Shown in pieces: positions 1 to 43,599 of a stretch of DNA of 43,599 nt. Made by a program: the position numbers and the translations under genes. This DNA is from a bacterium HR35 (GTDB taxonomy: Bacteria; Patescibacteriota; Minisyncoccia; UBA6257; HR35). Within the stretch, counting starts at the first letter, position 1. Each line of letters opens with the position of its first letter. A model generated the notes under the pieces. It did not search any database. It saw nothing but the letters and a program-made list of their open reading frames with translations, and was not told the DNA's origin. Where the stretch lies: NCBI GenBank assembly GCA_002898235.1, contig BEIL01000005.1, positions 1-43,599 on the forward strand, written 5' to 3'.

Positions 1-1440
1 TACAGCTAAAGCCAATGTTCTTAGTCCATTTTTATCTTCTTTTGCAAAGATCTCCAAACATTTATCATCTTGAGTTATTTTAGCAATTTCTTCAGGCGAG
101 CCTTTGACGATTTCGATAATTTCACTATTTACCTTAACAATTACTTTTCTTATTCTTTTAATTGGATCAAAGTCAGTGTCTTCAATTAACTGCCAATTCG
201 AATAATCTGGTAAATCTTTTATTTTTTCTAAAATTGCTTTCTCATAAGGACTAGCTTCTTGAGTAAAATAATAATCAGCTAAAAAATATTTAATAAACTC
301 TTCTTCGTTATCACTATTTATTCTTTCCAATTTTAATTCATTGGTTGTAATTGTTCCTGTTTTATCAGTACACAAAATTTCAATTGCTCCTAAATCTTCA
401 ATTGAGGAAAGTCTTTTAATAACCAAACCCTTCTTAGCTAATCTAACTCCAGCCAAACTTAAAGCTAAAACAGTCATTGTTGGTAAAAATTCTGGTACAA
501 TCGCAACAGCTAAAACAATTGAAAAAATAATGAGTTCTTGAAAATTTGAGTATCCTGGTTTAAGAAGATTAATGGTGATAACAATTAAAGCAATAATAAC
601 AGCAACAAAAGCAATTTTTTTGGCAAAATCATCCATCATTTTTTGATAAGCAGTCTCTTTGCTAATTTCAATTGTTTTTTTAGCAATTGAACCAAAATAA
701 CTTTCTTTGCCAGTCGCCAAAACAATACCTTCAATTTCTCCTTTAATCAAAGTTGTTCCTAAAAGAGCAATATTTTCTGGAACCACGGATTTATTCGGAT
801 TTGAAACGGATTTTTCTGATTTAACCACGGATTCATTCTGATTTGAAACGGATTTATCGGATTTATTATGATCTGCGTCAGTCTGCGCATTTTTATATAT
901 TTTATATATTGGCTCACTTTCGCCAGTAATAATTGATTCATCAACTAAAGCATCTTCAGCTTTTAAAATTCTAATATCAGCCGGAATTAAATAACCAGCA
1001 CTAACCTTAATATAGTCTCCAGGAACTAAATATTCAGCATCAATTTTTTGCCACTCGCCATTTCTTTTAACAAAAGCATAATTTTTAAAATAAGATAAAA
1101 GTTTTTCGCTTAATTTATTAACTCGATAATCTTGCCAAATAGCAACTAAAATTGAAAGAAAAAGAAAGAAGAAAATTAAAATTGTTTCCAATTCTGGTCC
1201 TTTGATTAAAAGAGAAAGCAAGCCAGCAAAAAAAAGAAAAATATTAAAAAAATTTAGAGCATTTCTTTTAATAATTTCTAAAAGATTAATTTTGAAAGAA
1301 ATAATTTTGTTCAAACCATAAATTTTTAATCTATTTTCAGCTTCTTCTGAACTTAAACCATCAAGAGAGGTTTTTAAAGTTGTTTCAATTTCTTTGATAT
1401 TTTTTTCTGAAAAATCCCTTATTTTCTCAAGATAATCCAT
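1..1440 (-). CDS. Cation-transporting P-type ATPase, partial (C-terminus beyond window start)
   Basis: Reverse-strand frame open from ATG at 1440 to base 1 (480 codons, MDYLEKIRDFSEKNIKEIETTLKTSLDGLSSEEAENRL...). Has TGES (VDESIITGESEP) and the phosphorylation motif CTDKTGTIT. Missing from the ORF track because it has no stop inside the window. Confidence 0.93.
   Translation of the reverse strand, partial: MDYLEKIRDFSEKNIKEIETTLKTSLDGLSSEEAENRLKIYGLNKIISFKINLLEIIKRNALNFFNIFLFFAGLLSLLIKGPELETILIFFFLFLSILVAIWQDYRVNKLSEKLLSYFKNYAFVKRNGEWQKIDAEYLVPGDYIKVSAGYLIPADIRILKAEDALVDESIITGESEPIYKIYKNAQTDADHNKSDKSVSNQNESVVKSEKSVSNPNKSVVPENIALLGTTLIKGEIEGIVLATGKESYFGSIAKKTIEISKETAYQKMMDDFAKKIAFVAVIIALIVITINLLKPGYSNFQELIIFSIVLAVAIVPEFLPTMTVLALSLAGVRLAKKGLVIKRLSSIEDLGAIEILCTDKTGTITTNELKLERINSDNEEEFIKYFLADYYFTQEASPYEKAILEKIKDLPDYSNWQLIEDTDFDPIKRIRKVIVKVNSEIIEIVKGSPEEIAKITQDDKCLEIFAKEDKNGLRTLALAV
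781..855. repeat. Two 33-bp near-identical units (781-813, 823-855; period 42 bp) of AACCACGGATTnATTCnGATTTGAAACGGATTT, followed by a CTGCGTCAGTCTGCGCA tail, inside the ATPase gene
   Basis: Direct comparison: 31/33 identical; the tail runs to about 888. Confidence 0.9.
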
Positions 1441-1451
1441 TAGTTTTTATT

Positions 1452-2186
1452 TTAAAGCTGATTCTTAGAAAAAATTTTTTGAAAAAGATTTAAAAAATCA
1501 TCAAAATTTAAATCAAAAACCCTTTTTTCTTTATATTCATTAGGCAAAAGCGGTATTTTATTTTTTAATTTTTGGTTGGGTTTTTCAAAAATCTTTTTTA
1601 AAAATCTGGCAAATAATTCGGTTTCTTTAATAAGAGGTTGCGGATAAAAATTAATTTTGATAATTATTGAATCAACTTGAGGAACAGGTCTAAAATTTTT
1701 TCTTTTAATAATTCCTAAACTTTTTGTTTCTCCCCAAATTTTTATCCAAATACTCCAAAAACTATTTTTATTTTTTCCTAGAATTTTTTCACCAACTTCT
1801 TTTTGCAAAGTAAAAACCAATAACTGGGGATGATTTTCTAAAGTTAAAATTTTCCTAAAAATTTTTCCAGTAATTTTATAAGGAATATTTCCTGTTAATT
1901 TGAAATTGTTTTTTAAGTAAAATAAATCTGCTTTTAAAAAATCTTCGTTTTTGATTTCAACATTTTCAAAATAAGAAAATCTATCTTTTAAAAAAGAAGC
2001 TAAATTTTTATCTATTTCATAAATTATTAATTTTTTAGCTGAAGTTAAAAACTGACTCAATTCACCATGACCACCGCCAATCTCTACAATTATATCGTCT
2101 TTTTTAATTTCTAAACTTCTGGCAATTTTTCTAAGAATGGCTTTATTTTTTAGAAAAATTTGGCTAAATTTAATTCTTGTTTTCAT
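1452..2186 (-). CDS. rsmA: 16S rRNA (adenine(1518)-N(6)/adenine(1519)-N(6))-dimethyltransferase RsmA/KsgA
   Basis: SQIFLKN...VEIGGGHGELSQFL SAM motif and GNIPYKITGKIFRKIL (NLPY-like) motif. Confidence 0.9.
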   Translation of the reverse strand: MKTRIKFSQIFLKNKAILRKIARSLEIKKDDIIVEIGGGHGELSQFLTSAKKLIIYEIDKNLASFLKDRFSYFENVEIKNEDFLKADLFYLKNNFKLTGNIPYKITGKIFRKILTLENHPQLLVFTLQKEVGEKILGKNKNSFWSIWIKIWGETKSLGIIKRKNFRPVPQVDSIIIKINFYPQPLIKETELFARFLKKIFEKPNQKLKNKIPLLPNEYKEKRVFDLNFDDFLNLFQKIFSKNQL

Positions 2187-2261
2187 TTAATTTTTATTTA
2201 AGTTTTAGGTTATAATAATTTTACACTTACCTAAGGACGAAAATAAAGCTTTAAAAGAAAA

Positions 2262-3077
2262 ATTAGTACTTTTTCAAAGTTCTTAATTTATTTATCATTA
2301 TTTTTATTTTCTAATTTGGTTCTAGCTCAGGATTTTCTTTCCCGAGAAGGATTTGATAATTTTAAGGAAAACAATTTTTTTTATTCTGATAAAAAAACAG
2401 AAATAACTCCTTTTGATGTTAGTGATGATGAAAAAATAATGAGTGATCAAGAATTATGGCAGATTATTAGTCAGAAGTTGAATCAAAAAACTTGGGATTA
2501 TAAAGTTAAAAGAGGAGACACTCTTTGGAGTTTGAGTAAAAAATTTAAAGTTAAAGTAGAAGATTTGATGATTTTAAATAATTTAAAAAGTGAAAAAGAA
2601 TTAGTTTTTGGAATGAAAATAAAAATTCCTGGCAATCCTCCAAAAATTGTTGAAACTGAAAAAAGCTCTCAACAAGTAGTTATTCCTGGTATTTTTAGAA
2701 AAAAATATGTAGCTGCTTTAGCCCAAGCCGGCGATCTTTTAATTCCTGTTTCTGGTTTCAATTGGGGCGAAAAACATGGTTATAATGCTACTGATATCGC
2801 TGCTCCCTGCGGAGAACCAGTTTATGCTGCCCAAGAAGGTTATGTAGTTATTTCTCAAGATGGTTGGAATGGTGGTTATGGAAATTATGTGGTTATTTAT
2901 CATCAAAATTTTTCAACTCTTTATGGTCATTTAAGTTTGAGAACAGTTGAAGAAGGTGAATATGTAGAAAAAGGAGATTTAATAGGTTATGTAGGAAATA
3001 CTGGCAAAACAAAAGGAGCAACAGGCTGTCATCTTCATTTTGAAGTTCGAGGTAGATCTAATCCGCTTCTTAGATAA
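2262..3077 (+). CDS. Secreted LysM + M23 (LytM-type) peptidoglycan peptidase; start uncertain
   Basis: LysM module (YKVKRGDTLWSLSKKFKVKVEDLMILNNL) and M23 motifs (HGYNATDIAAPCGEPVYA, YGHLS, HLHFEVR). The track start (TTG 2316) cuts the hydrophobic leader STFSKFLIYLSLFLFSNLVLAQ that is open in frame back to 2247. Confidence 0.9.
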   Translation: MSTFSKFLIYLSLFLFSNLVLAQDFLSREGFDNFKENNFFYSDKKTEITPFDVSDDEKIMSDQELWQIISQKLNQKTWDYKVKRGDTLWSLSKKFKVKVEDLMILNNLKSEKELVFGMKIKIPGNPPKIVETEKSSQQVVIPGIFRKKYVAALAQAGDLLIPVSGFNWGEKHGYNATDIAAPCGEPVYAAQEGYVVISQDGWNGGYGNYVVIYHQNFSTLYGHLSLRTVEEGEYVEKGDLIGYVGNTGKTKGATGCHLHFEVRGRSNPLLR

Positions 3078-3091
3078 ATCCAGGAAGTTTA

Positions 3092-3100
3092 TGCTATAAT
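3092..3100 (+). promoter_or_regulatory. Extended -10 promoter (TGCTATAAT) for nusA
   Basis: Exact TGnTATAAT, 10 nt before the ATG at 3111. Confidence 0.7.
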
Positions 3101-3110
3101 TTTATGTATA

Positions 3111-4226
3111 ATGGTAAATTTTAAGCAAGTTCAAGGATATTTAGAAAAGATTGCCGAAGAATATAATTTGCCTTTAAATGTTGTAGAAGAAGCCTTTTTG
3201 TCAGCTTTAGCAACAGCCTATAGACGAGATAGTAATTTAAAAGAAGCAGTTATTCAAGCTAAAAAAAGTCCAACTGGTTCGATTAAATTTTATTTAGTTA
3301 AAAAAGTAGTTTGCGAAGAAGAATTAAAAGAAGTCCCATTTAATGAAGAAAAACATATTTTGTTAGAAGAAGCTAAAAAAATAAATCCTCAAATTAATTG
3401 TGGCGAAGAAGTTTTATTTGAACTTCCAGAACCACAAGATTTTACTCGAATAGCCGCTCAAGTAGCTAAACAGGTGTTAATTCAAAAGATAAGGGAAGCA
3501 GAAAAATCCTCTATTTATGAAGAATTTAAAGAAAAAGAAGGCAAGGTTGTTTCTGGGACAATTGAAAAAAAAGACCCCAATGGGAATATTTTAGTTAATT
3601 TAGGAAAAACTCTTGGTATTATGTTTAAGAGCGAAACTATTCCTGGAGAGAATTATAGACCTGGTCAAAGAATGAGGTTTTATGTTTATGCAGTTGAAAA
3701 TACTCCTCAAGGAGTAAAAATTTTTCTTTCTCGAGCCCACCCATTATTTATTCCGATGTTATTTACAATCGAAGTTCCAGAGATAGCTGATGGCTTGATA
3801 GAAATTAAAGGGATAGCTCGAGAACCTGGTGTAAGAAGTAAAATAGCTGTTTATTCTAAATCGCCTAATATTGATCCTGTTGGTTCCTGTATTGGTGCTA
3901 AGGGAGCCAGAATTATTTCTTTAATGAATGAATTAAATAATGAAAAAATTGATGTGGTATTGTGGGATGAAGACCCAACTAAATATGTAGCCAATGCTTT
4001 AGTGCCTGCCAAAGTACTTGAAGTAAAACAATTGCCTAAACGAACAATGCTAGTTTTAGTTGATGAAGCTAATTTACCTTTAGCTATTGGTACTAAAGGC
4101 CAAAATATAAAATTAGCTGCTAAACTTACTGGTTGGAAAATAGATGTAAGATTAGCTTCATCGCCTGAAAGTTTAATTGAGGGTGGAGTAGCTGAACCAG
4201 GGAATAATGAATCAACAGAGTCGTAA
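3111..4226 (+). CDS. nusA: Transcription termination/antitermination factor NusA
   Basis: NusA N-terminal domain, S1 domain, and KH domains (VGSCIGAKGARI...INEKIDVVLWDEDPTKYVANALVPAKV; GTKGQNIKLAAKLTGWKIDV). Confidence 0.96.
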   Translation: MVNFKQVQGYLEKIAEEYNLPLNVVEEAFLSALATAYRRDSNLKEAVIQAKKSPTGSIKFYLVKKVVCEEELKEVPFNEEKHILLEEAKKINPQINCGEEVLFELPEPQDFTRIAAQVAKQVLIQKIREAEKSSIYEEFKEKEGKVVSGTIEKKDPNGNILVNLGKTLGIMFKSETIPGENYRPGQRMRFYVYAVENTPQGVKIFLSRAHPLFIPMLFTIEVPEIADGLIEIKGIAREPGVRSKIAVYSKSPNIDPVGSCIGAKGARIISLMNELNNEKIDVVLWDEDPTKYVANALVPAKVLEVKQLPKRTMLVLVDEANLPLAIGTKGQNIKLAAKLTGWKIDVRLASSPESLIEGGVAEPGNNESTES

Positions 4227-4245
4227 TTAAGTTTTTTAAAAAAAA

Positions 4246-4773
4246 ATGGATTTTAAAAACTTAAATAAAAATTTAACCTCTTTTGAAGAATTTTATGTTG
4301 TTATTGAAATTCCTAAAGATACAAGTGTTAAATATGAGCTTGACAAAGAAAATGGTTTTTTGAAGGTTGATAGATTTTTACATACAGCCATGGTTTATCC
4401 TTTTAATTATGGTTTTATGCCTCATACTTTAGCTGATGATGGCGATCCGGTAGATGTTTTGGTAATTTGTGATTTGCCGGTTTTACCTGGTTCGGTTATT
4501 AAGGTTAAACCAATTGGCGTTTTAATTATGGAAGATGAAGCTGGTTTAGATGAAAAAATTTTAGCTGTTCCAGTAAGTAAGATCGATCCTATTGATAGTC
4601 AATATCAAGATATTAATGAAATTCCAGAAGCTATTAAAAATAAAATAAAACATTTTTTTGAAAATTATAAAAGCCTAGAGCCGGGTAAATGGGTTAAAGT
4701 TAAAGATTGGTTAAACAGAAAAGAAGCAATTTCTCGAATCGAAAAAGCTTATAAAAACTATAAAGAAAATTAA
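4246..4773 (+). CDS. ppa: Inorganic pyrophosphatase (family I)
   Basis: [23 protein letters not shown] signature. Confidence 0.96.
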
Positions 4774-5609
4774 TGCCAAAAATAGTAATAAAAAGTGATA
4801 AAACAAAAGAACCCTATAATGAAGAAAAGGTTAAAAATTCTTTAAAAAGAATTAATCTTTCAGATGAAGAAATAAATCAAATTTTGTCTTTGGTTAATTC
4901 AAAACTTCCAGAAGTAGTTACTACCAAAAAACTTTTTGCCTTTATTTTTCAACTTTTAAAAGCAAGAAAAGAACACTTGGCTTATAAATTTAATCTTAAA
5001 TCAGCCATTTTTCGTTTAGGTCCTTCTGGTTATCCTTTTGAAAAATTTATAGCTCATCTTTTTAAGGAATATGGCTTCGAAGCTAAACATAATTTATTTT
5101 TAAAAGGCAAATGCTTGATTTACGAAATTGATGTTTATTTAAAAAACCATTCTGAAATTTTTATTGGTGAATGTAAATTTCATAATCAAAAGGGAAGAAA
5201 AAATGATGTTAAAGTTGTTTTATATTCATATGCTCGTTTTTTAGATATAAAAGAGAACCCTCAACTAAAAGAAGAGGAGAAGAAAATTTTAAAACCATTA
5301 GTAGTCACTAATACTCGTTTTACTTCGGAGGCAATTGATTTTAGCGAATGTTATTCAATTAAATTAATTGCTTGGAACTATCCACCAGAAAATTCTTTAG
5401 TAACCTTAATAGAAAGAAAAAAATATTACCCCTTAACAATTTTTGATTTTTTGAACAACAAGATTCTTAATAGTCTTTTTCAGTATGATATTGTTTCTCT
5501 TGGAGATTTTTTAAATAAAGAATCAAATTTTCTAAAAAAAGTATCAAACTTAGATTTAAGAGAAATTGAAGAAATTAAAGAAAAAATTAGATTAATTTTA
5601 GGAGAATAA
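4773..5609 (+). CDS. ATP-cone domain protein fused to a PD-(D/E)XK (Mrr-like) nuclease domain
   Basis: N-terminal ATP-cone (IKSDKTKEPYNEEKVKNSLKR...VTTKKLFAFIFQLL); nuclease core EIDVYLKNHSEIFIGECKFH (D...ExK); HhH/alphaCTD-like tail. Confidence 0.78.
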   Translation: MPKIVIKSDKTKEPYNEEKVKNSLKRINLSDEEINQILSLVNSKLPEVVTTKKLFAFIFQLLKARKEHLAYKFNLKSAIFRLGPSGYPFEKFIAHLFKEYGFEAKHNLFLKGKCLIYEIDVYLKNHSEIFIGECKFHNQKGRKNDVKVVLYSYARFLDIKENPQLKEEEKKILKPLVVTNTRFTSEAIDFSECYSIKLIAWNYPPENSLVTLIERKKYYPLTIFDFLNNKILNSLFQYDIVSLGDFLNKESNFLKKVSNLDLREIEEIKEKIRLILGE

Positions 5610-5657
5610 AGCTTAAACTTGCTAATCATTTTGAGTTATAATAATAAAAGTTTAATG

Positions 5658-5731
5658 GTGGGCGTAGCTCAATTGGTTAGAGCGGGGGCCTGTGGAGCCT
5701 CAGGTTGCCGGTTCGAGCCCGGTCGCCCACC
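5658..5731 (+). tRNA. tRNA-His (GTG), no encoded CCA; G-1 candidate at 5657
   Basis: Folds as GTGGGCG/CGCCCAC acceptor, GCTC/GAGC D-stem, anticodon loop CTGTGGA, T-loop TTCGAGC, discriminator C typical of His. Confidence 0.95.
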
Positions 5732-5732
5732 C

Positions 5733-5761
5733 TTGACATAAACAGTGTTTTACTATAAAAT
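5733..5761 (+). promoter_or_regulatory. Sigma70-like promoter TTGACA-N17-TAAAAT upstream of the secreted-protein cluster
   Basis: Exact -35 at 5733-5738, 5/6 -10 at 5756-5761, 17-nt spacer. Confidence 0.7.
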
Positions 5762-5824
5762 TTTAATAGCTAGATTGAAGTCGAAAATTTGTAAGCTTTT
5801 AAAAACTTAAAATATTTTTTAAAA

Positions 5825-6592
5825 ATGAAAAAATTTTTTTTAATTGTTTTTCTATTCTTAACTCTTTTAATTTTTAATTTTGTTCTTGCAGGTTACCAAC
5901 CTCCTTTTGGTGGAGAATATACTAATCTTTGCGGAAGTGGTTTAAATGCAAATTTTTATAGTTGTCCAGCTAGCTGTAATATAAATGAAGGTTGGTGTGA
6001 AACAAGAAATAATAGTGAATGGATTTATGTTTTTATTTGCGGAGGAAAAGTAAGTGAATGTCGCTCAGGTATGATGGGACCATTTCAGGGCAGACAATTT
6101 TTGACTTCTTTCGCTTCGGTTGGCTCGGATAAAACTGTTCAAATTGATGTCTTTGATAAGATTTGTAATACAAATAGCGGTTGGGTATGCGATTCATCAA
6201 ATTTGTTGGGTTATATTGTTTGGTGGTCAGGTTCTGGCGGAGGTGGTGGAGGTCAAGTTCAATGTAATGAAAATGAAGTTCAACTTTCAGTTTCTCCTAA
6301 TCCGGCTAATATTAACAATTTTATAACTTTCTCTGTTGTTGCCGGTGATGCTTCTACTTGGTGGCGAAATGAATTTTCTGGTGGAGTCAGTAATTGTTCA
6401 GAAATCAATTATGGTTGGAGTACCCGTTGTCAAGCTGTTTCTTCAGGTACTTTTACTTGGACAAGAATTTGGAGACATTGCGTTGGAAATATTAATAACT
6501 GTTCTCAAGAATGTCGTAAATCAATTACTTTTACAATTAGGGGCTTTCGTGTGCCAGTAGTCATTACTTTACCACCGGTCGTTACTTATTAA
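5825..6592 (+). CDS. Secreted Cys-rich protein with PKD/Ig-like C-terminal region and terminal RVPVVITLPPVVTY motif
   Basis: Signal peptide MKKFFLIVFLFLTLLIFNFVLAG; Gly-rich linker GSGGGGGG; SVSPNPANINNFITFSVVAG resembles a PKD-domain start. Confidence 0.8.
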   Translation: MKKFFLIVFLFLTLLIFNFVLAGYQPPFGGEYTNLCGSGLNANFYSCPASCNINEGWCETRNNSEWIYVFICGGKVSECRSGMMGPFQGRQFLTSFASVGSDKTVQIDVFDKICNTNSGWVCDSSNLLGYIVWWSGSGGGGGGQVQCNENEVQLSVSPNPANINNFITFSVVAGDASTWWRNEFSGGVSNCSEINYGWSTRCQAVSSGTFTWTRIWRHCVGNINNCSQECRKSITFTIRGFRVPVVITLPPVVTY

Positions 6593-6602
6593 ATAAATAA
6601 CC

Positions 6603-7277
6603 ATGAAAAAACTTTTTTTTCTCTTTTCAGTTGTTAGTTTAGTCTTTTTAGGTCAATATATTTTTTCAAAAAAACAAGCTGTTGCTCAAATGTCTTGCCC
6701 TTCTCAAACAACCTATGGTGATACTTGGGCCACTTTAGTGGGTGAAATTCAAGACAATGGTGGTGATCCTAATATTACTGCTTGGTTTGAATGGGGAACT
6801 TCAAGTTTTTCTTTATCTAATAGAACTCCAGATCAAGCTCTTTATGTTCCTAATCCACCTCAAAGATTTTGTACTACTATATCCGGTCTTCAACCTTGCA
6901 CTACTTACTATTATCGAGCAGCCTCTCGAAATAGTGGCGGAACAAATTACGGAGCTATTTATTCTTTTAGAACAACTTGTAATTTAAATCTTCAAGTTTC
7001 TTGTTATGCTTCTCCTAATCCCGCTAATATAGGTCAAACTGTTGTTTTTACAGCTAATGTTAGTGGTGGAACTGGCTCTTATTCTTATTCTTGGTCAGGA
7101 GCTTGCAGTGGTTTTTCTTCAACTTGCTCTCGTTCTTTTTCTTCAGCTGGAACATATACAGCTACAGTTACTGTTACTTCTGGCAATCAAACTCAATCAG
7201 CTTCTTGTTCGGTAACAATTAATCAACCAGTAAGACCACCGGTTGTTATTACTTTACCTCCGGTCACAACTTTATAA
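6603..7277 (+). CDS. Secreted FN3-like + PKD-like domain protein ending in RPPVVITLPPVTTL
   Basis: Signal peptide; TWATLVGEIQDNGG...AWFEWGTS...TTYYYRAASRNSGG (FN3-like) then SYSWSGACSG...SAGTYTATVTVTSG (PKD-like). Confidence 0.85.
   Translation: MKKLFFLFSVVSLVFLGQYIFSKKQAVAQMSCPSQTTYGDTWATLVGEIQDNGGDPNITAWFEWGTSSFSLSNRTPDQALYVPNPPQRFCTTISGLQPCTTYYYRAASRNSGGTNYGAIYSFRTTCNLNLQVSCYASPNPANIGQTVVFTANVSGGTGSYSYSWSGACSGFSSTCSRSFSSAGTYTATVTVTSGNQTQSASCSVTINQPVRPPVVITLPPVTTL
6693..7215 (+). repeat. Long direct repeat copy 1 (523 bp)
   Basis: Aligns to 7833-8355 at constant offset 1140; by eye only two mismatches (6740, 7211). Confidence 0.95.
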
Positions 7278-7289
7278 AAAATTTAAAAG

Positions 7290-7703
7290 ATGAAAAAACT
7301 CTGGTTATTAATTTTAACTATTTTGCTTTTAACTAATTTTAGCTTTGCTGCTACTTGTCCTTCTAAGACTGTTCCGAGTTATCGCTTTATAACTTTTGTT
7401 GGTAAATTAGAAGGACTTGGAGGCGATAAAGAAGTAAAGGTTTGGTTTGAATATGGTACAGACAAAGATAAGTTAGATAAAAAAACAAAAGAATTAATTT
7501 TAAATGAACCTCAAATCTTTTGTTTAAGAGAAAAAGGTGTTAATCCTTGCACTACTTACTATTATCGAGCAGCTGCTCAAAACGCTGCCGGAGTAAATTA
7601 TGGTGAAATAAAAGAAATCAAAACTTTATGTAGAGGAAGTTTAAATCCGATAAATCTGATTAAGGAAAATTTTAAAAAATCTGCAAAGTGGATAATTTTT
7701 TAG
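7290..7703 (+). CDS. Secreted single FN3-like domain protein, paralogue of flanking genes
   Basis: Signal peptide MKKLWLLILTILLLTNFSFA; VWFEYGTDKDKL...VNPCTTYYYRAAAQNAAGVNYGEI parallels the neighbours. Confidence 0.8.
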   Translation: MKKLWLLILTILLLTNFSFAATCPSKTVPSYRFITFVGKLEGLGGDKEVKVWFEYGTDKDKLDKKTKELILNEPQIFCLREKGVNPCTTYYYRAAAQNAAGVNYGEIKEIKTLCRGSLNPINLIKENFKKSAKWIIF

Positions 7704-7707
7704 GTTC

Positions 7708-7736
7708 TTGACAAAACACTTTAGATTTTTTATAAT
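7708..7736 (+). promoter_or_regulatory. Perfect consensus promoter TTGACA-N17-TATAAT
   Basis: TTGACA 7708-7713, 17-nt spacer, TATAAT 7731-7736; ATG follows at 7743. Confidence 0.85.
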
Positions 7737-7742
7737 TAAAAT

Positions 7743-9191
7743 ATGAAAATTAAATTTTTTAATCAAAAAATGTTTAAGAAAATTTTATTACTTTTACCAT
7801 TTGTTTTAGCGATAGCTAATGTCTCTGCCCAATCTTGCCCTTCTCAAACAACCTATGGTGATACTTGGGCCACTTTAGTTGGTGAAATTCAAGACAATGG
7901 TGGTGATCCTAATATTACTGCTTGGTTTGAATGGGGAACTTCAAGTTTTTCTTTATCTAATAGAACTCCAGATCAAGCTCTTTATGTTCCTAATCCACCT
8001 CAAAGATTTTGTACTACTATATCCGGTCTTCAACCTTGCACTACTTACTATTATCGAGCAGCCTCTCGAAATAGTGGCGGAACAAATTACGGAGCTATTT
8101 ATTCTTTTAGAACAACTTGTAATTTAAATCTTCAAGTTTCTTGTTATGCTTCTCCTAATCCCGCTAATATAGGTCAAACTGTTGTTTTTACAGCTAATGT
8201 TAGTGGTGGAACTGGCTCTTATTCTTATTCTTGGTCAGGAGCTTGCAGTGGTTTTTCTTCAACTTGCTCTCGTTCTTTTTCTTCAGCTGGAACATATACA
8301 GCTACAGTTACTGTTACTTCTGGCAATCAAACTCAATCAGCTTCTTGTTCAGTAAATGTTTCTTCTGGTCCATCTTTCCCTTTGACCATTAATCCTTTCC
8401 AAATCAACCAACCACCTGTTCCTATTATTGCTTTTACACCTGAAGAAATAAGACCAGGTACAATTGTTACTTTTGACGCTTCCAATTCTTATGATCCTGA
8501 TGGAACTATTATAGCTTATGAATGGAGAATTAATAATGAAATTGCTTCTTATAATCGACAATTTTCTCGAGCTTTAGCTTCTGGAATTTATCGAATTAAG
8601 CTTACGGTTACTGATAATCAAGGAGCTTCTAATTCCAAAGAAATCTTAATTTCAGTAGGTAGAACTGTTTTTCTTACAAGAACTCAAACTGTTGTTCGTA
8701 ATGTTCCTCTGATTACTCAAGTTACTAGCCAAGCAAAACTAATTGATTTACTTTTAGATGCTTCCTATCCTGTTTTTGCTTGTCAAAAAAACGAAATCCA
8801 AATAACATTGGTTAATAACACTAACGTCAATCGAAGAGTAACTCTAAGACCAGTAGGAGAAATAGCTAGCTGGTTTAATCCTCAATCTAAAACTTTAATC
8901 TTAAAACCAAGATCAACTAATTTAATAAAATGGGAAGTTAATCCTCCATGCAACATAAAAGCCGGAAATTATGATTTTAACCTCCAAGTAGAAACTCCTG
9001 GTGGTTTTTATAATTTTTCCTCTTTTTTTGAAGTAAAAGAAAAAACAAATTTCCTTTCACCTCTTTTAGGTTTTATAGGAGGAATTTTGTTTAATTGGTG
9101 GTTACTCCTTCTTTTTCTCTTAATCCTTCTTTTGAACGCTTATCTTTGGTATCGAAATCTTAAAAAACAAGAACAAACTAGCCAAGCTTGA
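7743..9191 (+). CDS. Membrane-anchored surface protein: signal peptide, FN3-like, two PKD domains, Ig-like region, C-terminal TM
   Basis: FN3/PKD part nearly identical to the 6603 gene; second PKD (FDASNSYDPDGTIIAYEWRIN...TVTDNQGASNSKE); C-terminal TM LLGFIGGILFNWWLLLLFLLILLLNAYLWY plus basic tail. The start may be ATG 7743 or ATG 7770. Confidence 0.88.
   Translation: MKIKFFNQKMFKKILLLLPFVLAIANVSAQSCPSQTTYGDTWATLVGEIQDNGGDPNITAWFEWGTSSFSLSNRTPDQALYVPNPPQRFCTTISGLQPCTTYYYRAASRNSGGTNYGAIYSFRTTCNLNLQVSCYASPNPANIGQTVVFTANVSGGTGSYSYSWSGACSGFSSTCSRSFSSAGTYTATVTVTSGNQTQSASCSVNVSSGPSFPLTINPFQINQPPVPIIAFTPEEIRPGTIVTFDASNSYDPDGTIIAYEWRINNEIASYNRQFSRALASGIYRIKLTVTDNQGASNSKEILISVGRTVFLTRTQTVVRNVPLITQVTSQAKLIDLLLDASYPVFACQKNEIQITLVNNTNVNRRVTLRPVGEIASWFNPQSKTLILKPRSTNLIKWEVNPPCNIKAGNYDFNLQVETPGGFYNFSSFFEVKEKTNFLSPLLGFIGGILFNWWLLLLFLLILLLNAYLWYRNLKKQEQTSQA
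7833..8355 (+). repeat. Long direct repeat copy 2 (523 bp)
   Basis: See copy 1. Confidence 0.95.
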
Positions 9192-9223
9192 TTTTTTAAA
9201 TAAAGTTATTTAAAATTCATTTT

Positions 9224-9529
9224 ATGTTAAAGAGAAAACTTCTCTCTCTATTAGTAATTGCTTTACTCATTAGTCCTTCTTTAATTTTATTTACAGATTT
9301 TAAATTTAAAAATGAATTAGTTTTTTTTCTAGATAATAGTGAGTTGCTATTAATCTTTGAAGACTTTTTCTTTAATCCTTTAATTTTATTTATCTTTTTC
9401 TCTCTACCATTAATTTTTCTAATTTTAAAAGGATTTACCTTTTCAGCACATTTTTATCTTAAAGAGACTCCATTTTTTTGTTATTTACTAAATAAAAGTA
9501 ATAATCGCTCTCCTCCCCAATCTAGATAA
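9224..9529 (+). CDS. Small hydrophobic protein of unknown function
   Basis: 101-aa ORF with two hydrophobic stretches; codon use similar to neighbours; no recognisable family. Confidence 0.5.
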   Translation: MLKRKLLSLLVIALLISPSLILFTDFKFKNELVFFLDNSELLLIFEDFFFNPLILFIFFSLPLIFLILKGFTFSAHFYLKETPFFCYLLNKSNNRSPPQSR

Positions 9530-9576
9530 ACTTCAAATTTTTAATATTAGGTCACATTAATTATTTTTTAATTAAA

Positions 9577-10107
9577 ATGAAAAAATATATTCTCTTTCTA
9601 GTCCTAATTTCTCTTTTTATTACTTCTATTTCCTTAGTAAAAGCTCAAACATCAACTTCCACATCAACTTCAACTCCCACATCAACTTCAACTTCCACAT
9701 CAACCCCTACTTCGACTCCAACATCTACATCCACCTCAACATTTCCAACTTTTAAAGCTTGCGTAGGAAGTAAAATTAAAGAATTAGCCAAGGAAAGAAA
9801 TGAAAGAAGAAAGAACCTTTTTGAAGAATATAGAACTAAAATTAAAAATGCAACCTCAACTGAAGTCAAGAAAGAAATTAGAAAAGAACTAAATTCTAAA
9901 TTAAGAGAACTTAATAAATGGTATGCTAGCGAAGTTAAAAAAATAAATTCTCAATGTAAGGAATTTAGAAAAGAAGCGGTTGAAAAAATGAAGACAGAAA
10001 AAAAGCAAATTAAAGAGGAAGTAAAGAAAAAGAAACAAGAACTTAAAAAAATAAGAAAATCAGCCACTTCTACTACTTCAACTTCATCTACTTCAACCAA
10101 TCAATAA
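9577..10107 (+). CDS. Secreted protein with Ser/Thr/Pro low-complexity linker and charged coiled-coil
   Basis: Signal peptide MKKYILFLVLISLFITSISLVKAQ; (TS)n/TP repeats; Lys/Glu-rich helical region; second TS tail. Confidence 0.75.
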   Translation: MKKYILFLVLISLFITSISLVKAQTSTSTSTSTPTSTSTSTSTPTSTPTSTSTSTFPTFKACVGSKIKELAKERNERRKNLFEEYRTKIKNATSTEVKKEIRKELNSKLRELNKWYASEVKKINSQCKEFRKEAVEKMKTEKKQIKEEVKKKKQELKKIRKSATSTTSTSSTSTNQ

Positions 10108-11295
10108 TCGCCATAATTTTTGGGGTTTAACTAATTCTTGTTTTTTAGCCTCTAATTCACTAATTTCTCTGGGCTGATTTTTGAGTTGGGGATGGTTAAT
10201 AATGATTAAAGGAAGGGAGCCCCAAAGGTGCTTACCGGTAAAAGAGTCGGTTAAATGATCGCCGGTAAGAACAAAAATGGGGCTCTCTTTCTTTAATCTT
10301 AAGTATAAATTTTTGAACCACTTATCAAAAAATTCAAAAAATTCTTTCTTCTTATTTGGTTTTTTATCATGACTAAATTCATCAGCCTCTTTTAAATGAA
10401 CATAAATCAATTCAAAATTTTTAAAATTATTTAAAATACCTTGCCAATAAAATTGATATCTCTTTTCAATTTTTTCTGTTTCGGGTAAAGTCAAAGTTTT
10501 AAATCCCACCAATTTACAACCACCTTTTAAAGCTCCATTTTCAGCTATTACTAATCCATTTTTTATTTTTGTTTTTTTAAAAAAATTCTTTAGTTTAGGC
10601 AATCGAGATCCAGCTTCTCGAGTTAAAAGAAAATTTGCAGGCAAAACTCCTTTTTTAATTCTTAATTTGTTAAAAGGATGAGTGTTTAAAAATTGATGAA
10701 CTTTAATTAAAAAATCCCAAACAATTTTAGCTGTTTTAAGAGATAGTTTATTTTTTTTAAGAGGTTTAATTTTTTTTACTTTTTTACCAATAGAATAAGG
10801 GTCGGAATCAGAAATTTGATCTGATAATTTTTTTCTAAAAATTAAAACACCACGATGACCATAAGTATGATATAAACTAAAAGGAATATCAAATTTAATT
10901 TTTTTATTAACTTCCTCTACTAATTCTTTTAATTTCCAGAAATTTCGACCAGCTCGTCTATCGATAACTTTTAAATTTTCATCAACCGTAGCAAAATCTA
11001 CTCTTAAAGCTAATTCTCCATTTTTAAAAAGAACATCGCTACCTATAGCTTCAAATGGTCCTCGTTTAAATAAATTTGGTTTTAACTTATAACCTAAAAT
11101 TCCTAAATTAGCTAAGCCGGTTACGCTTCTGTTTCCTAATTTAGGCCAGTAATTTTTTTCTAAAGGCAAAAATTGAGCCAGATAAATATTATTAAGAATG
11201 GAATTCAAAAAGGGCTTAAAAGCTAATCTTAAAGGTGTTTGTTTATGAGGTTTATCTCCAAAACCATCAATAACAAAAAAAATTATTCTTGCCAT
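10093..11295 (-). CDS. apgM: 2,3-bisphosphoglycerate-independent phosphoglycerate mutase, archaeal-type (ApgM-like)
   Basis: IIFFVIDGFGD metal site, LRVDFATVDENLKVIDRRAGR motif, late VLTGDHLTDSFTGKH. Confidence 0.85.
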   Translation of the reverse strand: MARIIFFVIDGFGDKPHKQTPLRLAFKPFLNSILNNIYLAQFLPLEKNYWPKLGNRSVTGLANLGILGYKLKPNLFKRGPFEAIGSDVLFKNGELALRVDFATVDENLKVIDRRAGRNFWKLKELVEEVNKKIKFDIPFSLYHTYGHRGVLIFRKKLSDQISDSDPYSIGKKVKKIKPLKKNKLSLKTAKIVWDFLIKVHQFLNTHPFNKLRIKKGVLPANFLLTREAGSRLPKLKNFFKKTKIKNGLVIAENGALKGGCKLVGFKTLTLPETEKIEKRYQFYWQGILNNFKNFELIYVHLKEADEFSHDKKPNKKKEFFEFFDKWFKNLYLRLKKESPIFVLTGDHLTDSFTGKHLWGSLPLIIINHPQLKNQPREISELEAKKQELVKPQKLWRLLIG

Positions 11296-11309
11296 TTTTA
11301 TTTATTTTA

Positions 11310-11318
11310 TGGTATAAT
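11310..11318 (+). promoter_or_regulatory. Extended -10 promoter TGGTATAAT upstream of rpmJ operon
   Basis: Exact TGnTATAAT, about 44 nt before the rpmJ ATG. Confidence 0.6.
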
Positions 11319-11362
11319 TAATCAGTTTTGAAGCAGCTCTATTTTTATTTATTCTAAAAACT

Positions 11363-11476
11363 ATGAAAGTTAAACCATCCATTAAAAAAAGGTGCGCTAA
11401 GTGTAAAATAGTTAAAAGAGGGGTTTATCGCTACGTTATTTGCGAAAACCCCAAACATAAACAAAGACAAGGATAA
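11363..11476 (+). CDS. rpmJ: Ribosomal protein bL36
   Basis: Translated by eye: [37 protein letters not shown]; Zn-type CxxC...C...H; immediately upstream of rpsM. Absent from the ORF track (short). Confidence 0.96.
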
Positions 11477-11868
11477 TGACAAGAATTGCTGGCGTAGAAC
11501 TTCCTGATAATAAAAGAGTAGTTTTTGCCTTGCCTCGAATTTATGGTATTGGTCTTTCTTTGGCTAAAAGAATCTGTCAAGAAACTAAAATTGATCCTTT
11601 TAAAAGAGTTGGTGAATTAACTCCGGAAGAAATAAATAGAATTGAAAAATTTATTGAAACTAATTTTAAAATCGAGGGTGATTTAAGAAGAGAAATCCAA
11701 GCTAATATTAAAAGGCTGATTGAAATAAACTGCTATCGAGGGGTAAGACATGTTAAAAAACTTCCAGTTAGAGGTCAAAGAACTAGATCTAATGCCAGAA
11801 CTCGCAAAGGTCCAAGAAAAACAGTTGCTACCGGTGCTCGAAGAAAAGCCGGTGCTGGTAAGAGATAA
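11476..11868 (+). CDS. rpsM: Ribosomal protein uS13
   Basis: [14 protein letters not shown]-type start and [25 protein letters not shown]. Confidence 0.98.
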
Positions 11869-11870
11869 TC

Positions 11871-12317
11871 ATGGGTAAAACAAGAACAAAAATAATTACA
11901 GGAGAGGAAGAAAAAACTAAGTTAACAGAAGAGACTGCTGCTCCTAAAAAAAAGAAATTGAAAAAAGCTTATTTTAAAACTGCTCGAATTTATATTAACT
12001 CTCACTTTAATAATACGATTATTACTTTAACAGATGATAATGGTAATGTAATTGCTTGGTCATCAGCTGGTCATGCAGGTTTAAAAAATACAAAGAAAGG
12101 AACACCCTTTGGAGGTCAAAAAGCAATGGAGGTCCTTTTAGAAAAAATGGCTAATTTTAATATTGATGAGATAAAAGTATTTGTAAAAGGCGTTGGTCCA
12201 GGAAGAGAAGCTGCTCTGAGAGTTTTGTTTAGTAAAAATTTAAATATTATTTCTATTGCCGATATTACTCCTGTTCCCTTTGGAGGTCCAACAAAACCTA
12301 AACCACGCAGAGTTTAA
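11871..12317 (+). CDS. rpsK: Ribosomal protein uS11
   Basis: HFNNTIITLTDDNGNVIAWSSAGHAGLKNTKKGTPFGGQ...GPGREAALR. Confidence 0.98.
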   Translation: MGKTRTKIITGEEEKTKLTEETAAPKKKKLKKAYFKTARIYINSHFNNTIITLTDDNGNVIAWSSAGHAGLKNTKKGTPFGGQKAMEVLLEKMANFNIDEIKVFVKGVGPGREAALRVLFSKNLNIISIADITPVPFGGPTKPKPRRV

Positions 12318-12321
12318 AAAA

Positions 12322-12942
12322 ATGAGATTAGGACCAAAATGTAAATATTGTCGAAGATTTGGAGTGAAATTAGGATTGAATGAGAGATGTTTATCACCGA
12401 AATGTGCTTTGACTAGAAGAAGAACTCGACCAGGGGTTCATGGAAGAAAACCTCATCCTCTTTCTTTGTATGGAAAACAGCTTCAAGAAAAACAAAGATT
12501 GAAATATTTTTATTTAGCTAATGAAAGACAAATGAAAAGATATGTAGAAATGGCTCAAAAAAGTAAAAAATCAGCTCCTGAAGCTCTTTTAGAAATTTTA
12601 GAAAGAAGATTAGATAATGTTATTTGGCGATTAGGTTATACTCCTCATAAAACTCAAGCAAGACAACTTGTTAGCCATGGACATTTTTTAGTTAACGGAA
12701 AAAGAATGAAAATTCCTTCTTATTTAGTGGAACCTGGCGATGTTATCGAAATTAGACCGGGGAGCCGAGATATTAAACCCTTCGAAGATTTAAGCGAAAG
12801 ACTTAAAAATTTTAATCCCCCTTCTTGGTTGGAAATAGATAAAAATACTTTTAAAGCTAAAGTTTTAAGATTGCCTAATTATGAAGAAATTCAACATAAT
12901 TTTGATTTACCTTTAGTTATTGACTTCTATAGTCGTCATTAA
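12322..12942 (+). CDS. rpsD: Ribosomal protein uS4 (four-Cys, C+ form)
   Basis: MRLGPKCKYCRRFGVKLGLNERCLSPKCALTRR; S4 domain RLDNVIWRLGYTPHKTQARQLVSHGHFLVNGK. True start is 12322, not 12256. Confidence 0.97.
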   Translation: MRLGPKCKYCRRFGVKLGLNERCLSPKCALTRRRTRPGVHGRKPHPLSLYGKQLQEKQRLKYFYLANERQMKRYVEMAQKSKKSAPEALLEILERRLDNVIWRLGYTPHKTQARQLVSHGHFLVNGKRMKIPSYLVEPGDVIEIRPGSRDIKPFEDLSERLKNFNPPSWLEIDKNTFKAKVLRLPNYEEIQHNFDLPLVIDFYSRH

Positions 12943-12955
12943 AAATTTATTTAAA

Positions 12956-13654
12956 ATGAGCATTATTAATGATTTAGTTTTACCCGAAAAACCTAAGTTA
13001 GTTTTGTCAGAGGAAAAAAAAGCAACTTTTGAAATAAAACCCCTTTTTCCAGGCTTTGGAGTTACTTTAGGGAATGCTCTTCGAAGAGTTTTGCTTTCAT
13101 CTTTAGTTGGTGCTGCTGTTACTAAAGTAAAAATTGAAAATGTTGAGCATGAATTTAGTACCTTACCAGGTGTTTATGAAGATGTAATTGATGTTCTTTT
13201 AAATCTTAAAAAAATAAGATTTAAATTTAACCTTGATTATCCTGTTGAACTTAAATTAGAAGCTAAAGGAAAAAAGGAAGTTAAAGCTAAAGATATTCAA
13301 CTGGTAGCTGGAGTTGAAATTGTTAATCCCGATCTTTTAATTGCCACTCTTACGAGCGAGGAAGCTGAATTAAAAATGGTTCTGACAGTAGAAAAGGGTA
13401 GGGGTTATGTTTTAGGAGAGAATATTAAGAAAGAGAAACTAGGCATAGGAGAGATAGTTTTAGACGCTAATTTTTCACCAGTAGTTAATGTTAGTTATGA
13501 GGTAGAAAATATAAGATACCTTGAAAGAACAGATTTTAATCTTTTACGAATTACCATTGAGACTGACGGTACAAAAACACCAACCGAAGCCTTGAACGAA
13601 GCTTTAGAAATTTTAATTAACCATTTCGAAGTTTTAAAATTTAAAGAAGCTTAA
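12956..13654 (+). CDS. rpoA: RNA polymerase alpha subunit, N-terminal domains only
   Basis: PLFPGFGVTLGNALRRVLLSSLVGAAV; ends after TEALNEALEILINHFEVLKFKEA. ATG at 12956 preferred. Confidence 0.96.
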   Translation: MSIINDLVLPEKPKLVLSEEKKATFEIKPLFPGFGVTLGNALRRVLLSSLVGAAVTKVKIENVEHEFSTLPGVYEDVIDVLLNLKKIRFKFNLDYPVELKLEAKGKKEVKAKDIQLVAGVEIVNPDLLIATLTSEEAELKMVLTVEKGRGYVLGENIKKEKLGIGEIVLDANFSPVVNVSYEVENIRYLERTDFNLLRITIETDGTKTPTEALNEALEILINHFEVLKFKEA

Positions 13655-13656
13655 AA

Positions 13657-14007
13657 ATGAGAAAATTAAAAAAAGGAAAAAAGTTTGGTTTAAAGAAAGA
13701 TCAACGAAAAGCTTTTTTAAAAATTTTAGCCCACCATCTTATTATGAATCAAAAAATTAAAACTACTACTCAAAGAGCTAAAGTTTTAAAACAACTAATG
13801 GAAAGATTAATTTCTAAAGCAAAAAAAGGAGATTTAGCTACTTTAAGATATTTATTAGCTCACTTGCCAAAAAAATCTGCTTATAAACTTTTTTATGAAA
13901 TTGCTCCTAAATATCAAGACCGAAATGGAGGTTACTTAAGAGTATTAAAACTACCATTTAGAAGAATTAAAGATAACGCCGAATTAAGCTTAATTGAATT
14001 TGTTTAA
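13657..14007 (+). CDS. rplQ: Ribosomal protein bL17
   Basis: KFGLKKDQRKAFLKILAHHLI...RVLKLPFRRIKDNAELSLIEFV. Confidence 0.96.
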   Translation: MRKLKKGKKFGLKKDQRKAFLKILAHHLIMNQKIKTTTQRAKVLKQLMERLISKAKKGDLATLRYLLAHLPKKSAYKLFYEIAPKYQDRNGGYLRVLKLPFRRIKDNAELSLIEFV

Positions 14008-14008
14008 G

Positions 14009-14242
14009 ATGTTAGTTATTCGTTTTCAAAAGGTTGGTAAAAAGAAACAGAAGATTTTAAGGTTAGTTTTACAAGACAAAAGATGGAAACTAAACGGAAA
14101 GGTCATTAAAGTTTTAGGCTGGTGGAATCCTTACCTTAAACAAGGAGAATTTAATAAAGAATTAATTGATTTTTATTTGAAAAATGGAGCTCAATTAAGT
14201 GAAACAGCTAAAAGCATTCTTAAAAAGAATAAAGTTATCTAG
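14009..14242 (+). CDS. rpsP: Ribosomal protein bS16
   Basis: MLVIRFQKVGKKKQKILRLVLQDKRWKLNGKVIKVLGWWNP. Confidence 0.92.
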   Translation: MLVIRFQKVGKKKQKILRLVLQDKRWKLNGKVIKVLGWWNPYLKQGEFNKELIDFYLKNGAQLSETAKSILKKNKVI

Positions 14243-14251
14243 TTATTTAAC

Positions 14252-15577
14252 ATGAAAATTAAATTTTTTAGATTAGCTAATGGTTTGCGAATAATTTTTA
14301 TTCCTAGAGAAGATTTTGAATCATTAACTTTTTTCTTATATTTTAAATATGGTTCTTTTTACGAAGAAAAAAAAGAAAGTGGTTTGGCTCATTTTTTAGA
14401 GCATCTTATTTTTGCTGGTAGTCAAAATTTTCCTGAAAGAAAAAAAGTTTTAGATGAGTTAGAAAAAATTTCAGCTATCTTTAATGGTGGAACCTCATTT
14501 GATTTTTCTTATTTCTATATTAAAGTTTTAGAAAAATATAAGGAACAAGCTCTATTTATTTTAGCTGACTTAATTAAAAATCCCCTTTTTAGAGAAGAAG
14601 ATATTGAAAAAGAAAAAAAAATTATTTTAGAAGAAATCCGTTTGAGCGAGGATGATTATTTAGGAAAATGTCTAGAAAATCTATTAGAGACTCTTTTTCC
14701 TAATAAAAATTGGGGAAGGAGAATCATCGGATTTCCAGAAACAATTACGGCTTTTAATCGAAAAAACATCCTCCAAGCTTATACTAATTACTATACAGCT
14801 AAGAATTCAATTTTAGTAGTAATTGGTAAAATTAATAATTTTAAGAAACTACTTGAGTTAATTGACCGAAATTTTAAAGGTTTAAAAAGAGGTAAAGAAA
14901 AAAATTTAGGTGAATTTAACCTTAAGCCATCTTTTAATTTAAAAATTAGTCAGAACCAAGTCAATCAAACTTATTTTGCTTTAGGAACCTTTGAGAAAAT
15001 TAAAAATTTCGAAGAATATCTTAAAGAAAGGGGTTTTCTTTATTTAATTATAATGAACAGAATTTTAGGTGAAGGAAACAATTCAAGATTATTTTTAAAA
15101 ATAAGAGAAGAATTGAATTTGGCTTATATTATCAAAAGCGATTTAATTATCTTTCCTAAGCATTTAATTTTTTATATCCAAACCGGTCTTAAAAAGGAAA
15201 ATTATTTAGAAGGAATTAAAGCTATATTAGAAGAATTAATTCGAATTAAAAAAGAAGGATTTACTAAAGAAGAAATTAAAACTGCTTATGAATCTACTTT
15301 GGATAATTTTCTTCTTGATTGGGAAAATGTTTTTCGAGTAAGCCGAATTTATGCTTACAGTTATCTTTATTACTTTAAAGATTTCAAACCTCGAGATCTT
15401 AAAAAATTTGTTTTAAAAATTTTAGGTAAAAAGTTAGCCTATGATGAAATTAATAAAAAAATTAAAAACTTTCTTCAACAACCCTTTTCTTTTTCTCTAA
15501 TTATTCCCCAAGAAGAAAATAAAAACAAAGTTGAAAAATTTATTAAAAAATCAATTAAAATTATGACAAAAGAATAA
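14252..15577 (+). CDS. M16 family (insulinase-like) zinc protease
   Basis: HFLEH zinc motif (SGLAHFLEHLIFAGS) and downstream E-rich helix. Confidence 0.92.
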   Translation: MKIKFFRLANGLRIIFIPREDFESLTFFLYFKYGSFYEEKKESGLAHFLEHLIFAGSQNFPERKKVLDELEKISAIFNGGTSFDFSYFYIKVLEKYKEQALFILADLIKNPLFREEDIEKEKKIILEEIRLSEDDYLGKCLENLLETLFPNKNWGRRIIGFPETITAFNRKNILQAYTNYYTAKNSILVVIGKINNFKKLLELIDRNFKGLKRGKEKNLGEFNLKPSFNLKISQNQVNQTYFALGTFEKIKNFEEYLKERGFLYLIIMNRILGEGNNSRLFLKIREELNLAYIIKSDLIIFPKHLIFYIQTGLKKENYLEGIKAILEELIRIKKEGFTKEEIKTAYESTLDNFLLDWENVFRVSRIYAYSYLYYFKDFKPRDLKKFVLKILGKKLAYDEINKKIKNFLQQPFSFSLIIPQEENKNKVEKFIKKSIKIMTKE

Positions 15578-15579
15578 CG

Positions 15580-16533
15580 ATGAATAAAACCTCGTTTTGG
15601 TTAATACCTTTACTGATTATAATTTTTTGGCTAACTAAAGAAATCATTTTTTCTTTTTTTATGGGAACAGTGATTGGCTTAACAATTCAAAACCTTTCTC
15701 GTTTTTTAAGTTTAAAACTCAAATTGCCTTATTATCTTTTAGTTTTTCTTCTTTATTTTTTAATTTTTTTCTTTTTTGGTTTTTTGATTTATTCTCTCTT
15801 TAAAGTAATCACTTTAGAACTTCCAGGTTTTATTTCACATTTAAATAACTTTTTAAAAGCTTATAACTTAAAAATAGAAAAATTAGAGAGCATTAAAAAT
15901 TTTGATTTTTTAACAATTTTTCAATCACATTTTGTTAATGTTTTTTCGTTTCTGTATTCTCTTTTCGGAAATTTCATTTCAGTTATTTTAGTTTTTATTA
16001 TTTCAATTTATATTGCTCTGAGTCCTAATTTGGAAAGAGATATTTTTGCTTATCTTCCGGAAGAAAAAAGAGAAGAAATTTTTAATATTTGGTTCCGAAT
16101 TAAAAGAAAATTGTCATTCTGGATTTTGGGGCAAATAATTTTAATGCTAACTATTGGTTTAGCAACTTATTTAGTCTATGGCATAATTTTCGATATGCCT
16201 TATAAATTTTTAATATCTTTAACTGCTGGAGTTTTAGAGGCTGTTCCCATTTTAGGACCAATTATTTCTACTATTATCGCAGTTTTTATTGCTATTATTG
16301 AAAAGCCGGAAATAGTTTTTTTGCTTATAGCCTCCTTTTTCCTTATTCAGCAATTGGAGAACCATTTTTTGGTTCCTTTAGTTATGAAAAATACTGTTAA
16401 GCTAAACCCCCTCTTAGTTCTTTTAGGTATTTTAATTTCAAGTAATATTTTTGGTTTTTGGGGAGCAATTTCAATTTTACCTCTTTTAGTTATTTTTAAA
16501 GAGGTTTTTGACTACTATTTTAAAAAGGATTAA
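15580..16533 (+). CDS. AI-2E (PerM/UPF0118) family membrane protein
   Basis: Polytopic; GVLEAVPILGPIISTIIAVFIAI and QQLENHFLVPLVM signature. Confidence 0.92.
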   Translation: MNKTSFWLIPLLIIIFWLTKEIIFSFFMGTVIGLTIQNLSRFLSLKLKLPYYLLVFLLYFLIFFFFGFLIYSLFKVITLELPGFISHLNNFLKAYNLKIEKLESIKNFDFLTIFQSHFVNVFSFLYSLFGNFISVILVFIISIYIALSPNLERDIFAYLPEEKREEIFNIWFRIKRKLSFWILGQIILMLTIGLATYLVYGIIFDMPYKFLISLTAGVLEAVPILGPIISTIIAVFIAIIEKPEIVFLLIASFFLIQQLENHFLVPLVMKNTVKLNPLLVLLGILISSNIFGFWGAISILPLLVIFKEVFDYYFKKD

Positions 16534-16552
16534 AATTTAAAAAAGAAAACTT

Positions 16553-16623
16553 TGCGGGGTGGTGTAAGGGTAGCACGCAGGGCTCTGGACCCTGAAGTTC
16601 TGGTTCGAATCCAGACCCCGCAG
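16553..16623 (+). tRNA. tRNA-Gln (CTG), no encoded CCA
   Basis: TGCGGGG/CCCCGCA acceptor; loop CTCTGGA between CAGGG/CCCTG; TTCGAATC T-loop. Confidence 0.95.
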
Positions 16624-16642
16624 CTCGAAGGTTTTAAATTTA

Positions 16643-16651
16643 TGTTATAAT
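16643..16651 (+). promoter_or_regulatory. Extended -10 promoter TGTTATAAT for rpsR
   Basis: Exact TGnTATAAT with ATG starting 7 nt after the hexamer end. Confidence 0.75.
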
Positions 16652-16657
16652 TTATTT

Positions 16658-16885
16658 ATGAGTCTGGAACTAATAAAACCAAAAGAAAAAAAGACCTGTT
16701 ATTTTTGTTCTCAAGCTGCTAAAGAAATTGATTATAAAGAAGTTGATATTTTGAAAAGATTTTTATCAGCAGCTTATAAAATAAAAAAAAGAAAACATAC
16801 AGGTCTTTGCTCTTTTCATCAAAGAAAGTTTGCTCGAGCTGTTAAGCGAGCTCGACAAATGGCTCTTTTACCTTATTTGCCTTAA
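16658..16885 (+). CDS. rpsR: Ribosomal protein bS18 (Zn-type)
   Basis: CYFC...DYKEVDILKRFLS...TGLCSFHQRKFARAVKRARQMALLPY. Confidence 0.96.
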   Translation: MSLELIKPKEKKTCYFCSQAAKEIDYKEVDILKRFLSAAYKIKKRKHTGLCSFHQRKFARAVKRARQMALLPYLP

Positions 16886-17546
16886 GTTTTGATAAAAAAC
16901 TCAATCGATGATATTTTGAGATACCAAATTTTTTTATTAACTCAAAATGCTTTTTGGTGCCATATCCTTTATTTATTTGCCATTCGTAGAAATTTATTTT
17001 TTTAGCCAAATTTATCATATATTTATCTCGAGAAACTTTAGCTACTATCGAAGCAGCTCCTAGAGAATTTATTTTTTTATCCCCCTTAATAATAAAAATA
17101 GCCTTTTCAATTCCTTCTATTTTTTTTCCATCTAAAATAACTATCTCTGGTTTAAAAAAATTTTTTAATTTGTTAAGACCCTTCAAAAAAGCTAAATTTA
17201 TACCTTGTTTATCAATGGTTTTATTAGAGATAAAAATAGCTTTATAAGGAATGCCTAATTTTTTGATAATTTTAAAATAACTTTCTCTAACTTGATGACT
17301 AAGCTCTTTAGAATCAAAAAAACTAACTTTATATTTTTCTAAAATTTTAAGGCTAGTTCTTTCTAAAAAAATAGCTCCTAAACAAAGTGGTCCAGCTAAA
17401 GCACCTCGTCCAGCTTCATCTATACTTAAAATCGATTTATGTTTTTTTAAAAGTTTTTTTTCAAATCCCCAACTCTTTTTCTTTTTTTTGCCTTTTGCTA
17501 AAATTTTTATGAAATGAAATTCGTCCATCTTCATGTTCATTCTCAT
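16842..17546 (-). CDS. rnhB: Ribonuclease HII (exact start uncertain)
   Basis: SIDEAGRGALAGPLCLGAIFL, ILDGKK, SLGAASIVAKVSRDKYM, GYGTKKHFELIKKFGISKYHR. Confidence 0.94.
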   Translation of the reverse strand: MRMNMKMDEFHFIKILAKGKKKKKSWGFEKKLLKKHKSILSIDEAGRGALAGPLCLGAIFLERTSLKILEKYKVSFFDSKELSHQVRESYFKIIKKLGIPYKAIFISNKTIDKQGINLAFLKGLNKLKNFFKPEIVILDGKKIEGIEKAIFIIKGDKKINSLGAASIVAKVSRDKYMINLAKKINFYEWQINKGYGTKKHFELIKKFGISKYHRLSFLSKLKANKVKEPFVELA

Positions 17547-20500
17547 TATAGTTTACTCGATGGTTTAGGAAAAATCGATGATTTACTTCAACGGGCTAAA
17601 GAATTGGAATACGATGCTTTAGCTTTAACTGATCATGGCAATCTTTATGGAGCAATTGAATTTTACAAAAAAGCTAAAGCTTTAGGCATTAAACCATTAA
17701 TAGGGGTTGAACTTTATGTAGCTCGTCGAAGAAGATTTGATCGAACTCCCAAAATTGATTCTAAAAGCTATCATTTAACAGTTTTAGCTGAAAATGAAAA
17801 GGGATATAAAAATTTATTGAGATTAATAAGTAAAGCTTACCTTGAAGGTTTTTACTATAAACCCCGAGTTGATAAAGAGCTTTTAGGAGAGTTTGGAGAA
17901 GGTTTAATTGTTCTTTCTGGTTGTCCGAATGGAGAAATCCCTCGTTTAATTCTTGAAGGTAATTATAATGAAGCCAAAAAGAAAGTTTATGAATATTTAG
18001 AAATTTTTGGTAAAGATAATTTTTTCTTAGAAGTTAATTATCATCCCAATTTAGAAGAAGCTAAAAAATTAAAAAAAGCTCTCATTGAACTTTCTCGAGA
18101 AACAAATATTCCTTTAGTAGCTACTTATGATGTTCATTACGTTTATCCAGAAGATAGAGATGTTCATGATATTTTTTTAGCTATTCAACAAGGAAAAGAT
18201 CTTGAAGAAGAAGATAGATTATCAATGAAAGAAGATGACTTTTCTTTAGCCTCTAAAGAAAGAATTTGGGAACTTTATCAAGATATTCCTCAAAGTATTG
18301 AAATCACCTGGGAGATAGCTCAAAGAGTGAATTTAGAAATAGAATTAGGTAAATTTAAATTTCCCAAATACCCTCTTCCTGAAAATTTAACTGAATTTGA
18401 ATTTTTAAAAAAATTAACCTTTGAAGGTTTGGAAAAAAGAGGACTGACCAATGACTCAAAAGCTAAAGATCGAGTTAATTATGAGCTTTCGGTGATAGAA
18501 AAAACAGGTTTTGCTGGTTATTTTTTAATTGTCCAAGATATCGTTAAATGGGCTAAAAAAAATGGAATTATGGTAGGTGTAGGTAGAGGATCAGCAGCTG
18601 GGAGTTTAGTCTCCTATCTTCTAGAAATTACCGAAATTAATCCTTTAAAATACGACCTTCTTTTTGAAAGATTTCTTAATCCCGAAAGAATTGAAATGCC
18701 AGATATTGATATTGATCTGTGTGATTACAAGAGGGATCTTGTTTTTGATTATTTAAAGGAAAAATATGGACAAGAGAGCTTTGCTCAAATAGCTACTTTT
18801 GGGAAAATGGCCTCAAGAGCAGCCGTAAGAGATATTGGTCGGGCTTTAGGCTTTTCTTTTTCTTTTGTCGATAAATTAGCAAGATTAATTCCAGCCAAAT
18901 TAAGTTTAGAAGAAGCTGAAGAATTAAACGATGTTCAAAAAATTTTGAAAGAAGATAAAAATTATAAGTTAATTTTGGATTATGCCAAACGAGTTGAAAA
19001 TGTAGTCCGTCATGTTTCCGTCCATCCTTCAGGAGTAATAATTACTCCTGGGCCAATAATTGAATATACTCCTCTTCAATTTGCTCCCCAAGATCAATCA
19101 AGAGTTATTACTCAATACGATATGAATGCTACTGGTGAATTAGGACTTTTAAAAATGGATTTTCTTGGTTTGAGAAACTTATCAATCATTGAAGATGCCT
19201 TGAAACTAATTGAAGAAAGACATAAAGAAAAAATAAATTTGAATGATTTAAATCCAGATAAATTTGATGAAGAAACTTACAAAATTTATGCTGAAGGAAA
19301 AACAGTAGGTGTTTTTCAAGTAGAAGGTAAGGGAATGACTAATGCTTTAAAAATGATAAAACCAAAAAATGTTGAAGAATTAGCAGCAGTTATAGCTCTT
19401 TATCGACCCGGACCAGTAAAATTAATTCCTAATTATGTTAAAAGAAAGTATAACCAAGAACCAATTGAATATTTGCATCCTAAACTTGAACCCATTCTTT
19501 CTGTTACTTATGGGATTTTAATTTATCAGGAACAATTAATGAGAATAGCTACTGATTTAGCTGGCTTTACGCAAGGTGAAGCTGATACTTTAAGAAAAGC
19601 TATTGCTAAAAAGAAAATTGATTTACTTCAATCTTTAAAAGAGAAACTTATTCAAGGAATGATTAAAAATGGGATTGAACCAGGTTTAGCTCAAAAAATT
19701 TGGGAATGGATTGAGCCTTTTGGTCAATATGGTTTCAATAAAAGCCATGCAGTTTCTTATGCCTTTATTTCTTTTTATACTGCTTATTTAAAAGGTAAAT
19801 ATCCACTTGAATTCATTAATGCTTGTCTTTTACATGAAGGACGAGATGTTGAAAGAATTTATGTTTATCTTGAGGAGGCTAAAAGTTATGGCTTTAAAAT
19901 TTTACCACCAGATATTAATGAAAGCGATGTTAATTTTAAAATCACCGGCTTAAATACTATTAGATTTGGTTTAGGCAATATTAAAAATGTCGGCCTCAAT
20001 TTAATTGAAGCTATTTTAGAAGAAAGAAGAAAAAATGGACATTTTAAATCTTTAGTTGATTTTCTTAAACGAGTAAGGCATAAAGACCTTAATAAGAAAT
20101 CATTAGAAAGCTTAATCAAAGCAGGGGTTTTCGATAGATTTCACCCTCGAGGCACCTTAATAGCTAATTTAGAATCAATATTAGAATATTCTTTAAAAGT
20201 TAAAGATTTTCAAATAACCAAAAGCCTTTTTGGTAGCAAACAGGAAGAATTTGTCTTTCTCAGAAAACTCGAAATTCCTAAATTAGAAATTTATCGTTAT
20301 GAAAAAGAACTTTTAGGTATTTATCTTTCAGGCCATCCCTTTGAAGATTTTGATAAGCTTCTTAGAGGGAGAATAAAAAAAATAAAAGAAGTTTTAGAAA
20401 TGGAAGAGGGATTAAAAATAAGTTTGGCTGGAATTTTAAACTCTTTAGAAAGAAAATTAACTCGAGATAAAAAACCATTTGCTTATTTAGAAATTGAAGA

Positions 20501-20702
20501 TTTAACTGGGAAAATTGAAGTTTTTCTTCCGCCAGAAATCTACGAACAATATTTTGAAATTTTGAAAGAAGGAAGAATTTATTATATAGTAGGGACTATA
20601 AGAAAAAAAGAAAAAAATTATTTAACAGCTGATCTTTTAACTGATATTACCGATTTAAATAATAATTTAAAATTAAAAGAAAGACTTCTTCAAACTAGAT
20701 GA
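17514..20702 (+). CDS. dnaE: DNA polymerase III alpha subunit
   Basis: PHP domain HVHSHYSLLDG...LTDHGNLYG; PDIDIDLCDYKRD; GVGRGSAAGSLVSYLL; QYGFNKSHAVSYA. Confidence 0.98.
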   Translation: MKFVHLHVHSHYSLLDGLGKIDDLLQRAKELEYDALALTDHGNLYGAIEFYKKAKALGIKPLIGVELYVARRRRFDRTPKIDSKSYHLTVLAENEKGYKNLLRLISKAYLEGFYYKPRVDKELLGEFGEGLIVLSGCPNGEIPRLILEGNYNEAKKKVYEYLEIFGKDNFFLEVNYHPNLEEAKKLKKALIELSRETNIPLVATYDVHYVYPEDRDVHDIFLAIQQGKDLEEEDRLSMKEDDFSLASKERIWELYQDIPQSIEITWEIAQRVNLEIELGKFKFPKYPLPENLTEFEFLKKLTFEGLEKRGLTNDSKAKDRVNYELSVIEKTGFAGYFLIVQDIVKWAKKNGIMVGVGRGSAAGSLVSYLLEITEINPLKYDLLFERFLNPERIEMPDIDIDLCDYKRDLVFDYLKEKYGQESFAQIATFGKMASRAAVRDIGRALGFSFSFVDKLARLIPAKLSLEEAEELNDVQKILKEDKNYKLILDYAKRVENVVRHVSVHPSGVIITPGPIIEYTPLQFAPQDQSRVITQYDMNATGELGLLKMDFLGLRNLSIIEDALKLIEERHKEKINLNDLNPDKFDEETYKIYAEGKTVGVFQVEGKGMTNALKMIKPKNVEELAAVIALYRPGPVKLIPNYVKRKYNQEPIEYLHPKLEPILSVTYGILIYQEQLMRIATDLAGFTQGEADTLRKAIAKKKIDLLQSLKEKLIQGMIKNGIEPGLAQKIWEWIEPFGQYGFNKSHAVSYAFISFYTAYLKGKYPLEFINACLLHEGRDVERIYVYLEEAKSYGFKILPPDINESDVNFKITGLNTIRFGLGNIKNVGLNLIEAILEERRKNGHFKSLVDFLKRVRHKDLNKKSLESLIKAGVFDRFHPRGTLIANLESILEYSLKVKDFQITKSLFGSKQEEFVFLRKLEIPKLEIYRYEKELLGIYLSGHPFEDFDKLLRGRIKKIKEVLEMEEGLKISLAGILNSLERKLTRDKKPFAYLEIEDLTGKIEVFLPPEIYEQYFEILKEGRIYYIVGTIRKKEKNYLTADLLTDITDLNNNLKLKERLLQTR

Positions 20703-21271
20703 GATTAAGACTTTTTATTGCTCTACCACTAACTTCTGGATTAAAGAAAAAAGTTATTTTTCTAGAAGAAAAAATCGAAAAGAAAATAGGCTTTAAACTC
20801 AATTGGATAAAACCAGAAAATCTTCATTTGACTCTTTTGTTTTTAGGCTATCTTAGTTTTGACGATTTTCTAAAAATTAATCAAATTTTTGATAATTTTC
20901 CTTGGAATGAAGAAAGGTTTTTAAAAGCTTTTCAACTTAAGATAAAAAAAATTGATTTTGGTCCTCCCGGTAAAAATTCAATGATCTGGCTTTATTTAGA
21001 AAAAGATAAAAGATTAGAAGAGCTTAAAAATAAATTTGAAGAAATTTTAGAAGAAATGAAAATTAATTATAAAAAAGAAGAAAGAGAATTTCTGCCCCAT
21101 ATTAATTTATGCCGACTCAAAAATAAAAAAATAAATCAAGAAATCAGAGAAGAACTTAATTGGGGAGTTATTTTTAACAAAATTATTTTATTTGAATCAA
21201 CTCTTAAAAAAGAAGGAGCCGAGTATACCCCTCATAAAATCATCGAACTCAAAGAAATAACAAACTTGTAA
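20699..21271 (+). CDS. thpR: RNA 2',3'-cyclic phosphodiesterase (2H/LigT family)
   Basis: MRLRLFIALPL, HLTLLFLG and HINLCRL 2H motifs. Confidence 0.9.
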   Translation: MRLRLFIALPLTSGLKKKVIFLEEKIEKKIGFKLNWIKPENLHLTLLFLGYLSFDDFLKINQIFDNFPWNEERFLKAFQLKIKKIDFGPPGKNSMIWLYLEKDKRLEELKNKFEEILEEMKINYKKEEREFLPHINLCRLKNKKINQEIREELNWGVIFNKIILFESTLKKEGAEYTPHKIIELKEITNL

Positions 21272-21300
21272 TAAAATTATTAATAAAGTAGCGAAAAAAT

Positions 21301-21485
21301 GAACATTAAAAATTTCTTTAATAAATCCTTCACTCTTATCGAGATCTTAATTGTCCTAGCCATAATTTCTATTCTTGCTTCTATTTTAAGCTATGCTTCT
21401 CGTGATATCATTGATGAATTCCGAGTGTATAACAGAACATTATTCTGATGCAGAAATCAAAGCTTTATATGATGCTACAAAATAA
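21301..21485 (+). pseudogene. Degraded type IV pilin/pseudopilin (frameshifted or internally deleted)
   Basis: Frame 1 reads MNIKNFFNKSFTLIEILIVLAIISILASILSYASRDIIDEFRVYNRTLF* (prepilin FTLIE motif). Another frame reads ECITEHYSDAEIKALYDATK*, resembling a pilin C-terminal end. Confidence 0.7.
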
Positions 21486-21490
21486 ATAAT

Positions 21491-21524
21491 ACGCAGAATT
21501 AGCTGAACTGACGCAGAATTTACA
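21491..21524. repeat. ACGCAGAATT...ACTGACGCAGAATTTACAG repeat remnant
   Basis: Two ACGCAGAATT copies; ACTGACGCAGA is shared with the ATPase insertion (reverse strand, about 869-888). Confidence 0.5.
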
Positions 21525-21693
21525 GAAACAGTTTCCTGGTTTCTTAGCTTTATAATAGCAGGGGTACATTTACAATGCTATAGCATCTAAAAAGTTCCCT
21601 TGAATTAAATCACCTCCTAGTTTATTAGGATATTTTATCGGGTAATCATATAAATAGCCCCTTTAAGGTTATTAAAAATATGAGAGTTTATTA

Positions 21694-21702
21694 TGATATA
21701 AT
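21694..21702 (+). promoter_or_regulatory. Extended -10 promoter TGATATAAT for tRNA-Leu(CAA)
   Basis: Exact TGnTATAAT 10 nt upstream of the tRNA. Confidence 0.65.
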
Positions 21703-21712
21703 TTTTTAGGAT

Positions 21713-21797
21713 GCCCGGGTGGCGGAATTGGCAGACGCGCGAGACTCAAAATCTCGTGCCCATCAAGGGCGTGTGGGTTCGAGTCCCACCCCGGGCA
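21713..21797 (+). tRNA. tRNA-Leu (CAA), no encoded CCA
   Basis: GCCCGGG/CCCGGGC acceptor, loop CTCAAAA, long variable arm, TTCGAGT loop. Confidence 0.96.
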
Positions 21798-21865
21798 AAT
21801 TTTCTTAAATTAAATTTTCGGTTATAATTAATATATCTAGTCAGCTTATTTTTTTATTTGCGAAA

Positions 21866-22279
21866 ATGCCAACAATTAATCAACTTGTAAGGAAAGGAAG
21901 ACAGAAAAGAAGATTTAAAGTTAAGGCAGCAGCTCTGCTTTATTCTTATAATTCGCTTAAAAGAAAACTTTATTATGCTCCTTCTCCTTTTAAAAAAGGA
22001 GTCTGTATTAGGGTTTATACAATGACTCCTAAAAAACCCAATTCAGCTTTGAGAAAAGTAGCTAAGGTAAGATTATCTAATGGTTTTGAGGTTACTGCTT
22101 ATATTCCTGGTATTGGTCATAATTTACAAGAACACTCAATTGTTTTAGTTAGAGGTGGAAGAGTTAAAGATTTGCCAGGAGTTAGATATCATATTGTTAG
22201 AGGAGTTTATGATGCTAGCGGAGTAGAAGGTCGAAGACAGGGTCGTTCACTTTACGGAGCTAAAAGACCTAAAGAATAA
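21866..22279 (+). CDS. rpsL: Ribosomal protein uS12
   Basis: [11 protein letters not shown]...[20 protein letters not shown]...[11 protein letters not shown]. Confidence 0.98.
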
Positions 22280-22776
22280 TGCCTAGAAGAAGAATTAAGA
22301 TTGAAAGACACTGGAATCCTGATCCAGTTTACAATAGCGTTTTGGTGACGCGATTTATTAATAATTTAATGAAGGATGGCAAAAAAACAAAAGCTCAGAA
22401 AATTTTTTATACAGCTATGAAAAAAATTGAAGAAACTACTAAATCAGATCCCTTGAAGGTTTTTCAACAAGCAATTAAAAATGTAGCTCCTCTTTTAGAA
22501 GTTTGGCCAAGAAGAGTAGGTGGTGCTACTTTTTTAGTTCCTCGTCAGGTAAGAACAGAAAGAAGAATTTCTAAAGCTATTAAATGGATAATTGAAGCAG
22601 CTAGGAGCCGAAAAGGAAAACCAATGTTTGAAAAATTGGCTGAAGAAATTATTGCCGCTAGTCAAGAAGAAGGTGGAGCTTATCAAAAAAAGGTTGAACA
22701 ACATAAATTAGCTGAAGCAAATAAAGCTTTTGCTCATTTTGGTTGGTGGAACCGAAAAAAACCTCCCCAAGAATGA
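22279..22776 (+). CDS. rpsG: Ribosomal protein uS7
   Basis: [49 protein letters not shown]. Confidence 0.98.
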
Positions 22777-22812
22777 TTTAAAAAGGTCTGATTTAATTTT
22801 TGCTAATTGACG

Positions 22813-24939
22813 ATGCCCAGACTTTATCCAATTGAAAAAACAAGAAATATTGGTATTATTGCTCATATTGATGCCGGTAAAACAACAACTACTGAAAGAA
22901 TTCTTTATTACACAGGAATTTCTCATAAAATTGGCGAAGTTCATGAAGGAACAACTGTAACTGACTGGATGCCCCAAGAAAGAGAAAGAGGAATTACTAT
23001 TACAGCTGCAGCTGTAACTTGTTTCTGGACCCAAAGTTATCTAAGACCAGCGGAAACAAGAGAAGAAAGAATAAAGGGTGAATATAAAATCAATATCATT
23101 GATACACCCGGTCACATTGATTTTACAGCTGAAGTAGAAAGATCGTTAAGAGTTTTAGATGGAGCCGTAGTATTATTTGATGCTGTTCAAGGAGTTGAAG
23201 CTCAATCAGAAACTGTTTGGCACCAAGCAGATAAATATAAAGTACCAAGAATTTGTTTTATTAATAAAATGGATAAAATTGGTGCTGATTTTGAAGAAGC
23301 TTTAGAATCGATTTATCAAAAATTAACTAGAAACGCCGTTCCAGTAGTAATCCCTATTGGTCGAGAGGATAATTTTAAAGGGGTAATTGATTTAATTTTA
23401 ATGAAAGAAGTTTATTTTGAAGGTGAAAAAGGCGAAAAGGTGGTTTATAAAGAAATAGAAGAATCTCATTTAAAAGAAGCAGAAAAATGGAGAAATTTTA
23501 TGTTGGAAAAATTAGCTGAAAGCGATGAGGAATTTATGAATAAATATTTTTCAGGAGAATTTACAGCCGAAGACATTCGCCGAGCAATTAGAAGAGCGTG
23601 CATTAATTATCTTTTTATTCCAGTTTATTGCGGTTCAGCTTTAGATAATAAAGGCGTTCAATTAGTTTTAGATGGGGTAGTAGATTTTTTACCTTCGCCA
23701 GTTGATTTACCTCCAATTAAAGGAGTAAATCCATTAACTGGTCAAGAAGAAATTAGAAAAGCTGATGATAATGAACCTTTCTCCGCTCTTATTTTCAAAA
23801 TTATGATTGATCCTCATGTAGGAACTCTTTCCTTTTTTAGGATTTATTCAGGAGTTTTAAAATCAGGAATGACAATTTTAAACTCTTCCACTGGCGAAAC
23901 TTATCGAATTGGAAGAATTGCTCGAATGCATGCTAATCATCGAGAAGAAGTTGAAGAAATGTTTGCCGGTGATATTGGAGCAATTGTTGGTGGTAAAGAC
24001 TTAAAAACAGGTGATACTATTTGTGACCCCAAAAAACCAATTCAGTTTGAGAAAATCCAATTTGCTGACCCAGTTGTTTGGATGAAAGTTACTCCTAAAA
24101 CTAAAGCTGATCAGGAAAAAATGGGATTAGCTTTAAAAGCTTTAGCCGATGAAGATCCTACTTTTCGAGTAACAGTCAATCCGGAAACCGGAGATACTTT
24201 AATTGGCGGTATGGGTGAACTTCAATTAGAAATTATGATTGATAGATTAAAAAGAGAATTTAAAGTTGAAGTTAATGTAGGTAAACCTCAAGTAGCTTAT
24301 AAAGAAACTATTACTAAAGTAGTTGAAGCAGTTGAAGGTAAATATATTCGTCAAAGTGGTGGTCGTGGGCAATACGGACATGTAATTATTAGATTAGAAC
24401 CATTGGAAAGAGGTAAAGGTTTTGAATTTGTTAATGCTATTCGAGGAGGAATTATTCCTGATAATTTTATTCCGGCAGTTGAAAAAGGAATAAAAGAAGC
24501 TATGGAAAAAGGAGTAATTGCTGGCTATCCAGTAACTGATATCCGAGTAATTTTATTTGACGGATCTTATCATGAAGTTGACTCTTCAGATATTGCTTTT
24601 AAAATTGCTGGAGCAATTGCTCTTCAAGAAGGAGTTAAACAAGGAAATCCTGTTATTTTAGAACCAATTATGAAAGTTGAAGTAAGTATTCCGCCTGAAT
24701 TCGTTGGCGATGTTACTGGCGATCTCTCTTCAAGGAGAGCTAGAATTGAAGAGGTTGTTGATGAGGAAAGAATTAAAATAATAAGAGCAAAGGTCCCCTT
24801 AGGAGAAATGTTTGGTTACGCTACTATTTTAAGGTCACTTACTCAAGGAAGAGGCTTTTTCTATATGGAATTTTCTCATTATGAAATTGTTCCTCCTCAG
24901 ATAAGAGATCAAATCCTTCAGGCGAGAAATAATGTTTAA
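22813..24939 (+). CDS. fusA: Elongation factor G
   Basis: [55 protein letters not shown]. Confidence 0.98.
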
Positions 24940-25369
24940 AACCAAGGCTCAACTTCTTTTGGAAGTAGTTTTAATTTTTGGTTTAATAACTATATTTTTA
25001 GGAGTTTTTGCTTCAGTTTTGATTGTTTCTTTTAATTCTTTGAGATATTCTAATATTAATCAAGGAATTACTCTTGGTGGTTTTGAAAAATATCGCAATG
25101 CTCTTTTTGATTTAGCTCAAAGAGATTTTAATTCTCTCGATTCTCTTTCTACTTCAACTGATTATTATTTAACCTCCACTCTGAGCGGTTGGCAAATTAA
25201 TGAAGGCAAAGAAGAAGTTTCTGCCGGTTTAGATACCTATTTTTTTAGTTTCCGAATTGATAATTTTCAAAACAATTCTCAAATAAAATTAATTAAAGTA
25301 ACAGGCGAATACCAAAACTTAATTTTTACTGATTATTTTTTAATTCCCCGAATCAATGTCAGTTTCTAA
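24932..25369 (+). CDS. Pseudopilin-like minor pilin
   Basis: Short basic leader MFKTKAQ followed by a hydrophobic helix with LLLEVV (Glu-bearing, prepilin-like); operon with clearer pilins. Confidence 0.6.
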
Positions 25370-26258
25370 TAAAGCTTTAACTTTACTTGAGATTACAATT
25401 TTCTTAGGTGTTTTTTCAATTATTTCTCTAATTGTTTTTCCTCTCTTAGTTAATACTCTTAATCTTTATCGAGGAACCTTAGGCGAAGTTGATGTTTCTC
25501 GAGAAGTAAGAAATATTGTTTTAACTTTATCCCGAGAAACTTATAAAAGCAAAAAAATAAATTTTATTACTGATTGGGAGCTAGTTTTTGAAAAATATAA
25601 TAATCAAAAATCAATTATTTTTCAAACTCATCCGATTTATCTAGATAAGGATAATAAAGCAAAAGGATTTTTTTCTAATATCAGAATTGGAAGCATTAGC
25701 ACAAGTGGAAATAATTACTATGTAGCTTTTACTCCTACGACTACTTGTCAAATAAATTCTTCAACCGTTCTTCCTAATTCTCTTTATTCTTTTTCTGGTT
25801 ATGCTTGGTCACCTCAAATAGGTTGGTTTAAGTTTAGAAATGATCCAGGTGAATCTATTATTTATGGAGTTTGTGTAGATAATAATAAAGAATTAAGAGG
25901 CTATGCTTATAACGATATTATCGGCTTTATAGTTTTTAACTGTCAAGAATTAGGCGTTTGTGCTACGAGTAATTTTAAAGTTAAGTTAGTTAATGATAAA
26001 TATTTGGAAGGCTTTGCTTGGAATGATTCCCTTGGTTGGTTTTTCTTTGATGGTAAAAATGGAAAAGTTTATTTAGCTAATTTAGATCAAAACAATCGAC
26101 TCCTCTCAATTGATGGAATAACTGATCCTCGAGTTAATGTTAAAGAATTAGCCTTTGAAAAGCTTAATGGTTCTTATAAAGTCAAAATGATTTTAGCTGA
26201 TGAAGTTAATAATAAAGAGGTAAAATATGAAACCGCTCTTAGTCTTCCTTTTAAATAG
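25356..26258 (+). CDS. Minor pilin with GYAW/IGW repeat modules
   Basis: Prepilin motif [19 protein letters not shown]; repeats GYAWSPQIGWFKF, GYAYNDIIGFIVF, GFAWNDSLGWFFF. Confidence 0.78.
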   Translation: MSVSNKALTLLEITIFLGVFSIISLIVFPLLVNTLNLYRGTLGEVDVSREVRNIVLTLSRETYKSKKINFITDWELVFEKYNNQKSIIFQTHPIYLDKDNKAKGFFSNIRIGSISTSGNNYYVAFTPTTTCQINSSTVLPNSLYSFSGYAWSPQIGWFKFRNDPGESIIYGVCVDNNKELRGYAYNDIIGFIVFNCQELGVCATSNFKVKLVNDKYLEGFAWNDSLGWFFFDGKNGKVYLANLDQNNRLLSIDGITDPRVNVKELAFEKLNGSYKVKMILADEVNNKEVKYETALSLPFK

Positions 26259-26660
26259 ATGAAAAAAGGCCAAATTCTTCTAGGTTTTTTAGGAATAACT
26301 TTGCTTTTTGCTGGTTTTTTAGTTATAATTATTTTAAATAACCTCAGTGCTTCTTCGAATCTAGCTTTTGTTTTTAGAAGATTTATTAATTTAAAATCAA
26401 TTGAGATAAGTGGTTTGCGTTATGCCTTGTTTCAAATTAATCAAAATAGAGATTTTACCGCTACTTCAGCTCGAATTGATTTACCTCATGGTTACTTTCT
26501 TTACTCGGTAGCTACTACTTCTCTTGGTTCAAATTTAAGAATAATTACTATTCAATCATATTTAACCACTACGCCAATGACTAAAACTCTTTCAGCTACT
26601 GCTACTATTGATATTTCTTCGCCAAGCAGCACCATTTTAAATTTAGAAATTTCTGATTAG
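26259..26660 (+). CDS. Minor pilin (PilX-like), probable
   Basis: MKKGQILLGFLGITLLFAGFLVIIIL N-terminal helix; operon position; abuts tRNA-Leu. Confidence 0.55.
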   Translation: MKKGQILLGFLGITLLFAGFLVIIILNNLSASSNLAFVFRRFINLKSIEISGLRYALFQINQNRDFTATSARIDLPHGYFLYSVATTSLGSNLRIITIQSYLTTTPMTKTLSATATIDISSPSSTILNLEISD

Positions 26661-26743
26661 GGCAGGTGGCGGAATAGGCAGACGCGCAAGGTTCAGAGCC
26701 TTGTGGCTGAAAAGCCGTGAGGGTTCGAATCCCTCCCTGCCCA
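26660..26743 (+). tRNA. tRNA-Leu (CAG), no encoded CCA
   Basis: GGGCAGG/CCTGCCC acceptor, loop TTCAGAG within CAAGG/CCTTG, long variable arm, TTCGAAT. Confidence 0.95.
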
Positions 26744-26790
26744 AAGTTTAATTAAAATAAAAGGTCAGAATTAAAAATTAAAAATTCTTA

Positions 26791-28566
26791 ATGAGCGAAG
26801 TCCAAGAGAAACTTGAAGAACTAAAAAAAGAAGAATTTCAATTAAGAAGTCAAACTAAAAAAGAGGAAAGAAAATTTTGGGGTAGTTTAAAGATTATTCC
26901 TTTAGGAGGACTAGAAGAAGTTGGTCGCAATTTAACTGCTTTTGAATTTGATGAAAAAGAAATTTTAATAGTTGATGTTGGTTTAGGTTATCCTTTTTTT
27001 GAAGAAGCTCCGGGAGTTGATTTTTTAATTCCTAATGTTGAATATTTAGAAAAAAATAAGGATAAAATAGTTGGTGTCGTGATTACCCATGGCCATTATG
27101 ACCACATTGGAGCTATTCCTTATGTGATTGAAAAACTCGGCAATCCAACAATTTACGCTACTCCTTTAACTAAAGGAATAATTCTTAAAAGACAGGAAGA
27201 TTTTCCTAATTCCCCCAAATTAGAAGTAATTGAATTTAGAAAAAATAATTATAAACCCTTAAAAATTGGCTCTTTTACTATTGATTATTTTCATGTTAAT
27301 CACAATATCCCAGATTCAGTTGGCTTATTTATTCAAACACCAGTAGGAAATATTATTCATACTGGTGATTTTAAAATTGATTTTACTCCTATTTTTGATA
27401 AACCAGCCGATCTTTCAAGGATTGTTAAACTTTCTCTTCGAGGCGTAAGGCTTTTAATGATTGATTCAACTAATGCTTATCAACCTGGCTTTGTTGCTTC
27501 CGAAAGAAAAATAATGGAAGCTCTAGAGGAAATTTTTAGAAAAACTCACGGAAGAATAATTGCTGTTACTTTTGCTTCTCTTTTAGAAAGAATCCAACAA
27601 TTGATATATCTTTCAGCTATTTATGGAAGAAAAGTTGTTATTGATGGTCATACAATGAGAATGAATGTTGAAGTTGCTCGACAACTTAAATATCTTCAAG
27701 CACCAAAAGGAATCTTAATTAAACCAGAAGAATCTTTTAAACTTAAACCCCATCAAGTAACTATTATTTGTACTGGTTCTCAGGCTGAAGAGGGTTCAGC
27801 GTTGATGAGAATTGTTAATGGTCAGCATCGTTATTTTCGATTAATTAAAGATGACACAGTTATTTTTTCTTCTTCAATTATTCCTGGAAATGAAAGAATA
27901 ATTCAAGAACTCAAAGATGACATTTTAAAACAAGGAGCTAAAGTTGTCCATTATCAAATGATGGATATTCATGCTTCAGGTCATGCTTTTGCTGAGGAAG
28001 TTAAACTTTTTATTAGTCTAACCAAACCTGAATATGTAATGCCAATTCATGGTCATTACTTTATGATGAAAGCAGTTGAAGAAATAGCTCTTAATTTAGG
28101 CATTCGTCAAGAAAAAATTATTGTAGCTCAAAATGGCGATGTAATTAAAATGGTGCCCGAGAGAGTATTTAAAACCAACGAAAAAGTGCCAGCTAATATT
28201 ATTTATGTCGATGGCTTAGGAATAGGTTCAGTTGAAAGCGTAGTTTTGCGGGACCGAAAAAATTTAGCTAAAGAAGGAATGTTTATTGTTACTGTGATTA
28301 TTGATTCTCAAACTGGTGAATTAAGAAAAAATCCAGAAATTGTTTTTAAAGGTTTAACTTACTCTCGAGAAGCTAAAGATTTTGTTCAGGAGGCTGTTAG
28401 TTTAATTAAAAAAATAGTTAAGAAAAATATTAAATTTTTAAGCGAAGAAGCTCCCCTTATTCAAGAAGAGCAAATAAAATATCATTTGAGAGAAGAAATT
28501 GCTGATTTTCTTTATCATAAAATTGGTTCTCGACCAATGGTAATTCCAATTGTCATCAAAGTCTAA
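26791..28566 (+). CDS. rnj: Ribonuclease J
   Basis: Metallo-beta-lactamase HGHYDHIGAIPY; LGGLEEVGRN; IIPGNER; MDIHASGHA. Confidence 0.97.
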   Translation: MSEVQEKLEELKKEEFQLRSQTKKEERKFWGSLKIIPLGGLEEVGRNLTAFEFDEKEILIVDVGLGYPFFEEAPGVDFLIPNVEYLEKNKDKIVGVVITHGHYDHIGAIPYVIEKLGNPTIYATPLTKGIILKRQEDFPNSPKLEVIEFRKNNYKPLKIGSFTIDYFHVNHNIPDSVGLFIQTPVGNIIHTGDFKIDFTPIFDKPADLSRIVKLSLRGVRLLMIDSTNAYQPGFVASERKIMEALEEIFRKTHGRIIAVTFASLLERIQQLIYLSAIYGRKVVIDGHTMRMNVEVARQLKYLQAPKGILIKPEESFKLKPHQVTIICTGSQAEEGSALMRIVNGQHRYFRLIKDDTVIFSSSIIPGNERIIQELKDDILKQGAKVVHYQMMDIHASGHAFAEEVKLFISLTKPEYVMPIHGHYFMMKAVEEIALNLGIRQEKIIVAQNGDVIKMVPERVFKTNEKVPANIIYVDGLGIGSVESVVLRDRKNLAKEGMFIVTVIIDSQTGELRKNPEIVFKGLTYSREAKDFVQEAVSLIKKIVKKNIKFLSEEAPLIQEEQIKYHLREEIADFLYHKIGSRPMVIPIVIKV

Positions 28567-28568
28567 AA

Positions 28569-28904
28569 ATGAAAGAAAGAAAAAAATATGAGATAATAAA
28601 AGTCCTTTCGGAAATATTAGAAAAATTTAATATTTTTGAAAATGTTGTTTTTACTCTTGTCGATGTAAAACTTCCTAAAAAAGGAGGATATTTAAAGGTG
28701 TTTTTAAGTATTTTCCCTGAAAGTAAGGCTAAACAATTAATCTCTTTTTTTCAAAAAAATGAAAAAAGTATTAGAAAAGAATTAAAAGAAAATGTTTATT
28801 TAAGACATCTACCAGCAAAAATAGTCTTCTATCAATCATTTGAGTTCAAAGAAGCAGAAAAAGTTTATCGGCTTTTAAATAAAATTAAATTAGGAGAAAA
28901 ATGA
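28569..28904 (+). CDS. rbfA: Ribosome-binding factor A-like protein
   Basis: Size and pattern VDVKLPKKGGYLKVFLSIF...IRKELKENVYLRHLPAKIVFY match RbfA. Confidence 0.7.
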   Translation: MKERKKYEIIKVLSEILEKFNIFENVVFTLVDVKLPKKGGYLKVFLSIFPESKAKQLISFFQKNEKSIRKELKENVYLRHLPAKIVFYQSFEFKEAEKVYRLLNKIKLGEK

Positions 28905-29209
28905 AAAAAATAAATAAGAACAAAAGAGGAAAGAAAATAGAAAAATTAGCTTTTGAACTTTTAAAAAAGAAAAAATATCTTGTTTGGAAACCACCAAAGG
29001 TCAAATTTTACTCCCAAGATATTTTTGGTTTTTTCGATTTGATTGCTTTAAATAAAAAAGAATTAAAATTAATTCAGGTTCAGAAAGAAAGATTAAGGCC
29101 TTATAAAATAAAAGAGATTTTTAAATTACCTCGTCCTAAAAAGGTTAATTATGAAGTTTGGGTTTATGATTCTCGCTTAAAAAAATTTAAAATTTATGAT
29201 AAAATTTAA
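28901..29209 (+). CDS. Small PD-(D/E)XK-like (possibly degenerate) nuclease fold protein
   Basis: RGKKIEKLAFELLKKKKYLVWKPPKV...DIFGFFDLIALNKKELKLIQVQ. Confidence 0.6.
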   Translation: MKKINKNKRGKKIEKLAFELLKKKKYLVWKPPKVKFYSQDIFGFFDLIALNKKELKLIQVQKERLRPYKIKEIFKLPRPKKVNYEVWVYDSRLKKFKIYDKI

Positions 29210-29212
29210 AAA

Positions 29213-29569
29213 ATGACCAACCAATTAATAAAAAAAGTTGAAGAAAAATATTTAAGAAAAGATGTGCCGATGATTAAACCAGGAATGGTGGTTAGAGTGT
29301 GGCAAAAAATTAAAGAGAAAAAAAGAGAATTAATTCAAAAATTTGAAGGAATAGTTATTAGTCTTAAAAGAAAAAAAGGCACAAGAGTGATGTTTACCGT
29401 TAGAGGAGAAGCTGGTGGACAATTAGTTGAAAAAACTTATCCCCTTCATTCACCTCTAATTGAAAAAATAGAAATTTTAGCTCAAGGAAAAACTAGAAGA
29501 GCTAAACTTTACTTTATTAGAAAACTCCATCCTCGAGAAATCAAAAGAAAACTTAAAGTTTCTCTTTGA
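29213..29569 (+). CDS. rplS: Ribosomal protein bL19
   Basis: IKPGMVVRVWQKIKEKKRELIQKFEGIVISLKRK...FIRKLHPREIKRKL. Confidence 0.93.
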   Translation: MTNQLIKKVEEKYLRKDVPMIKPGMVVRVWQKIKEKKRELIQKFEGIVISLKRKKGTRVMFTVRGEAGGQLVEKTYPLHSPLIEKIEILAQGKTRRAKLYFIRKLHPREIKRKLKVSL

Positions 29570-30485
29570 GTCTATTTAGGTAATTAATAACTCCCAAACC
29601 AGCAGCGATTCCTTGGCCAACAGCTATCCCTATTTGTTTGTGAGGAAAATCAGTTACATCGCCAGCAGCGAAAAAACCGGGCAAGTTAGTTTCACAAAAT
29701 TTATTAACAATTATTTCTCCATAACTATTCTTTACTCCCCATTCATCAGGTATAAATTCGGTATTTGGCTTAAGCCCAATATGAATAAAAACACCATCAA
29801 CCAGAAGCTCTTTAATCTCGTTAGTTTTTTTATCTAAATAACGAATTCCCTTAACAAAATTATCGCCAAAAATTTCTTGAGTTAAAGCTTCATAAATTAT
29901 TTCAACATTTTGCTTTTTTTGAACTTCTTCAATTAAAATTTTGTCTCCTTTAAAAACAGGATTTTTATTAATAATATAAGCCTTTTGACAAATATTTGCA
30001 GCCATAATTCCTGCTTCTAAGGCAGAATTTCCTCCACCAATAATAGCTACTGTTTTACTAGCAAAAAGGGGTAAATCACAAACGCTACAATAGCTAACTC
30101 CTTTATTGTAAAACTCAGTTTCGCCTGGAACTTGAAGTTTTTTAGGTTTGGCTCCAGTAGCTACAATAATTGTTTTAGCCTTAAACTCGCCATTGATTTT
30201 TGTTTGGACTTTATAAAGAGAATTTTTTTTATCTAAGGAAATAACTTCATCAATTAAAGGCTCAACTCCATAACTTTTTAAATGTTCTTCAAATTTTAAA
30301 GCTAACTCATCTCCTGTAATTCGAGGAAAACCGGGATAATTTTCAACAATTCCAGAAAGAGCTACTTCACCGCCAATATCTTTTGAAATAACTAAAAAAT
30401 CAATTCCCTGTCTTTTTAAATAAATAGCTGAACTAATCCCAGCCGCCGAAGCTCCAATAATAATTGTTTCATAGATTTTATCCAT
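29553..30485 (-). CDS. trxB: Thioredoxin reductase-like flavoprotein
   Basis: FAD motif; redox CSVCD; GGGNSALEAG NAD motif; FFAAGDVTDFPHKQ. Confidence 0.94.
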   Translation of the reverse strand: MDKIYETIIIGASAAGISSAIYLKRQGIDFLVISKDIGGEVALSGIVENYPGFPRITGDELALKFEEHLKSYGVEPLIDEVISLDKKNSLYKVQTKINGEFKAKTIIVATGAKPKKLQVPGETEFYNKGVSYCSVCDLPLFASKTVAIIGGGNSALEAGIMAANICQKAYIINKNPVFKGDKILIEEVQKKQNVEIIYEALTQEIFGDNFVKGIRYLDKKTNEIKELLVDGVFIHIGLKPNTEFIPDEWGVKNSYGEIIVNKFCETNLPGFFAAGDVTDFPHKQIGIAVGQGIAAGLGVINYLNRLKEKL

Positions 30486-30738
30486 TTTTTTCTTGACTTA
30501 TGATTTCCATTAAAGAAGCAGGATCATAACCGATGATTAAATGTTCTTTATCATTGTTATCAATAACTATAGTTACTGGAATTCCCATTTGACCGGTTTT
30601 TTGAAAAAGCTCATTTCTCCATTCTAAATTTTGGTCAACATCTCTTTCTTCATACTCTAAATTGAGTTTATTTAAAAATTCTTTCATCTTTCGGCACCAT
30701 GGACACCAGGAAGCTGAGTAAATAATTATTTTTTTCAT
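30478..30738 (-). CDS. Glutaredoxin/NrdH-like protein
   Basis: IYSASWCPWCRKMKEFLN with GIPVTIVI cis-Pro. Confidence 0.9.
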   Translation of the reverse strand: MKKIIIYSASWCPWCRKMKEFLNKLNLEYEERDVDQNLEWRNELFQKTGQMGIPVTIVIDNNDKEHLIIGYDPASLMEIISQEKNG

Positions 30739-31457
30739 TTTTCAATTAAATTTATAAATTCCGACAATATTTGAGGTACAAAACCTTCAATTTTATAGGT
30801 TTTTCCATTTTTAATTATAAAAAAAGTAGGAGTTCCATTAACACCATAGCCATCTCCTTCGCTTATATCTTTATTAACCATTGATTCATATTTTTTATTT
30901 TTGAAACATTCTTCAAATTTGCTTTTATTTAAATTTAACTTTTCAGCTAAACCTACTAAGTAATTTTCCTCACCGGTATTAAAATAAGGTAAATTTTCTT
31001 GAACCTTACTGTAAACTTCTTTATAAATTTCTTTGTGAAACTCCCAGTACTTTCCTTGTTCATCAGCGCAGCGAGAAGCTAAATGGACATTTAAAGCTAA
31101 AGGATGAATTTGAGTTAAGGGAAAATCTCTAAAGTAAAAAACAACCTTTTCTTCCTTGATATATTTTTCTAAAGCCGGATAAAGAAAATTGGAAGCTAAA
31201 GCACAAAAAGGACAATGAAAATCACCAAATTCGACTATTTTTATTGGAGCAGCTTCATAACCCCAAGGAGGCAAACTTCCCAAATTAACATTAAAATTTA
31301 CTTCTTGAACTATTGAAGATGTTCCTTGGTTTTTTTCCGGCCTATTTTTTAAAACTGACACATTTTTCCCCAAAAAATAAAAACCAATAGTTAAAACAGC
31401 AATTAAGCCGGCTAAATATAAATAATTAGCTAAATTTTTGTCTGTTTTTTCTTCCAT
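30735..31457 (-). CDS. Membrane-anchored DsbA-family thiol:disulfide protein
   Basis: N-terminal TM; FGDFHCPFCALASNFLYPALEKYI; VNGTPTFFIIKNGK. Confidence 0.92.
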   Translation of the reverse strand: MEEKTDKNLANYLYLAGLIAVLTIGFYFLGKNVSVLKNRPEKNQGTSSIVQEVNFNVNLGSLPPWGYEAAPIKIVEFGDFHCPFCALASNFLYPALEKYIKEEKVVFYFRDFPLTQIHPLALNVHLASRCADEQGKYWEFHKEIYKEVYSKVQENLPYFNTGEENYLVGLAEKLNLNKSKFEECFKNKKYESMVNKDISEGDGYGVNGTPTFFIIKNGKTYKIEGFVPQILSEFINLIEK

Positions 31458-31503
31458 TTTAAAAATTTTTTAATTACGACTAAGAAAATTTTACCACAAA
31501 GTG

Positions 31504-31965
31504 TTAAAATCTCGAACAGGTAGAAGAAGGAGAGATAAAAGGAGAACTGGAAGTAGGAATGCAGATATATTTAAGAGCATTATTGATCTTATTTTTTAAA
31601 CCAACATTTGTCCCTGTTGTTTTTCCTGTAAATTTTTCAAAAAAAATATAACCCGAAGGCGGATTAACGAAAATAAGGTTTTTAGGTAAATCATATTGAA
31701 GATATAAATTAGAAGAACTATCTTTTACAATTTGAATATAACTACCAGTTGAAGAATTAATAAAACCAATTCCCCAAGTTGAGTTGTTTTCACCTAAAAG
31801 AGATTTTTCTCTAGTTATTTGAACAAAATTAAGGGTTATTTTTAAATTTTCTTCAAAAATAAAATTTGTTTGGCTTAACTGATTGAAATAATAAAAACCA
31901 AAGCCTAAAATAAAGGAAAGAATAATTAAAACCAAAACAGTTTCAAAAAGAGTAAATCCTTTCAT
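31504..31965 (-). CDS. Minor pilin / GspH-FimT-like pseudopilin
   Basis: MKGFTLFETVLVLIILSFILGFGFYYF prepilin motif. Confidence 0.8.
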   Translation of the reverse strand: MKGFTLFETVLVLIILSFILGFGFYYFNQLSQTNFIFEENLKITLNFVQITREKSLLGENNSTWGIGFINSSTGSYIQIVKDSSSNLYLQYDLPKNLIFVNPPSGYIFFEKFTGKTTGTNVGLKNKINNALKYICIPTSSSPFISPSSTCSRF

Positions 31966-31985
31966 TTTTGCTTTAAAATTTTTTT

Positions 31986-32588
31986 ATGATAAATAAAGCT
32001 ATAGCTTTTGATTTATATTATCCTCTAAGTTTTCTTTTTCTAATTTTAAGTTTTTTTTCATTTTTTTTAAATCAGGAAAAAAAGTTAAATTATTTAAAAT
32101 TTTTATTTCTTTTTTTAATTTTTATCTTTCTTCTTTATTCTTCTCTTTCCTCTTTGAATCTTTATTTTCTTTGGAAAAGTAATTCTTTATCAAAATATCT
32201 TCTGCCGCCTTATCAAAATTTTAGTTATTTTTTGGAGTATATACTTTTTACTTTTTATCGTGATTTTCTTTGGAGACTTTTGGGCTTTTTGCTTGTTCTT
32301 TCAGTTATTCAATTTATAATTTTTTTTCTTAAAAGGGATCCATTTTATGATGAAGAAAAATATTATATTTTTATTTCCTGTTTCTTTTTTTCTTTTCCTT
32401 ATAACTTCTTCTTTATTTTTCTTTCTTTTTTTATACTATTATTAATGGCAATTTTAAGTAAAATTTTTGAAAAGAAAGATAATTATTTATCTTTTAAAAA
32501 TTATTGGCTAATCTTATCTTTAATTTTATTAATCCTTGAGCCTTATTTATATAGCCGCTTTTTCATTTTAGTTCAATTTAAACCATGA
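31986..32588 (+). CDS. Polytopic membrane protein of unknown function coupled to pilB
   Basis: Several hydrophobic helices; stop overlaps the pilB start (ATGA-type). Confidence 0.7.
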   Translation: MINKAIAFDLYYPLSFLFLILSFFSFFLNQEKKLNYLKFLFLFLIFIFLLYSSLSSLNLYFLWKSNSLSKYLLPPYQNFSYFLEYILFTFYRDFLWRLLGFLLVLSVIQFIIFFLKRDPFYDEEKYYIFISCFFFSFPYNFFFIFLSFFILLLMAILSKIFEKKDNYLSFKNYWLILSLILLILEPYLYSRFFILVQFKP

Positions 32589-34291
32589 TTTTGCCTGAAG
32601 AAAAAATAAAACAGATTTTAATCAATAAAGGAATAATTGATGAAGAAATTTATCAACAAGCCAAAGAAGATTCCGCCAGGCTAGGTATTCCTTTTTACGA
32701 TGTTTTAATTCAAAGAAGACTTTTAGATCTTAATTATTTTTATGATTTATTAGCTGAAGAAATTAAAATCCCGAGAATTAGTTTAAAAAATTTAACTATT
32801 CCAACGTCAGTTCTAGCTTTAGTCCCTGAAAAATTAGCCTTTGAAAAAAAATTAATTCCCTTTGCCTTAGAAAATAATGTTTTAAAATTAGGAATGGTTA
32901 ATCCTCTTGATTTAGAAACAATTAAAATTGTTGAAGAAATTACCCATAAAAAGATTGAACCTTATTTAATTACACCCGAAGATTTAAGGATTGCTTTAGT
33001 TAATTATCAAAGATTTTATGCTGAGGACTATCAACGACGCTTTCAATCTGATATTAAAACTCTTTATACCGTTGGTTTAACCTCTGAAGAATCAATTGTC
33101 AGATTAGTTAATAATCTTATTGGTTATGCTTTTAGCTCTCGAGCTTCAGATATCCATATCGAACCATTAGAAAAGGAAATTTTAATTAGGTTTAGAATCG
33201 ATGGTATTTTAAGAGAGATAATGAGATTGCCTAAAGAATTTCTTGATCCAATAATTGCTCGAATTAAAGTTGTCTCCTCCTTGCAGCTTGATGAACACTT
33301 TCGTCCTCAAGATGGAAGATTTAAAACAAAAATTAGTGATTTTGAATTTGATATCCGAGTAGCTATTATGCCGACCCTTTATGGCGAAAAAGCTGTTTTG
33401 AGAATTCTTTCTGGAGCCGTTAAACCAACTTCTTTAGAGGAGTTGGGAATGTTATCCCCGGTTAAAGATCAGGTTTTAGAATCAATTAAGAAAACCTTTG
33501 GAATGATTTTAGTAACTGGTCCAACTGGTTCTGGTAAAACAACGACCCTTTATACCATCATTAATATTTTAAACAAACCAGAGGTAAATATTGTTACTAT
33601 TGAAGACCCGATTGAATACGCTATTCCTTATGTTAATCAAACCCAAGTTAATCCTAAAGTAGGTTTGAATTTTGCTGTCGGTTTAAGAGCTTTTCTTAGA
33701 CAAGACCCAGATATCATTATGGTAGGTGAGATTCGGGATTCAGAAACAGCCGATGTAGCAGTTCAAGCAGCCTTAACTGGTCACTTGGTTTTATCAACCC
33801 TTCATACCAATGATGCACCGACAACTATTCCTCGATTGATTGATCTAGGTATTCCTCATTATTTAGTAGCTGATAGCTTAACTTTAGTTTTGGCTCAAAG
33901 ATTAGTAAGAAAGATTTGTCCTGATTGCATTGTATCTGAAGAAATTTCTGAATTAAAAAAGAGAATAATCTTAGAACAACTTAAAGCCCTGGAACCGCCA
34001 TCAGAAGTTTTAGATAGTTATTTTCAAAAATTAGAAAAGGCTTATGTTTTTAGAGGTAAAGGTTGTCAAAGTTGTGGTTATACTGGCTATCGAGAAAGAA
34101 CAGGTATTTTTGAAGCAGTTTTAATTACTGAAGATTTAAGAGAACTCATTGCTTCAAAAGAATTTACTTTAGCAAAAATTAAAGAGATTATCAGAAGACA
34201 GGGTTATCGAACTATGTTTGAAGATGGTTTGGAAAAAGTTTTAACGGGTATAACTACTGTCGAAGAAGTTTTAAGAGTAATTAGAGAATAA
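32585..34291 (+). CDS. pilB: Type IV pilus assembly ATPase PilB/GspE
   Basis: GPTGSGKTTTLY Walker A, IMVGEIRDSETADVAVQAALTGHLVLSTLHTNDA, CxxC...CxxC zinc motif. Confidence 0.97.
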   Translation: MILPEEKIKQILINKGIIDEEIYQQAKEDSARLGIPFYDVLIQRRLLDLNYFYDLLAEEIKIPRISLKNLTIPTSVLALVPEKLAFEKKLIPFALENNVLKLGMVNPLDLETIKIVEEITHKKIEPYLITPEDLRIALVNYQRFYAEDYQRRFQSDIKTLYTVGLTSEESIVRLVNNLIGYAFSSRASDIHIEPLEKEILIRFRIDGILREIMRLPKEFLDPIIARIKVVSSLQLDEHFRPQDGRFKTKISDFEFDIRVAIMPTLYGEKAVLRILSGAVKPTSLEELGMLSPVKDQVLESIKKTFGMILVTGPTGSGKTTTLYTIINILNKPEVNIVTIEDPIEYAIPYVNQTQVNPKVGLNFAVGLRAFLRQDPDIIMVGEIRDSETADVAVQAALTGHLVLSTLHTNDAPTTIPRLIDLGIPHYLVADSLTLVLAQRLVRKICPDCIVSEEISELKKRIILEQLKALEPPSEVLDSYFQKLEKAYVFRGKGCQSCGYTGYRERTGIFEAVLITEDLRELIASKEFTLAKIKEIIRRQGYRTMFEDGLEKVLTGITTVEEVLRVIRE

Positions 34292-35529
34292 TGAAAGTCT
34301 TTCGTTTCAAAGCTTACGATGAAAGAGGTAATTTGAGAACAGGCAATTTATTTTTATCTAGCCAAGAAGAATGTTTAGCTTTTCTTTTAAGAAATAACTT
34401 AACAGCAGTTGAAATTAAAGAAATTCCAGAAAATATTTTCTTGAAACTTTATTTGAAATTTTTCTTTAGGATTTCTTTGTCTCAAAAAATTTTCTTAGCT
34501 CGAAATTTTTATTTAATTTTGAAATCTGGTTTAGATTTAAATCAAGGTTTAAGGCTTTTAATGAGGGAAACAAAAGGAAGTCTTAATGATTTTCTCTTAT
34601 ATTTAAGTTATAATTTGCAACGAGGTGAACCGCTCTATAAAATTTTTGCTTCTTTTCCTCACATCTTTTCAGAAGTTGAAGTAGAAACAATTAGAGCTGG
34701 AGAAGTTTCGGGTAATCTAGCTGAAAATTTTCTTCGCTGGGTAGAAAATTTGGAAAAAAAAAGAGAAATAAGATCCGAAATTATCGGTAATCTTATTTAT
34801 CCAGCAATTGTTTTAGTTATGTCTTTGGGTGTTATTTTTCTTCTGATAACTTTTGTTATGCCTAAAATTGGAATTCTTATAAGAGAGTTATCTAAAAATC
34901 CACCATTTTTAACTAGGTTTTTGCTTTTTCTTTCTGACTTTACTAATCAACATCTTACTTTAATAATAACTTCTTTCCTTTTAATCATTTTTATTTTAGT
35001 TCTCCTTTTTTCTTTAAAAAGAACCAGAAGAATTTTAACTCTTCTTCTTTTTAGATTGCCTCTTTTTTCTAAAGTTTATTTATATTTAGCTTTAAGTGAT
35101 TTTCTTTTTATTTTAGGATCACTTTTAAAAGCAGGCATTTCTTTGCCTCAAGCTTTAAGATTAAGTTACCGAACTATTAATTATCCTGGAATGAAAGAAG
35201 CTATTTTAAATGTTGAAAAGAAAATTGTTGCTGGTAAAAGATTTGGCGAAGCACTTTTAGAAGAAAAATATTTTCCACCTATTTTAGCAAATATTTTAGG
35301 AGTTGCCTCAGAAACAGGTAATTTAGAAGAAACCTTAAAAATAATGGAAACTTATTATCGACAAGAATTTCGAAATTTAGTTAATAATTTCTTGACTCTT
35401 CTTCAACCAATGCTTCTTATCTTTGTTGGCCTAGTCGTTGGTTTTGTAGCTATTGCTGTTTTGGTTCCTATCTATCAACAAATCTCAATTCAACTTCAAT
35501 CACCTGGTGGAACTCCTGGTGGTTTTTAA
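34291..35529 (+). CDS. pilC: Type IV pilus inner membrane protein PilC/GspF
   Basis: FARNFYLILKSGLDLNQGLRLL-type repeats and three TM helices. Confidence 0.94.
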   Translation: MKVFRFKAYDERGNLRTGNLFLSSQEECLAFLLRNNLTAVEIKEIPENIFLKLYLKFFFRISLSQKIFLARNFYLILKSGLDLNQGLRLLMRETKGSLNDFLLYLSYNLQRGEPLYKIFASFPHIFSEVEVETIRAGEVSGNLAENFLRWVENLEKKREIRSEIIGNLIYPAIVLVMSLGVIFLLITFVMPKIGILIRELSKNPPFLTRFLLFLSDFTNQHLTLIITSFLLIIFILVLLFSLKRTRRILTLLLFRLPLFSKVYLYLALSDFLFILGSLLKAGISLPQALRLSYRTINYPGMKEAILNVEKKIVAGKRFGEALLEEKYFPPILANILGVASETGNLEETLKIMETYYRQEFRNLVNNFLTLLQPMLLIFVGLVVGFVAIAVLVPIYQQISIQLQSPGGTPGGF

Positions 35530-35547
35530 ATTTTCTTAAAAAAATTT

Positions 35548-35556
35548 TGTTATAAT
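35548..35556 (+). promoter_or_regulatory. Extended -10 promoter TGTTATAAT for lysS-alaS
   Basis: Exact TGnTATAAT, 8 nt before ATG 35565. Confidence 0.7.
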
Positions 35557-35564
35557 TTTAAAAA

Positions 35565-37025
35565 ATGGATAAATTGGAAAAACTTAAACTTATTAAAGAA
35601 AAATATAAAATTGATCCTTATCCAGCTGATTCTCCTTCTCGAAAAGAAATAAAAGAGGTTATTGACAATTTTAAAGCTTATTTCAAAAACAAAAAGAAAT
35701 TTTGGCTTGTTGGAAGAATTATGGCGATTAGAGATCACGGTAAGATTATTTTTCTTGATCTTAAAGATTTTACTGGCAGAATTCAAATTATTTTAAAAAA
35801 AGAAGAAACAAAAGACTTTTCTATTTTTCAAGATATTGCTGATATAGGCGATTTTTTTGGCTTTTATGGTTCAGTCTTTTTGCCGGTTACTAAGGAAAAA
35901 AGTTTTTTAGCTCAAAAATGGATTTTGCTTTCTAAATCAATTAAAAATTTTCCTCGGGAATATTATAAAGTAAGAGATGAAGAGCTTTTAGTTAGACATC
36001 CTTATTTGAAGACTATTTTTTACGATGATGAGCGATTAACTTTTTATTATCGTTTTCGTTTATTAGAAGAATTAAGAAAAATTTTGTGGCAAGAGGGTTT
36101 TATTGAAGTCGAAACTCCAATTTTGCAAACTCATTACGGCGGAGCTTTAGCTCGTCCTTTTATTACCTATCTTGAAGCTTTAAAAGAAAAACTTTATTTA
36201 AGAATAGCTCCTGAACTTTATCTAAAAAAAATGATTGTTGGTGGTTTTGAAAAAATTTTTGAAATTGGTAAAAACTTCCGCAACGAAGGTATTGACCGAG
36301 AACATAATCCTGAATTTACTATGATTGAACTTTATTGGGCTTATCAAAATCGCGAAGGTTTAATGAAATTTACTCAAAAAATTATTCAAGAATTAGTCAG
36401 AAGATATAATAAATTAAGAAAAAAGAAAGGCCTGGTAATTGAGTTTCAGGGGAAAAAAGTTAATTTAGCTGGCAATTGGCAAGTCCTTAAATATACCGAA
36501 GTTATTAAACAAGCTACTGGGTTAGATTACTTTCAAAGCTCCTTAGATGATTTTCTAAAAATTGCTAAGAAAGAAAAAATTGAATTTAATCCTAAGATAA
36601 TTAATAAGGGGAAAATAGTTGATGAAATTTTTAAAAAATTGATTAGACCTAAACTTTGGGAACCAACATTTTTAATTGATCATCCTAAAGAAATTTCTCC
36701 CTTAGCTAAATCTCATCCTCAAAATCCAGAACTTACTTTAAGATTTCAACTTTATTTATGTGGTTTTGAGATAGCTAATGCTTTTGGCGAGCTAAATGAC
36801 CCAGTAGATCAAAAAGAAAGATTTCTCGCTGAAGCTGAAGAATTAAAGAAAGGTAATTTAGAAGCTCATCCCTTTGATGAAACTTTTATTACAGCTTTAG
36901 AATACGGAATGCCACCAACTGCTGGTTTAGGTATTGGTTTAGATAGACTTTTTACTATTTTACTTAATAAATCAACAATTAAAGAAGTCATTTATTTTCC
37001 TTTCGTTAAAAAAGAAAATGATTAA
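35565..37025 (+). CDS. lysS: Lysyl-tRNA synthetase (class II)
   Basis: IGKNFRNEGIDREHNPEFTMIELYWAY; GMPPTAGLGIGLDRL. Confidence 0.96.
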   Translation: MDKLEKLKLIKEKYKIDPYPADSPSRKEIKEVIDNFKAYFKNKKKFWLVGRIMAIRDHGKIIFLDLKDFTGRIQIILKKEETKDFSIFQDIADIGDFFGFYGSVFLPVTKEKSFLAQKWILLSKSIKNFPREYYKVRDEELLVRHPYLKTIFYDDERLTFYYRFRLLEELRKILWQEGFIEVETPILQTHYGGALARPFITYLEALKEKLYLRIAPELYLKKMIVGGFEKIFEIGKNFRNEGIDREHNPEFTMIELYWAYQNREGLMKFTQKIIQELVRRYNKLRKKKGLVIEFQGKKVNLAGNWQVLKYTEVIKQATGLDYFQSSLDDFLKIAKKEKIEFNPKIINKGKIVDEIFKKLIRPKLWEPTFLIDHPKEISPLAKSHPQNPELTLRFQLYLCGFEIANAFGELNDPVDQKERFLAEAEELKKGNLEAHPFDETFITALEYGMPPTAGLGIGLDRLFTILLNKSTIKEVIYFPFVKKEND

Positions 37026-38295
37026 ATCAGAAGAAATTAGAGAATTGTTTTTGAATTTTTTTAAAAAGAGAGGTCATACAATTGTTAATTCTTCTTCTTT
37101 GATTCCTGTCGATGATCCTTCGGTTCTTTTGACAACTGCTGGAATGCAACAATTTAAAAAATATTATACTCGAGAAAAAGACCCCCTTAAAGATTTTGGC
37201 AGCCAAAGAACTGCTTCTATCCAAAAATGTTTTCGAACAACTGATATTGATGAAGTTGGCGACGAAAGACATCTAACTTTTTTTGAAATGTTAGGTAATT
37301 TTTCTTTTGGACCAGTAATAAACGATGATCCTCTTGACTTTGGAAATGGCGGTTACTTTAAAAAAGCAGCCATTTATTGGGCTCATGAATTTTTAACTAA
37401 AGAATTAGGTTTAAAAATTGATTACACTACAATTTTTGGTGGAGAAAAGAATGTTCCTTTAGACGAAGATTCATTAAAAATTTGGCAAGAAATAGGAATT
37501 AATAAAATTGAAAAAAGAGGTAGGGAAGATAATTTTTGGGGTCCAACTGGTGATGAAGGACCTTGCGGTCCAACAACCGAAATTTATCTTGAGGGCATCG
37601 AAGTTTGGAATTTAGTTTTTAATGAGTATTATCAAGACAAAAATGGTAATTTAAAAAAATTAGAATTCCCAGGAGTTGATACTGGAATGGGCTTCGAAAG
37701 ATTAATGAAAGTTCTCCAAAAAACAGAAACTATTTTTGAAACTGACCTTTTTGAACCTTTAAGAGAGATTTTAGATAATTTTTCCGGTGAGATAAGGAGA
37801 AAAAGAATTATTATGGATCATCTTCGGGGAAGCGTTTTTTTAATTGCTGACGGACTTTTTCCCAGTAATTTAGAAAGAGGCTATATTTTAAGAAGGATTT
37901 TAAGAAGGCTACTTCTTCATTTAAGATTTTTAGAAATTAATTTCGATGTTTTAGAAAAAATGATTAAGGCGATAATAGAAAAATATAAAGCTTTTTATCC
38001 AGAGCTTGATAATTTTGATAAAATAAAAAAGGTTATTTTCGATGAACTTCAAGTTTTTAACGAAACTCTTAATAAAGGCTTAAGAGAATTTAATAAAATA
38101 ATAAAAGGTAATGAATCTGAAGAAGCCTTAGGAGAAAAAGTTTTTTATCTTTATACTTCTTATGGCCTTCCCGTCGAAATTTCTAAGGAACTTTTAAGAG
38201 AACAAGAAATTAATTTTAGTCAAAAAGCCGAAGAAGTTTTTAAACAGCTTTTTGAGAAACATCGTCTTATTTCCAAAAAAGAAGAAAATGGCTAG
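37018..38295 (+). CDS. alaS: Alanyl-tRNA synthetase, short form (catalytic + tRNA-recognition region only)
   Basis: EIRELFLNFFKKRGHTIVNSSSLIPVDDPSVLLTTAGMQQFK; CFRTTDIDEVGDERHLTFFEMLGNFSFG; only 425 aa. Confidence 0.94.
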   Translation: MIKSEEIRELFLNFFKKRGHTIVNSSSLIPVDDPSVLLTTAGMQQFKKYYTREKDPLKDFGSQRTASIQKCFRTTDIDEVGDERHLTFFEMLGNFSFGPVINDDPLDFGNGGYFKKAAIYWAHEFLTKELGLKIDYTTIFGGEKNVPLDEDSLKIWQEIGINKIEKRGREDNFWGPTGDEGPCGPTTEIYLEGIEVWNLVFNEYYQDKNGNLKKLEFPGVDTGMGFERLMKVLQKTETIFETDLFEPLREILDNFSGEIRRKRIIMDHLRGSVFLIADGLFPSNLERGYILRRILRRLLLHLRFLEINFDVLEKMIKAIIEKYKAFYPELDNFDKIKKVIFDELQVFNETLNKGLREFNKIIKGNESEEALGEKVFYLYTSYGLPVEISKELLREQEINFSQKAEEVFKQLFEKHRLISKKEENG

Positions 38296-39871
38296 GTCAA
38301 AAAGTTATATCTATTTAGAAGGTAAAGAAGAATTAGGAGATATAATTTTTCTTGTTTGTCAAAAAACAATTGATAAAGAAATAGTTTTAGTAGTACCTGT
38401 TGGTTTTCGAGTTTTTAAAAATCTTCATAATTTAGAGGTTTTAAAAAAGGAAATTATTAGCTGTAATAAAAAAGTTTATATTGACTCAAGCGATCAAGAA
38501 ATCTTAAAGCTTTGTCAAGAAGTTGGTTTAGAAATTTTTCTTGAAACTTTTAGCGAAGAAGAGAAAAAAATTTTTGACATTAAGCCACCCCAAAAAGTTA
38601 AAGCTCCTCTTCAAGAAAAAACCTTGCCTCCTAAAGAAGAACTCCCTGTTTCTCAAATAAGAAAAGAAAAAAGAAAAACATTTTTTTCTAATTTTAATTT
38701 ATTGGTTAAGCTCAAAAAAGCTTTAATATTTCTTTTTTTAATATTTCTTTTTTATTTCAGTTTAAATTTAATCTTGGGTTTTATTCAAACAAAAGCTAAT
38801 TTAAGGATTGTTCTTGATAAAAGCGAAATTGATCTTAATGAAATTATTACTCTTAAAGAAAGTGCTGTTCAATTAGATTCTCAAAATAAAATTCTACCAG
38901 CTCAAAGAGTAAAAATTGAAAAAAATCTTTCTGAAGTGATTGAACCTAGTGGTCGAGAAACAGATGAATTTTTACCTAATTTAAAAGTTTTTATCTATAA
39001 TAAATTACCTTATGCTTATCCTTTAGTTGAAGGTACCCGTCTTGGTTTTCAAGATAATGTTTTTAAAACAATTAAAAGAATAAATTTAGAAGCTGGCAGT
39101 GAAGAAAAACCATCGCAAACTTTAGTCGAAGCCTTCCCTTTTGATTTAAAGGACAAAAATCTTTTTTTAGCTAAAGGAACCAAACTTTCAATTTTAGCTC
39201 TTGAAGGAAAAAAAATAGATGAAAATAAACTCTGGTCTGATTATCTTTATGCTGAAGTGGCTGAAGATTACAAACCTCAAGAATCTCAAAATCAAGTTAA
39301 GGTTGTTACTCAAGAAGATTTAACTAATCTTCGTCTCAAACTTGAAGATAAAATTAAAAAGGAACTTCAAGGAGAGCTTCTTCTTAAATACCCAACAAGT
39401 TATGTAATTTATGATGATGTTTTAGTTAGTTCTAAAATCACTAGTATTTCTAATAATGTTGGTGAAAAAACTGATAAACTTTCTGGTTTAATTGAAGGAA
39501 AAATAGAAACTTATATCATTAATCGAAATGAATTGGAAAAACTGATGAAGGAAATAGTTTTTAATAATCTAAAAGAAAATCAAAATCAATTTTTACTTGA
39601 AAAACTTACAATTAACTCTATCAGTCTCCTTGATTATGATTTTAAGCAGGGAACTATGAGAATCAGTGTTAAGGGTAAAGCTATTCTTTATCCCAATTTA
39701 AGTTCAGAGATTTTAAAGAATTTGTTTAAGGGGGTTAAAATTGATGAGGTTGAAAAAATAGTTAAGGAAAAAAATCTTAAGGGGATTAAATCAATTTATA
39801 TTAAGATTTGGCCTAATTGGCGAGACAGATTACCAACTGATCCTCAAAGAATAGAGATAAATTTCGAATAA
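38288..39871 (+). CDS. Single-pass membrane protein with baseplate-J/gp47-like region (CPR-type)
   Basis: Central TM ALIFLFLIFLFYFSLNLILGF; YPLVEGTRLGFQDNVFKT resembles GTRF...dG..F.t; C-terminal WPNWRDRLPTDPQRIEINF. ATG 38288 preferred over 38252. Confidence 0.55.
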   Translation: MARSKSYIYLEGKEELGDIIFLVCQKTIDKEIVLVVPVGFRVFKNLHNLEVLKKEIISCNKKVYIDSSDQEILKLCQEVGLEIFLETFSEEEKKIFDIKPPQKVKAPLQEKTLPPKEELPVSQIRKEKRKTFFSNFNLLVKLKKALIFLFLIFLFYFSLNLILGFIQTKANLRIVLDKSEIDLNEIITLKESAVQLDSQNKILPAQRVKIEKNLSEVIEPSGRETDEFLPNLKVFIYNKLPYAYPLVEGTRLGFQDNVFKTIKRINLEAGSEEKPSQTLVEAFPFDLKDKNLFLAKGTKLSILALEGKKIDENKLWSDYLYAEVAEDYKPQESQNQVKVVTQEDLTNLRLKLEDKIKKELQGELLLKYPTSYVIYDDVLVSSKITSISNNVGEKTDKLSGLIEGKIETYIINRNELEKLMKEIVFNNLKENQNQFLLEKLTINSISLLDYDFKQGTMRISVKGKAILYPNLSSEILKNLFKGVKIDEVEKIVKEKNLKGIKSIYIKIWPNWRDRLPTDPQRIEINFE

Positions 39872-39937
39872 AAATTGTGGTAAAATTTAAATTACTTTTA
39901 GATTGGTCGAATTAAAATAAGAAAGTTAAGAAAGAAA

Positions 39938-40264
39938 ATGAGCGAGACGCCTGTTTATCAAAAAATTCTTGAGGATATTATTAAATCTTTAGTTAATCAT
40001 CCAGAAGAAGTTAAAATTACTCGTCGAATAGATGAAATGGGAGTCCTTTTAAGTATTAAACTTCATCCCCAAGATATGGCTTTAGTTATTGGTCGGAAAG
40101 GTGATCACATTAATGCTCTTAAAAAAATCATTAAAGCTATTGGTAAAAAACATCACGCCCGAGTTAATATTAAAGTTGAAGAACCAACACCCTTAGAGAA
40201 AGAAGCTACTCTTCTTAAAAGTGAAGAAATAATCAAGGAATTAAAAGAAGAGACTCAAGCTTAA
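39938..40264 (+). CDS. khpA: KH-domain RNA-binding protein KhpA
   Basis: IKLHPQDMALVIGRKGDHINALKKIIKAIG. Confidence 0.9.
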   Translation: MSETPVYQKILEDIIKSLVNHPEEVKITRRIDEMGVLLSIKLHPQDMALVIGRKGDHINALKKIIKAIGKKHHARVNIKVEEPTPLEKEATLLKSEEIIKELKEETQA

Positions 40265-40920
40265 TGCGTTTCGATATTATTACTCTTTTTCCTGAAGCTT
40301 TTTCTTATTTATCTACTTCTTTACTCAAAAGAGCTCAAGAGAAGGGAATAATTCAAATAAAATTCTGGAATCCTCGTGATTTTACTTTTGATAAGCATAA
40401 AACTGTTGATGACCGTCCTTATGGTGGTGGTCCGGGAATGGTTTTAAAATTTGAACCAATTTATTTGGCTCTTGAAAAAGCTAAAAAGGATTATCAAACA
40501 AAAAAAAGAAAAATTATTTTAACTCATCCAGCTGGGAAAATTTTTGACCAAAAGTTAGCTTGCAGACTTTCTCAAGAAAAACAACTAATTATTATTTGTG
40601 GCCATTATGAAGGAATTGATGCTCGAATTGAAAAATTTGTTGATTTAAAAATTTCTTTAGGTAAATTTATGCTCTCTGGTGGAGAAATTCCAGCAATGGC
40701 TATTATTGATGCTGTTTGTCGATTTTTGGCTGGATTTTTGCATAATCCTCTTTCTCAAGAAGAAAAAAGATTTGGAAGTTTATATTCTCTACCTGTTTAC
40801 ACTCGACCAGAGAAAATAAAAATTAAAAATAAAATTTTAAAAGTTCCTAAAGTTTTACTTTCAGGTAATCATAAATTAATTGAAGAATGGAGAAAGAAAC
40901 ATCTAAAAAAAATTCTTTAA
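40264..40920 (+). CDS. trmD: tRNA (guanine-N1)-methyltransferase
   Basis: MRFDIITLFPEAF...VDDRPYGGGPGMVLK; CGHYEGIDARI; LSGGEIPAMAIIDAVCR. Confidence 0.97.
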   Translation: MRFDIITLFPEAFSYLSTSLLKRAQEKGIIQIKFWNPRDFTFDKHKTVDDRPYGGGPGMVLKFEPIYLALEKAKKDYQTKKRKIILTHPAGKIFDQKLACRLSQEKQLIIICGHYEGIDARIEKFVDLKISLGKFMLSGGEIPAMAIIDAVCRFLAGFLHNPLSQEEKRFGSLYSLPVYTRPEKIKIKNKILKVPKVLLSGNHKLIEEWRKKHLKKIL

Positions 40921-40929
40921 TGGTATAAT
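40921..40929 (+). promoter_or_regulatory. Extended -10 promoter TGGTATAAT for the tRNA-Met/tRNA-Arg pair
   Basis: Exact TGnTATAAT immediately after the trmD stop. Confidence 0.65.
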
Positions 40930-40943
40930 ATAATTTAAAAAGA

Positions 40944-41016
40944 GCCGCGGTAGCTCAGTGGTTAGAGCGGGCGTCTCATAAGCGCCAGGTCGTGGGTTCG
41001 ACTCCCACCCGCGGCA
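40944..41016 (+). tRNA. tRNA-Met (CAT; elongator-like, Ile2 not excluded), no encoded CCA
   Basis: GCCGCGG/CCGCGGC acceptor (paired 1-72, so not initiator-like), loop CTCATAA. Confidence 0.92.
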
Positions 41017-41019
41017 AAA

Positions 41020-41092
41020 GCCCCGGTAGCTCAATTGGAAGAGCAGGAGCGTTCTAAGCTCAAGGTTGGGGGTTCGAATCCCTCCCGGGGCA
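41020..41092 (+). tRNA. tRNA-Arg (TCT), no encoded CCA
   Basis: GCCCCGG/CCGGGGC acceptor, loop GTTCTAA, TTCGAAT. Confidence 0.92.
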
Positions 41093-41098
41093 CAAAAA

Positions 41099-41935
41099 TT
41101 AGAGAGGAAGTTTATATTGTAAAAGTTTAAATAAGTTTTCAAAAAGTTTAGCTACTAAAATTGGTCCTGTTCCTCCTGGAGTTGGAGTAATCAAAGCAGC
41201 TTTATTTTTTAACTTTTCAAAATCTAAATCTCCACAAATTTTATTATTTTCAAAAGAATAACCAAAATCAATCAAAATAGCTCCTTCTTTACAAGTTTGA
41301 ATTAAATTAGCTTTACCAACTCCAGAAATCACAATATCAGCTTCTTTTAAAAATTTTTCTAAATTATTAGTTTTACTTTGAGAAATAATCACAGTTGCTC
41401 CCTCTCTAGCTAAATAATGACTTAAAGGTTTGCCAATAAGCTTTCCATAGCCAACAACTAAAGCTATTTTACTTTCAAATTTTAAATTATATTTTTCTTT
41501 TAAAAATTTTACTGTTTCTACTGCTGGGGGACTAATAACTTCTGAATCAGTAAAAAATTTTCCTAACATTTTACTTGAAAGACAATCGATATCTTTTTTA
41601 GAAGGAATAGCATTTAAAAAATACTGAGTTTTAAATTTTGAAGGTAAGGGAAGTTGAATTAAAGCTCCATTAATAACCTTCTTTTTAACTATTTGACTAA
41701 TGTACTTTCTTAATTTTTTTCGAGAAAAAGTTTCATAATTTTCAATTTCATAAATTCTAAAATCAATGTTTAATTTTTCAGCAAAATTTTTTTTAATTTT
41801 TAAAAAACTCTCTTTTTCTTTATCCTTACCAATTAAAAAAGCAGCAACTACAATTTTGTCATAGGCTTTTCTTTGTTCCTTTAAATTCTCCAAAATTTCC
41901 TCAGCTAATTTTTTACCATCAACAATTAAAGTCAT
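41099..41935 (-). CDS. folD: Bifunctional methylenetetrahydrofolate dehydrogenase/cyclohydrolase FolD
   Basis: GALIQLPLPSKF, KDIDC, GYGKLIGKPLSHYL, TPTPGGTGPILVAKL. Confidence 0.93.
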   Translation of the reverse strand: MTLIVDGKKLAEEILENLKEQRKAYDKIVVAAFLIGKDKEKESFLKIKKNFAEKLNIDFRIYEIENYETFSRKKLRKYISQIVKKKVINGALIQLPLPSKFKTQYFLNAIPSKKDIDCLSSKMLGKFFTDSEVISPPAVETVKFLKEKYNLKFESKIALVVGYGKLIGKPLSHYLAREGATVIISQSKTNNLEKFLKEADIVISGVGKANLIQTCKEGAILIDFGYSFENNKICGDLDFEKLKNKAALITPTPGGTGPILVAKLFENLFKLLQYKLPL

Positions 41936-43599
41936 TTGTTTTTCTTCAGCTGTTTTAAGAAGTTTTCTAAATCAAGAGTATTTAAAATATCTTCTTTTTT
42001 TGCCCAACCTCTTCTTGCTTGAGCTACGCCCAAATCTAAAAACCTTAAATGTAAAACTGAATGAGCATCAGTATCAATCACCATCTTGACTCCTTTTTCA
42101 ACACATTTTCTAATATGGTCATCTTTTAAATCAAGCCTATCAGGATAAGCATCAATTTCTAAAATTTTACCTGTTTTTTTAGCATAATCAATAATTTCAT
42201 CAATATCAACTTCATAAGGCGGTCTTCGATTAATAATTCTTCCTGTTGGATGAAAAATACAGTCAACATGAGGATTCATCATTGCTTTTTTAATTCTTTC
42301 TGTTTGAACTGATCGAGGAAGATCAAAATAAGAATGAATAGCTGCACCAACAAAATCCATTTTAGCCAAAATTTCATCTTTGATATCTAAACTGCCATCT
42401 TTATTGATATTTACTTCAGCGCCTTTTAAAATCTTTATCTTGCCTTTATATTTTTTATTCAACCTCTCTATTTCTTCAAACTGTTTTAAAAATCTTTCCT
42501 CATCTAAACCACCAGCAACCGAGAGAGATTTAGTATGATCAGTAATGCAAATATACTCTAAACCAAGTTTAATTGCTTCTTCAACCATTTCTTCAATTGA
42601 ATTTTGACCATCACTCCAGTTAGTTTGAACTTGAAGATCTCCCTTAATTGAACCATAATCAATTAATTTAGGCAACTTTCTTTGTTTAGCTAATTCAATT
42701 TCTCCCTTGTTTTCTCTCATCTCCGGGGGTATCCAATCCAAATCCAATTTTTCGTAAATTTCTTCTTCTGTTCTGCCAGCTATCCTTTTATCATTTTTAT
42801 CAAATAATCCATATTCATTTAGTTTCCATCCTTTTTTAATTGCTAATTCCCTCATCTGAATATTATGCTCTTTTGAGCCAGTAAAATAGGCTAAAGCTGC
42901 GCCAAAACTTTCTTCAGCTACTACTCTTAAATCAACATCTAAACCAATTTTCAATCTAACCATTGTTTTTGTCGGACCTTGTCCATAAATATAATCAACT
43001 TCAGGAAATTTAACAAAATAATCCATTAGTTTTTCCGGTTTATCAGAAACAGCTAAGATATCAATATCGCCAACTGTCTCTTTTCTTCGCCGATAAGAAC
43101 CAGCAGGTACAACTTCTTTAGCTAACCCACTTTCCTTTAAATAATTTACTAACTCTTCGACAATTGGAAAAACAAATCCTAAAATGAATCTTTTTCCGCT
43201 TTGTTTATAAAATTCAATTCCTTTTAAAATTTTCTCCTCGCTTTTTGCTCCAAACCCAGGCAATCTTCTTATTTTATGTTCCCGACAAGCCTTTTCTAAA
43301 TCATCAATTGTCTTAATTCCTAAAGCTTTATAAAGTTTATAGACAATTTTTGGTCCAACCCCTTCAATTGAAGTTAAAGTCTCAACATCAACTGGAACCT
43401 CTTTTTTTAATTCTTCTAATTCCTTAATCTTTCCAGTTTTTAAATATTCAATTATTTTTTCAGCAATTGATTCACCAACTCCAGGCAAATTTTTCAATCC
43501 TTCTTTTCCTTGCTTTTTTACAAATTCCTCAATATCTTCATCCAAAGCCTCAATCGAATAAGCAGCCTTTTCATAAGCTTGTGGCTTAAACTGAACTCC
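41932..43599 (-). CDS. polX: PolX-type DNA polymerase (HhH + polX + PHP), 5' end beyond window
   Basis: HhH LPGVGESIAEKI; GSYRRRKETVGDIDILA; PHP LQVQTNWSDGQNS...ITDHTKS...DTDAHS. Frame stays open to 43599 (GVQFKPQAYEKAAYSIEALDEDIEEF), so the track start at 43545 is not the real start. Confidence 0.95.
   Translation of the reverse strand, partial: GVQFKPQAYEKAAYSIEALDEDIEEFVKKQGKEGLKNLPGVGESIAEKIIEYLKTGKIKELEELKKEVPVDVETLTSIEGVGPKIVYKLYKALGIKTIDDLEKACREHKIRRLPGFGAKSEEKILKGIEFYKQSGKRFILGFVFPIVEELVNYLKESGLAKEVVPAGSYRRRKETVGDIDILAVSDKPEKLMDYFVKFPEVDYIYGQGPTKTMVRLKIGLDVDLRVVAEESFGAALAYFTGSKEHNIQMRELAIKKGWKLNEYGLFDKNDKRIAGRTEEEIYEKLDLDWIPPEMRENKGEIELAKQRKLPKLIDYGSIKGDLQVQTNWSDGQNSIEEMVEEAIKLGLEYICITDHTKSLSVAGGLDEERFLKQFEEIERLNKKYKGKIKILKGAEVNINKDGSLDIKDEILAKMDFVGAAIHSYFDLPRSVQTERIKKAMMNPHVDCIFHPTGRIINRRPPYEVDIDEIIDYAKKTGKILEIDAYPDRLDLKDDHIRKCVEKGVKMVIDTDAHSVLHLRFLDLGVAQARRGWAKKEDILNTLDLENFLKQLKKNK

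Follow-up and report, generated by a model that had tools for sequence, protein, structure and literature searches.

The window analysed here, a stretch of 43,599 nucleotides that makes up contig C5 of a 595,782-base, five-contig genome (G000, reported 100% complete), carries two same-strand genes, A and C, which share a nearly identical 523-bp tract. This tract is predicted to encode a two-domain module (FN3-like plus PKD) common to a secreted protein, A, and a membrane-anchored protein, C. We consider it very probable that the module has been homogenised by repeated gene conversion within the genome, presumably in a RecA-assisted, non-crossover manner, between paralogues that are otherwise ancient and functionally distinct. 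For comparison we used 17 genomes of the family, most of them metagenome-assembled, with one assembly per species and with the relatives named as Parcubacteria/Patescibacteria. Among these, G001 is a genus-mate of G000, and G002 (KatS3mg096) represents a sister genus and was sequenced independently. The locus consists of a tRNA-His followed by four genes on the same strand, with the following features.

5733..5761, + strand: promoter-like site before Z, TTGACA-17-TAAAAT, 11/12 (consensus match only), just 3' of the tRNA-His
5825..6592, + strand: gene Z, 255 aa, predicted secreted, C-terminal ...VVITLPPVVTY; orthologues in G001, G002 and G008
6603..7277, + strand: gene A, 224 aa, with signal peptide, FN3-like domain, PKD domain and tail VITLPPVTTL
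6693..7215, + strand: shared tract, gene A copy, FN3-like/PAP-N plus PKD, 521/523 identical to 7833-8355
7290..7703, + strand: gene B, 137 aa, with signal peptide, one FN3-like domain and tail WIIF
7545..7573, + strand: 29-bp run in B that also occurs, without mismatch, in A and C of this genome, a possible small conversion patch
7708..7736, + strand: promoter-like site between B and C, TTGACA-17-TATAAT, 12/12 (consensus match only)
7743..9191, + strand: gene C, 482 aa, with signal peptide, FN3-like domain, PKD domain, second PKD domain, a further beta-sandwich and a C-terminal membrane helix
7833..8355, + strand: shared tract, gene C copy, from repeat comparison and domain profiles

The two copies of the tract are as the first-pass annotation had described them: 523 bp each with two differences, offset by 1140 bp, each beginning at codon phase 0 of its own gene, and flanked by unrelated sequence, with identity dropping to background immediately beyond both edges. 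The differing sites lie 47 and 518 bases into the tract and are both synonymous (6740 G/7880 T, Val GTG/GTT; 7211 G/8351 A, Ser TCG/TCA). A search of the genome with one copy returned the other at 935 bits (E 1e-273), which excludes chance as the source of the repeat, and no further repeat of such size and identity was found within the window. Profile searches matched the tract to PF00801 (E 2.5e-7) and, just under the cut-off, to PF16656 (E 1.3e-6). The FN3-like domain of A and C resembles the PAP N-terminal domain, likewise under the Pfam cut-off, and NCBIfam gave no family name above cut-off. Gene B is a distant paralogue of the first, FN3-like half of the module (42% amino acid identity over C residues 11-131), and no C-terminal membrane segment is visible in the sequence of A. 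The AlphaFold2 model of C has a mean pLDDT of 72, and a fold search with it found nothing more specific than chains of Ig-like domains (TM-score <=0.20 over the query), with no single relative; the prediction for Z, at a pLDDT of 51, is too low for use.

Several smaller features of the locus and its surroundings were also observed. Genes Z (6563-6592) and A (7248-7277) end in a conserved tail, ITLP[PA]VxT[LY]-stop, whose DNA pattern matches just the Z and A ends in six family genomes and nothing in the other 144 genomes searched; it is possibly a family-specific sorting or assembly tail. The end of B is similarly conserved as W-[IVF]-[IV]-F (7692-7703 in the window, and in G001, G002, G008 and G014). 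The promoter-like site at 5733..5761 presumably serves Z, A and B, and similar 11/12 sites precede Z or A in G001, G002, G008, G011 and G014. The site before C is present in G001 (12/12) and G002 (11/12) and absent from the more distant G008, G011 and G014. Beyond C, low-complexity ACTTCCACATCA-type repeats at 9636-9749 encode a Thr/Ser/Pro-rich stretch near the start of the gene at 9577-10107, whose C-terminal part is conserved in G001, where it adjoins C. At 781-864 a 42-bp unit occurs in tandem with 90% identity.

Gene C was found in 8 of the 17 family genomes. The order A-B-C is kept in G000, G002, G008, G011 and G014, with Z preceding A in G002 and G008, and this conservation across relatives indicates that the gene order is old and that A, B and C are old paralogues. 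The genus-mate G001 carries Z-B-C without A; its tail agrees with that of G000 Z at 27/36 and of G000 A at 28/36 positions, a near-equal likeness, and A may have been lost there through recombination of those two tails. The contigs of G015 and G016 (L033 and L034) end within the PKD region of C, and A and B are missing, as would be expected from short-read assembly were the A and C modules near-identical there too.

Against this old gene order, the module itself follows the genome rather than the gene. In G002, A and C likewise share near-identical tracts, with the same outer edges as in G000 (in agreement to a few bases) and a different sequence. Within the module, A is close to a perfect match to C of the same genome and about 80-85% identical to the other genome, and the synonymous divergence between A and C is 0.02 within G000 and 0.13 within G002, compared to 0.57 (A-A) and 0.58 (C-C) between the genomes. 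The tract is thus bounded, and inside it paralogues of one genome are more alike than orthologues across genomes. Runs of identical variable sites between A and C, 330 in G000 and 150 in G002, were reached in none of 10,000 permutations; the corresponding run in G014 is 7 (permutation p 0.27). Module trees pair A with C by genome (supports 97/98 and 90/94), and the AU test rejects uniting the two A genes (p 1.5e-14) or the two C genes (p 5.3e-9).

The ends of gene A show the opposite pattern. Its signal peptide has a dN of 0.21 between the A genes of the two genomes versus 0.97 between A and C, and the A genes of G000 and G002 agree at 45/60 and 40/48 bases at the front and at 45/51 and 28/36 at the end. 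Both the signal peptide and the tail of A are therefore closer to their counterparts in the other genome than to C, while the signal peptide of C is too diverged to tell. A single recent duplication in G000 would make A new there; since its ends are shared with G002, and the divergence of A, B and C as paralogues is old, we rejected this reading. Of the 'very recent duplication/gene conversion' that had been proposed from the sequence, the conversion half is thus supported, with the module alone homogenised, separately in G000 and G002, and the simple duplication half falls. For Z and B, too, G000 is closer to G002 than to its genus-mate G001. Part of what G000 and G002 have in common may therefore stem from lateral transfer of the entire cluster, which would leave the identity of A and C inside each genome unexplained.

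Shorter traces of exchange occur elsewhere in the cluster. The 29-bp run in B is longer than any between-genome run of B to A or C (20) among the 30 longest runs listed, and in G011 genes B and C, otherwise diverged, have an exact match of about 68 bp in common (L030:6321-6401 and 6701-6781). Paralogue runs are longer within genomes than between them (Mann-Whitney p 0.003), a value that serves as a rough guide as the pairs are not independent.

Direct repeats of 523 bp, 1140 bp apart and in frame, are a good substrate for unequal crossing over as well, and repeat-mediated duplication and deletion are well established in bacteria. Cycles in which the A-B unit is duplicated and then deleted would also homogenise the copies. 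Neither the amplified nor the deleted state is seen, however, in the five relatives whose locus lies on a single contig (G001, G002, G008, G011 and G014). In G002, moreover, an unconverted island of 85 columns (alignment columns 389-473) lies between two converted, identical tracts; this is the patchwork that conversion predicts, and unequal crossing over would need more steps to produce it. We consider the crossover route distinctly unlikely. The same geometry (same strand, in frame, 1140 bp or 380 codons) would permit the programmed switch between secreted and anchored forms that the first-pass annotation had suggested, in which a deletion between the repeats joins the signal peptide of A to the tail of C, with loss of B and of the promoter-like site of C. 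Such a deletion is one-way on a single chromosome and would make a poor switch; B and the division between A and C are conserved across genera, and among the genes of the locus, to which this look was confined, none resembles a recombinase. The relatives offered the switch no support, B and C being separate genes in all five, with neither a fusion of the A signal to the C tail nor a tandem amplification in any of them, and we hold it to be very unlikely.

With a source assembly in five contigs, misassembly is also conceivable: one copy could be a spurious duplicate of the other, or a consensus built from several similar copies. But relatives have orthologues of the outer contexts of both copies in the same order, two sites distinguish the copies, and in the independently sequenced G002 the same parts of A and C are shared, with another sequence. 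The repeat is probably no assembly artefact, and this explanation appears extremely unlikely.

Gene conversion between A and C is read here from the history that single assemblies record. The identity of the copies, the edges of the tract, its in-frame placement and concerted evolution in two genera are observed; the non-crossover mechanism, the parts played by RecA and MutS, the direction of transfer and any advantage in keeping the modules alike are inferred. On this reading the FN3-PKD module would be copied again and again from one gene to the other by homologous recombination without crossing over, within a chromosome or between sister chromosomes and probably dependent on RecA. The copied tract would begin just past the signal-peptide region and end at the last PKD codons, because the likeness of A and C ends there, and hence each gene would retain its own signal peptide and tail. 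With only two synonymous changes between the copies, the last event in G000 was recent. Single residues hint at transfer from A to C for the module front and from C to A for the island in G000, the island tree being weakly supported. RecA is present in the genome. MutS_V was found in none of the 17 family genomes, several of which are incomplete, but in 11 of 14 control genomes. In other bacteria MutS is established as a curb on recombination of diverged sequences, and its absence would ease exchange between A and C. Loss of MutS has been reported for Saccharibacteria, another group of Patescibacteria (PMC8406219).

A second case lies on contig C1 of the same genome, in a 2003-aa gene (L006:3821-9832) with an internal in-frame repeat of 529 bp (5 differences, spacing 1119).

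L006:6184-6712 and 7303-7831, contig C1 of the same genome: 529-bp pair in the 2003-aa gene

Its module combines a PKD with another domain; these are just two other PKD copies of the module type in the genome, and their DNA is 78% identical to the PKD of the window. Two near-identical pairs thus account for four of the genome's five PF00801 matches. Most of the 2003-aa gene is without a relative in the family, where it has no full-length relative, so duplication and conversion are indistinguishable there. In another genome (G058, L061:2753-4335), a 1210-aa protein contains five FN3-like copies in tandem; copies two places apart are 91-95% alike and adjacent ones about 75%, as if two-domain units had been copied.

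Comparable exchanges are known from other bacteria. In Mycoplasma genitalium, a single expressed gene, mgpC, is supplied from silent partial donor copies, while in our locus both partners look intact, each with its own signal peptide. Silent-cassette antigenic variation of the pilE/pilS type likewise does not describe A and C: each is complete, from its start and signal peptide to its stop codon, and the genome's other two PKD copies of this type lie within the 2003-aa gene. For the adhesin gene mgpC (MG192), recombination of surface-gene segments has been described in this small-genome bacterium (PMC2169797). In Brucella, the nearby porin genes omp2a and omp2b are 82-100% identical and varied by gene conversion (PMC7050475); these, however, are oppositely oriented and alike over almost their entire length, whereas A and C lie on the same strand and share one module. 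A close parallel is offered by homA/homB and babA/babB of Helicobacter pylori, paralogous surface genes in which one segment follows the genome and the other the gene. For homA/homB, one segment clusters by strain and the other by gene, which was read as concerted evolution through gene conversion (PMC2795765). We draw the Helicobacter parallel for a genome in which RecA is present and MutS-type repair was not found. In contrast to homA/homB, homogenisation in our locus affects a two-domain module on the N-terminal side and leaves the tails different; A and C are neighbours within one cluster, and the bacterium belongs to the Parcubacteria. On this comparison we regard the process as a known one, with the homA/homB signature, in a new place. 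No description of surface-gene conversion in Parcubacteria/Patescibacteria was found in the open-access literature, which is weak evidence of novelty.

One practical consequence concerns short-read assembly, which near-identical modules in these genomes can interrupt or blur. As to function, selection might keep the secreted and anchored binding modules matched through continual conversion in these MutS-less, episymbiotic bacteria, with A and C acting as partners or sharing one ligand-binding specificity that is refreshed as the host surface changes; we offer this tentatively and think it rather unlikely. Should selection indeed be what keeps A and C alike, the FN3-PKD module becomes a good candidate for the region in contact with a partner cell. 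More broadly, our comparison suggests that gene conversion shapes the surface proteins of Parcubacteria.
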